Shown: piece after piece, positions 1 through 58,670 of the stretch | Numbering within the stretch: the stretch's first letter is position 1 | Layout of the letters: each line of letters starts with the position of its first letter | Source of the DNA: an uncultured Porphyromonadaceae bacterium | GTDB lineage: Bacteria > Bacteroidota > Bacteroidia > Bacteroidales > Muribaculaceae | Assembly: GCA_947573485.1 (NCBI GenBank) | Contig: CANPGB010000020.1 | Location: 1-58,670 of the forward strand | Length of the DNA: 58,670 nucleotides | Reading direction: 5' to 3' | Notes under the pieces: generated by a model | Told to the model about the DNA's origin: nothing | Database searches by the model: none | What the model saw: the letters and a program-made list of their open reading frames with translations, nothing else | Position numbers and translations under genes: made by a program

Positions 1-688
1 GGGCCATGGCGGTGAAAATGCCTTTGTAGCCTTCGGCGTCGGTGTTGCCGCTCTCAACGTTGGCCTCGGGCTTGAAGCCGAGGCAGAGCTCGGCGTCTTC
101 CTCGTTGCCGATGCAGACATCGACATACTTCATCAGGGGACGCATCACGCTCTGGGCTTTCTCGCTCGTCCACAGCTTCTTGCGGAAGTTGAGGTCGACG
201 CTCACCGTTACGCCGTGGCGCTTGGCGGCCTCGCAGGCGAGGCGTGTGAGCTCGGCGGCCTTGTCGGAGATTGCGGGGGTGATACCGCTCCAGTGGAACC
301 AGTCGGCGCCCTCCATTATAGCGTCGAAGTCAAAATCTTCGGGGTCGGCTTCGGCGATTGCCGAGCCTGCGCGGTCGTAAATAACCTTCGAGGGGCGCAT
401 GGAAGCGCCTGTCTCGCAGTAATATATGCCCACGCGCTTGCCACCGCGCGCAATGTGGCGGGTGTCGACGCCGTAGCGGCGGAGAGCGTTAACGGCGGCC
501 TGTCCGATTTCGTGAGCGGGGAGCTTCGACACGAAGCATGCGTCGTGGCCGTAGTTGGCGCACGACACGGCCACGTTGGCCTCGCCGCCGCCCCAGATAA
601 CGTCGAAAGAGTCGACCTGCACGAAACGTTTGTTTCCTTCGGGCGAGAGGCGCAGCATAATCTCGCCGAGTGTTACTATCTTGCTCAT
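1..688 (-). CDS. kdgK: 2-keto-3-deoxygluconate kinase, PfkB family (3' end outside window)
   Basis: A sugar kinase of the PfkB/ribokinase family that most likely phosphorylates 2-keto-3-deoxygluconate (KDG) to KDPG in the cytoplasm. The N-terminus reads MSKIVTLGEIMLRLSPEG and is followed by the glycine-rich WGGGEANVAVS stretch typical of the family. About 229 codons are visible and the C-terminal half with the catalytic Asp and ATP-binding region lies beyond position 1. It follows the PTS IIC-like gene by 10 bp and is co-directional with kduD, so it fits the last step of unsaturated-uronate catabolism. Substrate is inferred from context; a fructokinase-type activity cannot be excluded from the visible part. 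Confidence 0.85.
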   Translation of the reverse strand, partial: MSKIVTLGEIMLRLSPEGNKRFVQVDSFDVIWGGGEANVAVSCANYGHDACFVSKLPAHEIGQAAVNALRRYGVDTRHIARGGKRVGIYYCETGASMRPSKVIYDRAGSAIAEADPEDFDFDAIMEGADWFHWSGITPAISDKAAELTRLACEAAKRHGVTVSVDLNFRKKLWTSEKAQSVMRPLMKYVDVCIGNEEDAELCLGFKPEANVESGNTDAEGYKGIFTAMA

Positions 689-698
689 ATCTAAATAG

Positions 699-2120
699 TT
701 ATTCTGTAGTTGCAATAATTTCTTTTTCCTGTTTTGCGACAGCGGGAGCATCGCGGAGGATTTTCACGCGGTTCCACCACATCAGGCCCATTGTCGCAGC
801 CACGAGAATGGCTGCCCCGAACCAGCGCAGGTGTGTGGTGCACTGGTAGATGATCCATGCCAGCGGGCTTGCGGCAAAGTCGAGGCTGCCGCCCTCGAAA
901 CCGTGGGGTATGGCTACGGCGGCGTCGCCGGTGACGGTGTAGACGTCGTGGGCGGCAAGTGTGAAGGCCGGTGCCAGCGAGGTTACAAGGTAGAGGCCTA
1001 TGACAATCACCACAAGGCCTACCACAAAGGTTTTGAACACGTTACCACGGGTAAAGGGCAGCACAAGGGGGAACACGTAGAACATGCCCGCAAGTGATGC
1101 AAGGGGCAGGAACTGGTTGCCCGGCAGAAGGACGGCGAGTGCGAGGGTAACGGGGATGAGCAGGAGCGATACCACGAGGGTTGTGGGGTGACCGATGACG
1201 AGCGCGGGGCTCATGCCTATGTTGAGGCTCTCGGCACCGCCGAAGCGGCGTGCGATGAGGGCGCGGGTAGCGTCGCTGATAGGACGGAGACCTTCGATGA
1301 AGAGAACCGTGACGCGGGGGATGAGTTCCATTACGGCGCCCATTTTTATACCCAGCCCGAGGATGTGGGGCACATTGTCGGCAATCTCGCTCCATGTGGT
1401 GCACGAGAGGCAGCCAATGAGCATGCCTATCACCACGCCGAGGAAGAGTGGCTCGCCGAGGAGGCCGAATTTCTTCTTGAGACCTTCGGCATCGATTTCG
1501 AGCTTGCGCACACCGGGGATGCGGTCGAGGCCCTTGTCGATAGCCCATGCGAAAGGCACGAAACCTGCGCAGAAAGGCTGGGGAACAGAGATGCCGTCCA
1601 TATCTTTATAGAAGCTCTGGAAGCGCTTGGCGGTGAGGTCGGCGATAATGAGCGTTATCACATAGCATATGATAGCGCCGAAGAAGCCCCAGGCCAGGGA
1701 GTCGGAGGCGAAGTAGATAACGGCTCCGATGAAGGCGAAGTGCCAGTAGTTCCAGAGGTCGATATTCACCGTGCGTGTGGTGCGCGTGACGAGCATAAGG
1801 AGGTTCACGCCGAGGCATACGGGGATGATGAATGCGCCAACGGCTGTGTTGTAGGCCACGGCGGCGGCTGCGGGCCAGCCCATGTCGAAAACCTTGAGCT
1901 GTAGGCCGTAGAGCTCAACAACAGAGTTGAGGGCAGGGCCGAGGGCCGAGGTGAGGAGGGCGGTGACTATCGAGAGGCCGATGAAGCCCACGCCTACCTT
2001 GAGACCCGATTTGAGAGCGTTGCTGAAGCCTATGCCCAGGCACACGCCGAGAACGGTGAAAATCACAGGCATCATCACGGCGGCGCCGAGGCCTATGATA
2101 TAGGCAAAAAACTGTTCCAT
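699..2120 (-). CDS. GatC-like PTS EIIC permease without visible PTS partners
   Basis: A 473-aa polytopic membrane protein resembling the EIIC component of the galactitol family (GatC). It opens with a hydrophobic MEQFFAYIIGLGAAVMMPV helix, and conserved-looking stretches include a GMSPALVIGHPTT segment in the C-terminal half and many long hydrophobic helices. No EIIA, EIIB, HPr or enzyme I gene is in the window, and most Bacteroidetes lack a full phosphotransferase system. It starts on the last base of the DUF4861 stop (TAATG) and is followed by the KDG kinase, so it may carry uronates or unsaturated disaccharides across the inner membrane without phosphorylating them. Substrate and mechanism are inference. 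Confidence 0.8.
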   Translation of the reverse strand: MEQFFAYIIGLGAAVMMPVIFTVLGVCLGIGFSNALKSGLKVGVGFIGLSIVTALLTSALGPALNSVVELYGLQLKVFDMGWPAAAAVAYNTAVGAFIIPVCLGVNLLMLVTRTTRTVNIDLWNYWHFAFIGAVIYFASDSLAWGFFGAIICYVITLIIADLTAKRFQSFYKDMDGISVPQPFCAGFVPFAWAIDKGLDRIPGVRKLEIDAEGLKKKFGLLGEPLFLGVVIGMLIGCLSCTTWSEIADNVPHILGLGIKMGAVMELIPRVTVLFIEGLRPISDATRALIARRFGGAESLNIGMSPALVIGHPTTLVVSLLLIPVTLALAVLLPGNQFLPLASLAGMFYVFPLVLPFTRGNVFKTFVVGLVVIVIGLYLVTSLAPAFTLAAHDVYTVTGDAAVAIPHGFEGGSLDFAASPLAWIIYQCTTHLRWFGAAILVAATMGLMWWNRVKILRDAPAVAKQEKEIIATTE

Positions 2121-3265
2121 TATTCGATACTTATTTTTAGAGGATGAGAGATTTCAGAAGCAGCCTGCTCCATGAGGGTTTGCCAGGCGGTGGAGTCGGG
2201 CACGAAGCCTTTCGACCAGCCCGAGCCCCAGCTGTAGGTGAAAGCCTCGCCGGGAGCGAGCGTGCGCATGGCCAGCACGTGGCCTGTGGCACCTGCCGCG
2301 GGTTCAGGCAGAGGCTTGTACACTATGCTGTCGGCCTCGGGGGCGAGGAGCCCCAGCCATATTATGCCGTTGTCGCCCTCCGGATTGTCGGTGAGGTCGG
2401 CGTAGGTAGCCATGCGCGCCTCGCTGTCGATGGTGTATGCCTCGGGGTTGCTTGCGTGTACCACAATACCGGCAGCGGCGGTCACGGGGCGTGTCTGACC
2501 AAGGTAGCGCACCTCGGTGCTGTTGAGATCGGCAGCGGCATCGAGGCGTATCACACGTTGCTCAACGAGGGTGTCGCCTGCGAAGACCACGGGCTTGTAG
2601 GTGAGGCGCACCGCGAAGCGCAGGGGGCCGTTCTCGAGAATCTCGTAGGAGGCGAAGCTGCGCGGGTACACAAGAGCGCCCGTACTGTCGACGAGGGCTG
2701 TGGCTCCACCGCCGAGAGTGGGGCCTACCGAGTACACGTCCATGCCGTCGCCATGATCTTCATGATACGATACGGGGCTCGAGAGGTGCTTGCGGTAGCG
2801 CTCGGCGACCACGGGGTGAGCTACCGATTTTGTCCATACATCGTAGCCGTACGAATGCTCGCCGCGAGCTTCGAGGGCGGGGCCGTAGGCACGGTAGGCG
2901 GCGCGGTCGTTCTCCCAGGCAAAGTCGTCGATGCGCTCGGGGTAGAAAGCGCCGCAGGCCACGGTGTCGGGGCTCTGCGAGGGAGAGCCCGCTTTGAGCG
3001 AGAAGGTGCGGGTGGCACCGGCATCGACTTTCACGAGGAAGAGCACGAGGCTGTCGGCGCTTACGGAGTAGGGCAGCTCGGCGCCCTCTTCGTCGATGAT
3101 GACGAAAGGCGCGTCTATGCCTGCCGACGACAGCGGCAGTGCAGCCACCTCGGTGCGGTCGAAGGGCGAGGGGTTGGTGACCGTGAGCTTACGGTCACCG
3201 CCCGAGCAAGCTGTGGCGGCAAGGAGCAGGGCGGCTGCCACAGGGGTTAACGCGAGGCTTTTCAT
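2120..3265 (-). CDS. DUF4861-family lipoprotein of uronate locus
   Basis: A 381-aa protein with a lipoprotein signal (LLAATACS, Cys about residue 20), so probably anchored in the outer membrane or periplasm. The body matches my recollection of the DUF4861 family, which is common in Bacteroidetes loci for uronate-containing polysaccharides: an early segment ending in a D-F-A-W-E-N-D-R-A-A-Y-R motif, an H-E-D-H-G-D-G-M-D motif, and a C-terminal Y-S-W-G-S-G-W motif. Catalytic role is not known to me with certainty; it may be an accessory hydrolase, lyase or binding protein. It overlaps kduD by 4 bp (ATGA), so translation is probably coupled. Confidence 0.75.
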   Translation of the reverse strand: MKSLALTPVAAALLLAATACSGGDRKLTVTNPSPFDRTEVAALPLSSAGIDAPFVIIDEEGAELPYSVSADSLVLFLVKVDAGATRTFSLKAGSPSQSPDTVACGAFYPERIDDFAWENDRAAYRAYGPALEARGEHSYGYDVWTKSVAHPVVAERYRKHLSSPVSYHEDHGDGMDVYSVGPTLGGGATALVDSTGALVYPRSFASYEILENGPLRFAVRLTYKPVVFAGDTLVEQRVIRLDAAADLNSTEVRYLGQTRPVTAAAGIVVHASNPEAYTIDSEARMATYADLTDNPEGDNGIIWLGLLAPEADSIVYKPLPEPAAGATGHVLAMRTLAPGEAFTYSWGSGWSKGFVPDSTAWQTLMEQAASEISHPLKISIE

Positions 3266-4062
3266 TTGGGTTGCTTGCCGATGTAAGCGAGTATGCCGCC
3301 GTCGACGTAGAGCACGTGGCCGTTGACGAAGTTGGAGGCGTCGGAGGCGAGGAACACTGCCGGACCCATGAGGTCTTCAGGCGTACCCCAGCGAGCTGCC
3401 GGAGTCTTGGCGATGATAAACTGGTCGAAGGGGTGGCGAGAGCCGTCGGCCTGACGCTCGCGCAGGGGAGCGGTCTGCTCGGTGGCGATGTAGCCCGGGC
3501 CTATGCCGTTGCACTGTATGTTGTGCTCGCCGTACTCCGAGCATATGTTGCGGGTGAGCATCTTGAGGCCACCCTTGGCGGCTGCGTAGGCGCTCACCGT
3601 CTCGCGGCCGACCTCGCTCATCATAGAGCAGATGTTGATAATCTTGCCGTGGCCTTTCTTAATCATGCCGGGGATAACGGCTTTGGCGCAGATAAAGGGA
3701 GCCACGAGGTCAACGTCGACAACCTTGCGGAACTCCTCTGCTGCCATTTCGTGCATGGGTATGCGCTTGATGATGCCGGCGTTGTTCACCAGTATGTCGA
3801 CGCCGCCGAGGGTAGCCTCGATGTCGGCCACCATGGCCTTTACGGCGTTTTCGTCGGTAACGTCGCAGAGGTAGCCCTTGGCGTCGATACCCAGCTCACG
3901 GTAAGCTTGCTGTGCGCGCTCCATGGTCTCGGGGCGTGAGCAGTTGAAGGCTATGCGGGCGCCTGCCTCGGCAAAAGCGCGTGCTATGGCGAGGCCTATA
4001 CCGTAGGCTGCACCTGTAACGAGGGCGGTTTTGCCCTCAAGGGAGAATGAATTGAGAATCAT
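3262..4062 (-). CDS. kduD: KduD-like short-chain dehydrogenase (2-deoxy-D-gluconate 3-dehydrogenase / gluconate 5-dehydrogenase type)
   Basis: A 266-aa cytoplasmic SDR oxidoreductase. Visible motifs are TGAAYGIG for NAD(P) binding near residue 17, the NNAG motif, a catalytic Ser in SMMSEVG, and the Tyr-x-x-x-Lys pair in SAYAAAKGG. In pectin and glycosaminoglycan degraders this enzyme reduces the 4-deoxy-5-ketouronate isomer produced by KduI to 2-keto-3-deoxygluconate. The neighbouring KDG kinase supports that role. Its start overlaps the end of the GltD-like gene by 4 bp and its end overlaps the DUF4861 gene by 4 bp, so it sits in a tight operon. KduI is not in this window. Confidence 0.85.
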   Translation of the reverse strand: MILNSFSLEGKTALVTGAAYGIGLAIARAFAEAGARIAFNCSRPETMERAQQAYRELGIDAKGYLCDVTDENAVKAMVADIEATLGGVDILVNNAGIIKRIPMHEMAAEEFRKVVDVDLVAPFICAKAVIPGMIKKGHGKIINICSMMSEVGRETVSAYAAAKGGLKMLTRNICSEYGEHNIQCNGIGPGYIATEQTAPLRERQADGSRHPFDQFIIAKTPAARWGTPEDLMGPAVFLASDASNFVNGHVLYVDGGILAYIGKQPK

Positions 4063-5363
4063 TTATCTGTGGAATTTATTTTTTCAAAAAGTTTTACGGC
4101 GTCGAGATAAGCGAGGATACCCTCGGCCACCTCGCGGGCATGCTGCATGGCGTGCACCACGGTGGCGGGGCGGTTGGTGACGTCGCCGCCGGCAAAAACG
4201 CCCTTGCGTGTTGTCATGCCGCAGGGCACGTCGCGGGTTATCACGTAGCCCTTGTCGTCGACCTCTATACCCTCGGTGGTGCTGACTATGCGGGCGGCAG
4301 GGGAGCTGCCCACGGCCATCATAACGCGGTCGGCGGCCTCGGTGCTGAGACGCCCTTCGGTGTCGGTGGTGATAGCCGTTACCTCGCCGTAGGTGCCGTG
4401 GATTTCGGTGAGACTGGTGTTCCAGCGGAACTTCACACCCTCGGCAACGGCCTCATCGTACTCCGAGCGGAGGGCGGCCATGCGCTCTATGTCGCGGTGG
4501 TAGAGTATGGTTACCTCGGCGGCGCCGCAGCGTATGCAGGTGCGGGCGGCGTCGATAGCGGTGTTGCCGCAGCCTATCACAAACACCTTGTGCCCGGGCA
4601 TTACCGTAACCTCCTCGCGGCTTATGTAACCGGCGTTGTAGAGGCTCACGCGGCGCAGAAACCATATGGCCTGACGCACTCCGCGGAGGTCGTTGCCCGG
4701 CACCGGCAGCATTTTGGGCTTGCCTGTACCCGTGCCTATAAACACGGCATCGAAACCTTGGGCAAAGAGGTCGTCGACGGTGAGGTCGCGCCCTACGGTC
4801 ATGCCCGTGTGGATGTTCACGCCCAAGTGCTCTATTTTGGCTATCTCGTTGTGCACCACATTTTTGGGCAGACGGTAATCGGGGATGCCGTACATGAGCA
4901 CGCCACCGGCCTCACGCTCCATTTCAAAGATTTCGACGGCGACGCCTTTGCGCGAGAGCTCGCCTGCAATGGTGAGGCCTGCCGGGCCGCTGCCGATAAC
5001 AGCCACGCGACCGCGGGTTTTCTCCACGATGTTCTCGTGGGTGAGGTTCATGGCGGCATCGAAGTCTGCTATAAATTCCTCGAGGCGGCCTATGCTCACG
5101 GGGCGGTCTTTACGCCCGAGCACACAGTTGCCTTCGCACTGACGCTCGTGGGCGCACACACGGCCACAGACGGCCGGAAGGTTGCTCTTGGCATTGATTA
5201 TAGCCAAGGCATTGCCGAAGTTGCCCATCGCGAGCTCATGAATCCACAGGGGGATGTCGTTGCTCACCGGGCACCCCTTGCGGCACTGGGGCACCTTGCA
5301 GTTGAGGCATCGCTTGGCTTCGGCGATAGCGGCTGCGGGAGTTAAATCGGAGTATTGCTGCAT
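4059..5363 (-). CDS. GltD-like NAD(P)H-dependent flavin/Fe-S oxidoreductase
   Basis: A 434-aa protein similar to the glutamate synthase small subunit and related NADPH-dependent oxidoreductases. The N-terminus carries two cysteine clusters for 4Fe-4S binding (CLNCKVPQCRKGC and CGRVCAHERQCEGNC), followed by an FAD-binding GSGPAGL motif and a second dinucleotide site VIGCGNTAIDAAR. No GltB large subunit is nearby, so it is unlikely to be part of a standard glutamate synthase. It overlaps kduD by 4 bp, which ties it to uronate catabolism. It may recycle NAD(P)H or reduce a keto-sugar acid, but that is a guess. An inverted repeat lies just upstream. Confidence 0.8.
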   Translation of the reverse strand: MQQYSDLTPAAAIAEAKRCLNCKVPQCRKGCPVSNDIPLWIHELAMGNFGNALAIINAKSNLPAVCGRVCAHERQCEGNCVLGRKDRPVSIGRLEEFIADFDAAMNLTHENIVEKTRGRVAVIGSGPAGLTIAGELSRKGVAVEIFEMEREAGGVLMYGIPDYRLPKNVVHNEIAKIEHLGVNIHTGMTVGRDLTVDDLFAQGFDAVFIGTGTGKPKMLPVPGNDLRGVRQAIWFLRRVSLYNAGYISREEVTVMPGHKVFVIGCGNTAIDAARTCIRCGAAEVTILYHRDIERMAALRSEYDEAVAEGVKFRWNTSLTEIHGTYGEVTAITTDTEGRLSTEAADRVMMAVGSSPAARIVSTTEGIEVDDKGYVITRDVPCGMTTRKGVFAGGDVTNRPATVVHAMQHAREVAEGILAYLDAVKLFEKINSTDK

Positions 5364-5378
5364 ATCTTTTTAGCATTT

Positions 5379-5416
5379 AACCGTGGCCGCCGCCCCTCCG
5401 GCACGCGACCACGGTT
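5379..5416. repeat. Inverted repeat between two minus-strand genes
   Basis: AACCGTGG (5379-5386) pairs with CCACGGTT (5409-5416) around a GC-rich loop. It lies downstream of the 454-aa secreted protein gene and upstream of the GltD-like gene, both on the minus strand. There is no T-run after it on the minus strand, so it is a weak candidate for a terminator or an mRNA processing or stability element. Confidence 0.5.
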
Positions 5417-5457
5417 GCAAACACTAACTATTTTTTCTTTTTTACACTTTGAGCTTC

Positions 5458-6822
5458 TTACATTACAATCTTGGTGGCCTTGCCTCCGGCTACGCGGATA
5501 AGGATACCCATGCCTTTGGCGGGCTCAACGCGCAGACCGCTGAGATTGTAGTATACGGGAGCCTCTTCGGTGGCAGCCTCTACGCTTTGTACGCCGGTAG
5601 GTATGCCGTTAAGCTCGAACGATACAGTGCCCTGCTCGGTAGCTGTAGCAGCTTCTTGCCAGGCTCCGGTGCTACCTGTGCGATACTGCATTTTTGCAGA
5701 ATATTTTCCGAGGGGGAGTTTCTCAGCTACGATGCTGCCTTCGAGGGTCTCGGGAAGAACATAGTCGGCGTTGTCGTCGGCGAGAGCATTGACTTCCTCA
5801 GCTCTGATAACTTTGGTAAACTCAAGAGTTTCTTCTGTATCGAGGTTTGTTGCGGTAACCTGGAGTGTAACACTCGAAACTGAGAGGTTCAATACTGTAA
5901 GAGTGTAGTTGAAAGCGATGTTGGGGTCGTCGTTATCGTCAACGCCTGTTAACGCTACCTCGGAAACGTTGATTTTGTTACCGTTGAATTTATAGGTGTG
6001 GGCGAAGGCATCCGAGTCGTTTTTACCTGCTCCGGTGGCGTGAACATTGATTTTGATGTTATAGCCGTTGCCGAGGTTGGCGGGGATAGTGTATTCGTTG
6101 TTCTCCACGGGGTAAGCGATAGCTGTCTGTGCTTTGCCGTCGTCACCCTGGATAGAGTAAGTTACGGTACCTGTTACAGTAGCACCTTCCTCGCAGCTGA
6201 ATTTGATAACAGCTCCGGGGTTAATCCATGCGCCGTCGGGGATGTTGCAGGTGGGAGCTTCCCATTGGCCTTCAGCTTTGGGAGTGCATACAAAGCTGAT
6301 GGCGGCAAGCTGTATGCGTAGATTTTCGGGGTTTTCTATTTCCAGCTTATATTTGGTGCCGGCCAGGCCTGTGCTTTGGGCATCGAGCTCGAAAGTAACT
6401 GGGGTGCTCGTTTCTCCTCGAGCAATCGTTTTAGAGCCGATTAAGGTTTCTCCGGCGTAAAAATTTATTATTACATTGGTGTTGAATGCAATGGGTGTGA
6501 ATGTTACTGACTGGCAGTTATAGTCGGCGAGAGTGAACTCCAGATACGCTTCTTTTACTTCAAGCGTACTCGTTTTAAGACTCTGAAGATAGTAGGGTTC
6601 GGTGCTCGTATAGCCACCGAAATTCAGGCAAGAATAGGTGACGACAGCGTCTTCGCTCACAGACCACTGTGGGTTATTCTTCACGGTGGTGCCGATAGTT
6701 TTAAAATTGAAGCTATCTGTGATGGTCACGGTTCCGTTACCATTATCGGTGATAGTCTCCTGAGCAGCGGCGGGCACGAGAGCGGCTGCTGCGCAGAGGA
6801 TAGTAAGAAAAAGTTTTTTCAT
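5458..6822 (-). CDS. Secreted β-rich protein with Bacteroidales C-terminal tail, function unknown
   Basis: A 454-aa protein with a signal peptide (MKKLFLTILCAAAALVPAAAQ, about residues 1-21). The rest is rich in Thr, Asn, Val and Tyr and has no membrane span, as in β-sandwich extracellular proteins. The last 35 residues contain Y-Y-N-L-S-G-L-R-V-E-P followed by a short Gly/Ile strand and end in KATKIVM. Tails of this shape are widespread on secreted proteins of Muribaculaceae and Prevotella and recall type IX-type sorting domains. I do not recognise a catalytic domain. It lies 27 bp downstream of the GH88 gene in the same direction, so it is probably co-transcribed and may bind or display glycan. 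Confidence 0.75.
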   Translation of the reverse strand: MKKLFLTILCAAAALVPAAAQETITDNGNGTVTITDSFNFKTIGTTVKNNPQWSVSEDAVVTYSCLNFGGYTSTEPYYLQSLKTSTLEVKEAYLEFTLADYNCQSVTFTPIAFNTNVIINFYAGETLIGSKTIARGETSTPVTFELDAQSTGLAGTKYKLEIENPENLRIQLAAISFVCTPKAEGQWEAPTCNIPDGAWINPGAVIKFSCEEGATVTGTVTYSIQGDDGKAQTAIAYPVENNEYTIPANLGNGYNIKINVHATGAGKNDSDAFAHTYKFNGNKINVSEVALTGVDDNDDPNIAFNYTLTVLNLSVSSVTLQVTATNLDTEETLEFTKVIRAEEVNALADDNADYVLPETLEGSIVAEKLPLGKYSAKMQYRTGSTGAWQEAATATEQGTVSFELNGIPTGVQSVEAATEEAPVYYNLSGLRVEPAKGMGILIRVAGGKATKIVM

Positions 6823-6849
6823 TGGTTTATGTGTTTTGTTTCTGATTTA

Positions 6850-8157
6850 TCAAGCTAAGAAATCTTCGACGGGAGCCAGGCCTTTTTTCACGCGTGCAAG
6901 GCGGTTGAGGGCTTCGAGGAAGTAGTAGTCGGCGTAGTTGAGGGGAGTGTCGATTTCGGAGCCGTGGGGCAGCGAGCCCACAGAGTGCATGAGCACGAAG
7001 CCGCAGTTGGTGCCTGTGGGCGCCATGTAGGCGGGCGAAGCGAGGCTGCGTAGAATTGCTTCGGCGAAGTCGGTGTATTTCTCGTTGTGGAGAATATAGC
7101 CGAGCTCAATCATGCCCGAAGCGATAACAGCGGCAGCCGAAGCGTCGCGGGGCGTCTGCGACTCGGCGGGGGCGTCGAGGTCCCAGTAGGGTATTTTATC
7201 TTCGGTTTTGATGCGGCCCATAATCATGTCGGCAACAGCCACGGCCTTGTCGAGGAACTCCTTTACCTGCGATTCGCGGTAAGTCTCGGTGAAACCGTAG
7301 AGAGCCCAGCCTTGGCCGCGGGCCCAAGCCGAGGCGTCGTTCTTGCCCTGGAAAGTGCCTGCGCTCTCCACCGAGCCGTCGGGGGCGTAGCTAACCACGT
7401 GGTAGCAGGTGTGGTCGGGCCGGAAGTGATGCGCCAGGGTGGTGCGGGCGTGGGTCACGGCGATGTCGCTGTAGCGCTTGTCGCCGGTGATTTTGGCGGC
7501 GTTGAAGAGGAGCTGCAGGTTCATCATATTGTCGATAATCACGGGGAAGTTCCACTCGCCGAAGTCCCAGGAGCGTATGCAGCCTATTGCGGGGTCGAAG
7601 CGCGAGGCAAGGTTATCGGCGGTGCGCACGAGCACGGTGCGTATAGAGTCGGCGGGCGCGAGGCGCAGGGCGTTGCCGTAGCTGCAGTTCACCATAAAAC
7701 CGAGGTCGTGAGTGTCGGTCATATACGAAGCGGGGAGCATGCGGTTGGTGTAGCGCTCGGCCTGCGTGCGCAGGGTGGTGTCGCCGGTAAGCTCGTAGGC
7801 GAGCCAAAGGCTGCCGGGGAAGAAACCGCTTGTCCAGTCGGCCACGTCGCACAGGCGCAGAGTGCGGAATTCGTCGAGGCCGGGGTGGGGGAGCAGTTCC
7901 ACTTTAAAATCGGTGTGGGGCGCTTCGAGCTGGTCAACGAGTTGCTCGAGCGAGTAATCGGTCATCAGAGAGCGGGGAAAGAGTCCCGTAGAGTCGATAG
8001 CCTCGGCGGTGGCGGCGAGCTGCACCGAAGCGCTGTCGGCAGCTTGGGCTATCCAATCGTCGGAGCTCTTGGAGCCTGAGCTTGCGGCACCGTAAGTCAC
8101 TGCACCTATAAGAAGGACAGCGCCGGCAAACACGGGTATTGATTTTGATACTGGCAT
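6850..8157 (-). CDS. GH88 unsaturated glucuronyl hydrolase
   Basis: A 435-aa enzyme of glycoside hydrolase family 88, which removes the 4,5-unsaturated uronic acid left at the non-reducing end by polysaccharide lyases. The N-terminus has a hydrophobic export signal (residues about 8-25). Family hallmarks seen are FFPGSLWLAYELTGD, the IIDNMMNLQLLF helix with a catalytic-type Asp, DASAWARGQGWALYG, and DLDAP near the C-terminal third. The start at 8157 lies about 38 nt downstream of the predicted transcription start from the TAATTTTG element. It opens the minus-strand catabolic gene row and links the lyases to the KduD/KdgK steps. Confidence 0.9.
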   Translation of the reverse strand: MPVSKSIPVFAGAVLLIGAVTYGAASSGSKSSDDWIAQAADSASVQLAATAEAIDSTGLFPRSLMTDYSLEQLVDQLEAPHTDFKVELLPHPGLDEFRTLRLCDVADWTSGFFPGSLWLAYELTGDTTLRTQAERYTNRMLPASYMTDTHDLGFMVNCSYGNALRLAPADSIRTVLVRTADNLASRFDPAIGCIRSWDFGEWNFPVIIDNMMNLQLLFNAAKITGDKRYSDIAVTHARTTLAHHFRPDHTCYHVVSYAPDGSVESAGTFQGKNDASAWARGQGWALYGFTETYRESQVKEFLDKAVAVADMIMGRIKTEDKIPYWDLDAPAESQTPRDASAAAVIASGMIELGYILHNEKYTDFAEAILRSLASPAYMAPTGTNCGFVLMHSVGSLPHGSEIDTPLNYADYYFLEALNRLARVKKGLAPVEDFLA

Positions 8158-8201
8158 GATGTTTTGCGGGTATTTTGATTTTCCGGTTAATTTCTACGCT
8201 G

Positions 8202-8209
8202 CAAAATTA
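8202..8209 (-). promoter_or_regulatory. -7 element (TAATTTTG) of the GH88 gene
   Basis: Reading the minus strand, TAATTTTG at 8209-8202 matches the Bacteroidetes -7 consensus TAnnTTTG and lies 45 nt before the GH88 start codon. No good TTTG at -33 is seen, which is common for activator-dependent PUL promoters. Confidence 0.6.
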
Positions 8210-8214
8210 CAAAG

Positions 8215-8241
8215 CAGGCCCGCCCCGGAGAGGCGAGCCTG
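8215..8241 (-). terminator. Hairpin after the HTCS gene
   Basis: On the minus strand CAGGC-T-CGCC pairs with GGCG-G-GCCTG around a short loop, giving a GC-rich stem about 70 nt after the HTCS stop codon. The T-run that follows is weak (CTTTGTAATTTT). It probably ends HTCS transcription before the GH88 promoter. Confidence 0.5.
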
Positions 8242-8269
8242 TTCAAATGGTTTCAAACGCGGGAAAACC

Positions 8270-8288
8270 GGCTTTTGAAATTGTGCAA
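8270..8288 (-). promoter_or_regulatory. Candidate HTCS operator upstream of GH88
   Basis: On the minus strand this site reads TTGCACAATTTCAAAAGCC, about 60 nt upstream of the -7 element. The right half TTTCAAAAGCC recurs exactly at 21338-21348 before another lyase promoter, and the TTGCACAA half recurs at 12371-12378. HTCS regulators bind upstream of the promoters of their own PUL, so this is a reasonable binding site. This is inference from a few matches. Confidence 0.35.
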
Positions 8289-8311
8289 AAGTCTTTAAAA
8301 AGCGTCTACAT

Positions 8312-11300
8312 CTATGCTTTGGTGTACTCAGAGGGCTGATTTCCGAAGAATTTCTTGAAGCTTGTAGAGAAGTAAGAGGGTGTTCCGTAGCCCACCATTG
8401 CGCTTACTTCGGCCACCGTATAGCGGCCCGATTTGAGGAGCTCGAGGGCGCGGTTCATGCGTATACGGCGAATAAATTCGTTGGCCGATTCGCCTGTGAG
8501 TGCCTTGAGCTTGAGGTGGAGGTTGGAGCGGCTCATGAGCATCTCGCGGGCGAAGCCGTCGGTGGTGAATTCCGAGTCGTCGAGGTGCTTTTCTACCGTT
8601 GCGAGGGCTCCTGCGAGGAACTCCTCGTCGAGCGGGTTCATGGCCATTTTCGAGGGCTCGATGTCGGGGGTATCGGTGTAGTAGCGTATGGCGCTGGCGC
8701 GTGTGCGGAAGCGGTTGGCGATCTTCGCCAGGAGCAGCGGCATCGAGAAAGGCTTGGGCAGGTAGTCGTCGGCGCCTACTTTCATGGCGTCGAGCTGGTC
8801 GCGCACGTCCGATTTCGCCGAGAGCATAATCACGGGTATGTGCGAGGTGCGTATATTGCGCTTGAGTGCGCGGCAGAGCTGTATGCCGTCGGTGCGGGGC
8901 ATCATCACGTCGGTTATTATCATGTCGGGGCTCTCGCTCTCGAGTATCGAGAGAGCTTCCTCGCCGTCGTGGGCGAGTATTATGCGGTAGTAGGGCGTGA
9001 GCGCCTCGCTCATATATTTGAGTATGGTGTCGTTGTCGTCGACGAGCATTATCGAGCGCTCATGCGAGCTCTGCTCCTGCTCCTGTTCAGGCTGTGCGGC
9101 GGGGCTTTCGTCGGGTATATACTGCACGTTTACAGGAGCTTGCTCCTCAGCTTCGTTTTCCGAGGCTGTCTCCTCGGGCTTGTATGCCGAGCTGCGTGCG
9201 GGCAGCGTCACCGTGAAGCAAGTGCCGCTGCCGGGGTCGCTGGTCACGCTTATTGTGCCGTGGTGCAGGGTCACGAGGCGCTTTACCAGCGAGAGGCCTA
9301 TGCCGCTGCCGTAGCTGTTCTCGTCCACTTTATAGAAGCGGTCGAAGATATGCGGGAGTTTCTCGGGGGCTATGCCGTGGCCGGTGTCGCGCACCTTTAT
9401 AATAAGGCGTGAGCCGTCGGGCGCGATTTCGGCGGCTACGGTCACCGAGCGGCCGTCGGGGGTGTGCTTGAAGGCGTTGGAGAGCAGGTTGCCTATTATT
9501 ATCGACATATAGGTGGGGTCGAGGGGCACGCAGGTGTCGCCTACGGTGGAGTCGATGCGGCACTCTATGTTGCTGTGGCGGGCTTTCTGACTGTAGTTGG
9601 CGAGCTCCTCGGAGAGCAGGGTGTTGACGTCGAGAGGCCGCACGCGGAGGCGGAACATGCCGTTCTCGGCACGCTGATAGTCGAGTATCTGATTGATAAT
9701 GTTGAGGATACGCATGGTGTTGCTGCGGATAGTCTGCAGCTTGTCGAGCACCTTGGGCTCGTTGCGTTTCTGCTCTATAAGCTCTGTTACGGGCAGCAGG
9801 ATGAGCGTGAGCGGTGTTCGTAGCTCGTGCGACATGTTCACGAAGAAGTTCACTTTCATGTCGTTGAGTTCCTGCCGGCGCTCGTAGTCGCGGCGCTCGT
9901 ATTCGAGTTTCTGTTCCTTGAGTCTTCGCAGAGTGAACCGGCGGATAATCAGCCATATGGCCGCGCAAATTATAAGCGCGCCCAAGAGCTGAGCCCACCA
10001 GCGCCGGTACCAATGCGGGAGCATACGCACCTCTATGGAGCGCGTCTCGCTCCATACGCCGTCGCTGTTAGCCGACTGTACCTCAAAGCTGTAGGTGCCC
10101 GGCGGTATGTTGCGGTAAGTTGCCGAGCGCTCATCGCCGGCTTCTATCCAGTCTTTGTCGAGGCCTTTGAGGCGGTATCTGAAAGCGTCGTGGCCGTTGT
10201 TGTGGAAGTTGAGGGCGGCAAACTCGAGGGTGATCATCGACTGATCAGGTTGGAGTATTATTTTCTTGCCCGTCTCCAGGGTGCGCTTCAGTATGCCCGA
10301 TTCATCGCCGGGGGCGGCGGGTGTGCCGAAGAGCCTGATACCGTTGATGATAGGCCTTGCCGAAATAGTGTCGGGCGTAATATCTTCGGGGTCGAAGGTT
10401 ACCAGGCCGCCAATGCCGCCGAAGTACATGCGGTGGCCGTCGGGCGAGGCGAAAGCCTTGGCATTGAACTGGCGCACACCCATGTAGTCGGTTTGCCCAT
10501 AGTTGTGGAAGGTGCCTGTTGCGCGGTTGAACTCCGAGAGGCCGAGGTTGGTGCTTATCCAGAGGTCGCCCTCGCTGTCGGCGAGGAGGCCGAGCACCAC
10601 GTCGTTGGGCAGCCCGTCGTCAACGGTGTAGTGCTCCTTGAGCTGCAGGTCGCTGTCGAGCATCCACAGGCCGCGGCGCGTTGAAATCCAGAAGCTGCCG
10701 TCGGGTTGCGATTCATATATATTGTTGATATACAGCGAGGCGGCCTCCTGAGCCGACGTCGGTAGAGTAATGGGGCTCACGGTGCCGTCGGGCTCCTCGC
10801 GGCAGAGGGCGGCGCCGTTCTCACCCGAGAGCCAAAGGCGCCCCTTGGAGTCGCGGAAAAGTTCGGTTATATTGGTGACGGGCGCGGCGACTTTTGCGGC
10901 GGTGTTCGAGGCAGGGTCGTAGCGGTAGAGCCCGTCGAGGGTGCCAAGCCATAGCCCTGAGCCCGAGGCCGGGAGTATGGAGTAGACCTTTGCGGGTGTG
11001 GTGAGGCTCTTGAGGAGGTGGTGTGAGTCGAGGTCGAACACGGCCAGGCCGCCCAGGTGCGCACCCACATAGAGGCGCCCGGCAATGGTGTCGGGGTACA
11101 CGGCCTTGACATCGGCCGAAGTGAGGCCCTCGGCACGGCCTATGTAGCTGAACGATTCTGTATCAGTGTTGTATATGTTGAGGCCGCCTGCGTTGGTGCC
11201 TATATATATGTTGCCCTGCGAGGGCACGATGCACGATACAACGTTGTCGTTGAGCGAGGGCATGCCTATGTTGCGGAAGCGGTTCTGCAGCGGGTGGTAG

Positions 11301-12274
11301 TAGTTGAGGCCGCCATACCATGTGCCAATCCACATGCCCCCGCGCTTGTCGGAGAATATGCTGCGTACCGAGGAGTGGGAGAGGGGAGTGGCTCCTGCGG
11401 CGTTGGATGCGGGAGTGGCTGTGAAAGTGCGCATTACGCCTGTTGTGGGGTTGTATACCGAAAGCCCGTCGACGGTGCCTATCCATAGTCGCCCCGTCTT
11501 GTCGTAGCCCAGCGAGCGCACGAAAAGCGAGTGCAGGCGCCGGTTTTGGCGGTTGTCGAAGCGCTCGGCATGACCCGTGCGTGTGTTGTAGCGCCATACG
11601 CCCTCACCCTCGGTGGCAATCCACAGGCCGTTGCCGTTGTCGTTGAGGAAGGCATTGACGGGAGCCTTGACATCGGCTACCGCCACTGCCGACCCTCCGG
11701 CCAAAGGCATGGCAAAGGCTCCTCCGGCGGTGCCGAAGAAGCAGGAGTCGGCGGCAATAGCCAAGGCGCTCACGGCGTGGCCGGTGAGTAGAGGGGTGAA
11801 AGTGCGCGAGGATATGTCGAAGCTGTATATGCCTTTGCCCGTGGCGGCGAGGAGGGTGGTGGAGTCGAGCGGGCTTATCACGCTGAACTCGGTGTTGTCG
11901 CCTTCGGGCAGGGCGTTGGGCTCGAAGGTGTCGAGGAGGCGGTTGTAGCGCGAGAGACTTTTGCCCGACACTATCCACAGGTTGCCCGAGGGGTCGCATT
12001 CGAGTTTCTTGATAACGTTGTCGGGGAGCGATGCCGGATTGCCGTTTTGGGTTCTGTAGGTTTTGAAGGTGCGGCCGTCGTAGCGGTTGAGGCCGTCGTG
12101 TGTGGCCACCCATATATAACCGAGGCTATCCTGTGTTATCGAGGGGACGGTGGTGTGCGAGAGCCCCTCTTCAATGCCTATGTGCCTGAACGAAACCCAA
12201 GGCTCGGTAGCCCGGGCTTGGAAGACCAGCGAGAGCAGCAGGGCAATGGCGATATATATTGTTTTCTTTTCCAT
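8312..12274 (-). CDS. Hybrid two-component system regulator (HTCS) of the PUL
   Basis: A 1320-aa one-protein sensor and transcription factor. In order: a signal peptide (residues 1-22), two runs of periplasmic Reg_prop β-propeller repeats (many WIGT-DGL-Y motifs), a Y_Y_Y domain (PPGTYSFEVQS), a transmembrane helix near residue 765-785, a histidine kinase with NMSHELRTPL phospho-acceptor His and HATPase motifs (NLLSNAFKHT, DTGHGIA, GSGIGLSLV), a receiver domain (MLVDDND, TDVMMP, KPF), and a C-terminal AraC-type helix-turn-helix. HTCS proteins sense oligosaccharides released from the PUL substrate and switch on the locus. It stands alone, divergent from the lyase-SusCD operon. The start codon lies about 13 nt downstream of its predicted transcription start. 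Confidence 0.95.
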   Translation of the reverse strand: MEKKTIYIAIALLLSLVFQARATEPWVSFRHIGIEEGLSHTTVPSITQDSLGYIWVATHDGLNRYDGRTFKTYRTQNGNPASLPDNVIKKLECDPSGNLWIVSGKSLSRYNRLLDTFEPNALPEGDNTEFSVISPLDSTTLLAATGKGIYSFDISSRTFTPLLTGHAVSALAIAADSCFFGTAGGAFAMPLAGGSAVAVADVKAPVNAFLNDNGNGLWIATEGEGVWRYNTRTGHAERFDNRQNRRLHSLFVRSLGYDKTGRLWIGTVDGLSVYNPTTGVMRTFTATPASNAAGATPLSHSSVRSIFSDKRGGMWIGTWYGGLNYYHPLQNRFRNIGMPSLNDNVVSCIVPSQGNIYIGTNAGGLNIYNTDTESFSYIGRAEGLTSADVKAVYPDTIAGRLYVGAHLGGLAVFDLDSHHLLKSLTTPAKVYSILPASGSGLWLGTLDGLYRYDPASNTAAKVAAPVTNITELFRDSKGRLWLSGENGAALCREEPDGTVSPITLPTSAQEAASLYINNIYESQPDGSFWISTRRGLWMLDSDLQLKEHYTVDDGLPNDVVLGLLADSEGDLWISTNLGLSEFNRATGTFHNYGQTDYMGVRQFNAKAFASPDGHRMYFGGIGGLVTFDPEDITPDTISARPIINGIRLFGTPAAPGDESGILKRTLETGKKIILQPDQSMITLEFAALNFHNNGHDAFRYRLKGLDKDWIEAGDERSATYRNIPPGTYSFEVQSANSDGVWSETRSIEVRMLPHWYRRWWAQLLGALIICAAIWLIIRRFTLRRLKEQKLEYERRDYERRQELNDMKVNFFVNMSHELRTPLTLILLPVTELIEQKRNEPKVLDKLQTIRSNTMRILNIINQILDYQRAENGMFRLRVRPLDVNTLLSEELANYSQKARHSNIECRIDSTVGDTCVPLDPTYMSIIIGNLLSNAFKHTPDGRSVTVAAEIAPDGSRLIIKVRDTGHGIAPEKLPHIFDRFYKVDENSYGSGIGLSLVKRLVTLHHGTISVTSDPGSGTCFTVTLPARSSAYKPEETASENEAEEQAPVNVQYIPDESPAAQPEQEQEQSSHERSIMLVDDNDTILKYMSEALTPYYRIILAHDGEEALSILESESPDMIITDVMMPRTDGIQLCRALKRNIRTSHIPVIMLSAKSDVRDQLDAMKVGADDYLPKPFSMPLLLAKIANRFRTRASAIRYYTDTPDIEPSKMAMNPLDEEFLAGALATVEKHLDDSEFTTDGFAREMLMSRSNLHLKLKALTGESANEFIRRIRMNRALELLKSGRYTVAEVSAMVGYGTPSYFSTSFKKFFGNQPSEYTKA

Positions 12275-12293
12275 GGCATGAGGTTATGTGATA

Positions 12294-12301
12294 CAAAATT
12301 A
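12294..12301 (-). promoter_or_regulatory. -7 element (TAATTTTG) of the HTCS gene
   Basis: The minus strand reads TAATTTTG, a match to TAnnTTTG, 20 nt upstream of the HTCS start codon. No convincing -33 element is present at the usual 19-21 nt spacing. Confidence 0.6.
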
Positions 12302-12370
12302 AGGAATAATTGCCAAATGGAGCGCATGTTCAGTTGCATTTTCGGCATTTTAGACAAATTTGTTATTATG

Positions 12371-12389
12371 TTGCACAATATTATAAGCC
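12371..12389 (+). promoter_or_regulatory. Candidate HTCS operator in the divergent intergenic region
   Basis: TTGCACAATATTATAAGCC resembles the site before GH88 (TTGCACAATTTCAAAAGCC, 14 of 19 positions equal). It lies about 65 nt upstream of the -33 element of the lyase-SusCD promoter and about 70 nt upstream of the HTCS -7 element, so it could serve both directions. Inference only. Confidence 0.35.
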
Positions 12390-12453
12390 ATTCCACGCTA
12401 ATTCAATGATAATAATACAAGTGAGGAGCGCAAGGCCGCACCTATAAGCTAAT

Positions 12454-12484
12454 TTTGCAAGCAAATCATTAAGCCTTAACTTTG
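12454..12484 (+). promoter_or_regulatory. Promoter of the lyase-SusCD operon
   Basis: TTTG at 12454-12457 and TAACTTTG at 12477-12484, separated by 19 nt, match the Bacteroidetes -33/-7 consensus. The predicted transcription start is about 8 nt before the ATG at 12499. Confidence 0.8.
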
Positions 12485-12498
12485 CAAAAAATTACCAG

Positions 12499-15093
12499 AT
12501 GAAGAGCCTGAGACCAATCATTGCCGCAAGTGCCGTTGCTACCATGAGCATGGTGGCCGCCGCGCAGGCAAACCTGCGTGTGGAAGCCACGACCATGATG
12601 CATGAGTCGCGTGCCACCGTGCAGCCCGCAGCCGGCAGCACCGAGGGCGACCGTTTTGTGTCGTTCCAGTGGCCGCTCCCCGAGGAGTTCCGTCAGTTGG
12701 GTGCGCCCCTCGACGGTTTCGAGAAAGAACACGAAACCCCCGATAAATCGAAACTCAAATACAAATTGCGCTTCAGCACCGATTCCACCTTCACCACCGG
12801 CGTTGAGGAGCGCAGCACCCTGTGGCCCTTCTATAACGCTCACGAGATAACGAGCCCCGGCAAGGTATACTGGCAGTATGCCTACTGCGGAGGCGCCGGT
12901 AATGGCGAGTGGAGCCCCGTGTACTCATTTACCTATGCTCCCGCCGCCGACCGCTTCGCTCCTCCCTCGTTCGATGAGTTCATTGCCAAGTTGCCCGCCG
13001 ATCACCCCCGCGTGATTACTGATGAAGCACACCGCGACGCCCTCATCGCCGCATCGCAGGGCAAGCCCGAGCGTCAGTGGTATATCGAGGGTGCCGACAA
13101 GGTTATGCGCACGCCCATGCGTACGCTCGATTCTATCCCTGTAGAGCACCTCGCCACTCTCAGCAATCAGATGCAGATCAACTCTTTCCTCACCCGCGAG
13201 AGCCGCAAGGTGATCGACGGCGAGGAGCGCAACATAGAGCTGCTCACTCGCGCCTACGTGCTCACCGGCGATGAGCGCTATGCCCGCGAGGGGCTCGCAC
13301 GCGTGCTCACCATGGTGGGCTGGAGCGAGAACCCCAATGTGAAGGGCGACTTCAACGACGCCACCCTGCTCTCGGTGAGCACCCTTGCCTTCGACACATT
13401 CTACAATCTGCTCGACAAAGAGCAGAAAACCGTGCTTCTCAAGGTGATAGGCGAGAAGCTCGGCAACATGTACGCACACTTCAACAATTATCTTGAAAAT
13501 CATATAGCCGAGAACCACATATGGCAGATGACACTCCGCATTGCCACTTATGCGGCTCTGGCAACCTACGGCGAGCTCCCCGAGAGCAGCCTCTACGCCG
13601 AGTATCTCTATAACGCCTGGCTTGCACGCTTCCCCGGCCTCAACTCCGACGGCGCATGGCATAACGGCGACTCATATTATACTGTGAACACGCGCACGCT
13701 CGTGGAGCTCCCCTATATCATGGGCCGCATATCAGGCTTCAACTACTTCAGCGACCCCTGGTATGGCCGTAATGTGCTCTATGCAATATACCAGCAGCCT
13801 CCCTTCTCGAAGTCGGGCGGCAACGGCTCGTCGCACCTCAAGGTAAAACGCCCTCTGCCTGTGCGCGTAGGGCAGCTCGACGCCCTCGCACGCATCCTCG
13901 GCGACACCTATGCCGCCGACTTTGTGCGCACAACCCTCGCCCGCGAACCGCAGATACTCAAGCGCTGCCTCGGCGCCAAGGCCGGCGACCTCACATGGAC
14001 ACGCCTTCAGCTCGCCGCCGAACTGCCTCAGGGTAAAGGTCTTGCCGACCTCCCCGCCGGCCATGTGTTCCCCCAGAGCGGCCTGGCGTCGTTCAACAGC
14101 TCGCTCGGCGACACCGACCATAACGCCATGTGGAGCTTCCGCAGCAGCCCCTACGGCTCAACCTCGCACGCCCTTGCCAACCAGAACGCTTTCAACACCT
14201 TTTACGGCGGCGACGCGCTCTTCTACAGCAGCGGCCACCACATTGAGTTCACCGACCTCCACTCCATGCTCTGCCACCGCGGTACACGCGCGCACAACAC
14301 TATCCTTGTCGACGGCATGGGTCAGCGCATAGGCACCGAAGGCTACGGCTGGATACCCCGCCACTACACAGGCAGCAACATAGGCTATGTTGTGGGCGAT
14401 GCATCTAACGCCTACGGCAAAGTGATATCGCCCCTGTGGCTCGACCGCGGCCGCCTCTCCGACGTGGACTACTCCCCCGAGAACGGCTGGGATGAGAATC
14501 ACCTCGTGAAATACCGCCGCCATATGGTGAACCTGGGCACAAGCGGCCTTCTGCTCATATACGACGAACTTGAGGCCGACCGCCCCGTGGAGTGGAGCTA
14601 TCTCCTTCATACCGTGGAGAATCCTATGGAACTTGGCCACAAGGGCAAGGCTCTCCACATCAAGGCTCTCAACAGCAAAGGCGCCTCCGACGCCTGGCTC
14701 TTTGCCTCGGGCAAGCTTGCCGCCGACACCACCTCGCAGTTCTTCAAGCCCGCTGTCAACTGGCTCGTGCGCGAGGCCGACGGCACCTTCAAGCCTTACC
14801 CCAACCACTACCATTTCACCGCACGCAGCAAAAAGAGCCGCAGCTACCGCTTTGCCACTCTTATAGATACGCACAGCAACAGCGTGGCCGCCCGCGTGCC
14901 CGCCGAAGCCGACGGCAAGATAGTATTCGGCGAATGGACAATCGAGGCCTCGCTCGACAGCAAAAGTGCCCCCGCTTTCTCGGCTACCCATACCAACGGC
15001 GACCGTATAGTGTACGCCGGTGAGGAAACCCGTATCACCGAGGGCGGCAAAGAGACCGTGCTCTGTGATGAACTACCCCAGCTCGAAATTTGA
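12499..15093 (+). CDS. Heparinase II/III-fold polysaccharide lyase, DUF4962/PL15-like (paralog 1)
   Basis: An 864-aa secreted lyase: signal peptide (residues 1-23), an N-terminal β-domain of DUF4962 type (about 25-150, ends VYWQYAYCGGAGNGEWSPVYSF), an α/α toroid, and a C-terminal heparinase II/III β-sandwich. Candidate catalytic or binding residues are H335 and H340 in NHIAENHIW, the DGAWHNGDSYY loop (384-394) and H557 in TSHALANQNAF; AHNTILVDG is a family signature. Such enzymes cut uronate-containing chains by β-elimination. It is the first gene of the lyase-SusC-SusD-sulfatase operon. It closely resembles the product of the gene at 21471. Exact substrate (heparan, chondroitin, alginate-like or other) cannot be told. 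Confidence 0.88.
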   Translation: MKSLRPIIAASAVATMSMVAAAQANLRVEATTMMHESRATVQPAAGSTEGDRFVSFQWPLPEEFRQLGAPLDGFEKEHETPDKSKLKYKLRFSTDSTFTTGVEERSTLWPFYNAHEITSPGKVYWQYAYCGGAGNGEWSPVYSFTYAPAADRFAPPSFDEFIAKLPADHPRVITDEAHRDALIAASQGKPERQWYIEGADKVMRTPMRTLDSIPVEHLATLSNQMQINSFLTRESRKVIDGEERNIELLTRAYVLTGDERYAREGLARVLTMVGWSENPNVKGDFNDATLLSVSTLAFDTFYNLLDKEQKTVLLKVIGEKLGNMYAHFNNYLENHIAENHIWQMTLRIATYAALATYGELPESSLYAEYLYNAWLARFPGLNSDGAWHNGDSYYTVNTRTLVELPYIMGRISGFNYFSDPWYGRNVLYAIYQQPPFSKSGGNGSSHLKVKRPLPVRVGQLDALARILGDTYAADFVRTTLAREPQILKRCLGAKAGDLTWTRLQLAAELPQGKGLADLPAGHVFPQSGLASFNSSLGDTDHNAMWSFRSSPYGSTSHALANQNAFNTFYGGDALFYSSGHHIEFTDLHSMLCHRGTRAHNTILVDGMGQRIGTEGYGWIPRHYTGSNIGYVVGDASNAYGKVISPLWLDRGRLSDVDYSPENGWDENHLVKYRRHMVNLGTSGLLLIYDELEADRPVEWSYLLHTVENPMELGHKGKALHIKALNSKGASDAWLFASGKLAADTTSQFFKPAVNWLVREADGTFKPYPNHYHFTARSKKSRSYRFATLIDTHSNSVAARVPAEADGKIVFGEWTIEASLDSKSAPAFSATHTNGDRIVYAGEETRITEGGKETVLCDELPQLEI

Positions 15094-15112
15094 TTTTGCA
15101 GATGTGAATACC

Positions 15113-18100
15113 ATGAAAACAGCATTTTCGACCATTATTTTGTTTATTATATGCTTGATTGTGCCACTGCAGGCCGCTGCCTTCAAGGTTACAGGTGTCG
15201 TAAAAGACAACGAAGGCCTTGAGGTCATCGGCGGCGGTGTGCGCGTCAAAGGCGGCAATGTAGGTGTCATCACCGACATCGATGGCCGCTATACTATCGA
15301 CGTTCCCTCGGCAAAGGAGTCGGTGCTGCAGTTCTCTTATGTGGGCATGATGCCCATTGAAGTCAAGGTCGACGGCCGAGCCACTATCGACGTAACCCTC
15401 CAGCCCGATAACAAGGTGCTCAACGAGGTTGTGGTCGTGGGCTACGGCACAACGCGCCGCAGCGACCTCACCGGTTCGGTTGTCTCCGTGAAATCGAAAG
15501 ACCTCGAGAGAACGCCCACCTCCGACCCTCTGCAGGCCCTTGCAGGCAAGGCTGCCGGTGTGCTCATCACCCAGGACGACGGTGAGCCCGGCGCTTCTAT
15601 CTCAGTGCGCGTGCGCGGAGGTATTTCCATTACTCAGAGCAACGAGCCTCTGTATATTATCGACGGCTTCCCCTCGGAAGACGGCCTCGCAGGTATCTCG
15701 CCCTCCGAAATCGAGACTATCGACGTGCTCAAAGATGCCTCTGCAACCGCTATCTATGGTGCCCGCGGTGCCAACGGCGTTGTGGTGGTGACCACAAAGC
15801 GTGGTGCCGACGATGGTGCTTCGATGCAGATAACCTTCGATGCCTACGCCGGTTTCCGCAAGGTATCGAAGAAACTCCCCGTGCTCGACGTGCAGGAGTT
15901 CCTCCTCCTCGATTATGAACGCTCGCTTGCATTCAACGGCGAGAGCGGCGTCCTCGGCTTCCAGAACCGCTACGGCTCATTTGCCGACATCGCCACCAAC
16001 TATGCCGACCGCCCCGGCATCGACTGGCAGGAAGAAGCCCTTGGCCGCACTACCTCCACTCAGAACTACCATGTGGGTATCAACGGCGGCGGCAAAGACC
16101 TCAAATATAACTTCAATTACACCTACAACCGCGATGAGGGCGCCATGATCCGCAGCGGCGTCGACAAGCATACCGTGTCGCTCGGCTTCTTCCAGAATAA
16201 CAAGAAATGGCTCTCTGTCAACGGTAAAGCAACATACACTGAGCAGAAAGTGTGGGGCATGGGCACCTCCGACCAGACCACACGCTTCAACAAAATGGAG
16301 CATATACTGCAGTACCGCCCAACCGCCGGTATCTACGGCACCGACGACAGCCTCATAACCGGCGACGACATGCTCGAAGACGATGATCAGAACCCCATGC
16401 AGAGCCCTATAATCTCGGCTAATGAAGAAGATAAAGACCGCGTTATCCGCAACATCCTTATCAACGGCGGTTTCACCATCACCTTCAACAAGTACTTCAC
16501 TTTCCGCAACAGCACCGGCTACCGCTATCAAATGGATAACCGCGAGGAATTTTACGGGGAAAAGTCGGTGACAGGCAAGCGCTCAAGCATACAGAGCCGC
16601 TCGCAGTACAGCCAGAGCTCGCAGTTCCAGACCTCAAACGTGCTCACCTACAACAACCGCCACAAATACCACAAACTCACCGTAATGGTGGGCCAGGAGT
16701 GGGTCGATAACCGCTCAAAGTGGATGACCGCACTCGTAAAGAACTACCCCAACAACGATATAGGCTCAGCCGACGCCTCGCTCGGAACGCCCGAGACGGT
16801 GAGCTCAAACGTGAACTACGACAACAAGATTCTCTCGTTCTTCGGCCGTGTGAACTATAACATGGGCGAGAAATACCTCTTCACCGCCACTCTCCGCGCC
16901 GACGGCTCATCGAAGTTCAGCAAGCGCAATAAATGGGGCTACTTCCCCTCGGTTTCTGCAGCATGGCGTATTGGCCAGGAAGACATCATCGAGCGTCTTG
17001 GCGTGTTCAGCGACCTCAAGCTCCGCGCAGGTTACGGTCTGGCCGGTAACAACCGCGTGGCAAGCTACCGCTCGCTCGACCTCCTTACCTCGGCAGGCTA
17101 TCCCTCGGGCGATAACTGGGTGCCCGGCTACGCCCCCTATGCTATCCCCGACAAAGACCTCAAGTGGGAGTCGAACGCTACCTTCAACCTCGGCCTCGAC
17201 GTGGGTTTCTTCAACCAGCGCCTTACTTTCGCGCCCGAGTTCTTCTACAACCGCTCGTCGAACCTCCTCCTCAACTCGCGCGTGCCCACCTCATCGGGCT
17301 TCAAGAACATGCTCCGCAACGTGGGCCGCACCTCTAACCGCGGTCTCGACCTCTCTATCAACTCGGTGAATATCGTATCGCGTGACTTCCAGTGGAATAC
17401 ATCGCTCAACCTCTCGGTTTACCGTAACCGCATCGACGCTCTCTCGGGCGAGGATTACTTCCTTGAAGAGGCCGCCTTCGGCTACAACGACAAGACCCAT
17501 ATGATTGCCGTGGGCTCGCCCCTGGGCCAGTTCTACGGCTACCGCACGCTCGGCATCTATCAGGTAGATGACTTCGACTATGACGCCGCCACCAAAACCT
17601 ACACCCTCAAAGAGGGCCTCCCCGTGCCCGAGTACAACGCCGGAGTGCAGCCAGGCTACTGGAAATTCGAGGATACCGACGGCAACGGAGTTATCGACGA
17701 AAACGACAAAACCGTTATCGGCAACGCCACCCCCAAGCTCTTCGGCGGCCTTACCAACAACTTCACCTGGCGTAACTTCGACGCCTCGATATTCTTCACT
17801 TTCAGCGTCGGCGGCAAGGTGCTCAACGCCACCAAGCTCACCAACACGCAGGCCGGCAAGAGCAGCTACAACGTGCTCGCCCTCATGGACAGCTCTAACC
17901 GCTGGATGACTATCGACAGCGAAGGCAACACCGTGACCGACCCCGAAGCCCTCGCCGCGCTCAACGCAGGCAAGACCGTGGCTTCGATCTACGACACCGA
18001 GCAGGGCGATGCCTACATACACTCATGGGCCGTTGAAGACGCCTCCTATCTCCGTCTGAGCAATCTCTCGATCGGTTATTCGATACCCCGCACCCTGCTG

Positions 18101-18283
18101 CGCAAAATCTCTATCGAGAAACTGCGATTCTATTTCACGGGCTCCAACCTCTTTGTTATCAGCCCCTACAGCGGCTTCGACCCCGAGGTCTCCACCAAGG
18201 GCAACAACCTTACCCCCGGCGTAGACTTCGGTGCCTACCCCCGCAACCGCTCGTTTGTTTTCGGCCTTAACCTTGTATTCTGA
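15113..18283 (+). CDS. SusC/RagA-family TonB-dependent transporter
   Basis: A 1056-aa outer-membrane TonB-dependent transporter that imports oligosaccharides together with the SusD lipoprotein. It begins with a signal peptide (MKTAFSTIILFIICLIVPLQ) and a CarboxypepD_reg-like domain (about 25-100). The SusC hallmarks NEVVVVGYGTTRRSDLTGSV and VLKDASATAIYGARGANGVV mark the TonB-box region and plug. The chain ends in Phe (NLVF), as is usual for outer-membrane barrels. I chose the ATG at 15113 rather than upstream codons because it starts the signal peptide and lies 19 nt after the lyase stop. It is 6 bp from susD. Confidence 0.95.
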   Translation: MKTAFSTIILFIICLIVPLQAAAFKVTGVVKDNEGLEVIGGGVRVKGGNVGVITDIDGRYTIDVPSAKESVLQFSYVGMMPIEVKVDGRATIDVTLQPDNKVLNEVVVVGYGTTRRSDLTGSVVSVKSKDLERTPTSDPLQALAGKAAGVLITQDDGEPGASISVRVRGGISITQSNEPLYIIDGFPSEDGLAGISPSEIETIDVLKDASATAIYGARGANGVVVVTTKRGADDGASMQITFDAYAGFRKVSKKLPVLDVQEFLLLDYERSLAFNGESGVLGFQNRYGSFADIATNYADRPGIDWQEEALGRTTSTQNYHVGINGGGKDLKYNFNYTYNRDEGAMIRSGVDKHTVSLGFFQNNKKWLSVNGKATYTEQKVWGMGTSDQTTRFNKMEHILQYRPTAGIYGTDDSLITGDDMLEDDDQNPMQSPIISANEEDKDRVIRNILINGGFTITFNKYFTFRNSTGYRYQMDNREEFYGEKSVTGKRSSIQSRSQYSQSSQFQTSNVLTYNNRHKYHKLTVMVGQEWVDNRSKWMTALVKNYPNNDIGSADASLGTPETVSSNVNYDNKILSFFGRVNYNMGEKYLFTATLRADGSSKFSKRNKWGYFPSVSAAWRIGQEDIIERLGVFSDLKLRAGYGLAGNNRVASYRSLDLLTSAGYPSGDNWVPGYAPYAIPDKDLKWESNATFNLGLDVGFFNQRLTFAPEFFYNRSSNLLLNSRVPTSSGFKNMLRNVGRTSNRGLDLSINSVNIVSRDFQWNTSLNLSVYRNRIDALSGEDYFLEEAAFGYNDKTHMIAVGSPLGQFYGYRTLGIYQVDDFDYDAATKTYTLKEGLPVPEYNAGVQPGYWKFEDTDGNGVIDENDKTVIGNATPKLFGGLTNNFTWRNFDASIFFTFSVGGKVLNATKLTNTQAGKSSYNVLALMDSSNRWMTIDSEGNTVTDPEALAALNAGKTVASIYDTEQGDAYIHSWAVEDASYLRLSNLSIGYSIPRTLLRKISIEKLRFYFTGSNLFVISPYSGFDPEVSTKGNNLTPGVDFGAYPRNRSFVFGLNLVF

Positions 18284-18289
18284 CGCACG

Positions 18290-19957
18290 ATGAAAAATAT
18301 ACACAACATAAAGACGCTGCCACTGATGCTCCTCCTCGGCCTCAGCGCCGCCGCTTGCAGCGATATTCTCACCGAATCGCCCGACTCGTACTACGAGCGC
18401 GACGACTTCTTCACCACGCCCGAGAAAGCCGAAATGGCCGTGTTAGGTATCTACAACGCGCTCCCGGTGATTTATGGAGAGAAAGACGGTATGTCGCTGG
18501 CCGCCTCCGACGATATTTTATATACCAATGGCGTAACTGCCGACAACGGCCGCCGCGACGTGGGCCACTATGTGCTCCGGACCAACAACACCTGGGTGAG
18601 CGGCGTGTGGGAAGGTAAATACAATATTGTGAACCGCGCCAACTACACAATCTCGGGTATAGAGATGATGAAGGGCTGGCAGAATGACCCCACCCTGCTG
18701 AAACTTATAGCAGAGGCACGATTCCTGCGCGCTCAGTCGGCCCTCGACCTCGTGCGCTATTGGGGCGACGTGCCTTTCAAAACCACATATACCTCAGGCT
18801 ATGAGGAGGCTTACGGCCCCCGCGTGCCCCGCGAGGAAATCTACGACCAAATCGTTGAAGACCTCAATTTTGCCAAGGAACATCTTCCGTGGGCCGATGA
18901 GGTGGGTACGCCCGAGCGAGCCGGTCAGGGTGCAGCCCGTGCCCTTCTTATGCGCGCGTTGCTCTCCCGCGCCGGTTACAGCCTTAAGAGCGACGGCAAA
19001 CTCAGCCGCCCCGACGGCAAGACCCGCAACGAGTGCTACACTGCCATTATCGAAGAGTGGCAGGCTTTCGAGACTGCCGGTTGCCACACCTTCTATCCCG
19101 GTGGCTACGAGGCGCTTTTCAAATCGTTCTCGCAGGGCGTGCTCGATACTTCCGAGAGCATTTTCGAGGTGGCTTTCCTTGCCGGTAAGAACAATGGGTA
19201 CTGGGGCACATATATAGGTCCTGCTGTTGCTGCCCCGCAAATTTCGACAACAGAGTCGAGCAAATATATGGGGCGAGCGAACGCTCTTTTCAGAGTCGTG
19301 CCCGAGTGGAAAGATTTCTTTGAAGACAGCGACATGCGCCGCGACGTTACCGTATGCACCCACAGCCACACCTGGGATGCCACGATCAACAACCACAAGC
19401 TCGCCGAGCAGAAGAACCCCCGCAACTGGTATCCCGGCAAATGGCGCCGCGAGTGGATGCCCCTGGGCTATATCGACCCCAACAAGACCGACGTGAATTT
19501 CTGCCTCATACGCTATGCCGACGTCGTGCTCATGGCAGCCGAGGCTTATGCCGAGCTCGGAAACACCACCGAGGCGTGGAGCCTTATAAACCGTGTGCGC
19601 GAGCGTGCCGGTGCAACTCCCGTATCATCGGCAAACTACAAGAATTTCTATAAGGCGCCCAAGGTCCACGACCTGCCCTATATCGCCGACGCAGATGAGG
19701 CCGGACGCGTGCGCACGGCAATCTATTGGGAGCGTGGCTTCGAGCTCGCTTTCGAGGGGCAGCGTAAATTCGACCTCCTGCGCTGGGGTGTGCTCGGCGA
19801 CGCCCTCAAGCTATTCGGCGAGAAAATCGACAGCCGCATAGTAAGCTACCCTGCAGGCAAAAACTTTATCAAAGGCAAACACGAACTCTTGCCTATCCCC
19901 TCCGACGAAATGCAGGTGAACCCCTATCTTGAAAATATTAATAACCCCGGATACTGA
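18290..19957 (+). CDS. SusD/RagB-family surface glycan-binding lipoprotein
   Basis: A 555-aa lipoprotein that forms the lid of the SusC transporter and binds glycan on the cell surface. A lipobox (SAAAC, Cys about residue 23) is followed by the acidic stretch SDILTESPDSYYERDDFF and TPEKAEMAVLGIYNAL, typical of the family. The TPR-like helical region includes ARFLRAQSALDLVRYWGDVPF, and the C-terminal part has CLIRYADVVLMAAEAYAELG and GFELAFEGQRKFDLLRWG, both classic SusD signatures. The stop codon shares bases with the sulfatase start (TGATGA), so the two are translationally coupled. Confidence 0.95.
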   Translation: MKNIHNIKTLPLMLLLGLSAAACSDILTESPDSYYERDDFFTTPEKAEMAVLGIYNALPVIYGEKDGMSLAASDDILYTNGVTADNGRRDVGHYVLRTNNTWVSGVWEGKYNIVNRANYTISGIEMMKGWQNDPTLLKLIAEARFLRAQSALDLVRYWGDVPFKTTYTSGYEEAYGPRVPREEIYDQIVEDLNFAKEHLPWADEVGTPERAGQGAARALLMRALLSRAGYSLKSDGKLSRPDGKTRNECYTAIIEEWQAFETAGCHTFYPGGYEALFKSFSQGVLDTSESIFEVAFLAGKNNGYWGTYIGPAVAAPQISTTESSKYMGRANALFRVVPEWKDFFEDSDMRRDVTVCTHSHTWDATINNHKLAEQKNPRNWYPGKWRREWMPLGYIDPNKTDVNFCLIRYADVVLMAAEAYAELGNTTEAWSLINRVRERAGATPVSSANYKNFYKAPKVHDLPYIADADEAGRVRTAIYWERGFELAFEGQRKFDLLRWGVLGDALKLFGEKIDSRIVSYPAGKNFIKGKHELLPIPSDEMQVNPYLENINNPGY

Positions 19958-21324
19958 TGAAAAAGAAAATACTTACGGCGCTCGGCTTCGCCGCTACCGT
20001 GCCCGCCATGCTGCAGGCCGCTTCAAACCGACCCAATATCATATACATAATGACCGACCAGCAGGCTGCACAGGCCGTTGGCTATGCCGGTAACGACGAT
20101 GTCAAGACCCCCAACATCGACCGCCTCGCCGAGCACGGCGTGCGCTTCAACAATGCCTACTGCGCTTTTCCACTCAGCGGCCCCTCGCGCTCGGCTATGT
20201 TCACAGGCTATACCCCGGGCCGCGCGGGGCTGCGCATCAACGGCACCGAGCTCCCCGATTCCCTCAAGGAAAACACCTTGGGCAGCATAATGGAGGACGG
20301 CGGCTATGAAACCGCCTACGCCGGAAAGTGGCACGTGAACACCAATCCACTGCCCGCGCCCCACGCCTTCGGCTTCGAGAAACTCCACGGCTTTGGCGAC
20401 GAAGGCCTTGCCGAGAGTGTGGTGGAATTTCTGCAGCGCGACCACGAAAAGCCCTTTTTTGTTGTGGCCTCGTTCAACAACCCCCACAACATATGCCAGT
20501 ATGCCCGCTATCAGAATCTGCCCGACGGCTCTATAAATGAGCTGCCCCTCGACTCCTGCCCCAATCTTCCGGCAAACTTTGCCGTAGCTCCCTACGATGC
20601 CGACGTGCTCGCTACCGAGAAGAAACTCAGCTACCGCCTCTATCCCACACAGAATTTCACTGCCGACGACTGGCGCCGTTACCGCGGAGCATACTACAAG
20701 CTCATCGAGAAAGTCGACGGTGAAATCGGCAAGATTGTTGATGAAATCGACCGTCAGAACCTCTGGGACAATACCGTGATTATTTTCACCTCCGACCACG
20801 GCGACGGCATGGGTGCACACCAATGGAACCAGAAGTCGGCCCTCTATGAGGAGTGCGCCAATATTCCCCTTGTAGTTTGCGCCCCCGGCGGCAAGAACGC
20901 AGGCAAGGAGCTGCCTCAACTTGTGAACAACGGTATCGACCTCATGCCCACAATCTGCGACTGGGCAGGTGTCGAGGTGCCCGGATACCGCACCGGCAAG
21001 AGCCTCCGCAAGGTGGTGGAGAGCGGCAAGCCCGAGACTGCACACCACGACTATGTTGTTACCGAGGCTCTCTTCGACCAGACAGCCGGAACCCAGGGCT
21101 GGATGCTCCGCACCCCCGACTTCAAATATGTGCTCTATGAGGTGGGCAAAAACCGAGAGCAGCTCTACGACATGCGCAACGACCGCGGCGAGATGCGCAA
21201 CCTCGCCATCGAGGCCAAATATCGCGGGGAGCTGGAGCGCCACCGCGAGCTTCTGCGTCAGTGGATGGAAGCCAACCCTCTTGACAACCGCAAGGCTCCC
21301 GTGAGCCATATTCCTGTGCAGTAA
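19957..21324 (+). CDS. Ser-type S1 sulfatase (1)
   Basis: A 455-aa exported sulfatase of the alkaline-phosphatase superfamily that removes sulfate esters from the PUL glycan. The signal peptide covers about residues 1-22. The metal-binding start is IIYIMTDQQ and the active-site motif is Ser74-Gly-Pro-Ser-Arg78, the Ser form that anaerobic sulfatase-maturating enzyme (anSME) converts to formylglycine. Further metal-site motifs are AGKWH and TSDHGDGMGAH. No anSME gene lies in the window. It starts one base into the susD stop region. The subfamily and the sulfate position it attacks cannot be read with confidence. Confidence 0.9.
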   Translation: MKKKILTALGFAATVPAMLQAASNRPNIIYIMTDQQAAQAVGYAGNDDVKTPNIDRLAEHGVRFNNAYCAFPLSGPSRSAMFTGYTPGRAGLRINGTELPDSLKENTLGSIMEDGGYETAYAGKWHVNTNPLPAPHAFGFEKLHGFGDEGLAESVVEFLQRDHEKPFFVVASFNNPHNICQYARYQNLPDGSINELPLDSCPNLPANFAVAPYDADVLATEKKLSYRLYPTQNFTADDWRRYRGAYYKLIEKVDGEIGKIVDEIDRQNLWDNTVIIFTSDHGDGMGAHQWNQKSALYEECANIPLVVCAPGGKNAGKELPQLVNNGIDLMPTICDWAGVEVPGYRTGKSLRKVVESGKPETAHHDYVVTEALFDQTAGTQGWMLRTPDFKYVLYEVGKNREQLYDMRNDRGEMRNLAIEAKYRGELERHRELLRQWMEANPLDNRKAPVSHIPVQ

Positions 21325-21337
21325 GCACAAAAACACG

Positions 21338-21348
21338 TTTCAAAAGCC
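21338..21348 (+). promoter_or_regulatory. Candidate HTCS operator before lyase 2
   Basis: TTTCAAAAGCC, preceded by ACACG, is an exact 11-bp match to the right half of the site upstream of GH88 (minus strand 8280-8270). It is about 85 nt upstream of the -7 element of this promoter. A looser second copy, TTTACACATTTATAAAGG, follows at 21353. Inference. Confidence 0.3.
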
Positions 21349-21432
21349 ACGTTTTACACATTTATAAAGGTTTTTTAATCAAATCTGAAAGCGTGTTAGC
21401 CGTGTCGGAACGCCTCTGACAACCGCTTGCCC

Positions 21433-21440
21433 TAACTTTG
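21433..21440 (+). promoter_or_regulatory. -7 element (TAACTTTG) of lyase 2
   Basis: TAACTTTG lies 31 nt before the ATG at 21471 and matches TAnnTTTG. No clear TTTG is found at -33. It starts a second transcript inside the plus-strand half of the PUL. Confidence 0.6.
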
Positions 21441-21470
21441 CGGCACAGATTCGATAATCCTTTTTACACC

Positions 21471-24095
21471 ATGATAAAACAAATCACTAAAATATTCATC
21501 GTGTGCGCAGCCTCTGCCTGCCCGGCAATGGCAGCCGGGCAGGACGAGCCTGCCGTCCTCAAGCTTGATGCCGTCTCGCTCATGCACGAGATGCGTGCCA
21601 CTCCCTCGCCTGGCGATGGAGCTGTGGTAGCCGACCGTAAGGTGTCGTTCCAATGGCCGCTCGCCGCCGACTGTAGTTATGTTGATGCGCACAAGGCTTC
21701 TTTTAAAGATAAGACCAAGCTCGGCTATAAGGTGAAATACTCCACCGACAAGAACATGAGCAAAGATGTTGTCGAGGTCGACACCCGTTGGCCCATGTTC
21801 AACCCCGACGCCGACCTCGCCGCCGGCACATGGTACTGGCAGCACGGCTACGTGGTGCCCGACGGTAGCGGCGTGATATGGTCGCCGGTGTTCTCCTTTA
21901 CCGTTGCCGATAATGCAGGCAAATTCCTGCCTCCGTCGTATAAGGAGCTCCGCGCCAAGGTGCCCGCCACACACCCGCGTGTTTACGTGGACGGCGCCAC
22001 CCTCGACGCTTTCCGCACCCGCAACGAAGGCAGCCTCGATGCGAACATGTATAAAGAGGAGGCCGAGAAGATTCTCAAGACACCCATGAAGACTCCCGCC
22101 GACATCAAGAGCGGCATGGCTGCGAAATTCGACAACAAGATGCAGCGCGAGCAGATGATTACCCGCGAGAGCCGCCGTGTTATCGACCGCGAGGAGCAGA
22201 ACCTCGACATCCTCGTGCGCGCCTATGTTCTCACTCAGGACCGCCGCTTTGCCGACGAGGCTATCAAGCGCGCCGGATACATGCTTGAGTGGACCGACGA
22301 CAAGAATATCGCAGGCGACTTCAACTTCGCAACTTTCTTCTCGGTGTTCACCACCGTCTACGACATGCTCAACGGGCTTCTTGACGCCGACATGAAGAGC
22401 CGCCTCGAAGCCGCTATCCGCACTTCGGGCTCGGCAATGTACAAGGGCTTCAACAACCGCCTTGAAAATCACCTCGCCGACAACCACGTGTGGCAGATGA
22501 CCCTGCGCATATTTACCATGGGTGCCTTCACCATGCTCGGCCACCTTCCCGAGGCCGAGGAGTGGGCGGAGTACGCCTACAACACATGGCTCGCACGCTT
22601 CCCCGGCCTCAACACCGACGGTGCATGGCATAACGGCGACTCTTACTTCGCGGTAAACTTCCGCACCCTCATCGAGGTGCCTTTCTTCTTCTCGCGTATC
22701 TCGGGCTTCGACTTCTTCTCCGACCCCTGGTATCAGGGCAATGTGCTTTACACCCACTACGCACAGCCTCTTGCCTCGCATGCCAGCGGGCAGGGTAGTG
22801 CACATGTCGATAAGGTCAAACCCCATGCCACCCGCGCCGGATATATGGATGCCCTTGCCAAGATGACGGGCAACCGCTATGCCGCAGCCTACACCACGGG
22901 CTTTATAGGCAAGAATCCCAAGGCTCTGCTGCGCGGTGCAACGGGCAAGTCGAGCGGCCTGGCATGGTTCCGCCTGCAGTGCGAGCGTCCGCTCCCTGCC
23001 AACGAGGGGCTCGCCGACCTCGGCACTCTGCCCATGGGATACATTTTCCCTGAATCGGGCCTTGCCGTGTTCAACACCAACAACGAGCGTGCCTCGCGCA
23101 GTGCGCGCCTCACTTTCCGCAGCAGCCCCTACGGCTCTACCTCGCATGCCCTTGCCAACCAGAACGCGTTCAACACCTTCTATGCAGGCAAGCCCATATT
23201 CTACAGCTCGGGCCACCACACATCGTTCACCGACCGTCACTCTCTGCTGTGCGAGCGCTCAAGCCGCGGGCACAATACTATCCTTGTCGACGGCATGGGT
23301 CAGCGTATAGGTGTCGAGGGCTACGGCTGGATTCCCCGTTATTATGTAGGCAAGAAGATTGGCTATGTGCTTGGCGATGCCTCTAATGCCTACGGCCCTG
23401 TTACCTCGCCTATCTGGCAGAAACGAGCCAAGGAGGCCGAGGTGCCCCTCACACCCGAGAACGGCTGGGATGAGGTCGGTCTCAAAACTTTCCGCCGCCA
23501 TATAGTTGAGCTCGGCACCACGGGCATGTCGGTAATCTACGACGAACTCGAGGCCGAAGAACCCCGCACATGGAGCTATCTCCTGCACACCATCGAGCAC
23601 CCCATGGCCGTAGACCGCAGCAATCCCGCCTTTGTGCGTGTTACCGGCGATGTGGCTGTGGCCAAAGGCGACGCTTTCCTTTTCTCTACCCTCGAACTCG
23701 AGTGCGACACCACAAGCACCTTCTTCGCTCCTGCCGACAACTGGCTCAAGGCCGACGCCAACGGAAATTTCGCCAAGAACCCCGACCATTACCACTTCAA
23801 GGCCAACACGCCGAAATCGAAGGTGTGCCGTCTGCTCACGATTATCAACTCCTATCCCAACCCCAAGGAGGGTAGGGTGGCGCCGGTGCCTCAGGTATTG
23901 AAAGACGGTTCGGTGAAAATGGGCCGCTGGAATATCAAGGCAAATCTCACCACCGAAGGCGCTCCCTCTTTTGTTGTCAAGCTCACAACTCCCGGCGAAA
24001 ATGTGTCGGTAAGCTACGACGGCGAGGCAACAACCGTGGCCGAAGATGACAGCGAATTTGAACTCATCGACGAGCTCCCCGCTCTTGAAATCTAA
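21471..24095 (+). CDS. Heparinase II/III-fold polysaccharide lyase, DUF4962/PL15-like (paralog 2)
   Basis: An 874-aa secreted lyase built like the product of 12499-15093, with signal peptide (about 1-24), DUF4962-like N-domain, α/α toroid and β-sandwich. The same motifs recur: NHLADNHVWQMTLRI, DGAWHNGDSYF, SPYGSTSHALANQNAF and GHNTILVDGMGQR. The close agreement over the whole length suggests duplication within the locus. The start was set to ATG 21471, which opens the signal peptide MIKQITKIFIVCAASACPA; the predicted transcription start is at about 21447. It is followed 32 bp later by the fimbrillin-like cassette. The two paralogs may differ in preferred sulfation pattern or uronate epimer. 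Confidence 0.88.
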   Translation: MIKQITKIFIVCAASACPAMAAGQDEPAVLKLDAVSLMHEMRATPSPGDGAVVADRKVSFQWPLAADCSYVDAHKASFKDKTKLGYKVKYSTDKNMSKDVVEVDTRWPMFNPDADLAAGTWYWQHGYVVPDGSGVIWSPVFSFTVADNAGKFLPPSYKELRAKVPATHPRVYVDGATLDAFRTRNEGSLDANMYKEEAEKILKTPMKTPADIKSGMAAKFDNKMQREQMITRESRRVIDREEQNLDILVRAYVLTQDRRFADEAIKRAGYMLEWTDDKNIAGDFNFATFFSVFTTVYDMLNGLLDADMKSRLEAAIRTSGSAMYKGFNNRLENHLADNHVWQMTLRIFTMGAFTMLGHLPEAEEWAEYAYNTWLARFPGLNTDGAWHNGDSYFAVNFRTLIEVPFFFSRISGFDFFSDPWYQGNVLYTHYAQPLASHASGQGSAHVDKVKPHATRAGYMDALAKMTGNRYAAAYTTGFIGKNPKALLRGATGKSSGLAWFRLQCERPLPANEGLADLGTLPMGYIFPESGLAVFNTNNERASRSARLTFRSSPYGSTSHALANQNAFNTFYAGKPIFYSSGHHTSFTDRHSLLCERSSRGHNTILVDGMGQRIGVEGYGWIPRYYVGKKIGYVLGDASNAYGPVTSPIWQKRAKEAEVPLTPENGWDEVGLKTFRRHIVELGTTGMSVIYDELEAEEPRTWSYLLHTIEHPMAVDRSNPAFVRVTGDVAVAKGDAFLFSTLELECDTTSTFFAPADNWLKADANGNFAKNPDHYHFKANTPKSKVCRLLTIINSYPNPKEGRVAPVPQVLKDGSVKMGRWNIKANLTTEGAPSFVVKLTTPGENVSVSYDGEATTVAEDDSEFELIDELPALEI

Positions 24096-24127
24096 TCTGC
24101 GAAACTAATCAATACTCACCTGAAACA

Positions 24128-24907
24128 ATGGAAATCAAAAAACTGCTACGGGTAATGCTTGTCGCTGCCGGTGTCATGGCCATGCTTGTGGCGCCTGCTG
24201 CCGACGCCGTGGCTGCCGAGCCTGCTCCCAACCCGGCTCCCCAGCTCCCGGTACAGCACTCCCGCACCCGCCCTGCCAAGAAGAAGGCCAAGACCGCAGC
24301 GCCTGCCACCCAAGCCGGCGGTGAGAAAAAGGCCACTCAGGGCAAGAATGTGAAAACCAATGCCAAGGCTAATAAGGAAGGCTCAAAGCGCAAGGCTCCC
24401 GCTGCCGCTGCTGTCTCTGACCGCTACCGTGCTTTCAAAATCAACATACCCTATGCCGCCGCTGTTATTCAGAACCTTGCTTTCGAGTGGCAGACAGGCA
24501 AGAAAATGACCGTCGACATACCCGTGATGTGGAGCTTCAGCGACCTCACCGACCGCCACGGCGTGCGCACCATTGCCGTGCAGCCTGAGGCCCGTTGGTG
24601 GCCCGGCGCTAACCCCGGCAACGGCCACTTCCTCGGCGCTCACCTCTCTGCCGCCTGGTTCAACGTGCGTTGGAACGACACCCGCTACCAGGCCGATTCT
24701 CTGCCTCTCCTCGGTGCCGGCATAAGCTATGGCTACCGCCTGCCGTTCAACGCCAACTGGGGCGCGGAGTTCAACCTCGGTGTAGGCTATGCCTATATGG
24801 AATATGACCGCTTTTTCAATATCGACAACGGTGCTAAGATCGACCGCCGGTCGCGTAATTATTTCGGTATTACCCGTGTGGGTGTATCTTTGGTTTACCG
24901 TTTTTAA
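24128..24907 (+). CDS. DUF3575-like outer-membrane β-barrel protein
   Basis: A 259-aa exported protein: signal peptide (about 1-30), a long Ala/Pro/Lys-rich linker (residues about 31-95) with many Lys-Ala repeats, then a small β-barrel-like domain that ends in SLVYRF. The barrel part (IPYAAAVIQNLAFEWQTGKK, SYGYRLPFNANWGAEFNLG) agrees with the DUF3575 family, which usually sits at the head of fimbrillin operons in Bacteroidales. That is its position here, directly before two fimbrillin-like lipoproteins. Its basic linker may reach through the periplasm or bind peptidoglycan. Function in the PUL is unknown. Confidence 0.7.
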   Translation: MEIKKLLRVMLVAAGVMAMLVAPAADAVAAEPAPNPAPQLPVQHSRTRPAKKKAKTAAPATQAGGEKKATQGKNVKTNAKANKEGSKRKAPAAAAVSDRYRAFKINIPYAAAVIQNLAFEWQTGKKMTVDIPVMWSFSDLTDRHGVRTIAVQPEARWWPGANPGNGHFLGAHLSAAWFNVRWNDTRYQADSLPLLGAGISYGYRLPFNANWGAEFNLGVGYAYMEYDRFFNIDNGAKIDRRSRNYFGITRVGVSLVYRF

Positions 24908-24918
24908 GCCTGCCAATA

Positions 24919-25956
24919 ATGAAAAAGATTCTTGCTAAAACTCTTATAATGGCTGCAATGGCCATGGCTGCACAGTCGTGCCTCTTCCAATATCCCGAGA
25001 TGACCGACGACGGCGAAAAGGGTATCGACCCTACCGATGTGGCCCTTACTGCCGACATAAGCCTCTCGATGACAATTCCGGCTTTCGATTCCGAAGGCGC
25101 GGCTTTCACTCAGCCCACGACCGACGGCAGCGCTTACAAGCGCCGCGTGATAGTTGAGGCTCTCACCGAAGGGCGCCAACCCGTGACCCGCACTATGCTC
25201 CTCGACATAGAGGAGGGCGAGAAAGAAGTGCTCGTGCCCCTGAGCTTGCGCCTCACTGCGCGCGACTACACCTTCATGGTGTGGAGCGACTATGTGCAGC
25301 TTGCAGAGAACGGCGCTGTCGACAGCTCGTTCTTCTATAACGCAACCCTCCTTCCCAACGTTTACATGGGTAAGACCTACCGCGGCAACAATAACTACAA
25401 AGACGCCGCCTATACATGCACCGAGCTCGCCCTCTCGCAGTATAAGTCGGCCACCAATGCCCGCGTGAGCCTCGACTTGGAGCTCAAGCGCCCCGTAGGC
25501 CGTCTTCAGCTTGTGGCCAACGATACCCGCGCTTTTCTTGATAAGATTGCCAATGGTCAGATTTCTGGCGAATCGTTTGCCGTGCGTGTGAGCTATCCAG
25601 GTTATCTCTGCATGGGCTACAACCTTGAGCAGGGCATTCCCCGCCACTCCCTCATGTACATGACCTACGACAACGCTTTCTCAACAAAGAAGATGGTTGC
25701 CGGCGAGCCTTTCACCCTCACTTTCGACTATCTCTTTGCCGACAGCGGCAGCAACACCGCTATTCCCATGCAGATCGAAATTCTCGATTCGGCAAAAACC
25801 AACGTGCTTGCATCGGCATCGTTCACTGCCTACTGCCGCGCAGGTTTCAGCACTACCGTAAGCTACGGATTCCTCACTGCCACCGACGACCAAGGCATAG
25901 ATTTCAACCCCGAATTTTCGGGCAGCGGAACAGTAGTTATAGTACCTTCGAAATAA
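24919..25956 (+). CDS. Fimbrillin-like lipoprotein (DUF6562-like) 1
   Basis: A 345-aa lipoprotein with lipobox AAQSC (Cys about 20). The middle has TARDYTFMVWSDYVQ and the following LELKRPVGRLQLVAND, which match the shape of Bacteroidales fimbrillin-like proteins (FimA/Mfa type, DUF6562). It likely forms a β-sandwich surface subunit that is processed after export. It follows the DUF3575-like gene by 11 bp and precedes a second, larger fimbrillin-like gene by 26 bp, so the three form one cassette. It may be an anchor or minor subunit. It is unusual to find this between two lyase genes. Confidence 0.65.
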   Translation: MKKILAKTLIMAAMAMAAQSCLFQYPEMTDDGEKGIDPTDVALTADISLSMTIPAFDSEGAAFTQPTTDGSAYKRRVIVEALTEGRQPVTRTMLLDIEEGEKEVLVPLSLRLTARDYTFMVWSDYVQLAENGAVDSSFFYNATLLPNVYMGKTYRGNNNYKDAAYTCTELALSQYKSATNARVSLDLELKRPVGRLQLVANDTRAFLDKIANGQISGESFAVRVSYPGYLCMGYNLEQGIPRHSLMYMTYDNAFSTKKMVAGEPFTLTFDYLFADSGSNTAIPMQIEILDSAKTNVLASASFTAYCRAGFSTTVSYGFLTATDDQGIDFNPEFSGSGTVVIVPSK

Positions 25957-25982
25957 AATAATACACTCAATCAAAATACATC

Positions 25983-27542
25983 ATGAAACATTTTTCTTCA
26001 ATGCTTATTGGCACCGCCGCCCTTCTGGGCGCAGTGTCGTGCAGCCAGACCGATGAGCCTAACAACATCAATGGCGGTCTCACTACCGTAAGTGTAAACA
26101 TCCCCGTGACCGAAGCCACCTCGCGTGCCGTGCCCGAAATCCCCGAAGGCTATAAACTCCGCTGCATCATGCAGCTCGTCGACGCCAACGGCGCAGCACT
26201 CGCCGACGCCCGCTATGTCAACGAAGTTGCCGCAGGCAGCGAGAGCGTCGACTTCTCGTTCATCGCCCCCGCCGACGGCTATCAGGGCGCTATGTTCTGG
26301 GCCGACTACGTAAAAGACCTCGATGCCGACTATATCTACACCACCACCGACCTCAAGGCTGTAGGCTATAACAGCGCCAACGCTGCCGAGATATTCAACA
26401 ACGCCGCAGCCGACGCCTTCTACGGCTACATGCTCGCAGGCACCAAGAGCATCTCGCTCACCCGTCCCTTTACCCGCATCACCTTCAAGAACGCCGATGC
26501 CGAGTACGACAGCTACACAAGTGTCAAGGTAACCGACTTCCCCGTGCCCACCTCCTTCAACACCGTCAACGGCAACACCGACGGCAACGCCACCGGCCTC
26601 GCCAGCGGTGAGCTCACTATCGCCGACGGAACCTGGTTCAGCGCCTATATCTTCGTGGGCAACAACTCGGGCGCCAACCTCGGCGATGGCAACGACATCA
26701 AACTCACCCTCGGCGGTGCTTCTACAAAAGATATCACTATCAGCGGTGCCGACATACCTCTGACCCGCAACTACGACATCACCGCTCTCATCAGCGCAAC
26801 TTCGGGCTCTGTTGACAATGTTACGGTGACTTTCCCCGGCGGCATGGTTGACCCCAACGCTCCTCGCGACATCGCTCTCGGCGACTATATCAACGCCGAC
26901 GGCAGCTACTCCGCAACCTTCGATGCCGACAAGGCCGTAGGTATCGTATACGAACTTGCCGCCAACACCACCGAGAACGGCAAGGAAGTGGCTGCATACG
27001 CTTTCGCACTCACTAATACCGCACGCACAAAAATCGCTGATACCGACGGCGCTATCCTCGGCTCTGCAACTCTCGGCAACGACCTTTACACAGGTGCAGC
27101 AGGCCCCGCAGCATGGAACTCTTTCGTTAGCCTCGCCGGCAACGACAACCTCCTTGTGGCTGCTTTCGACACCTGGTCGGGCAAAAATAAACTCACCGGA
27201 AGCAATCTCTCTGCCTGGTATGCTACCTCGGCTTCGCAGATGCTTGCTATCGTCGGCACTATTTTCAACGGTGGCGAGTGGATTGTGAAGAACCTCAGCT
27301 CGCTCAGCCCCGAGTTCCCCGCCCGCAACAACGCTGTCTACACCGCCTACACGGCTTCGCTGGCCGAAGGTGCTACTTTCACCCATAACGGCACTGCCGC
27401 AAACTTCTTCGCCGGTGAAATTGGTCCTGACGGACGCGTGCTCGCCGTGCAGGTTGATGAAGCCAACTACACCATAGGTGCTGTTATCGGCAAGGAATCT
27501 AATCCTTACCTCATCCGACCGGTTCTTACAATTTATAAATAA
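25983..27542 (+). CDS. Fimbrillin-like lipoprotein (DUF6562-like) 2
   Basis: A 519-aa lipoprotein with lipobox GAVSC (Cys about 20). The N-terminal half resembles its neighbour (GAMFWADYVKDLDADYIYTTTDL; LTRPFTRITFKNADAEYD), as in the DUF6562 or fimbrillin-like group. The C-terminal extension (about 290-519) is another β-rich domain with GKNKLTGSNLSAWYATSASQML and GGEWIVKNLS. That extension may be the adhesive or glycan-binding tip. A strong terminator follows the stop codon, so this is the last gene of the cassette. Confidence 0.65.
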   Translation: MKHFSSMLIGTAALLGAVSCSQTDEPNNINGGLTTVSVNIPVTEATSRAVPEIPEGYKLRCIMQLVDANGAALADARYVNEVAAGSESVDFSFIAPADGYQGAMFWADYVKDLDADYIYTTTDLKAVGYNSANAAEIFNNAAADAFYGYMLAGTKSISLTRPFTRITFKNADAEYDSYTSVKVTDFPVPTSFNTVNGNTDGNATGLASGELTIADGTWFSAYIFVGNNSGANLGDGNDIKLTLGGASTKDITISGADIPLTRNYDITALISATSGSVDNVTVTFPGGMVDPNAPRDIALGDYINADGSYSATFDADKAVGIVYELAANTTENGKEVAAYAFALTNTARTKIADTDGAILGSATLGNDLYTGAAGPAAWNSFVSLAGNDNLLVAAFDTWSGKNKLTGSNLSAWYATSASQMLAIVGTIFNGGEWIVKNLSSLSPEFPARNNAVYTAYTASLAEGATFTHNGTAANFFAGEIGPDGRVLAVQVDEANYTIGAVIGKESNPYLIRPVLTIYK

Positions 27543-27557
27543 AGCAATATTTAGTGC

Positions 27558-27596
27558 CGGGAGGCTCTTCCGGTTTGTGGAGAGCCTCCCGTTTTT
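27558..27596 (+). terminator. Rho-independent terminator after the fimbrillin-like cassette
   Basis: CGGGAGGCTCT (27558-27568) and AGAGCCTCCCG (27581-27591) form a perfect 11-bp stem followed by TTTTT. It separates the cassette from the downstream lyase gene. Confidence 0.9.
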
Positions 27597-27618
27597 ACAA
27601 CTCTAAAATAGTATTAAC

Positions 27619-30120
27619 ATGCTGAAACATAGATATTTATATTTTTTACTACCATTTTTTACATTTTTTGCCGCAGCTTGTAGCGACGACGACCCCGTAA
27701 TGCCTCCGTCGGAGCCCGACGGTCCGGTGCTCACCGAGGACGATGAGTTGCTGTATCACGATTATGTGCGTGCAAATGTTTATCCGAAGCTCAACAACGA
27801 GGTTTATCTCAATCCTCCGCCAATGCAGGTGCCTACGTCATGGCGTGGCGACTCGTTGGTGCAGTTTGAAGTCTCGGCACAGGCCGATTTTGCAAGCAAC
27901 GTATTCCTCAGCGAGGCTCATGGCTGGTCGATGTGCTCGCCTCACCGCCGCCTTGAGCCCGGCCGCTGGTACTGGCGCTACCGCAATGTGAGCACCGACG
28001 GCAACCCCGGCACATGGAGCGGTGCGATTCCCTTCAATGTCCCTGCCGACGTCCCCGAGTTCGTAACCCCCGGCATAGAGGCTTTCAACGACGACTTACC
28101 TTCGGGGCACCCGCGTCTCGACGCATATCTCAACGACAAGCTCGATGCCGTGCGCAGCGGTATTGCCAATCACCCCGAGTACAAGGCCATGATTGCACGT
28201 GCCAAGACGGCGCTCGCGCTCGATTTCAGCGATATGGCATCGTACTATAACACCAAGGAAGGCACCGAGAGCCTCAACTATGGAGTGCTCCACCTCTACA
28301 CGGCGTGGCTCCTGACTCAAGATGAAGTCTACGCCGAAAAGATGCTTGCTGTTCTCCGTGCGATGATAGAGCGCCCCGCCACCGATAAAGAGCTTTTCCA
28401 GGCCGACACCAACTTCCAGCCTACCAATATCGCGCAAGCCTGCGCCCGTATCTACGACAGCCTCTTCGACCGCCTCTCGCAGGGCGAGCGCTCAGGAGCC
28501 GAGGAGTTTATGATGCGCATTGTGCGCCGCCTCTTCAAAGCCCACCTCGGCCAGGAAGATAACCTCTTCGACAGCCACTTCTGGCAGCATAACATGGTGG
28601 CTGTTTTCCAGTGCGCCTACCTTCTGCACGACAAGATGCCTTACCGCGAGGAGTGCATAAAGGCTCTCGACTATTATTACGAGCTGTGGGTGACCCGTGC
28701 TCCGGATTCGGGCTTCAACCGCGACGGCGTCTGGCACAACAGCGCCGCGTACTTCGACGCCAATATGGACACGCTTCACTACATGCCCCTTCTGCTCACC
28801 TATATCACCGGCTTCGAGTTCCTGACGCACCCGTGGTATCTTAATGCCGGGCGCTCGATAGCCTATACCTGGCCCACAGGCTCCCAGAGCCTCGGTTTCG
28901 GCGATAACAGCGACAACGGCACTCCCTCGCGCCTGCGTGTGGCTATGGCCGACTTCCTCGCCCGTCACCTCGGCGACGAATATGCAGGGTGGTATGCAGG
29001 GCAGAATCAGTCGCTCCTCCAGGCCGACTTCCTCTTCCGTCTCGACCGCATGGTAAACAGCTATGGCTACTCAAGCTCGCAGCCCGACGAGATTGCAAAA
29101 CTCATATGGTACAAGGATACCGGCGAGGCCGTGATGCACAGCTCTCTGGACGACCTCGACAACGACCTGGCAGTGTCGTTCAAGTCGAGCCGCTTCGGCT
29201 GCTCCCAGCACACTTATGCCAACCAGAACGCATTCACCATAGTATATAAAGGCGAGGATGTGTTCCGCAACACAGGCCACTACTTCAAATATGCCTCTCC
29301 CCACCACATAATGGACTATCGCCACTCGCGCGCCCACAACACTATCCTCGTCGACGGCATTGGCCAGGCTTTCGCTCCCGAAGCTTTCGGCAATATAGTG
29401 CGAGGCGCCGAAACCGACAATATGTGCTACGTAATGGGCGATGCCTCTCATGCCTACACCGACAGCTGTTACCTCAAGGTGTGGATCAACAACTTTGTTA
29501 CCGCAGGCCTGACACAGTCGCGTGAGAACGGCTTCGGCAGCACGCCTCTCACACGCTACCAGCGCCACGTGCTCATGCTCGGCAACAGCGTGGTAGTGGT
29601 GTACGACGACATCGCAACCTCGGCACCGGCACGCATCAACTGGATGCTTAACAACCGTGAGGCTTTCACCGCCGACGGTGGCACCTTCAGCGTGGTAAAC
29701 AGCCGTAAAGGCTTTGCCGCCGACGCCCGTCTTTTTGCCTCGGCGCCCTTCACGCCCTCGTTCACCACAGAGTTTTATTACCCCACACCCTCGAAAACCG
29801 AGTATCCCGACCATTGGCACTACATGGCTACCACAGAGCCACGCCAGACATTCCGCTTCCTCTTTGTGGTGAAAGTACGCGATGCCGGTGATGCCGCCGT
29901 AGTTTTAACACCCGATGCGGCAGGCAATATCACCGTCGACGGCTGGACTATAAGCGCAGGCCTCGACGAGGGCTCACCTCGACTCGACATCACCAACGCC
30001 GAGCTCGGAGCCTCATTCTCTCTCTCTCCCGATGCAGCCACTCTCCACGACTCTGTAGGAGGCTCTCAGACCGTAATCGAAACAACCGACTATAAACCGT
30101 TACATACACGTTCGTTATGA
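27619..30120 (+). CDS. Heparinase II/III-fold polysaccharide lyase lipoprotein (paralog 3)
   Basis: An 833-aa lyase with a lipobox (FFAAACS, Cys about 21), so likely surface- or periplasm-anchored. The N-terminal domain (RWYWRYRNVSTDGNPGTWS) and core fold resemble the two earlier lyases, but motifs are more distant: DSHFWQHNM for the first His cluster, RDGVWHNSAAYF, SQHTYANQNAF and AHNTILVDGIGQ. It therefore probably cuts a different linkage or sulfation form. Its stop overlaps the start of the PL8-like gene (ATGA). It lies right after a strong terminator and no TAnnTTTG promoter is visible in the 22 bp between, so its expression is unclear. Confidence 0.85.
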   Translation: MLKHRYLYFLLPFFTFFAAACSDDDPVMPPSEPDGPVLTEDDELLYHDYVRANVYPKLNNEVYLNPPPMQVPTSWRGDSLVQFEVSAQADFASNVFLSEAHGWSMCSPHRRLEPGRWYWRYRNVSTDGNPGTWSGAIPFNVPADVPEFVTPGIEAFNDDLPSGHPRLDAYLNDKLDAVRSGIANHPEYKAMIARAKTALALDFSDMASYYNTKEGTESLNYGVLHLYTAWLLTQDEVYAEKMLAVLRAMIERPATDKELFQADTNFQPTNIAQACARIYDSLFDRLSQGERSGAEEFMMRIVRRLFKAHLGQEDNLFDSHFWQHNMVAVFQCAYLLHDKMPYREECIKALDYYYELWVTRAPDSGFNRDGVWHNSAAYFDANMDTLHYMPLLLTYITGFEFLTHPWYLNAGRSIAYTWPTGSQSLGFGDNSDNGTPSRLRVAMADFLARHLGDEYAGWYAGQNQSLLQADFLFRLDRMVNSYGYSSSQPDEIAKLIWYKDTGEAVMHSSLDDLDNDLAVSFKSSRFGCSQHTYANQNAFTIVYKGEDVFRNTGHYFKYASPHHIMDYRHSRAHNTILVDGIGQAFAPEAFGNIVRGAETDNMCYVMGDASHAYTDSCYLKVWINNFVTAGLTQSRENGFGSTPLTRYQRHVLMLGNSVVVVYDDIATSAPARINWMLNNREAFTADGGTFSVVNSRKGFAADARLFASAPFTPSFTTEFYYPTPSKTEYPDHWHYMATTEPRQTFRFLFVVKVRDAGDAAVVLTPDAAGNITVDGWTISAGLDEGSPRLDITNAELGASFSLSPDAATLHDSVGGSQTVIETTDYKPLHTRSL

Positions 30121-33100
30121 CGAAGCTCCGTTTTCTGACACTCCTCCTCTGCATCTGCGCCGCCCTCGGGCTGCGCGCCGAGGAGAAGGTTTTTGCCGAG
30201 TACTTCGATATTCCCGTGGGCAGCCCCGCCGGAACCGAGGTCACGGGCCGCATACACCTTGAGCGCAACAAAGATGTGCATACTTCCCCTGTTCCCGCCG
30301 GATATACTTTCGAGATTCTCCGGCAGAAAGAAGGGCAGGAATATTTCGACATCGACACCGAGCGCGACCCCGAAGGCCGCCTCATGGGTGTGCTTTATGT
30401 GAAAGACGGTGTTTCGCTCCCTGCCGACCGCGCACGCTATCCCCTCACTATCGGCCTGAAAGACGGCAAGAAGCTCGTGCAGAAATTTCAGATAAAGATC
30501 AATGCCGTGAAGCAGACGCTCTGGTCGCAGCTATATGAAAGATATGTGCCGCAGGTGATAAACAATCCGCGTATGTACGGCAAGAAAAAACTCAGCGACT
30601 CAGAGGTTGCGGCTGCTATCGCCGATCTCGCTGCCAATGGCGGCCGCTTCAGCGGAGAGAAGTGCTACACCACGCATCCGTCGGAGTATCCGGGCCGTGT
30701 CGATGAGATAAACCATTGGCTTGGAGGCACTATCGAGTATGATTATGTAAATGTATGCGACCGCATAGGTCAGCTGGGCTATGCCTATGTGAAATCGCCT
30801 GTCTACGGCATGGAGGGTGACCCCGCCAAGCACGCCGAGCTTCGCGACGTTATCGTTGAGGCTATCCTTGCCTACACCGATATTTTCCCCATTGAGGGCA
30901 CCGATATGCTCATCGACGGCAAGCCCATAGGCAATTGCACGGGCGACGGTTTCGCCCTTCTGGAGAAACACAAAATGGCCGGGCACCAAATTCCTACCCA
31001 CCAGTGGGTGCTGACCGACCCTCTCATGGTGCCCGTGCTCTACATGATGCCCGACATCCTCGACGGCATCTCGGCCGGTGATGAGAAGATGACACGCCTG
31101 CATAACTCGCTGATACGCTATCTTCAGGTGTTTACCTCGATTATCGATAGCCGTAGAGCCATCGACAACCCCAAGGAACGCTGGGGTCTTATCAGCGACC
31201 CCAACTACTCGGCCGGCGCATGGACCGACGCCAACCTCGGCCACCGCTCCCGCACAATGCTTGCCCTGCCCATTATCTGGGCCGACTATAACCGCCCCAT
31301 GACCTATGTGCAGTATTGGTATGAGGATTTCTACCCCGAGAAACCTTACGAAGGCTTCAACTACGCCCACGGCTGGAGCCCCCACGGTGTGGTAGCCGAC
31401 GTGGCTTATTGGATGAGCCTCAGCAACATACCCGCACACCACTATGCACAGTCGGGATACCAGCCCGACGGAACTATCTCGCATCATGTGTCCAACGGAA
31501 CCGACGCTGCCATGTTGGCCTACGGTTTCGAGTGGCTCACCGACCTCAACACCGGCTTCAACTATTACAAGAATACCCCCTATGAGATTCCCGGTGAGAA
31601 CATGCAATTTGAACTCGACCGTCTGCTCGATATCTACCCTATATTCTTCTATAAGCAGGGTATGGATAATCTCATCTCAGGTCGCTCTTTCCTCGCGGAT
31701 ATGAAGCATTTCACGCTTAAAACCTATCCCAAGGCTGTTGCATCGCTCCTAAAGGCTGTAAGCAAGCGCAGCAAACTCGAGGGCGCCGACTCGCTCCGTG
31801 CCTATGTCAAAGCCCTCAAGGCCAACAAGCACGAGATGACTGCCACAGTGCCTTTCTGGGTAAACGAATATATTGTGCACCGCCAGGGCGACGAAGACGG
31901 CAAGAAGCCTTTCTTCACTTCGCTCAAACTCAAATCGGAGCGCACCGTGGGTGCCGAGGACTTCGACAAGAAAGTGCGCAAGTCGTGGCACATGGGCTAC
32001 GGCATTATGCAGACCAAGGTGAAAGGCGACGAATACGATGTGCCCGTGCTCGTGCAGTTCGACTGGCACGCTCTCCCCGGCCTCACCGAGGAGTGGCGCA
32101 GCGACGCTCTGCCTCTCAAGGGCGGTTCTCAGGCATCTAAGCCCGGTGCCAACAAGATTGCCGGAGTGCTTGCCGACGGTACCGCAGGCATGGCAATCTA
32201 CCACCACCTTACCAAGGAGAAATACAGCTCGGCACAGGCCTTCAAGAGCTACGGCTTCATTGGCGAGAACGCCATATCGCAGGGCTCGGCTATCAGCCGC
32301 TACCGCAAGGGTACTGGCGAGAACATCACTACCTTCATCGAGCAGGGTGCACTCTCGTCGCCCCTCACAATATGTGTCGACGGTAAGATTACCACCGTGG
32401 CCCCCGGTTCCTCGGAAAATCTCACCTTCACCTCCGCCTCGCCCATGTGGATGCACATCGGTGCCCGTGGCTATGTGGTGATACCTGACGGTGGCAGTAC
32501 CACTCTGCGCGTGGTAACAGGCGATAATATCAATGTCACCGACCCCAAATATAAGTTCAAGGGCAAGCGCGGCCCCGGCTTCATTCTTGCCATTGACCAT
32601 GGCGTGAACCCCGCGGCAGGCACCGACAGCTATGCCTACGCCGTGCTCCCCAACGCCACCGAGGCCACGATGCCCGCACTGGCGGCTGCCTTTGCCAAAG
32701 ACTTCACATTCGCCCGCAAGGGAGCCGAGGCGCACGCCCTCAGCTCGGCCTCGCACGGCGTGCACCAGTTTGCTTTCTTCGCACCTTCGGGCATTGAAGT
32801 GGGCGGCATCACCGCCACTGCCGAGGCTCCCTCGCAGCTCATGCTCCGCGAGACTGCCGACGCCTACATCCTCTCGGCAGGCAACCCCGCTCCCGACGAC
32901 AAGAACATCATCTCGCTCAGCTTCACAATCTCGAAGCGCCTACCCGCAGGCACTTATTCCTACCGCGTGGGCGGCATTTACCCACTCGACGGCGAGACCG
33001 TCACTGTAAGCGACGAGGGCAAGGGCTCGCGTATCAAGGTCGAGCTCCCCGACTTCCGCGATGAGAAACAATACAATTATCAAACCGAGCTTTATAACGC

Positions 33101-33134
33101 CGCTCCTGTGGTAATCACAATTCCCAAGAAATGA
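30117..33134 (+). CDS. PL8-like glycosaminoglycan lyase
   Basis: A 1005-aa secreted protein (signal peptide about 1-21) with a PL8-type layout: small N-terminal β-domain (about 22-125), α-toroid (about 130-500) and a long C-terminal β-sandwich part. Family-like stretches are YWLGGT-type ETG helix NHWLGGTIEYD, TGDGFALLEKHKM, and the active-site loop QPDGTISHHVSNGTD with a Tyr 12-13 residues after the His. PL8 enzymes cleave chondroitin sulfate, hyaluronan or xanthan by a His/Tyr mechanism. The spacing and flanks differ from the textbook members, so it may be a divergent subfamily. It overlaps both neighbours by 4 bp and is co-translated with a lyase and a sulfatase. Confidence 0.75.
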   Translation: MTKLRFLTLLLCICAALGLRAEEKVFAEYFDIPVGSPAGTEVTGRIHLERNKDVHTSPVPAGYTFEILRQKEGQEYFDIDTERDPEGRLMGVLYVKDGVSLPADRARYPLTIGLKDGKKLVQKFQIKINAVKQTLWSQLYERYVPQVINNPRMYGKKKLSDSEVAAAIADLAANGGRFSGEKCYTTHPSEYPGRVDEINHWLGGTIEYDYVNVCDRIGQLGYAYVKSPVYGMEGDPAKHAELRDVIVEAILAYTDIFPIEGTDMLIDGKPIGNCTGDGFALLEKHKMAGHQIPTHQWVLTDPLMVPVLYMMPDILDGISAGDEKMTRLHNSLIRYLQVFTSIIDSRRAIDNPKERWGLISDPNYSAGAWTDANLGHRSRTMLALPIIWADYNRPMTYVQYWYEDFYPEKPYEGFNYAHGWSPHGVVADVAYWMSLSNIPAHHYAQSGYQPDGTISHHVSNGTDAAMLAYGFEWLTDLNTGFNYYKNTPYEIPGENMQFELDRLLDIYPIFFYKQGMDNLISGRSFLADMKHFTLKTYPKAVASLLKAVSKRSKLEGADSLRAYVKALKANKHEMTATVPFWVNEYIVHRQGDEDGKKPFFTSLKLKSERTVGAEDFDKKVRKSWHMGYGIMQTKVKGDEYDVPVLVQFDWHALPGLTEEWRSDALPLKGGSQASKPGANKIAGVLADGTAGMAIYHHLTKEKYSSAQAFKSYGFIGENAISQGSAISRYRKGTGENITTFIEQGALSSPLTICVDGKITTVAPGSSENLTFTSASPMWMHIGARGYVVIPDGGSTTLRVVTGDNINVTDPKYKFKGKRGPGFILAIDHGVNPAAGTDSYAYAVLPNATEATMPALAAAFAKDFTFARKGAEAHALSSASHGVHQFAFFAPSGIEVGGITATAEAPSQLMLRETADAYILSAGNPAPDDKNIISLSFTISKRLPAGTYSYRVGGIYPLDGETVTVSDEGKGSRIKVELPDFRDEKQYNYQTELYNAAPVVITIPKK

Positions 33135-34507
33135 AAGCTTCGAAATACCTTCTGACACTCGCGGCTGCCGCAGGTATGGCCAACACGGCCTATGCAGCCG
33201 AGAAGCCCAACATTGTAATACTTCTGACCGACGATCAGGGCTACGGCGACCTCCGTTGCTACGGCAACCCCGAGGTCAGCACTCCGAACATCGACCGCCT
33301 TGCCTCTGAGGGCACCCTCTACACCGATTTCTATGCCGGGGCGGCAGCCTCCACTCCCTCGCGTGCAGGCCTCCTCACAGGCCGCTACGCCGAGCGCGTG
33401 GGTGTGCCCGATGTGGTTGACGACACCTCCGACAACGGCATCAAGGCCGACGAGCTCACCATTGCCGACTACCTCAAGCAGCATGGCTATGCCACGGGTA
33501 TGTTCGGCAAATGGCACCTCGGCTATCAGCCCGAATATATGCCCAACCGCCACGGCTTCACCGAGTTCTATGGTCTGCCTTACTCTATGGATATGTGGCC
33601 TTTCCACCCCGCTCCCGACCATGCCTACCGCGCGCTGCCTCTCTATGAGAACGAGGAGGTGGTGGAGTACAACCCGCCGGTCGACGAAATGACCACGCGC
33701 CTCACCGAGCGTGCCGTCGACTTCGTGCGCCGAAATGCCAATGAGCCTTTCTTCCTCTATGTGCCCTATACACAACCCCACGTGCCACTGGGCGTTTCCG
33801 ATAAATTCCGCGGAAAATCAGGCAAAGGTCTTTATGCCGATGTCCTTATGGAAATCGACTGGTCGGTAGGGCAGATAGTCAACGCTATCGACAGCCTCGG
33901 CCTCGGCGAGAACACCCTCGTGCTCTTTACCTCCGACAACGGCCCCTGGCTCAGCTACGGCAACCATGCCGGCACAACACTCGGTCTGCGCGAGGGCAAA
34001 GGCACCACTTTCGAGGGCGGCCAGCGTGTGCCCCTGGTGGCACGTATGCCCGGCAAGATTGCCGCCGGAAAGCGCGACAACCGCTTCTTCTCGGCCCTCG
34101 ACCTCGCTCCCACCGTCACTGCCATGACCGGCGCAACGATGCCCGGCAAGAACAATAACTTCGACGGTGAAGATGTATCCGGCATACTCTTCGGAGGCAA
34201 AGCCGAGGCGCACAAGCCTTTCTTCTTTGTATACAACGGCAAGGTTGAGGCCGTGCGCGACGGCCGATACAAATGCGTGGCTCCACATGCCTACCGCATC
34301 GTGACAGAACCCGGTCGCGACGGCGTCCCGGGCCGTCAGATTATCGACGGCGCAAGCACCGGACTCGTGCTCTTCGACCTTGAGGCAGACCCCTGCGAGA
34401 AGAACGATATATCGGCAAAGAACCCCAAGATTACAGCGCGCCTCAGCGCCCTTATGGAGGACTTCCAAAAAGATATGGATAAAGAAATGGCTCAATATGG
34501 CAAGTAA
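33131..34507 (+). CDS. Ser-type S1 sulfatase (2)
   Basis: A 458-aa exported sulfatase. The signal peptide ends near residue 22. Metal and active-site motifs are ILLTDDQGYGDLRCYG and Ser74-Thr-Pro-Ser-Arg78, the form matured by anSME. GKWHLGY and FTSDNGPW complete the catalytic set. It differs clearly from the first sulfatase (DNG instead of DHG, arylsulfatase A-like layout), so the two likely remove sulfate from different positions. It overlaps the PL8-like gene by 4 bp and precedes the second GH88 by 7 bp, which suggests that it desulfates the unsaturated oligosaccharides before hydrolysis. Confidence 0.9.
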   Translation: MKASKYLLTLAAAAGMANTAYAAEKPNIVILLTDDQGYGDLRCYGNPEVSTPNIDRLASEGTLYTDFYAGAAASTPSRAGLLTGRYAERVGVPDVVDDTSDNGIKADELTIADYLKQHGYATGMFGKWHLGYQPEYMPNRHGFTEFYGLPYSMDMWPFHPAPDHAYRALPLYENEEVVEYNPPVDEMTTRLTERAVDFVRRNANEPFFLYVPYTQPHVPLGVSDKFRGKSGKGLYADVLMEIDWSVGQIVNAIDSLGLGENTLVLFTSDNGPWLSYGNHAGTTLGLREGKGTTFEGGQRVPLVARMPGKIAAGKRDNRFFSALDLAPTVTAMTGATMPGKNNNFDGEDVSGILFGGKAEAHKPFFFVYNGKVEAVRDGRYKCVAPHAYRIVTEPGRDGVPGRQIIDGASTGLVLFDLEADPCEKNDISAKNPKITARLSALMEDFQKDMDKEMAQYGK

Positions 34508-34514
34508 CCTGCAT

Positions 34515-36320
34515 ATGAAGAGATTATTGACTGCCTGTGTGTCACTCTGCATGCTCCTTACGGCTAAGGCCGTGGAGCCAGCATGGGTCACAAAGGCCTA
34601 CGAAACGGCTGAAGCACAGTCGGAGATGATGTATAAGCGAGTGCAGGCCGAAGGAAAGCTTCCGCGCTCTATCCAGCGTGGCCTGCAGGATCCGCAGGAC
34701 TGGTGTGTGGGTTTCTTCCCCGGCACCATGTGGCTGCTCTACGCCCACACCGGCGACAGTATCTGGGCAGCCCGCGCCCGCCAAGGATGCGAGATGATTG
34801 CAGGTGAGCGCTTCAACGCCTTCGACCACGACCTCGGTTTCAAGATGCAGTGCTCTTTCGGCACCGGGCTCTCGCTGGTTCCCGACAAGGAATACGAGGA
34901 GATTCTCTACCGCTCGGCACGCACCTTGGCATCGCGCTATAACCCCCGCGTGGGCTTGATTCAATCGTGGGAGGCCGACACTGCCCGCGACTGGAAGTTC
35001 CCCGTGATTATCGACAATATGATGAACCTCGAGCTGCTTATGGAGGCGTACAAGCAGAGCGGCGACAGCACCCTGCGCGACATTGCCCTTGCCCATGCCG
35101 ACAAGACCATGCGCTGCCATTACCGACCCAATATGACCTGCCCTCATGTGGTTGACTACGACCCGCTCACAGGCGAGGTGCGCAAGTTCGACTGGAACAA
35201 CGGTTCCGACGACGTGAACGTTTCTACTTGGGGCCGCGGCCAGTCGTGGGGCCTCTACGGTTTCACCATGATGTACCGTGAGACCGGCGACCGCCGCTAT
35301 CTTGAGCACGCCGAGCGCATTGCCGACTACCTGCTCGCACACCCCAATCTCCCCGAAGATATGGTGCCGTACTGGGACTATACCGGCTCCGACCGCTCTA
35401 CCATGCGCGATGCCGCGGCCGCCGCCGTCATGGCTTCGGCGCTTATGGAGCTCAGCACTTGGTCGGCCAAGGGTGCAAAGTACTTCGAGGCAGGCGAGCG
35501 GCAGCTCAAGAGCCTCGCTTCCGACGAGTATCTTGCCGCCCCCGGCACCCACGAGGGCTTCATAATCAAGCACGCTACAGGCAATTATCTCTGGAAGAGC
35601 GAGCTCGACGGCGCCCTCTCGTATGCCGACTACTACTTCATGGAGGCGCTCGACCGCTATATGAAGCTCATCAACGGACGCACTCTATACAACAACAGCC
35701 GCATGGCGCACCTATCCACCGGCAACTGGTTCATAGAGGCTCACGACCCTGCGACGGTGGTGCTGGAGAACGACGGTGTTATCGACATCACCACTCCCAA
35801 GGGCTTTACAATGTGGTACGACAAGCCTCTGAGCGGAAACTACCGCATAAGCTATCAGGCAATGCTGCCCGAAAAGGGTGGCGTCCACGACCGTGCAAGC
35901 GACCTCAACTGCTTCTGGGGTGCCAAAGACCCCGACTGCCCCGACGACCTCTATGCCAATGCCCCGTGGCGCAAAGGTATATTCCAGCACTACAAGACGC
36001 TTAAGCTCTTCTACGTGGGCTACGGCGGCAACTATAACACCACCACCCGTTTCCGCAAATACTTCGGCGGAGGCCCCAAGCTCTCCGACGATGTGGTGCG
36101 ACCCGTAATTGCCGAGTATACCGACAAGGCTCACCTGCTCAAGCCCGACAAGTGGTATAAGATTGTGATAGAGGCTCTGCCCGGCAAGACCGTCTACAAG
36201 GTCGACGGCAAAGAGCTTTTCAGCACTGACACCGAGCCCGGCGATACCGACGGCTACTTCGGCTTCCGCCTCCTCTCCAACCACTGCCTGGTGCGCGATT
36301 TCAAAGTTGAAGAAATCTAA
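34515..36320 (+). CDS. GH88 unsaturated glucuronyl hydrolase with C-terminal DUF6250-like domain
   Basis: A 601-aa secreted protein. After a signal peptide (about 1-18) comes a GH88 module (about 20-395) with FFPGTMWLLYAHTGD, IIDNMMNLELLMEAY, STWGRGQSWGLYGF and DYTGSDRSTMRDAAAAA. The C-terminal 200 residues form a separate β-sandwich of DUF6250 type (TGNWFIEAHDP, ending RLLSNHCLVRDFKVEEI), which is probably a carbohydrate-binding or second catalytic module. Start 34515 was chosen because it opens the signal peptide MKRLLTACVSLCMLLTAKA. It is the last gene before a terminator. Compared with the minus-strand GH88 it is longer by this extra domain and probably acts in another compartment or on larger oligomers. 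Confidence 0.88.
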   Translation: MKRLLTACVSLCMLLTAKAVEPAWVTKAYETAEAQSEMMYKRVQAEGKLPRSIQRGLQDPQDWCVGFFPGTMWLLYAHTGDSIWAARARQGCEMIAGERFNAFDHDLGFKMQCSFGTGLSLVPDKEYEEILYRSARTLASRYNPRVGLIQSWEADTARDWKFPVIIDNMMNLELLMEAYKQSGDSTLRDIALAHADKTMRCHYRPNMTCPHVVDYDPLTGEVRKFDWNNGSDDVNVSTWGRGQSWGLYGFTMMYRETGDRRYLEHAERIADYLLAHPNLPEDMVPYWDYTGSDRSTMRDAAAAAVMASALMELSTWSAKGAKYFEAGERQLKSLASDEYLAAPGTHEGFIIKHATGNYLWKSELDGALSYADYYFMEALDRYMKLINGRTLYNNSRMAHLSTGNWFIEAHDPATVVLENDGVIDITTPKGFTMWYDKPLSGNYRISYQAMLPEKGGVHDRASDLNCFWGAKDPDCPDDLYANAPWRKGIFQHYKTLKLFYVGYGGNYNTTTRFRKYFGGGPKLSDDVVRPVIAEYTDKAHLLKPDKWYKIVIEALPGKTVYKVDGKELFSTDTEPGDTDGYFGFRLLSNHCLVRDFKVEEI

Positions 36321-36353
36321 TGAATAAAAAGTAATGAATGATTGAGTGAATCG

Positions 36354-36387
36354 GGGGCGCCTGCTTATCACGGGCGCCCCTTGCTTT
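36354..36387 (+). terminator. Terminator after the second GH88 gene
   Basis: GGGGCGCC (36354-36361) pairs with GGCGCCCC (36373-36380) and is followed by TTGCTTTTG. It closes the lyase-PL8-sulfatase-GH88 transcript. Confidence 0.75.
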
Positions 36388-36415
36388 TGCAAGTTTTGAT
36401 GATTTTTGCCCACTA

Positions 36416-36432
36416 TTGCACATTTGTGCACA
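36416..36432 (+). promoter_or_regulatory. Dyad TTGCACATTTGTGCACA before the GH29 promoter
   Basis: TGCAC and GTGCA flank a 4-nt spacer, giving a small inverted repeat 43 nt before the -7 element. The TTGCACA half is shared with the candidate HTCS sites at 8281-8288 (minus) and 12371. It may be a regulator site of this operon. Confidence 0.3.
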
Positions 36433-36474
36433 TCTTTTACACAATAGAGCAGACGTCAAAACCCTCACATCATG

Positions 36475-36482
36475 TAATTTTG
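36475..36482 (+). promoter_or_regulatory. -7 element (TAATTTTG) of the GH29-lyase operon
   Basis: TAATTTTG matches TAnnTTTG, 30 nt before the ATG at 36512. No clear -33 TTTG is seen at the usual spacing, as for the other activator-dependent promoters here. Confidence 0.6.
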
Positions 36483-36511
36483 CCTCAAAAACCTAAAACC
36501 GGAGAAACTCC

Positions 36512-37915
36512 ATGCTAAAACAACTCATTATCACACTGGCCGCCGCTGCCTCGGTATTCGGCGCCTCGGCTCAGAAAGCAATGTCGGACAAGCCCACCTT
36601 CGTGCACTCCACATCCGATAAATATGAATACCCCACCGACCCCGAAGTGCTTGCCAAGCTCGACAAATGGCAGGATCAGAAACTCGGCATCATGTTCCAC
36701 TGGGGAGTTTACTCCGTGCCCGGCATCGCTGAATCGTGGGCAATGTGCTCCGAAGACCGTTGGTTTACAAAACGACGCCTCGAGGCAAGACCCGACCGCC
36801 CGAGCTACGGCGAGTTCAAGCAGTGGTACTGGGATCTGGCCAAGGAACTCAACCCTACCGAATTCGAACCCTCGGAGTGGGCTTCGTTCATGAAAGATAA
36901 CGGCTTCAAATATCTTATCTTCACAACCAAGCACCACGACGGATTCTGCATGTTCGACACCAAGCAGACCGACTACAAGATTACCAACGGCCCGTATGCC
37001 GACGGCAAATACTCCAACATCGCCTACCACGTGTTCGATGCCTTCCGTAACGAGGGTTTCATGATCGGCGCATATTTCTCAAAGCCCGACTGGCATAACG
37101 AGAACTTCTGGGACCCCTTCTTCTCAACCCCCACCCGCAACCCCAACTACGACGTTGCCAAATATCCCGAGAAGTGGGCTAAATTCAAAGATTTCACCGC
37201 TGCGCAGATCGACGAGCTCATGAGCGACTACGGCAGCATCGACATCTTATGGCTCGACGGTGGCTGGGTGCGCAAGCCCGACTACGACATCGACCTCGAC
37301 AATATCGTTGACAACGCCCGCAAGAAGCAGCCCGGTCTCATTGCCGTTGACCGCACCGTGCCCGGCCGCAACGAGAACTATCAGACCCCCGAGCAGTCGA
37401 TTCCCGCCGTGCAGCAGGACTTCCCCTGGGAGAGCTGCCTCACCCTGAGCAACACATGGGGCTGGAACCCCGCGCCCAAATATAAATCGGGCCGCTGGGC
37501 TATCAACACCCTTGCCGAGGTTGTGGCCAAGGGCGGCTGCCTGGCTCTCAACGTGGGCCCCGACCGCTACGGCAAGATTGAAGACGCGGCTCTCGAGCGC
37601 CTCACAGAGCTCGGCAACTGGCTCAAACGCAATGGCGAAGCTATCTACTCAACCCGTATCACCTCGGCTTACAACAGCGGCAACACCTGGTTTACAGCCA
37701 ATAAAGACGGTCGCACGCTCTACGCAATATATGCTCTTCCTGAAAACGAAGAGCTGCCCGCCACTATCTCGTGGGAGGGCAATGTACCCAAGGGTAAGAT
37801 GACCCTCCTTTCAACAGGCAAAGCTGTGAAATATACCGTAGACAACGGCAAGGTTACCGTAAAACTGCCCGCAGGAATCCCCTCGGAGCCCCTCGCTTTC
37901 AAATTTAAGAAATAA
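36512..37915 (+). CDS. GH29 α-L-fucosidase-like enzyme
   Basis: A 467-aa secreted glycoside hydrolase of family 29, which removes α-linked fucose (some members also act on related sugars). The signal peptide covers about residues 1-20. Family motifs are KLGIMFHWGVYSVPG near the N-terminus, the TKHHDGFCMFDT block, and the nucleophile Asp in ILWLDGGW (Asp249). The C-terminal β-sandwich is short. It is first in a two-gene operon with the fourth lyase, so fucose or a similar side chain may be part of the PUL substrate. Confidence 0.9.
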   Translation: MLKQLIITLAAAASVFGASAQKAMSDKPTFVHSTSDKYEYPTDPEVLAKLDKWQDQKLGIMFHWGVYSVPGIAESWAMCSEDRWFTKRRLEARPDRPSYGEFKQWYWDLAKELNPTEFEPSEWASFMKDNGFKYLIFTTKHHDGFCMFDTKQTDYKITNGPYADGKYSNIAYHVFDAFRNEGFMIGAYFSKPDWHNENFWDPFFSTPTRNPNYDVAKYPEKWAKFKDFTAAQIDELMSDYGSIDILWLDGGWVRKPDYDIDLDNIVDNARKKQPGLIAVDRTVPGRNENYQTPEQSIPAVQQDFPWESCLTLSNTWGWNPAPKYKSGRWAINTLAEVVAKGGCLALNVGPDRYGKIEDAALERLTELGNWLKRNGEAIYSTRITSAYNSGNTWFTANKDGRTLYAIYALPENEELPATISWEGNVPKGKMTLLSTGKAVKYTVDNGKVTVKLPAGIPSEPLAFKFKK

Positions 37916-37923
37916 CTTATCAG

Positions 37924-40596
37924 ATGAAGAATTTTATTGCATCGCTCTTTGCCGCCTCGGCAATTATTTCAGCATCGGCAGCAGAGCCTTTCGAAGGCCT
38001 CAAAGCCTATGAGGAGAGCTTCCTCGTGGCGCCGGGAGAGCAGGTGAGTGGCTCCGGTGAGCTCTCAATTGCCTCCGACTGCCTCCGCCCGAAGGGAAAC
38101 CGCCGTCGTGCCTATCCGCAGAAAGGCGACCGCCTGGTGGTGAATCCGCCTACATTCACATGGCCGATGACCGATTATGAGTTCCCCGAGGCCTTCCCCG
38201 TGCCCTCTAACGGCAAAGGTTTCGGCGACTACCTCACCTACGATTTCCAGCTCTGCAGCCGCCCTGATTTCAGCGGCGAGCCTCTCATCGACGAGGAGAA
38301 GCTTCTCCTCGCTTTCTGCAATATACATAAACCCCTCGAGCCCGGCACCTGGTATTGGCGTTACCGTGTGACAGGCGGCGAGTGGTCACAGCCCTACGAG
38401 GTGACAGTCGGTGCAGACGTGCCCCGTTTTGCTTCGCCCACGGCTGCTCAGGCTGCCGCAATGGTGCCCGCCGAGCACCCCTTTATATATAAGAATCTCG
38501 AGCAGACTCCCGCCCGCAGCACACGCGACCGCAAGACTCTCGTAAAGAATATCCTGCGCAAGGCCGACAAGGGGCTCGAAAAGACAATTTCCTCTTTCGA
38601 TGTCAAAGGCTCCGACAAGGCTGCCACAGGCTCCGAATCGGAACGCCTGCAGATTGAGAAATTCCGTCTGCGCTACCGCATAGAGCCCATGTGCAAGGAG
38701 ATTGCAAACCTCCTCCTCGCCTACCGCCTGACACAGAACAGCGCCTACCTCGACAAGGCTCTCGAGTTTGCCGACTATGTGGCCGAGCAGGACCCCGCCC
38801 GCACCTACGCCCTCTCCGACTTCACCGGCTCGCGCTCAATGACGGCGCTGGCTCAGATGGTGGATGTCGCCGCCGACAAGCTTGGCAACGAGCGCCTCGA
38901 TAAATACAAAGGCTTCATTGCCGAAGTCGCCCGCCGGATAATGGCAACCGCCATGCGCGAGAACGTGGGCTCGGCCGACGGCATACTTTTCGCACACTTC
39001 TTTCAGCATACTTTCAACAACGTGTTCACGGCGGCTATCATAATGTTGCCTCACCTCGAAGAAGCCCGCACATGGTTCGATGCCCTCTACGACATATGGC
39101 TCTCCCGCGCTCCCGGCGGAGGTTATCTCGCCGACGGCGTATGGCCAAACGGCAACATCGGCTATATTCATGTGAACATGAGCTCTATGGTGGAGAACGC
39201 CCTTATATACCGTAACCTCTTTGGCGTCAACCTATTCGAGCACCCCTGGTATCGCAATTGCGCCGATGCCCTGGCCTTTGTGGTGCCCGTAGGCTCGGCA
39301 GGCGACGGCTTCGGCGACGACAGCGAGCACGTGCCGGCCTACAACTCGCTCCGCCCCGACTTCGCATACATCCTCGGCTGCGAGCTCGGCAACCCCTTTG
39401 CTATTGATTATGCCCGCAAAATGGCCGGAATTGAAGACGGTAAGCCCTACGTGTTCACCAAAGACAATTTCCAGGAATACCGCCTCGAAAGCAAGCTCAA
39501 GGCTCCGGCTACGGCCTTCTCCGGCTCCGTACCTCAGGCGGCTGTCTTCCCCGAGACAGGTATCGCCGTCATGCACACCGACCTCAACGACCGCGACGCC
39601 AACCTCTATCTCTCGTTCCGCAGCTCGCCTTTCGGTGTGGGCTCGCACGGCATGGCCGAGCAGAACAGCTTCAACCTCAGCTACGGCGGCAAGCCCATTT
39701 TCTACCCCACGGGCTATAAGATTACAACCACCGACAAGCATTACCTGCTCTCGCAGAAAAACAGCCGCGCGCGCAATACCATGACCGTCGACGGCAAGAC
39801 CCAGGCCTACAGCCACAGCGCATATGGCTGGATAGCACGCTTCCTCGACGGCAAAGATATCAGCTACGCCCTTGGCGATGCCTCGCACGCATATGTGCCT
39901 TTCGACATCAGTGCCCTCAACTGGGAGACAGTGCTCCGCGACGCCGATTCATATACCTCGGAAGACGGTTTCATTATCAAAGATGAAGACGACCCCAAGG
40001 TTAAGAAGTTCCGCCGCCATATAGCCATGCTCCGCCCCGGCATCATAGTGGTGTACGACGACCTCGAAGCCGACAAAGACGTGACTTGGACTATGCACCT
40101 CAACGGCCTCGAGCGCTCCAACATGAAGCTCGACAAGAAGAAAAACACCCTCACCGCCACTACCGACAACTCTGTGGCCGTGGCTCAAGTCACAGGCTCG
40201 CAGGCTATCCGCCCGGCGCTCGTCGACACCAACCTCGTGAAGCCCTACGACTGGCTTAACCCCCAGCGCGGACGCCCGGCCAAGCAGTTCGAGGCGCACC
40301 AGTACCACAGCACCTTCGAGAATGCCAAGAAGAGCAAACGCATGCGCTACCTTACGGTAATCCGTGTGAACGACGCCCCCGATGATTATACTATAAAAGC
40401 CGAGCTCGACCCCGCCAAGGAAGCCAGGCTCGAGATAGTGAACAAACGCACCGGCGAACGCCTCCTTGCAGGCCCCTCGGCCGGAGCCAACTTCGCCGCT
40501 GCACGTAGATATGACAGCAGCACCGTGCTTCAGCTGCCCGACGGCTCGCTTAAAGAAGCCGTCGACCGCCTGCCGCTAATGGCGCTGCCGGAGTAA
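37924..40596 (+). CDS. Heparinase II/III-fold polysaccharide lyase (paralog 4, divergent)
   Basis: An 890-aa secreted lyase (signal peptide about 1-19). The N-terminal domain contains VNPPTFTWPM and GTWYWRYRVTGGEWS, the toroid has HFFQHTFNNVF, and the β-sandwich has SSPFGVGSHGMAEQNSF. Two positions that are constant in the other three paralogs differ: the DGVWPNGNIGYI loop lacks the usual His, and the later signature reads SRARNTMTVDG rather than AHNTILVDG. It is therefore the most distant member and may act on another linkage. It follows the GH29 gene by 8 bp and ends with a strong terminator that closes the PUL. Confidence 0.82.
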   Translation: MKNFIASLFAASAIISASAAEPFEGLKAYEESFLVAPGEQVSGSGELSIASDCLRPKGNRRRAYPQKGDRLVVNPPTFTWPMTDYEFPEAFPVPSNGKGFGDYLTYDFQLCSRPDFSGEPLIDEEKLLLAFCNIHKPLEPGTWYWRYRVTGGEWSQPYEVTVGADVPRFASPTAAQAAAMVPAEHPFIYKNLEQTPARSTRDRKTLVKNILRKADKGLEKTISSFDVKGSDKAATGSESERLQIEKFRLRYRIEPMCKEIANLLLAYRLTQNSAYLDKALEFADYVAEQDPARTYALSDFTGSRSMTALAQMVDVAADKLGNERLDKYKGFIAEVARRIMATAMRENVGSADGILFAHFFQHTFNNVFTAAIIMLPHLEEARTWFDALYDIWLSRAPGGGYLADGVWPNGNIGYIHVNMSSMVENALIYRNLFGVNLFEHPWYRNCADALAFVVPVGSAGDGFGDDSEHVPAYNSLRPDFAYILGCELGNPFAIDYARKMAGIEDGKPYVFTKDNFQEYRLESKLKAPATAFSGSVPQAAVFPETGIAVMHTDLNDRDANLYLSFRSSPFGVGSHGMAEQNSFNLSYGGKPIFYPTGYKITTTDKHYLLSQKNSRARNTMTVDGKTQAYSHSAYGWIARFLDGKDISYALGDASHAYVPFDISALNWETVLRDADSYTSEDGFIIKDEDDPKVKKFRRHIAMLRPGIIVVYDDLEADKDVTWTMHLNGLERSNMKLDKKKNTLTATTDNSVAVAQVTGSQAIRPALVDTNLVKPYDWLNPQRGRPAKQFEAHQYHSTFENAKKSKRMRYLTVIRVNDAPDDYTIKAELDPAKEARLEIVNKRTGERLLAGPSAGANFAAARRYDSSTVLQLPDGSLKEAVDRLPLMALPE

Positions 40597-40616
40597 ATTT
40601 GTTTTTGAAGTGAAGG

Positions 40617-40655
40617 GATGTGCCGATTCAGAATTGAGTCGGCACATCTCTTTTT
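40617..40655 (+). terminator. Terminator closing the PUL
   Basis: GATGTGCCGA (40617-40626) pairs with TCGGCACATC (40639-40648), followed by TCTTTTT. It lies 20 bp after the fourth lyase stop codon. Confidence 0.9.
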
Positions 40656-40668
40656 ATGACCCACGCTG

Positions 40669-40783
40669 AAAAGTGTTATTACAATGATATTTTTATCAAA
40701 AGTGTTATTGCAATGATATTTTCGCCAAAAGTGTTATTGTAATGATATTTTCGCCAAAAGTGTTATTGTAATGATATTTTTTG
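40669..40783 (+). repeat. Four 29-bp tandem repeats before the DUF4143 ATPase
   Basis: Units begin at 40669, 40698, 40727 and 40756, exactly 29 bp apart, each starting AAAAGTGTTATT and continuing xxAATGATATTTT. The core ATTxxAAT is almost palindromic (in unit 2, TTATTGCAATGA is symmetric at 10 of 12 positions), while the two central bases vary (AC, GC, GT, GT). The last unit overlaps the -33 region of the promoter. This looks like a cluster of protein-binding sites, perhaps for autoregulation. It is not a CRISPR array, as there are no spacers. Confidence 0.85.
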
Positions 40784-40791
40784 TATCTTTG
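40784..40791 (+). promoter_or_regulatory. -7 element (TATCTTTG), implying a leaderless mRNA
   Basis: TATCTTTG ends 3 nt before the ATG at 40795. In Bacteroidetes transcription starts about 7 nt after this element, so the mRNA would begin at or within the start codon. The next in-frame Met is about 46 codons downstream, inside the Walker A region, so a later start is unlikely. Confidence 0.65.
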
Positions 40792-40794
40792 CAT

Positions 40795-41985
40795 ATGGAA
40801 ACACTCAAACGACAATCAGAGACCCTCCTTAAGCACATCTCTACAGAGCATGTGCGCAATCTTTACGAAGATATTTCGTGGAACACAAGGCTTATAGGCA
40901 TAAAAGGCGCAAGAGGTGTAGGAAAGACAACGATGATGCTGCAACGCATCAAACTCGCCTTTCCCGAAACCTCGAAAGCACTGTATGTCTCTTTAGATGA
41001 TATTTGGTTTGGCGCACATACATTGCCCGACCTTGCCAATATGGCGGAGGAGGAGGGCATAACACATCTTTTTATCGACGAAGTTCACCGTTTGCCCGGC
41101 TGGGAGCGCCAGATTAAAAACGTGTACGACTTTCACCCCGGTCTCAGCATAGTATTTACCGGCTCATCGCTATTGGAAATCGACCATTCAATAGCCGACC
41201 TTTCGCGCCGTTGCCTGCTATACTCCCTGCCCGGTCTTTCATTCCGTGAGTTCCTTGAATTTGAAGGTTACAATTTCGGAAAGCTTGCGCTATCGGATAT
41301 ACTTTACGACCATGTGCGCTATGCAAATGAAATTGCTTCACGGGTCGACATCCTGAAATATTTCGGGAAATATCTTCGTCATGGCTTCTATCCTTTCTAT
41401 ACCACTGAAACTGAAGCCGACTATCTGACAAGGGTCAACAATATGCTGGCCAGCGTCATAGATTACGATATTCCTGCGGTAGAAAATATCGAATATGCAA
41501 CTCTAATCAAGGCAAAGCAGCTGATAAATGTTATTGCATCGCAATCACCTTCGCCTCTCAATGCCAAGCTTACGGCCGAGATGATGGATATCACCAAGAA
41601 CCAACTTGTGAAGATATTCTCTTTGCTTGAGCGCTCTCAGATTCTCCGGCTGCTGTATTTCAAGGCCGAAAGAAATCCCAAGGCGATGATAAAGCCTCAG
41701 AAAGTGCTGTTTGACAATCCCTCGGTACTGTACGCAGCAGGTTATGCCGACAAGGGAAAGGTGCGGGAGTCCTTTTTTGCGTCCATGTTGGCCGTCGAAC
41801 ATATATTGGCATACCCGAAAGCCGGCGATTTATTGGTTGACGACCGCTATCTGTTTGAGGTTGGAGGAGCGAGAAAAGGCTTTGAGCAAATCAAGGATAT
41901 CCCCGACAGTTTCGTGGCTGCCGACGACATACAATGTGGCTTTGGTAATAAAATACCCCTATGGCTTTTCGGATTTCTATATTGA
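40795..41985 (+). CDS. AAA ATPase of the AAA_14/DUF4143 type
   Basis: A 396-aa cytoplasmic ATPase. The Walker A motif is GARGVGKTTMML, Walker B is THLFIDEVHRLPGWE, and sensor 1 is IVFTGSSLLEI. The C-terminal half is a DUF4143-type winged-helix and nuclease-like region (LYFKAERNPKAMIKPQKVLFDNPSVLYA; VDDRYLFEVGG). These genes are numerous in Bacteroidetes, often with repeats upstream, and their biological job is unknown. The Met at 40795 is the only start compatible with the promoter 3 nt upstream. Its end overlaps the convergent M50-like gene by 9 bp. Base composition is lower in GC than the PUL. Confidence 0.85.
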   Translation: METLKRQSETLLKHISTEHVRNLYEDISWNTRLIGIKGARGVGKTTMMLQRIKLAFPETSKALYVSLDDIWFGAHTLPDLANMAEEEGITHLFIDEVHRLPGWERQIKNVYDFHPGLSIVFTGSSLLEIDHSIADLSRRCLLYSLPGLSFREFLEFEGYNFGKLALSDILYDHVRYANEIASRVDILKYFGKYLRHGFYPFYTTETEADYLTRVNNMLASVIDYDIPAVENIEYATLIKAKQLINVIASQSPSPLNAKLTAEMMDITKNQLVKIFSLLERSQILRLLYFKAERNPKAMIKPQKVLFDNPSVLYAAGYADKGKVRESFFASMLAVEHILAYPKAGDLLVDDRYLFEVGGARKGFEQIKDIPDSFVAADDIQCGFGNKIPLWLFGFLY

Positions 41986-43128
41986 TTTATCACCATCCTC
42001 GTTCTGCATGAAGCTGTTCATTATAGCCAGATCGCTCTCCACTTCGCCGCGCAGGAGATAATTGCGGGCGTCGGCTTCGAGCGCGTGCAGTATGGCCTCC
42101 GCTTTCGGGCGGTCGTTCTCCAAGAAAAGGGCTCGGGCGCAAAGTATGCGCTGCTTCGACGACATCACCTTGCTGTAGTCGGTGATGTAGCGTAGGAGTT
42201 TGTCGTCGAGGAGCGCCGCGGCTTCTTCTCTACGGCCGGTAATCATCATGCAGAAAGCTAACTCGCAAGCTATCTCGTTGACGTATAATTGCATTATATC
42301 GCCGCGGTGGCTATAGAGCTCCGTGAACCGCTCGCAAGCCTCGTCCCATTTCATTTCATCAATCAGGCGCGAGGCATACATGAGCGGAATTGATACTTCG
42401 AGAGGATTGCGGAAGTTGATGTCGGTGGTCCACTCAAACCAGGCGTCGGGCATGCAGCTCGGGCGGAGTCCGTCCTGAATCAACGCGTTGGTGCGCAGCT
42501 GGAGCACGAGAGCGCGCTTGCTCATGAGATTGCGGTTGAGGAAGAGCATATTGTAGGCATCGTTTGAAATGCCGCCGAGCTTCATCGGAATACCGTTGGT
42601 GAGGATAAGGAAACCGTCGGTGATGCAGAATATTGCCAGCACCTCGCGGGCCAAAGGACTGAGATCGAGGCAGAAAAAAGGCAGCGCAACGAGCAGCAGG
42701 AGCAAATTGGCAAGCACGCCTCCGGCATTGTACCACCCCGTAGGGATTTTCTCTAACGGAAGGTCGGGAGGGGAGAGCAGACATTGGCCGCCGGTGCCCG
42801 CCACCGAGTACTTTTTCACCCTGAGCTTTCCGCGCTCCTTGATAAAGGTGAAGTTGAAGATGCGGAACGACACGAAACGGTAGCCCGAGAGAAGCCCGCA
42901 GACAAGGTGCCCCGCCTCGTGCGCCGGTATGAGAATTGCCAGTGATACAACAAATGCAACAACGCCCATAAAGGCCGCCAAAGCTGCTTTTGCCGCCGAG
43001 GCCGAGCGCATGTTGGCAATAAACTCAGAGGCAGTGATGTCGGTGAACATCATCAATATAATGGCGGCGATAAGGAGGCCGGCAAGAATACCTGCGATGA
43101 GACCGCCGATAAGTTTTAGAACTTTCAT
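41977..43128 (-). CDS. M50-like membrane metalloprotease with C-terminal TPR-like region
   Basis: A 383-aa protein. After two membrane helices (about 6-28 and 52-68) comes the zinc motif His70-Glu-Ala-Gly-His74, the signature of site-2 protease type (M50) enzymes that cut within or near the membrane. More helices follow (about 135-185) with a possible second metal site near ILTNGIPMKLGG. The C-terminal 190 residues are helical and repeat-like (DEACERFTELYSH, RPKAEAILHALEA), which suggests TPR-type binding. Start 43128 is used because the predicted transcription start is near 43149, downstream of the earlier in-frame Met. Substrate is unknown; the ECF sigma and membrane-protein pair is divergent from it. 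Confidence 0.7.
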   Translation of the reverse strand: MKVLKLIGGLIAGILAGLLIAAIILMMFTDITASEFIANMRSASAAKAALAAFMGVVAFVVSLAILIPAHEAGHLVCGLLSGYRFVSFRIFNFTFIKERGKLRVKKYSVAGTGGQCLLSPPDLPLEKIPTGWYNAGGVLANLLLLLVALPFFCLDLSPLAREVLAIFCITDGFLILTNGIPMKLGGISNDAYNMLFLNRNLMSKRALVLQLRTNALIQDGLRPSCMPDAWFEWTTDINFRNPLEVSIPLMYASRLIDEMKWDEACERFTELYSHRGDIMQLYVNEIACELAFCMMITGRREEAAALLDDKLLRYITDYSKVMSSKQRILCARALFLENDRPKAEAILHALEADARNYLLRGEVESDLAIMNSFMQNEDGDKSI

Positions 43129-43155
43129 AATATTTCCCTGGCGATAAACCGACTG

Positions 43156-43163
43156 CAAAGTTA
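43156..43163 (-). promoter_or_regulatory. -7 element (TAACTTTG) of the M50-like gene
   Basis: The minus strand reads TAACTTTG, 27 nt before the ATG at 43128. It decides the start codon, because the alternative Met at 43158 would be upstream of transcription. Confidence 0.65.
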
Positions 43164-43301
43164 AGTGAATTTATGCAATTAACCGCACACCCGCTGTGCT
43201 CCCTAAATTTTTTCACCGATTATTGTAGTATTACGGCCGTCCTTGCGTCTAATGGTAGTAAAACAAGTAAAACCACATGCAACTAACGGCGCGTAACTCA
43301 A

Positions 43302-43787
43302 ATGGAACAATCTCAGAGAGAGTTTGAAAAGATTGTCAGAGAGCAGGAACAGAATATTTATTCAATCTGCTATATGTACTCCCGCAACCGCGAGGAGGCC
43401 AGAGACCTCGTGCAGGATACTCTGATTAATCTTTGGAAAGGTTTGCCACGCTTCAGGGGCGAGAGCTCACTCCGCACCTGGGTGACGCGTGTGGCAATCA
43501 ACACCTGCGTATCGTTCAAGCGAAAGAAGAGCATAACAACAGTCGACGAAAGCTATATCCCCGCCTTCAGCGAAGCATCGGTCGAGGCCGGAAGCCAGAT
43601 AAAATTTCTGCACGGACGCCTGCAGAAACTCGACTATCTCGACCGCGCCCTTGTGCTGCTCTGGCTCGAAGATATGCCTTACGACGAAATCGGCGCAATC
43701 CTGGGCATGTCTGCCAAAAACGTGGGAGTGCGCCTGGTGCGGATAAAAAACAAGCTTAAAACCATAACAGACGATGAACGACAATAA
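43302..43787 (+). CDS. ECF-type RNA polymerase sigma factor
   Basis: A 161-aa sigma factor of the extracytoplasmic-function group. Region 2 contains YSICYMYSRNREEARDLVQDTLINLWKGLP with the conserved DLVQDT, and the following FRGESSLRTWVTRVAINTC is typical. Region 4 is the DYLDRALVLLWLEDMPYDEIGAILGMSAKNVGVRLVRIKNKL helix-turn-helix. Such proteins redirect RNA polymerase to a stress or envelope regulon. It overlaps the next gene by 14 bp, which is usual for a sigma/anti-sigma pair. No TAnnTTTG element is seen upstream, so it may be self-controlled. Confidence 0.9.
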   Translation: MEQSQREFEKIVREQEQNIYSICYMYSRNREEARDLVQDTLINLWKGLPRFRGESSLRTWVTRVAINTCVSFKRKKSITTVDESYIPAFSEASVEAGSQIKFLHGRLQKLDYLDRALVLLWLEDMPYDEIGAILGMSAKNVGVRLVRIKNKLKTITDDERQ

Positions 43788-44388
43788 GATATCTCACGAC
43801 ACCTTACCCGAGCTGCGCGCTGCCATGGATACGCTCAAGCGCACCATGCCGCACGACGGCATCATAAGCCAAAGCGCCATACGGCGGGCTATGCGCTCAA
43901 GAAGCATATGGCTCAACTATCTCGTTATTGGCGAACTTATAATGTTACCCATAATAGTGCTGGCACTCTTCGGCATAGCGCATTTCGAAGGCATGAGCAT
44001 ATGGCCTGCGGTGGTGTTTGTAATACTTGCCGTGCCCGACACAATCCTCGATTTGCGCACAATGGCCATTTCGCAGAAATGGATTAGCGAAGAAACTCTC
44101 GTAGGCTTGAGCCACAGGTTGATACGGCAGAAGAAAGAGCGGCATCGGCAGACAGCCATCTCCACAGCCCTCATGGTGCTCTGGCTGATATGGTTTTTCT
44201 ATGAACTCGTTCGCCCGGCCGCAGCCTATCTGACCGCCGTCGATTTGATGTGGCTGTGGGCTGCCACCTCGGCACTTGGACTCGTGGCATCACTGATAGT
44301 AATAGCGATAATCTACCGTAAGGCACAGAAGACAAACGACGAGATGATAGCCTCCCTCAGCGCTTTTGAAGAAGACTCCCGAACCTGA
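43774..44388 (+). CDS. Integral membrane protein, candidate anti-sigma factor
   Basis: A 204-aa protein with a cytoplasmic N-terminal helix region (about 1-45, which has LPELRAAMDTLKRTM) and four membrane helices near 48-68, 75-92, 127-147 and 160-182. It overlaps the ECF sigma gene by 14 bp, so the two are coupled and it may hold the sigma factor at the membrane. No zinc-binding HxxxCxxC motif is present. I do not recognise a named family; the anti-sigma role rests on context. Confidence 0.6.
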   Translation: MNDNKISHDTLPELRAAMDTLKRTMPHDGIISQSAIRRAMRSRSIWLNYLVIGELIMLPIIVLALFGIAHFEGMSIWPAVVFVILAVPDTILDLRTMAISQKWISEETLVGLSHRLIRQKKERHRQTAISTALMVLWLIWFFYELVRPAAAYLTAVDLMWLWAATSALGLVASLIVIAIIYRKAQKTNDEMIASLSAFEEDSRT

Positions 44389-44466
44389 TCGCCTCTCAAA
44401 CCTTACGGCCTTTACAATTGTTTTGATGTCAGTTATCAATTGTATTAACCCATATTTTAAATAGTT

Positions 44467-44697
44467 ATGGATATCCAGAATATATTATCTGAACTGACCT
44501 CAAAATTCGGTGGCTCATTCGACATCTCAGCTGTCACCGAGCACCTCAAAGGCCTCGACCTCAGCAACTTCTCAATGGAAGAAATCGTAGAGAAAGTGAA
44601 AGGCTCAGGCCTCATCGGCGACCTCGACGGCGACGGCGTCCAGGAAAGCGTGATAGAAGAAATCAAAGGCAAAATCGGCGGTATTTTCGGAAAATGA
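44467..44697 (+). CDS. Small EF-hand protein
   Basis: A 76-aa acidic cytoplasmic protein without a signal peptide. It holds one EF-hand-like loop, DLDGDGVQESVIEE (about residues 52-65), where the Asp-x-Asp-Gly-Asp-Gly pattern suits calcium or another divalent ion. The N-terminal half is amphipathic helix. It has its own strong terminator downstream. Similar small EF-hand proteins occur in Bacteroidales, but I know no function. Confidence 0.7.
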   Translation: MDIQNILSELTSKFGGSFDISAVTEHLKGLDLSNFSMEEIVEKVKGSGLIGDLDGDGVQESVIEEIKGKIGGIFGK

Positions 44698-44738
44698 CAT
44701 GACGCTGCCCCGATGGAGCCAAACTAAACGATAAAACT

Positions 44739-44764
44739 GCCGCCGGGCTCTACAGCCCGGCGGC
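44739..44764 (+). terminator. Terminator after the EF-hand gene
   Basis: GCCGCCGGGCT (44739-44749) and AGCCCGGCGGC (44754-44764) form a perfect 11-bp stem with loop CTAC, followed by TATTCTTCTT. It may work in both directions between the convergent genes. Confidence 0.85.
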
Positions 44765-44788
44765 TATTCTTCTTAAGTTTTAACCCTC

Positions 44789-45070
44789 TTAAAGATTGAG
44801 ATACTCCTTAAGGGCGTCGACATATTCTTCAAATGCCTTGCGACCTTGTTTTGTCACTTGGCAGACGGTTCTGGTTTTCTTCCCGACAAATCCTTTCTCG
44901 ACGGTGATATATCCGGCAGTAGAAAGTTTGTCGAGCTGAACACTGAGATTTCCTGCGGTAGCTTCGGTTTTTTCTTTCAGAAAGACAAAATCCGCCTCCT
45001 CGACATTCATCAGTATCGACATTACCGCAAGACGTAGTTGCGAGTGCAACAGCGGATCAAGTTCTTTCAT
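44789..45070 (-). CDS. Winged-helix transcriptional regulator (HTH_34-like)
   Basis: A 93-aa DNA-binding protein. It starts MKELDPLLHSQLRLAVMSIL, followed by a recognition region TAGNLSVQLDKLSTAGYITVEKGF and the wing KKTRTVCQVTKQGRKAFEEY, as in small MarR/ArsR-like regulators of the HTH_34 group. It overlaps the upstream membrane protein gene by 4 bp. Two 17-bp palindromes in the promoter and leader of this gene pair are the obvious operators, so it probably represses its own operon. The signal is unknown. Confidence 0.8.
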   Translation of the reverse strand: MKELDPLLHSQLRLAVMSILMNVEEADFVFLKEKTEATAGNLSVQLDKLSTAGYITVEKGFVGKKTRTVCQVTKQGRKAFEEYVDALKEYLNL

Positions 45071-45699
45071 TTCTCCCCGGCTTTAATTTTTCGTGAAATA
45101 ATGAATGCCGGCACAATGAACATCAGCAGGAAACAGAGAATGTAGAGAGGCACTACCCACGAGTAGAGCAAGGGAACTCGACAAAGAGTGCAGATAATGA
45201 TGACGAAGCCCGAAAGAATCGAGAACAAGCCTCCGAAAACATACGAAGTTTCGCGGAGAAGCAATCCGCTGACAGTAGCTCCAAACCCGACGATGATAAA
45301 TGCGTAATAGAACATTGCGAGCCACGCCGACGGGTAGCCACATTGCTGTGCGATGAAGCATGCGATTGTCAGCGCTATGGCTATATAACCAACGCATTTC
45401 CACAAGTCGGCACTTACCTTATCAAGATAAGTAGTAGTGCAGCTCTTCTTTTGTCGGCTGTTGGCAAGAATGATGTTCGCCGGAATGCCGATAACCGGAA
45501 TGGCGAACCAAACGAAGTTAAACCACGGGTTATGTGTGGTAGAGAGAAGAATCCACGCTGCGGCGGCTGTGATGATGACGAGTACGCCCCACATCACCGA
45601 GATTCTGAGGTCGGGCGAAGCGACTCGGCGCTTTGTGCTTTGAATCATGGACGCTATAAGCTCCATGCTCTCTTGCGGTGTCAGTTTTTTGTCTTCCAT
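45067..45699 (-). CDS. Integral membrane protein paired with the winged-helix regulator
   Basis: A 210-aa protein with a cytoplasmic N-terminal helix (about 1-30) and about six membrane helices (near 34-54, 60-78, 100-118, 125-147, 152-170 and 180-202). No catalytic motif is visible. Proteins of this size are often coded with HTH_34-type regulators in Bacteroidetes. It may sense a membrane or envelope signal, or be the regulated target. Its 5' leader contains an internal terminator-like hairpin and an operator-like palindrome. Confidence 0.65.
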   Translation of the reverse strand: MEDKKLTPQESMELIASMIQSTKRRVASPDLRISVMWGVLVIITAAAAWILLSTTHNPWFNFVWFAIPVIGIPANIILANSRQKKSCTTTYLDKVSADLWKCVGYIAIALTIACFIAQQCGYPSAWLAMFYYAFIIVGFGATVSGLLLRETSYVFGGLFSILSGFVIIICTLCRVPLLYSWVVPLYILCFLLMFIVPAFIISRKIKAGEK

Positions 45700-45728
45700 A
45701 TTCGGGAGAATTTGAGGGTTTGTAAATT

Positions 45729-45745
45729 GGTTTATATTATAAACC
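45729..45745. promoter_or_regulatory. Operator 2 palindrome
   Basis: GGTTTATATTATAAACC is a perfect 17-bp palindrome around one base. It lies in the 5' leader, 30 bp upstream of the membrane protein start, and matches operator 1 at all but one position, if operator 1 is read on either strand. Confidence 0.75.
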
Positions 45746-45755
45746 GTGATTGTCT

Positions 45756-45785
45756 TAAAAAAGAGCGGTCGCGCGTTACCGCTCT
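45756..45785 (-). terminator. Leader terminator or attenuator of the membrane protein/regulator operon
   Basis: On the minus strand AGAGCGGT pairs with ACCGCTCT (45785-45762) and is followed by a run of T. The hairpin lies downstream of the promoter at 45797-45828 but upstream of the first start codon, so it may attenuate transcription rather than end an operon. Confidence 0.7.
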
Positions 45786-45796
45786 GATTTCAGTTG

Positions 45797-45828
45797 CAAA
45801 GTTAATGCGGTTTATTTTATAAACCAAA
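45797..45828 (-). promoter_or_regulatory. Promoter with operator 1 in the -33/-7 spacer
   Basis: On the minus strand TTTG (45828-45825) and TAACTTTG (45804-45797) are 20 nt apart. The palindrome GGTTTATTTTATAAACC (plus strand, 45809-45825) fills the spacer, so a bound repressor would block RNA polymerase. Confidence 0.8.
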
Positions 45829-45933
45829 TTTCGAGGCAACTTTTTATATAAAAATTCAATGTTTATGCATAAAGTACATAATCAGAGCAATTTGTAGTTG
45901 CCCTTCCTCAACCTCGCTGACGCACACTCATAG

Positions 45934-45965
45934 TTTGCATGGCTTGAAAATTTCATATATCTTTG
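45934..45965 (+). promoter_or_regulatory. Orphan Bacteroidetes promoter
   Basis: TTTG at 45934-45937 and TATCTTTG at 45958-45965 with 20 nt between form a full consensus match. No complete gene follows closely; the nearest ATG of the open frame is about 80 nt after the expected start. Confidence 0.55.
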
Positions 45966-46191
45966 TGCGCACCAAACCCCGGAGCCGTTTATTAGAAATA
46001 TCGATGCAAAATCTAACGATATTCCCTGGCTCGAAGATTGCTGGCAAGAAATGGGCCTGTCGATTGTAGAAGACAACGGGCAAGAACTTTATCGGCGATA
46101 CTTTGGTCTTGGTAAAGAAGAGGAAGTAATCGGTTTTATAGAAGAAATACGTTCGAGAGCAGCCACTCACAATAGTAGTATGTCGAAATAG
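45934..46191 (+). pseudogene. Open frame of 85 codons without a proper start, possible 5'-truncated gene
   Basis: An open frame runs from just after a stop at 45931 to TAG at 46189-46191. The peptide looks protein-like (for example SNDIPWLEDCWQEMG and RRYFGLGKEEEVIGFIEEI), but the first ATG is at 46051, leaving only 46 codons. An exact promoter (TTTG 45934-45937, 20 nt, TATCTTTG 45958-45965) overlaps its first part. Either a small 46-aa gene starts at 46051 or this is a remnant. I do not recognise the family. Confidence 0.4.
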
Positions 46192-46313
46192 GAATATTCA
46201 AGCAGATGTGAATAATCTTTCTTTGCGAAGACGATGCAGAGAGTCGCGTCGGTCATTGATGGATCGAAGCTGCCATGTAGCGTCCTGTTGTAGTAAGATT
46301 ATTATGAACGACG

Positions 46314-46706
46314 ATGTCCTTTATTGCTGATAATTTCCATGCCACGGCTACTGAAACGCTTATCTCCCGAACATTTTATACAGCCTCCAAAATAGGCAAG
46401 GATTATCTACCCACCGGCTTACTTATCCAATTTGAGGCAAACCTCAAAAGCCAAATGGCTCCGACGGCTCCGACACCCTCAGTCGCGCCTCACTCCAAAG
46501 CCCCGGCAATCTCCCGGTCAGCGCCATCACTCGGAAGCCAATCAGCAGACGACACCAACATGGTACTTGGTGGAGGTCCGTCCGATGATTTCGCTCACTT
46601 CCTCAAAATGCACCCCGGCCTCAGCATCGAAGAAGCCAAACGCAAGTTCAAGGAACAACAAAAACTCAAAGCCCAGCAGCGCCGAGGCCCAAAAATGCAC
46701 CACTAA
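46314..46706 (+). CDS. Hypothetical protein, 130 aa
   Basis: The N-terminal part (about 1-47) could be a small folded domain (TATETLISRTFYTASKIGKDYLP), followed by a Pro/Ala/Ser-rich linker (about 48-80) and a charged C-terminal helix (LSIEEAKRKFKEQQKLKAQQRR). No signal peptide or membrane span. A strong terminator 7 bp after the stop supports that a transcribed gene ends here, but no clear promoter is seen upstream. The 122 bp before it (46192-46313) show nothing I recognise. Confidence 0.5.
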   Translation: MSFIADNFHATATETLISRTFYTASKIGKDYLPTGLLIQFEANLKSQMAPTAPTPSVAPHSKAPAISRSAPSLGSQSADDTNMVLGGGPSDDFAHFLKMHPGLSIEEAKRKFKEQQKLKAQQRRGPKMHH

Positions 46707-46712
46707 CCCAAG

Positions 46713-46749
46713 CCGCCGAGAGAACCACTCAGTCCTCGGCGGTTTTTTT
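46713..46749 (+). terminator. Terminator after the 130-aa gene
   Basis: CCGCCGAG (46713-46720) pairs with CTCGGCGG (46735-46742), followed by seven T. It insulates the downstream RNA/chaperone operon. Confidence 0.85.
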
Positions 46750-46794
46750 ACGCTAAATATCGCCTACAATGATATGTTTAGCAGCATATAGGCA

Positions 46795-46825
46795 TTGCAA
46801 TCTGCGAATTTTTTTAGTAATTTTG
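46795..46825 (+). promoter_or_regulatory. Promoter of the leader RNA and chaperone operon
   Basis: TTG at 46795-46797 and TAATTTTG at 46818-46825 are 20 nt apart. The expected transcript begins near 46832. No second TAnnTTTG promoter is found between here and the GTG at 47198, so the operon probably depends on it. Confidence 0.7.
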
Positions 46826-46831
46826 CAGTGA

Positions 46832-47146
46832 CCTTACGCCGTGAGACTTCGTAAGAAGCCGGAACGTGGGAGGCCATTACATAATGAAAGCGTTTATCGC
46901 GCTTGATTCTTGGCTGTTTCAGAAATCTGGCAGTTTCAAAAACTTCGTCAAGAATGAGGTAACGATAGATGTCTCGGGTATGACGTGTATGCCCTTAGGA
47001 GGTTTGTACCCAGTCGGTACGTCCCCTTTGGCGTATCATATATCATACGGCGTAGGCTCTACGTTACTCGTTCTACGAAGTGACGGCTATGCCAGATGCC
47101 TTGAAACAGCAGGACGAGTAACGATACGGATCCTGCGCTTTTTTTT
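46832..47146 (+). ncRNA. Structured leader RNA of about 315 nt with antiterminator/terminator
   Basis: Between the promoter and a terminator no convincing gene is found, but several stems are. CTTACG/CGTAAG (46833-46838/46850-46855), GTACC/GGTAC (47006-47010/47016-47020), CGTAT/ATACG (47032-47036/47045-47049), and a perfect 10-bp pair CGTTACTCGT/ACGAGTAACG (47062-47071/47114-47123). The last one uses bases inside the loop and edge of the final terminator (47109-47146), so the two structures compete. It may be an attenuator for the downstream operon or a stand-alone small RNA. I do not recognise a known riboswitch, tmRNA, RNase P or 6S pattern. Confidence 0.55.
47109..47146 (+). terminator. 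Terminator at the end of the leader RNA
   Basis: GCAGGA (47109-47114) pairs with TCCTGC (47131-47136) and is followed by GC and eight T (47139-47146). It lies 51 bp upstream of the first operon gene, so read-through is needed for expression unless an unseen promoter exists. Confidence 0.65.
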
Positions 47147-47197
47147 GTTAAACCAATCATACCCGTCCGATTGGGATTCGTGGGCGATTGTAATTGT

Positions 47198-50100
47198 GTG
47201 CTAAATTGCATAACAAATAATCCATATCGCATCTTAGGTGTATTTGCAAATGCGCCTAAGAAAGATATACTGTCTTCGGAGAATAAGATAAAAGCGTTCT
47301 TGAAGGTTGATAAAGATATTCAGTTTCCACTCGATTTAGTTCCAAACTTACCGCCTATCAAGAGAGATTTAGATAGTGTTTCCAAAGCGATGAAGGAGCT
47401 TGAACGCCCAATCGACGAATTGAAATCACTATTATTTTGGTTTGTTGAGCAAACACCGATAGACAAGATAGCCTTTAATCATCTCACATCAAGTAACATT
47501 CACAAGGCTATTGAGATTTGGTCTAAAGTAGAGAATCTCAGTTCAAGTCTAAATCTACTCACGTCATATACAATTTTAGAGGACTGGGAACATGTCGCAG
47601 AATGCGCTGATGGTTTGTTGTCAAATTACAACTACGTTGAAGACGTTTGTAAGCTGGTAAGCGATACCGTTCAGTATGACTCACCCCAGATGATTAAATT
47701 TTATCTGGATGTAATCTGTAAGGAAAGTCCCACTGTCTTATGGAAGATATATCGTTCTTTTGACCCGGATCCCGATGGGCCGAATCTTGAAGATAGAGGC
47801 ACTACAGAATGGAACTTTCAGATAAGAGAAGTTCTTGCATCATATTTTATCCAAAAAACAGAGAATCAACTTGCAGAGGTTCTAAAAACGCCCAAGGATG
47901 ATATACTTGAACGAGCGCGAAAGATGCACCACCTTCTCAAACAAATAGATTGGGAGGCTCGTCGGGAAGTCATGGGGAATGGCGTAGACCTTTCTCGTTT
48001 GAAAGACAAAGTAGCATCCGAAGGAATTCAAATTGCTATCAATCTCTACAACAATTCGGATGATTCCTCACAAGTAGCTCGAATGTCTTTGGAGTTGGCC
48101 CAATTAGCTCTAAACACTTCTGAAAAAGGGAGTCTTGTATATCAGCGGTGCGAAGAAAATGTCAACACCCTTAAAGATATATGTTCGGAATTACCTCCGG
48201 TTGAGGCCGTTTACTATGACAAATTACTCAAACCAATTATAGAGGCATATCAGAATAAACCATCAACCATTGATAACGCAAATGATTTTATAAATGCTTG
48301 TGCGCCATATCTAATGTCTATTCGTACAGCTATTGGTGCGAATCATAAATACTACATAAAGATATGTACCCGCATAGCAGAAGATGCCCTTTCTGATATA
48401 ATATCCGATTATAACGAGCAAAGTGAGCGATTACATAATCGCCATGAAAACAGCAATCGTCAAAATAGAAATTCGATAATAAAGTCAATTCAAGAAATGA
48501 TGAAAAAGGCATTAATAGCTATGTATCATCTAAAATTCCTTGGATTAGACCCCGCTTTCAAAACCAATCGGTTTGACAATAACTATGCTATTATTGTGAA
48601 GCAAGCCCGAGGCGCACAAGCTTTGGGAGCATCTTCAATACATGCAATTCTTGGAGGTGAAGTGTCAGAAAGCGAGTTCAATAACGAACTCAAGAAATAC
48701 CCATTGGACCAAAGAGATGAGGATGCCTACTTCACCAACATCAAGTCTCTAAACGAGTGCTACTTATATCGGAAATTATTCCCCAATGGCAAGTATGCGA
48801 AACAAATCGCACTTAAAGTTGAGGAATATGAGTATAGGGATTGTGCCACCTTGGCAGACTTAATGAAATTCAAGGTTAGATTCCCATCAACAAAATATGA
48901 TTTAGAGAAGAAACGCGAAGAGATAATATTCAAGAGTTGTAAAACTATTGAAGATTATCAGGCATATCTGACAAAATATAGTACATACAAAGACCGAGCA
49001 CTTTCACGCATAGATGATTTGCGGTTTGCACAATGCAATAATCGTGAGGGATATGCTAATTACCTCAAGCAGTATCCGAATGGAAGTCATAGATTGGAGG
49101 CTTATCGGAAACTTGATGAATTGGATTACGGTGCTTGCAAGACGTTGCAAGATTTTGAACGTTATTTGCAAAACTATCCCCATGGCTTCCGTGCATCGGA
49201 TGCTCGTAAGCGAATAGCGGATGAACAGGCTTGGCAAGAGTGCATAGAAAAGAATTCTTGGAAAGCGTACAAAGAGTATCTATCTAAATTCCCCTATGGC
49301 AGACATTCAAGCGAGGCTAAACCTAAGGCGGTAAGTCCCGGTGAAAAATTCAAAAAATGGAGAGAGAACAATGGATGTTTGTTTACTCTCATCATAATTG
49401 TACTGATTGGATTCATTATTGCCGGAATTTCAAATGGAGTTACAGGAATAGGATGTGTTTTTGGTTTTATAGCCTTATGCGGAGTTGGCATTGCTATTGG
49501 AAAAGGCGATGTTGGTTGTGGCGCTCGAATCGGAGGTTTGGGCGTAGCTGTTATTTGTAGTGCGATTGCACTTGGACTCATTTCGTGGGGAGAGGAACTT
49601 GAAAGAAGAAATAAAGCCGAAAGAGCGATAAACGCTTTGCCAAGCAATCTATCTGTTTCTGATTATCAAAAACTATTCTCTCAATACGGGAGTCAGATTG
49701 ACAACTCCACAAAACAAGATTTGCTGGAGCAGTATTACAATGCTTCTCTTGATTCTTGTTACATTACAATGTATGACTATTCTTCAGGAGGATACAATTC
49801 ATCACTATCAGGGTTGGGTTATATAAAGAAATTTGCGGAGACTTGTCATGACTCTTTATATAAGAACAAAGCAGAGTCAAGATATTCAGAATTAGTTGAC
49901 TCGCTTTATTCTGAGGCAAACACTCTTAATACTTATTATGCTTGGACCGCTTATCAAGCATCTGTGTCATCTGATGATTATCGTGATTCTCAAGAAAAGA
50001 AAGATGCTGCGGATACAAAATGGGCAACAGACAAGTCCGCATGGCAAACTGCATCAAGCCTGAACAATATAGCTGCATATCAAAAGTATTTGGACTTATA

Positions 50101-50482
50101 TCCCTATGGCAAACATAAGTCGTCTGCGGAAAGCAAATTGATAGACTTACAGGTTGACGCAACATTTGCCGGAGAGCACGGTTATCTCCCAGAGATGGAC
50201 AAGACATCCTATGGTAGTGGTTCCACATCTACTATAAGTGTTTATAATAACACCTCTTATACTCTCACATTGCTTTATAGTGGTAAGGAAAGTAAGAAGC
50301 TCGTACTATCTCCTAATTCCAGAGGCCGTCTCAGATTGAAGAATGGGCCATATCGAATTGCGGCTTCTGTCTCCGCCTCAAATGTTCAGCGTTACGCTGG
50401 TTCGGAAACACTGAATGGAGGAGGTTATGAAGTGGAATATTATATTTCCACGACCACCGTTCCTTCATATCGAAGATATTAA
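47198..50482 (+). CDS. Large membrane protein with J-like N-terminal domain and YL-P-G repeats
   Basis: A 1094-aa protein, not a family I can name. Residues about 5-45 (NPYRILGVFANAPKKDILS) look like the first half of a J-domain but have no His-Pro-Asp. The N-terminal ~150 residues are shared with the next gene. A helical region follows, then repeats of the form YxxYLxxYPxGxxxxEA (about 530-725 and again near 955), three hydrophobic segments (about 727-748, 749-771, 780-800), and a β-rich C-terminus. The GTG at 47198 is chosen because from there it aligns residue by residue with the paralog (xxNxITxNPYRILGV); the TTG at 47171 gives an unaligned extension. It is the first gene of the operon and ends 1 bp before the second. 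Confidence 0.7.
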   Translation: MLNCITNNPYRILGVFANAPKKDILSSENKIKAFLKVDKDIQFPLDLVPNLPPIKRDLDSVSKAMKELERPIDELKSLLFWFVEQTPIDKIAFNHLTSSNIHKAIEIWSKVENLSSSLNLLTSYTILEDWEHVAECADGLLSNYNYVEDVCKLVSDTVQYDSPQMIKFYLDVICKESPTVLWKIYRSFDPDPDGPNLEDRGTTEWNFQIREVLASYFIQKTENQLAEVLKTPKDDILERARKMHHLLKQIDWEARREVMGNGVDLSRLKDKVASEGIQIAINLYNNSDDSSQVARMSLELAQLALNTSEKGSLVYQRCEENVNTLKDICSELPPVEAVYYDKLLKPIIEAYQNKPSTIDNANDFINACAPYLMSIRTAIGANHKYYIKICTRIAEDALSDIISDYNEQSERLHNRHENSNRQNRNSIIKSIQEMMKKALIAMYHLKFLGLDPAFKTNRFDNNYAIIVKQARGAQALGASSIHAILGGEVSESEFNNELKKYPLDQRDEDAYFTNIKSLNECYLYRKLFPNGKYAKQIALKVEEYEYRDCATLADLMKFKVRFPSTKYDLEKKREEIIFKSCKTIEDYQAYLTKYSTYKDRALSRIDDLRFAQCNNREGYANYLKQYPNGSHRLEAYRKLDELDYGACKTLQDFERYLQNYPHGFRASDARKRIADEQAWQECIEKNSWKAYKEYLSKFPYGRHSSEAKPKAVSPGEKFKKWRENNGCLFTLIIIVLIGFIIAGISNGVTGIGCVFGFIALCGVGIAIGKGDVGCGARIGGLGVAVICSAIALGLISWGEELERRNKAERAINALPSNLSVSDYQKLFSQYGSQIDNSTKQDLLEQYYNASLDSCYITMYDYSSGGYNSSLSGLGYIKKFAETCHDSLYKNKAESRYSELVDSLYSEANTLNTYYAWTAYQASVSSDDYRDSQEKKDAADTKWATDKSAWQTASSLNNIAAYQKYLDLYPYGKHKSSAESKLIDLQVDATFAGEHGYLPEMDKTSYGSGSTSTISVYNNTSYTLTLLYSGKESKKLVLSPNSRGRLRLKNGPYRIAASVSASNVQRYAGSETLNGGGYEVEYYISTTTVPSYRRY

Positions 50483-50483
50483 A

Positions 50484-52115
50484 ATGACTAATCTAATCAC
50501 ACATAACCCTTATCGCATATTGGGTGTGTATTCCAACTCCCCCAAAAAGGATGTGCTTTCTAATCTGAATAAAATGAAAGCATTCCTAAAGGTGGGTAAA
50601 GATGTTTCATTCCCCTTGGATTTACCCAATTACCTTCCTACAGTAGGAAGAGATGAAGCCATTGTGTCGGCGGCACAATCATCAATTGAATTGCCTATTG
50701 ACCAGTTGAAGCATTCTCTTTTTTGGTTCATGAAGGAAACTCCACTTGATGATATTGCGTTCAATCATCTTTTCAGTGGAAATATCCAGCAAGCCAAAGA
50801 TATTTGGCAAAAGAAGGAGTGTGTTTCATCGCTCTTAAATCTCATTGCGTGTGCTGCCATAGAAGAAGACTATACAGCCTTGGCTTTAAGTGCAGATAGC
50901 CTTTTTCAAAACCACGCATCTGAGCTCTGCTCTTCAGTAAATGAGACAATAAAGCTCTCGTCAGAACAACTTACTGAATTATTGGTGAATCTACTAAAAG
51001 AAAAAGGAGACGTCGATATGTCTGTTTTCGCGAGAGTATCCGGCACATCTTCGGTCTGGCATAAAGCCTTTGCTGCAAGTACAGTTAAACCATTGATTGA
51101 TGCAATCAATACAGCTGTCAATGAAGCTAAGAACATCAAAGGTTCAGCTGCCAACTATTCTGCTGGCTTCAAGTTGATGAATTCAACTAAAGGAATCCTT
51201 ACTCAGTTAAGAGGATTATTGGGAACATCAGATATGCAGTATCAGATGATTGCCGACAAACTTGCCCAAACTATTCTTCAGTGTGGCATCAACTATTTCA
51301 ACGACTCCAACGATGATGATGCTCCACAAATAGCGATGATATTGCAGAAATACGCACTTTCTATCTCAGTCGGTCCCCTTGCAAAAGAGCGTTGCAAAGA
51401 AAATGTGGACATACTCCAAAAAATCGGTCCAGAGTATAAAGTGCAACGAGAAATGGGACGCATAGCAGATAGACTTAAAAGGTTCAATGCAAAATCATCA
51501 TCACGGGGCATTGATATATTCGCGTCTCTTTCAGGATCTCACTCCTTATCTGAAATCGAATCATTTGTCAATAGCAATGCCTCAGATTTACAAGTCATTA
51601 AAAGTAAGTTGGGAACAACTAATGATATATATCTAAAAATTAGCTCGGCAGTTGCATCTGCGGCGATAAATGCATTGGTTGATAAAATCAATAAAGCACA
51701 GACAATGGCACAAATTACATCTGACAAGTCCTCTCTTCGTTCAGATGTATCATCTGCAATTTCTATAATGTCAAAGATTTCTTCTTTAGACATGACTTCT
51801 CAGTGCCGTAGTTATTTCAACAACAATAATTCCACATTGAATAGCATTAATTCTCAGCTAAATCCATCTGGAGGTTGCTATATTGCGACTATGGCATATG
51901 GTGATTACGACCATCCGCAAGTAATGGTGCTTCGCGATTTTCGTGATTCGTTTTTGGCCAAGCGGAACTGGGGAAAGAGATTTATTGCTTATTATTACGC
52001 CCACTCGCCCAATTGGGTTGAGAAACTGAAAAATCATAAAACCATAAACGCAATAATTCGTAAAGTATTGGATACTTTTGTTTTGCTTTGGAAAAATATA
52101 TTACATCATGAATAA
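50484..52115 (+). CDS. J-like N-terminal domain protein with C-terminal CFI-box domain
   Basis: A 543-aa protein whose first ~150 residues repeat the N-terminus of the upstream protein (NPYRILGVYSNSPKKDVLS; LFWFMKETPLDDIAFNHLFSGNI). The middle is helical with no named domain. The C-terminal ~70 residues (about 462-530) carry GGCYIATMAYGDYDHPQV, LRDFRDSFL and YYAHSPNW, the pattern called CFI-box-CTERM, a short module found at protein C-termini in many bacteria and possibly membrane-linked. There is no HPD motif in the J-like region. Start 50484 is set by alignment with the paralog; upstream codons would lie in the previous gene. It overlaps the next gene by 8 bp. Confidence 0.75.
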   Translation: MTNLITHNPYRILGVYSNSPKKDVLSNLNKMKAFLKVGKDVSFPLDLPNYLPTVGRDEAIVSAAQSSIELPIDQLKHSLFWFMKETPLDDIAFNHLFSGNIQQAKDIWQKKECVSSLLNLIACAAIEEDYTALALSADSLFQNHASELCSSVNETIKLSSEQLTELLVNLLKEKGDVDMSVFARVSGTSSVWHKAFAASTVKPLIDAINTAVNEAKNIKGSAANYSAGFKLMNSTKGILTQLRGLLGTSDMQYQMIADKLAQTILQCGINYFNDSNDDDAPQIAMILQKYALSISVGPLAKERCKENVDILQKIGPEYKVQREMGRIADRLKRFNAKSSSRGIDIFASLSGSHSLSEIESFVNSNASDLQVIKSKLGTTNDIYLKISSAVASAAINALVDKINKAQTMAQITSDKSSLRSDVSSAISIMSKISSLDMTSQCRSYFNNNNSTLNSINSQLNPSGGCYIATMAYGDYDHPQVMVLRDFRDSFLAKRNWGKRFIAYYYAHSPNWVEKLKNHKTINAIIRKVLDTFVLLWKNILHHE

Positions 52116-53022
52116 GATACTACTTTCACTCTTGCTTTTGTTTGGACTTACCTGCCATGCAGAAGCCAGCGATTCAGAATTGCAGGGAGTAAATGAAAAG
52201 GTAAGTACGCTAACGCAGCGAGTTGAGAATCTCTCAGGAGAGAATCAAAAGTTGAGAAGTGAGGTGTCCTCACTTCAGTCTATAGTTGAGTTTCTACAGA
52301 ATCAACTCATATCTGTTGAAGCCAAAAGCGATTCAATAGATAATGCGCTGATGACAGGCGTTGCATCTAATACAGAGCTTGCCAATACAAACCACGCTGC
52401 CGCAACAGAGCGAATACAAGTGGTTGAAACCGATTCGCAGAATAACATCCGTAAAATAACAGTTTGGGGTGTATGGGCAATCGTGGCTCTTTTGATAGTG
52501 GCAATCATTGTTTACATTGTCCTTCACCGTGGTATAACTAAGAGTACTGATGCAATCTCTTCAATCAGAGACGCACAAAAGAACCTCGAAGAGGAATCTG
52601 TTAAACTCGACACAAAACTTGTGGAACTTTTGGACAAGCAATTGCTCATGGAGAAACAACAATCCAAAGGAGTTTCTTCAAACACCGTGGCGGCAATTGA
52701 CCATACTCTTGCATTAAAAGTAGCTGACGAAATCACTCGAATTGAAATGAACCTCTCTCGCATGGATTCCTCCGTCAAGGGCTATAAACAACTATCAAAA
52801 GCTGTTGAGCGTATTAAGAACAATTTCCAAGCCAATGGTTACGAAATTGTAACTTATATTGGACAGCCCTATAATGAAGGTATGCGTATCAATGCAGACT
52901 TTGTAATAGATGAAGAACTTCCGGAAGGGACAAGAACAATCACATCAGTATCAAAGCCACAGGTTCATCACAATGGTGAGCTAATCCAAAAAGCCACGGT
53001 AACAGTAACACAAAACATTTAA
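52108..53022 (+). CDS. Membrane-anchored GrpE-like nucleotide exchange factor
   Basis: A 304-aa protein: signal-like hydrophobic N-terminus (residues 1-20), a coiled coil on the far side of the membrane (about 25-110), a membrane helix (about 118-139), a second coiled coil (about 145-235), and a C-terminal β-rich head (238-304). The head has YIGQPYNEGMRINADF, LPEGTRTITSV and LIQKATVTV, which follow the order of the GrpE head (GxxFDPxxHEA, GTIxxV, xRPAxVxV). Coiled coil plus this head is the GrpE design. The Hsp70 gene lies 8 bp downstream, which fits a partner role. Similarity is judged by eye, so the assignment is probable, not certain. Confidence 0.65.
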   Translation: MNKILLSLLLLFGLTCHAEASDSELQGVNEKVSTLTQRVENLSGENQKLRSEVSSLQSIVEFLQNQLISVEAKSDSIDNALMTGVASNTELANTNHAAATERIQVVETDSQNNIRKITVWGVWAIVALLIVAIIVYIVLHRGITKSTDAISSIRDAQKNLEEESVKLDTKLVELLDKQLLMEKQQSKGVSSNTVAAIDHTLALKVADEITRIEMNLSRMDSSVKGYKQLSKAVERIKNNFQANGYEIVTYIGQPYNEGMRINADFVIDEELPEGTRTITSVSKPQVHHNGELIQKATVTVTQNI

Positions 53023-53030
53023 CACCATAT

Positions 53031-55514
53031 ATGGCACAACTAAAAGTAAACTACGGTATTGACCTTGGCACTACCAATTCTGTTATAGCCAGAATGGAAG
53101 CCGGAGTCCCTACTGTTAAAAAGATAGAGGTCACAGATGACACAATGGCCTCTTGTGTCTTCTTCAATAAGAAGAAGAGTCTGGTGGTCGGTGCAAGTGC
53201 GTATCGCAGTATGCAGAGCGACAAGCGCCGTGCCACGAAGAAAATGACTGCCAAAGCCTCAAATACCTATGTCGAGTTCAAGCGCACGATGGGTACTGAT
53301 AAGCGGTATGTAAGTTCTAATATGGACAACCGTTCATATTCTTCTGAGGAGTTTTCCGCTGAAGTTCTCAAAGCGTTGAAATCATTCATCACTGATGAAG
53401 ATTTCAAGTCTGTCGTTATCACAGTTCCCGCTAAATTCAGCGCCCTTCAAAAGACTGCTACTATTGAGGCCGCAAAACTTGCGGGATTCAATCACATTGA
53501 GCTCCTTCAAGAGCCTATTGCCGCCGCAATGGCGTATGGTCTGACGGCAGCTCAAAAAGATGGTTACTGGCTTGTGTTCGACTTTGGTGGTGGTACATTC
53601 GACGCTGCTCTTATCAAAGTTGAGGATGGTATCATTCAAGTATTCGATACCGAAGGTGATAACTATCTCGGCGGTAAAAATCTTGACTACGCCATTGTTG
53701 ACGAAATTTTGATGCCTTACCTTCAAGAAAACTATTCAATCGAAGGTTATCTTGCTGATCCCGTAAAAAAAGAAATTCTTAGGGATGCAATGAAAACGTA
53801 CGCCGAGAAAGTTAAGAACCAACTTTCTTTCAAGAAATCTGAAGACGTTATTTCGGATCTCGGAGAACTGGGCGAAGACGAGGATGGCGAAGAATTTGTA
53901 CTCGATTTGTCAATCACACAAGATGAGGTATACAAAGTTATGCGTCCTCTTTTTCAAAAGGCCGTTGACATCTGCAAAGACCTGTTGAAAAGAAACAATC
54001 TTACCAAAGACCAACTTGGGAAACTTATACTTGTCGGAGGCCCGACCCATTCTCCGTTGGTACGTCAAATGCTTAAGGAGCAAGTAACGCCTAATGTTGA
54101 TACAAGTATCAACCCTATGACTGCCGTTGCAGAAGGTGCCGCTCTTTATGCCTCAACAATTGACAATGAAGTCAAAGAGGATGACCTGAAGGCTGAGGAT
54201 ATAGTCCTCGACATCAACTTTGAATCAATGACAGTTGATACCGACCTTTGGGTTCCGGTTTCTTTGAAATCCGGAGCCGACAGTGTAATGGTTCAGTTTG
54301 TCAGAAGCGACAACACATGGGATAGCGGAAAAACAGAAATAGATAAAAACGGCAATGTAATTGAGCTTAACCTTGTAGAGGGCAAGCCCAACTCTTTCCG
54401 TGTTGAATGCTACGACCATCAAGGCAATCGCCTCAACTGCTTCCCAAAAGAAATTACCATCATACAAGGTTCAAAGGTCGGCAGTGCTACATTGCCTTAT
54501 GACATATCGCTGGCAATCTATGATGAGAAGAAAGAGCGCGATGTCATCAAACCTATAACAGGTCTGGAACGTAACAAGACAGTTCCTGCTACTGGTATTG
54601 CCAACGGCCTCCACACCAATGTGCAGGTGAGAGCCGGTGTTGATACAGATATTCTCAGAATCCCCCTTTATCAAGCAGACCAAGGTGGCGCGGGGAAATC
54701 TGCAATCTTCTATGAATTTGTCGGAGAGGTAGAAATCGATGGTGATGATGTGGATGTAACCATTCCCACAAATGCCAATGTTGACATTACTGTCAAGGTT
54801 GACCGCAACGAGCAGATGACTGTCGATGCTTATTTCCCCGACCAAGATGTGACGGTATCAAAGACTATCGACACTTCCAAGAAACAGTCGATTGAGGATG
54901 CTAAGGAATTTGCTGATGAGCAACTTCCGAAAGCAAAACGCTCTATCCGAAATCTCCGCAATGAGGGTCATGATGTTTCGGACTTGGAGCAGCAGCTCGA
55001 CTCTGTTGAGAATGAACATGCCAACAGTACCGAGTCTAAAATGGTGATGCAGCATCTCAAGGAGGTACTCCGCAAAATTGAAGATTTTGAGGATAATACC
55101 GAATGGGGACGCGTCGAAGCAGAACTACGTGATGAGTTTGGCCGACTTGAAAAGGCTAATGCGGATCTTGGCAACAACAAGACTAATCAAGCCGTGAATG
55201 CACTTCGTCAACAGATTGATGAGGTTATCCGCAAGCAGGATGTAAAGATGGCGCGTGAACTTAAAGAAATAGTCACACATCTGTTCTATCAGCTTACAAT
55301 GGTTTATCAGTGTCGCTATCTCATAGAAGACATGAATCGCGACTTTGATATTATCCAATGGAAGGATAGAAACCGCGCACGAACTCTCATCAATCAAGGT
55401 CTGGCTGAAATCAACAATCAGCCCACAAGAGAGAAATTACAGCCTATAGCCGTAGCACTTCTCGAACTTCTTCCCGAAGGAGAGCGACGTAAACGCGGCA
55501 GTGGGTTATCGTAA
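53031..55514 (+). CDS. Non-canonical Hsp70 (DnaK-like) chaperone
   Basis: An 827-aa Hsp70-family protein. The ATPase domain (about 1-390) has all three phosphate-binding motifs: YGIDLGTTNS at the start, VFDFGGGTFDAA, and LVGGPTHSPLVRQM (usually GGxTRxP). The region after it (about 400-620) is β-rich but does not look like a DnaK substrate-binding domain, and a long charged helical region (about 640-820) ends the chain in RRKRGSGLS. Total length exceeds DnaK (about 640 residues). It is likely a dedicated chaperone for this operon with the GrpE-like and J-like proteins as co-factors. Client and trigger are unknown. An 18-bp inverted repeat follows it. Confidence 0.88.
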   Translation: MAQLKVNYGIDLGTTNSVIARMEAGVPTVKKIEVTDDTMASCVFFNKKKSLVVGASAYRSMQSDKRRATKKMTAKASNTYVEFKRTMGTDKRYVSSNMDNRSYSSEEFSAEVLKALKSFITDEDFKSVVITVPAKFSALQKTATIEAAKLAGFNHIELLQEPIAAAMAYGLTAAQKDGYWLVFDFGGGTFDAALIKVEDGIIQVFDTEGDNYLGGKNLDYAIVDEILMPYLQENYSIEGYLADPVKKEILRDAMKTYAEKVKNQLSFKKSEDVISDLGELGEDEDGEEFVLDLSITQDEVYKVMRPLFQKAVDICKDLLKRNNLTKDQLGKLILVGGPTHSPLVRQMLKEQVTPNVDTSINPMTAVAEGAALYASTIDNEVKEDDLKAEDIVLDINFESMTVDTDLWVPVSLKSGADSVMVQFVRSDNTWDSGKTEIDKNGNVIELNLVEGKPNSFRVECYDHQGNRLNCFPKEITIIQGSKVGSATLPYDISLAIYDEKKERDVIKPITGLERNKTVPATGIANGLHTNVQVRAGVDTDILRIPLYQADQGGAGKSAIFYEFVGEVEIDGDDVDVTIPTNANVDITVKVDRNEQMTVDAYFPDQDVTVSKTIDTSKKQSIEDAKEFADEQLPKAKRSIRNLRNEGHDVSDLEQQLDSVENEHANSTESKMVMQHLKEVLRKIEDFEDNTEWGRVEAELRDEFGRLEKANADLGNNKTNQAVNALRQQIDEVIRKQDVKMARELKEIVTHLFYQLTMVYQCRYLIEDMNRDFDIIQWKDRNRARTLINQGLAEINNQPTREKLQPIAVALLELLPEGERRKRGSGLS

Positions 55515-55520
55515 ACTTAA

Positions 55521-55558
55521 TTTATGTGAGAGGGAAGCAAGCTTCCCTCTCACATAAA
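55521..55558 (+). repeat. Perfect 18-bp inverted repeat between the Hsp70 and the next gene
   Basis: TTTATGTGAGAGGGAAGC (55521-55538) and its exact complement (55541-55558) are separated by AA. On the plus strand it is followed by AA rather than T, so it is not a good intrinsic terminator. It may be a cleavage or stability site that sets different levels of the two halves of the mRNA. Confidence 0.8.
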
Positions 55559-55570
55559 AACCTCATAAAT

Positions 55571-56179
55571 ATGGAAAAGGAAGAAATTCTATCAAAAGTC
55601 CAACAGATATGTGACACGTTGACAAGCGAGATGGAAACACTATCTCACTATGATCGTGTGAGCCATCTGAGTCAATCAAAGATACAATTTCAAGGTGGCA
55701 TACTCGGTGGCATTAGAGAATATCGAGAAAGTAAGCGACTCGAAAAATTGATGAATCAGCCAATTGTGGGTGACTTATCATTCTATAAGTATGCCTTTCA
55801 TTTGATTGAAAAAGCAGAAGAACTTACTAAGTTGCTCCTCGAATATCAAAAAACAGTGGGGGAAGCTGACGAAAACTATTATACGCCTGTAGAAGCTGCC
55901 ATTAACGTCACAATGAAGGCTGTCAGTACATGGTATAATCTCAGCCCAGATATGGCAGACGCATCCATAACCATAGGCAGTGAAAAAAATGTCGCTCTTG
56001 CGCCTACTGTTAGAGGATATGTAAAAGATGAGTTTGCTAAATTAGATTTACCAGAAAGTTTGCAACCCCTTAAAAAAGCAGACATGGAATCTTCTAATGG
56101 AGGTTGCTTCGGGATGCTCTTGTTCCTCCTTTCTGCCGGAGCTTCTGGGTTGGCTATGATGTTCGCCTTCATACTATAA
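55571..56179 (+). CDS. Tail-anchored helical protein of the chaperone operon
   Basis: A 202-aa protein of unknown family. The N-terminal 150 residues are helical (VQQICDTLTSEMETLSHYD; AFHLIEKAEELTKLLLEY) and soluble. A single C-terminal hydrophobic segment, GMLLFLLSAGASGLAMMF (about 180-200), would anchor it in the membrane with the rest in the cytoplasm. Start 55571 begins MEKEEILSKVQQ; an upstream in-frame ATG at 55526 would have to read through the inverted repeat. It ends 7 bp before the kinase-AAA gene. Confidence 0.65.
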   Translation: MEKEEILSKVQQICDTLTSEMETLSHYDRVSHLSQSKIQFQGGILGGIREYRESKRLEKLMNQPIVGDLSFYKYAFHLIEKAEELTKLLLEYQKTVGEADENYYTPVEAAINVTMKAVSTWYNLSPDMADASITIGSEKNVALAPTVRGYVKDEFAKLDLPESLQPLKKADMESSNGGCFGMLLFLLSAGASGLAMMFAFIL

Positions 56180-56186
56180 GAAAATC

Positions 56187-57962
56187 ATGCTGTTCAAACG
56201 ACAAGACAAAATAGGAAGTTACTCCGTCATATCGCCGATTAAGAAAGGCGCGTATGCCGAGACATACAGGGTGAAGGATGCTCAGGGGACAAAACGTTTT
56301 CTGAAGTTGATATGCACCCCCAATCTTAAACATTGGCAGACTGATGAAACCGGTAATATTATTGAGGTTGATGTAGCCAAATCCCTGCATCATCACAATC
56401 TGTGTGAGTTTATAGATGCCGGAACTCTTGTCATTGGGGGTCAGAAATATTCCTATCTCGTAAAAGAGTTTGTCAATAACGAGACTTTGGCAGAATCCAT
56501 TGAGAGAGGAAGAGAATACAGCGTCTATGAAATAAAACAGATAGGAGTTGCCATTCTTTCCGCGCTGAAGTATTTGCATTCACTTCCTCGTCCAATTATC
56601 CACAATGAGGTCACAATACAAAATATTATGCTTGACCTCAAAACGGATGATCTGAAGGATGTAAAGTTGATTGATTTTGGTTATTCTCGCTATCTCGACC
56701 AACCCAACTGCAAGCAGAGTCTTGACGATTTGAACGTCTTTTATCTCGCTCCAGAACGCTTTGCCGGCGTGTCATGCGTCCAAAGTGACTTATATTCCGT
56801 GGGCGTTTGCCTTTATCTTCTTATATATGGAAAATTGCCATGGTTCATAGACCTTGGCAGATGTACAAACGAGGAGAAGATTGAAAAAGTCAGCCGACGC
56901 AGGGAGCGCCCTCTTGATTTTCCTGATATTGATATGTTTGAACTTGATGAGCAACTTATCAATACAATAAAGAAGGCACTGTTGCCTAACGTTCAAGACC
57001 GTTTCCAAAGTGCGGATGAATTTATATTGGCTCTTGATGGTACTCTAAGGGTGGAGAATCCGGACTTTTCACGGCAAATGAGAGTTGGTGGCGATGAAAA
57101 GAAAAAAGAGACATCAACACATAAACCGTCAGAGGGAGAAGGATTCGCAGCTATAGCCGGTATGCAGGAACTGAAGGATTTGGTTAAGGCCGAAGTGATT
57201 GATGCCATTAATCAAAGAGAAGAATATGAACGGTATGGCGTTACAATTCCTAACGGCATGTTACTCTATGGTCCTCCGGGGTGCGGAAAGACTTTCTTTG
57301 CCAAGCAACTTGCTGCAGAGGTTGGCTTCAACTTTATGGTTAAGAAACCAAGTGACTTGCAGAGCCGATGGGTAAATGCTACGCAGGAAAACATTGCCGC
57401 CATGTTCAAGGAAGCGGGGGAGAACGCCCCGACCATAATCTTCTTGGACGAGATGAATGAACTGACTCCAAACCGAGACAGTGGCAATGTCCATCAAATG
57501 CACCTCAGTGCAGTCAATGAACTTCTCGCCAACATGGACAGACTTGGAGAGAAAGGTATTTTTGTGATTGGGGCTACCAACTACCCCCATCTCATGGATC
57601 CAGCAATACTTCGTTCAGGTCGTTTGGATAAGAAGTTCTACGTTGCGCCTCCTGATTATGAAGCTCGGAAGGCAATGTTTGAGATGTTGCTGAAGAAACG
57701 TCCGTATGACTTCGGACTGGATTACGACAAACTGGCAAAGCTCACTGAAAACTATGTTTTCTCTGACCTTACGCTCATAATTAATGATGCTTCCCGTAAA
57801 GCATTGATGACAAAAAGCAAGATTACGATGGCAATTCTTGAAGATACGATTGCCAACACTAAATCTTCACTGAGTGCTCGCGATATAGAAAAGTATAATA
57901 AAATCAAGACCCAAATGGAAGGTGGGGAAATTGAAAAGCCTCGTCCACGTGTGGGCTTCTAA
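56187..57962 (+). CDS. Ser/Thr kinase-like domain fused to an AAA+ ATPase
   Basis: A 591-aa fusion. Kinase-like part (about 8-275): glycine-type loop KKGAYAETY, a Lys (K40) in the RFLKLI strand, and DFG at 163-165. The catalytic loop reads His139-Asn-Glu141-Val-Thr143-Ile-Gln-Asn146, where canonical kinases have His-Arg-Asp-Leu-Lys, so it may be a pseudokinase or an atypical kinase. AAA part (about 320-560): Walker A GPPGCGKT (362-369), Walker B IIFLDEMNEL, sensor region GATN, and RSGRLD arginine fingers, close to the FtsH/Cdc48 type. Such AAA modules unfold or disassemble proteins. It lies between a tail-anchored protein and a TerB-like gene. Confidence 0.88.
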   Translation: MLFKRQDKIGSYSVISPIKKGAYAETYRVKDAQGTKRFLKLICTPNLKHWQTDETGNIIEVDVAKSLHHHNLCEFIDAGTLVIGGQKYSYLVKEFVNNETLAESIERGREYSVYEIKQIGVAILSALKYLHSLPRPIIHNEVTIQNIMLDLKTDDLKDVKLIDFGYSRYLDQPNCKQSLDDLNVFYLAPERFAGVSCVQSDLYSVGVCLYLLIYGKLPWFIDLGRCTNEEKIEKVSRRRERPLDFPDIDMFELDEQLINTIKKALLPNVQDRFQSADEFILALDGTLRVENPDFSRQMRVGGDEKKKETSTHKPSEGEGFAAIAGMQELKDLVKAEVIDAINQREEYERYGVTIPNGMLLYGPPGCGKTFFAKQLAAEVGFNFMVKKPSDLQSRWVNATQENIAAMFKEAGENAPTIIFLDEMNELTPNRDSGNVHQMHLSAVNELLANMDRLGEKGIFVIGATNYPHLMDPAILRSGRLDKKFYVAPPDYEARKAMFEMLLKKRPYDFGLDYDKLAKLTENYVFSDLTLIINDASRKALMTKSKITMAILEDTIANTKSSLSARDIEKYNKIKTQMEGGEIEKPRPRVGF

Positions 57963-57974
57963 AACATTTCACTT

Positions 57975-58445
57975 ATGGATATTAAAGAGATATATCTGTT
58001 GACTGCATTTGTATGTGCTGCTTGTGATGGAGAGATTGCTCCAAAAGAGGTGTCTTTGGTCAAGGAGATGTGCAACAAGAGCGATATGTTTGGCGACCTT
58101 GATGTTGAGGCCAAACTCAACGAGTATGTTGCTGCCATAAATAAGCATGGTATCCGATTCATCAATGACTTTCTCCGCGTATTGGAAAGCACTGAACTGA
58201 CTAATCAAGAGCAACTGACTATTGTCAGGATAGCCATTGACATGATTGAGGCTGATGGGCAGATTCTATACTCTGAGGTTAAGTTCTTCAAAAGATTACG
58301 TCCGTGCCTAAATATTTCCGATGAGGAGATACTCAAAGTCCTTCCGGATAAGGAGGATTATCTCCTATCTGATATTCGTACCACTGAATACTCGTTTGAT
58401 GACAACATTCAATTCTCTGAAATCAAATGGAATAATCCTGTTTGA
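57975..58445 (+). CDS. TerB-like protein
   Basis: A 156-aa helical cytoplasmic protein. The pattern AAFVCAACDGEIAPKEVSLV-like (here LLTAFVCAACDGEIAPKE) and, near residue 95, IDMIEADGQILYSEVKFF are the two acidic repeats of TerB-type domains, which bind metal ions and occur in tellurite-resistance and stress modules. The last 30 residues are acidic and unordered-looking. It is the seventh and last gene of the operon, 12 bp after the kinase-AAA fusion. Its presence links the system to Ter-type stress responses. Confidence 0.7.
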   Translation: MDIKEIYLLTAFVCAACDGEIAPKEVSLVKEMCNKSDMFGDLDVEAKLNEYVAAINKHGIRFINDFLRVLESTELTNQEQLTIVRIAIDMIEADGQILYSEVKFFKRLRPCLNISDEEILKVLPDKEDYLLSDIRTTEYSFDDNIQFSEIKWNNPV

Positions 58446-58459
58446 GCCTTATAGGCACC

Positions 58460-58477
58460 CCAATGGATATCCATTGG
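58460..58477. repeat. Perfect 18-bp palindrome
   Basis: CCAATGGATATCCATTGG is fully self-complementary and lies 15 bp after the TerB-like stop codon. Its role is unknown; it could be a protein-binding site or an mRNA 3' element. Confidence 0.6.
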
Positions 58478-58507
58478 CGCAAGCTCTCTGTTGCCGTCTA
58501 ATGCTAT

Positions 58508-58550
58508 TTGCAGGCAAAAGTTGCACGGAATATTTGGATTTTGCCTGCAA
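58508..58550. repeat. 12-bp inverted repeat
   Basis: TTGCAGGCAAAA (58508-58519) and TTTTGCCTGCAA (58539-58550) are exact complements with 19 bp between. A partial third copy, TTTGCCTG, follows at 58551. No T-run on either side. Confidence 0.6.
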
Positions 58551-58572
58551 TTTGCCTGTGGAAAATAAAAAG

Positions 58573-58614
58573 AGCGAGATAACTATTGAATCTTCAATTA
58601 GTTATCTCGCTTTT
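58573..58614 (+). terminator. Terminator at the end of the chaperone operon
   Basis: AGCGAGATAACTA (58573-58585) pairs with TAGTTATCTCGCT (58599-58611), followed by TTT. With A-rich sequence before it, it can work in both directions. Beyond it (58615-58670) no gene is seen. Confidence 0.85.
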
Positions 58615-58670
58615 GGAGTGCCCAGAACAGAACTAATATACTTACTTTCTATTACATTGAAATACCGTTT

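Follow-up and report, generated by a model that had tools for sequence, protein, structure and literature searches.

A conserved seven-gene operon of Bacteroidota that may encode a membrane-linked Hsp70/AAA machine

Conservation and layout of the operon

Seven co-directional open reading frames (g1 to g7; 47198-58445, + strand, ORF scan) lie in the window, by which we mean the whole analysed stretch of 58,670 nucleotides, whose last position, 58670, is the contig end. The same gene set recurs in scattered Bacteroidota, and it is therefore probably one working unit. We propose, with a probability of roughly 0.45, that it encodes a dedicated Hsp70/AAA remodelling machine at the cytoplasmic face of the inner membrane.

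Gene order was counted in 81 loci, the window and 80 others, all chosen through their Hsp70. The 80 were the best of 146 confirmed relatives, and several came from metagenome bins with possibly mistaken names (e.g., Lachnospiraceae, Clostridia). Loci with less than 2.8 kb upstream or less than 4.5 kb downstream of the Hsp70 gene were omitted from the counts, and the window itself is outside the downstream count. J-like, GrpE-like, and Hsp70 genes stood together in 68/68 loci with sufficient upstream DNA, a kinase-like-AAA fusion was found downstream in 53/59 loci with sufficient downstream DNA, and a TerB-like gene came after the fusion in 45 of these 53. This recurrence is far beyond chance, though the loci were picked through their Hsp70, and the genes are conserved together in other genomes, which bears out the single functional unit proposed in a preliminary description of this DNA. 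The distances of g3, g4, g6, and g7 co-varied across 50 loci, with Spearman coefficients of 0.16-0.67 that were reached in 0-3 of 500 permutations, for which shared genome history could be an alternative cause. The distribution of the set is patchy and accessory; it occurs in 0/48 other genomes of the genus and in 8/395 genomes of the phylum, counting its own genome and two weak cases among the eight. One plasmid record contained a close Hsp70 relative (E<=1e-100).

With the most likely starts, g1 and g2 are separated by 1 bp, g2 and g3 overlap by 8 bp, and the g3/g4, g4/g5, g5/g6, and g6/g7 gaps are 8, 56, 7, and 12 bp, in agreement with the earlier claim of seven co-directional genes with gaps or overlaps below 60 bp. 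Several chosen starts differ from those of the longest ORFs. The g1 start is probably the GTG at 47198, as judged from aligned leaders and unlike that of the longest ORF, and the likely starts of g2, g3, and g5 are the ATG codons at 50484, 52108, and 55571. A 17-bp hairpin (55521..55558; no strand) lies between g4 and g5, and a terminator-like hairpin with a short TTTT tail (about 58572..58614; no strand) was read off the sequence beyond g7. The latter was not among the sites of a terminator scan, which itself returned 10 sites against 9.9 expected, so a terminator at the operon end is plausible only.

A divergent, ATPase-competent Hsp70

The g4 gene (53031..55514, +) encodes a divergent Hsp70 whose match to PF00012 (E=7.9e-67) covers residues 9-392 only. 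Each of eight ATPase residues, numbered as in DnaK, is conserved in 70 or more of the 73 aligned sequences (73 of 83 Hsp70 ORFs). In a structure model (mean pLDDT 90.1), the nucleotide-binding domain is predicted to be followed by an extra beta domain (about 404-478), an SBD-beta (about 491-612), and a helical C-terminus, and the model aligned with BiP (6zmd) over 475 residues at 2.8 A (model 2-619, chain 26-535). The model thus has an Hsp70 fold, with the SBD-beta behind the linker and one domain added; by sequence profile alone, the SBD-beta match was weak (E 0.02-0.03, probability about 2). The earlier characterization of this Hsp70 as unusual therefore stands, with its ATPase residues kept and a beta domain added. 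It is not the housekeeping DnaK of the species, since it scored 235 bits against a DnaK equivalog cut-off of 822.55 and a separate DnaK (718.9 bits) is present at C40.

Putative partners of the Hsp70

Two genes, g1 and g2, had been described as encoding J-like proteins. Pfam gave no J-like match in the window proteins, and the assignment comes from orthologue-profile comparisons, which were better than those for the GrpE-like protein. The J-like profile matched DnaJ in hhalign with E=3.9e-5 and probability 70 (reversed control 0.44), and with 3.1e-4 and probability 17 in a second run. Its PDB search returned only three matches (E 0.019, 0.71, and 1.7), two DnaJ entries and 2cug, which we take to be a J domain, and the helix order agrees with the J fold. 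The HPD motif occurs in 0/71 J-like domains; its position holds [FY]PLD in 31/71, with a nearly invariant Asp. These 71 were drawn from 92 plus-strand J-like ORFs; the remainder comprised 16 truncated or variant ones with no NP[YF]R pattern close to the N-terminus, plus 5 more. Another alignment held 66 of 93 J-like ORFs. The J similarity is thus tentative, and with HPD missing, J-type stimulation is not assured. Besides its J-like N-terminus, g1 (47198..50482, +) has a long middle, two to three hydrophobic segments by hydropathy (about residues 735-799 of the longest ORF), and a further C-terminal region. The product of g2 (50484..52115, +) joins the J-like N-terminus to an all-helical body and a C-terminal CFI-box, and in the window it has no hydrophobic segment by hydropathy. 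Its whole-length profile matched mostly TPR-type or designed helical proteins in the PDB. A structure comparison of g2 was taken up by residues 200-462, outside the J-like part.

The g3 product (52108..53022, +) has a signal-peptide-like start, a coiled coil that precedes a transmembrane helix, and a GrpE-like C-terminal domain. Its claimed membrane nature was supported, with at least one hydrophobic segment by hydropathy in 63/64 long g3 proteins, but its likeness to GrpE is weak. Pfam gave no GrpE-like match in the window proteins, and 5/77 g3 members matched GrpE at E<=0.01 (best 1.8e-4). In hhalign, E was 1.6e-4 with 3 GrpE sequences and 0.02 (probability 2) with 10, so that the larger set gave the weaker value (both pattern-picked from 30 loci; reversed control 0.52). 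A PDB search with the GrpE-like profile (71 of 77 GrpE-like ORFs aligned) returned no GrpE structure, and the whole-length g3 profile matched mostly coiled-coil proteins.

Between the Hsp70 and the AAA protein lies a variable slot, occupied here by g5 (55571..56179, +). Its C-terminal hydrophobic segment accords by hydropathy with the tail-anchored protein reported before, and hydropathy likewise supports the other predicted membrane links of the operon; across loci, 13/35 slot ORFs end in such a segment (11/24 occupied loci). The g6 product (56187..57962, +) is a fusion of a degenerate protein kinase with an AAA ATPase (Pkinase 1.6e-29; PF00004 1.3e-34). Its Walker A and Walker B motifs are intact, and Walker A, GPPGCGK[TS], is intact in 65/71 sequences. 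The fusion and its AAA motifs thus agree with the first account, but the kinase has lost its catalytic Asp: the window member reads HNE where HRD is expected, which rules it out as an active kinase, and that Asp is found in 9/71 aligned kinase rows, fragments included. The last gene, g7 (57975..58445, +), encodes a TerB-like protein. Its PF05099 match (E=1.6e-4, 22.3 bits) falls below the gathering score of 24.4; relatives (55 of 56 TerB ORFs aligned) show weak likeness to TerB-type structures, and an orthologue is annotated as TerB family, so that the proposed similarity persists in a weak form.

A proposed remodelling machine

We infer that the products form a physical complex, and with it a topology, J-like and exchange activities, clients, a trigger, and a purpose. 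The membrane-spanning GrpE-like protein, together with the J-like proteins, would tether the specialized, ATPase-competent Hsp70 at the membrane, where it would take hold of membrane or tail-anchored proteins by their exposed segments. Under the control of its degenerate kinase domain and of the TerB-like protein, the AAA ring would then unfold or extract the gripped proteins, and the g3 coiled coil, probably outward-facing, may couple the state of the envelope to Hsp70 cycling. The purpose may be either envelope quality control or defence against phage. Against such a machine stand the HPD-less J-like domains, the weak GrpE similarity, the subthreshold TerB score, the g2 product of the window with its lack of a hydrophobic segment, and the loci that have no AAA gene nearby (6/59 testable) or no TerB-like gene (8/53). 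A fuller version is a tentative suggestion that we consider unlikely as a whole: a private Hsp70, a transmembrane exchange factor, HPD-less J-like proteins, and a pseudokinase-controlled AAA extracting inner-membrane proteins would make up an undescribed class, borne on a horizontally spread cassette with an attenuator-like multi-copy leader switch. If the machine is real, it would mean that bacteria, in addition to the DnaK system shared by all clients, make Hsp70 machines dedicated to work at the membrane and bound to it, and the operon would allow testing of what drives an Hsp70 when HPD is missing and an additional domain adjoins the allosteric linker. In the mitochondrial import motor (Pam18/Pam16, mtHsp70, and Mge1), J and J-like proteins and an exchange factor tether Hsp70 at the membrane; the operon shares this arrangement by analogy only.

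Alternative readings

A doubtful but arguable alternative is an anti-phage (conflict) system, in which the machine would act at the membrane, detecting phage or foreign proteins and either disrupting them or triggering growth arrest. The patchy accessory distribution is consistent with this, as is a plasmid copy in Haliscomenobacter hydrossis that adjoins the BREX genes brxL and pglZ, and published conflict systems combine HSP70, GrpE, and DnaJ parts (PMC7159879, in excerpt). The g6 AAA resembles IetA models and its kinase part MAD6 and PD-T4-6 models, but these matches are at superfamily level, and the families listed for the seven genes include no recognizable killing or nuclease domain. Moreover, 0/10 neighbours in named isolates matched PADLOC, and every PADLOC family with a match among the 114 nearest neighbours matched a single one of them, a result with no background rate for comparison. 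The single matches among the 114 (E<=1e-10) were to type I REase, pAgo, AbiEi, SoFic, and candidate families. The 114 came from 123 picked neighbours, all shorter than 900 aa, less 6 operon ORFs and 3 ORFs of near-duplicate loci. Given the lack of a repeated family and the 0/10 in isolates, we dropped a firm claim of defence-island genes, and the sensing of damage or infection suggested previously is unsupported so far, with one plasmid copy by brxL and pglZ. A phage origin was rejected for two of the genes, since viral contigs contained no Hsp70 relative and phage records no g3 relative.

We think it improbable that the operon is an envelope-stress module, in which membrane TerB, J, and Hsp70 proteins loosen a regulatory complex and so induce a stress response with no extraction of clients. 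Its model is DjlA, which combines a transmembrane helix, a TerB-like region, and a J domain and whose activation of Rcs depends on DnaK and GrpE (PMC11709261). The operon holds similar domain types, and the coiled coil of g3 sits ahead of its transmembrane helix, but HPD is missing, no signalling partner was recognized in the operon, and the AAA protein is left unexplained. That ordinary duplicated chaperone genes clustered by accident is very improbable: most parts belong or relate to known superfamilies, but they are divergent, and the order kept in 68/68 and 53/59 testable loci involves genes outside the query.

Comparison with known systems

No description of the operon was found among the literature matches listed, in keeping with the initial view that the system had not been described. 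The remodelling machine proposed here shares with DjlA a TerB-like domain, membrane anchoring, and an Hsp70 with a (here putative) exchange factor; unlike DjlA (PMC11709261), the operon has separate genes, its own Hsp70, no HPD, and an added kinase-like AAA. The GAP1-N2 DO-GTPase conflict systems, predominantly of Actinobacteria and Firmicutes in the excerpted account (PMC7159879), likewise link HSP70, GrpE, and DnaJ- or TPR-fused proteins in operons, whereas our operon has AAA and TerB and is mainly from Bacteroidota. The family matches listed for the seven gene products (for g6, the best 25) include no GTPase, neither DO-GTPase nor McrB. CoCoNuT CnuD, an Hsp70-like protein, belongs to a multi-gene system in which a kinase may be present and is predicted to hydrolyse ATP very poorly (PMC11090510); in contrast, g4 keeps its ATPase residues, and no McrB/McrC was seen in the operon. 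Myxococcus MxDnaK2 (PMC11019930) is likewise a DnaK paralogue; it is accompanied by a GrpE gene of its own, to which the GrpE-like g3 would correspond, and prefers membrane proteins, but it is detected by the DnaK model and belongs to a two-gene operon.

Promoter and leader RNA

The single leader promoter claimed earlier was recovered as a promoter-like element, TTG...TAatTTTG (46796..46825, +), which we call Bacteroidetes type on what we take to be the consensus of that group. It lies near the left edge of the DNA common to relatives, which begins at 46811 (L043), 46811 (L044), and 46814 (L046). A putative 5' leader RNA follows (46826..47147, +), with a 3' domain (47047-47147) of helices P1 and P2 and a terminal U-run. 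This structured multi-copy leader had no Rfam match and was found upstream of the operon in 20/48 loci tested. Among leader copies examined, which were among the best-scoring rather than a random sample, 54/55 had an ORF downstream, and the leader RNA may be a separate handle on a possible regulon in gut Bacteroidales.

Organization and conservation of the operon

Seven co-directional genes occupy positions 47198-58445, close to the contig end at 58670, and, with likely starts, neighbouring genes overlap by up to 8 bp or are separated by up to 56 bp. They encode two J-like proteins (g1 and g2), which have an N-terminal domain in common, a GrpE-like membrane protein (g3), a divergent Hsp70 (g4), a variable-slot protein (g5), a kinase-like-AAA fusion (g6), and a TerB-like protein (g7). 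Pfam and NCBIfam families were assigned to g4 (Hsp70, residues 9-392 only), g6 (kinase-AAA fusion), the C-terminus of g2 (CFI-box), and, below threshold, g7 (TerB). By hydropathy, g1 has two to three hydrophobic segments at about mid-protein, g3 has two (at the start and, in the numbering of the longest ORF, at residues 131-149), g5 has a single one at its extreme end, and g2, g4, g6, and g7 have none. A 17-bp hairpin (55521-55558) at the junction of the Hsp70 gene and g5 possibly sets relative expression. Upstream of the operon (43302-44388) lie an ECF-type sigma factor gene and then a gene for a hydrophobic protein.

A scan of a species-genome collection with g4 yielded 146 confirmed relatives, of which the best 80 were kept with flanks of up to 10 kb. 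Over these and the window (81 loci), profiles found J-like (73), GrpE-like (76), Hsp70 (81), AAA fusion (71), TerB-like (55), and g5 (5) proteins. With contig ends allowed for, the J-like, GrpE-like, and Hsp70 genes were together in 68 of 68 loci (one extra ORF allowed per step), and in 53 of 59 the AAA fusion came no more than four ORFs after the Hsp70 gene; TerB was at most two ORFs beyond the AAA fusion in 45 of 53. The gene order set out in the preliminary description recurs in other genomes and, judged from sequence, the operon is one conserved unit.

The AAA fusion was absent nearby in six loci (L068, L069, L072, L074, L085, and L114), the first four of which encode GrpE-like proteins of 171 aa; in L068, L072, and L074, this protein is accompanied by two to four J-like proteins and Hsp70. 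Two operons contain two Hsp70 copies with one ORF between them (L096:9419-15273 and L110:9422-15332). Small J-like/GrpE-like/Hsp70 sets with no AAA or TerB alongside occur at L038:4868-8809 and L041:1483-5528, where the J-like gene of L041 was assigned by eye. Between Hsp70 and the AAA fusion, 24 loci carry 35 extra ORFs of at least 60 aa; a hydrophobic segment forms the very end of 13 of them, from 11 loci, as counted from hydropathy. In g6 of the window, the HRD Asp is replaced (HNE); 9 of 71 aligned rows have it, and 65 of 71 have an intact Walker A.

Hsp70 and chaperone-like components

The possibility that g4 is merely the housekeeping DnaK did not hold: the same genome has a separate dnaK gene, split over the ends of contigs C40 (718.9 bits, model 1-454) and C27 (model 437-596), and g4 scored 235 bits versus the DnaK cut-off of 822.55. 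At the Pfam level, this genome also has one GrpE gene and one J-domain gene, which lie side by side. The predicted g4 structure (mean pLDDT 90.1; 73 sequences) runs from the NBD through a six-stranded stretch (≈404-478) and eight strands (≈491-612) to ≈200 residues of helices. It aligned with AMP-PNP-bound BiP (6zmd) over 475 residues at 2.8 Å (model 2-619, chain 26-535), leaving ≈140 model residues within this span unaligned; from the lengths, we infer that these include the six-stranded stretch. By sequence profile, the SBD gave a weak match (E 0.02-0.03, probability about 2; reversed control 0.5). Each of eight ATPase residues is conserved in at least 70 of the 73 Hsp70 sequences.

The J-like profile matched DnaJ with E=3.9e-5 (probability 70) or, at another setting, 3.1e-4 (probability 17), compared to 0.44 for the reversed control. 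Its three PDB matches were weak (0.019, 0.71, and 1.7) and all to J domains. HPD is missing in all 71 J-like domains, where [FY]PLD takes its place in 31 and the Asp is nearly invariant, and Pfam DnaJ matched none of 66 g2-type members. The structure predicted for g2 (pLDDT 92.9) is helical, and its structure comparison covered parts outside the J-like domain. Pfam identified GrpE in 5 of 77 g3-type members, and hhalign scored the g3-type profile at 1.6e-4 against one set of GrpE sequences and at 0.02 against another; a PDB search with this profile returned no GrpE. Because of the Pfam and hhalign matches and the fixed place beside Hsp70, the g3 domain is likely GrpE-like.

Distribution and possible function

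Among the matches listed from 146 relative genomes, the C-terminal half of g4 was matched in its own genome and in G089, G104, G061, G106 (two fragments), G102, and G120, and the remaining matches were to the NBD region. For the genus, 48 further genomes, some of them incomplete, had nothing beyond an NBD-region match among those listed. The GrpE-like domain occurred in 8 of 395 genomes sampled from the phylum, counting its own and two weak cases. Records with relatives that are not labelled as MAGs include Bacteroides, Palleniella, Prevotella, Mediterranea, Parabacteroides, Odoribacter, and Psychroflexus. The left edge of the DNA shared with loci L043, L044, and L046 falls at the promoter (46811-46814), and the right edge in L043 is at 58426, near the last stop codon; these comparisons gave no match in the flanking DNA. 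Such boundaries are consistent with cassette movement and also with rearranged flanks.

A Haliscomenobacter hydrossis plasmid copy (L269:6357-15941), whose five genes match g2, g3, g4, g6, and g7, is oriented towards brxL and pglZ, which belong to a BREX locus. This location, the patchy distribution, and IetA-like scores of the AAA part would suit an anti-phage defence (conflict) system. However, no PADLOC family matched more than one of the 114 nearest neighbours, and neighbours in named isolates gave 0 of 10 PADLOC matches; defence is a possible rather than a probable role. As to mechanism, a membrane-bound Hsp70 and an AAA unfoldase may remodel or extract membrane proteins, as would be expected of such a pairing. 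Passages of PMC11709261 show that DjlA, a membrane TerB/J protein, can direct DnaK and GrpE to membrane complexes. The gene set is not described in passages of PMC7159879, PMC11090510, PMC11019930, and PMC11709261, nor named in any title or abstract start among the literature matches listed, where subscription papers are thinly covered.

The leader RNA

A leader of ≈320 nt (46826-47147) precedes the operon and has no Rfam match. Its 3' domain consists of two helices, with a U-run at the end of P1. In 17 sequences, 99.3% of cells pair (slid controls, 38-51%), with both-sided change in 4 of 18 pairs; in 57 distinct model-found sequences, whose alignment is fitted to the model, the values are 99.7% (38-54%) and 11 of 18. 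In 8 of the 17 sequences, the P1 5' strand with its continuation has an alternative partner further downstream, with which at least six of its bases can pair, a possible candidate switch; this alternative was not found in the window's own leader. Of the 81 loci, 48 were searched with the model, which at E≤1e-5 located the element upstream of the operon in 20; four loci were in the model.

The element, whose covariation is strong, is multi-copy, ends in a U-run, and is located upstream of a wide range of genes in the family (also L153-L169 and L229-L268). It occurs in 52 of 59 genomes of the family to which the window's genome belongs, with up to 18 copies per genome and 8 in the window's genome. 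First genes behind 54 copies include 10 for BspA-like repeats, 2 for radical-SAM proteins, and restriction-type genes that occur once each; by eye, many products are secreted. In L153:387-8384 and L155:37-8172, the leader stands before a different operon that both loci share; its six to seven genes include one for an ≈855-aa protein that is presumably ClpA/B-like.
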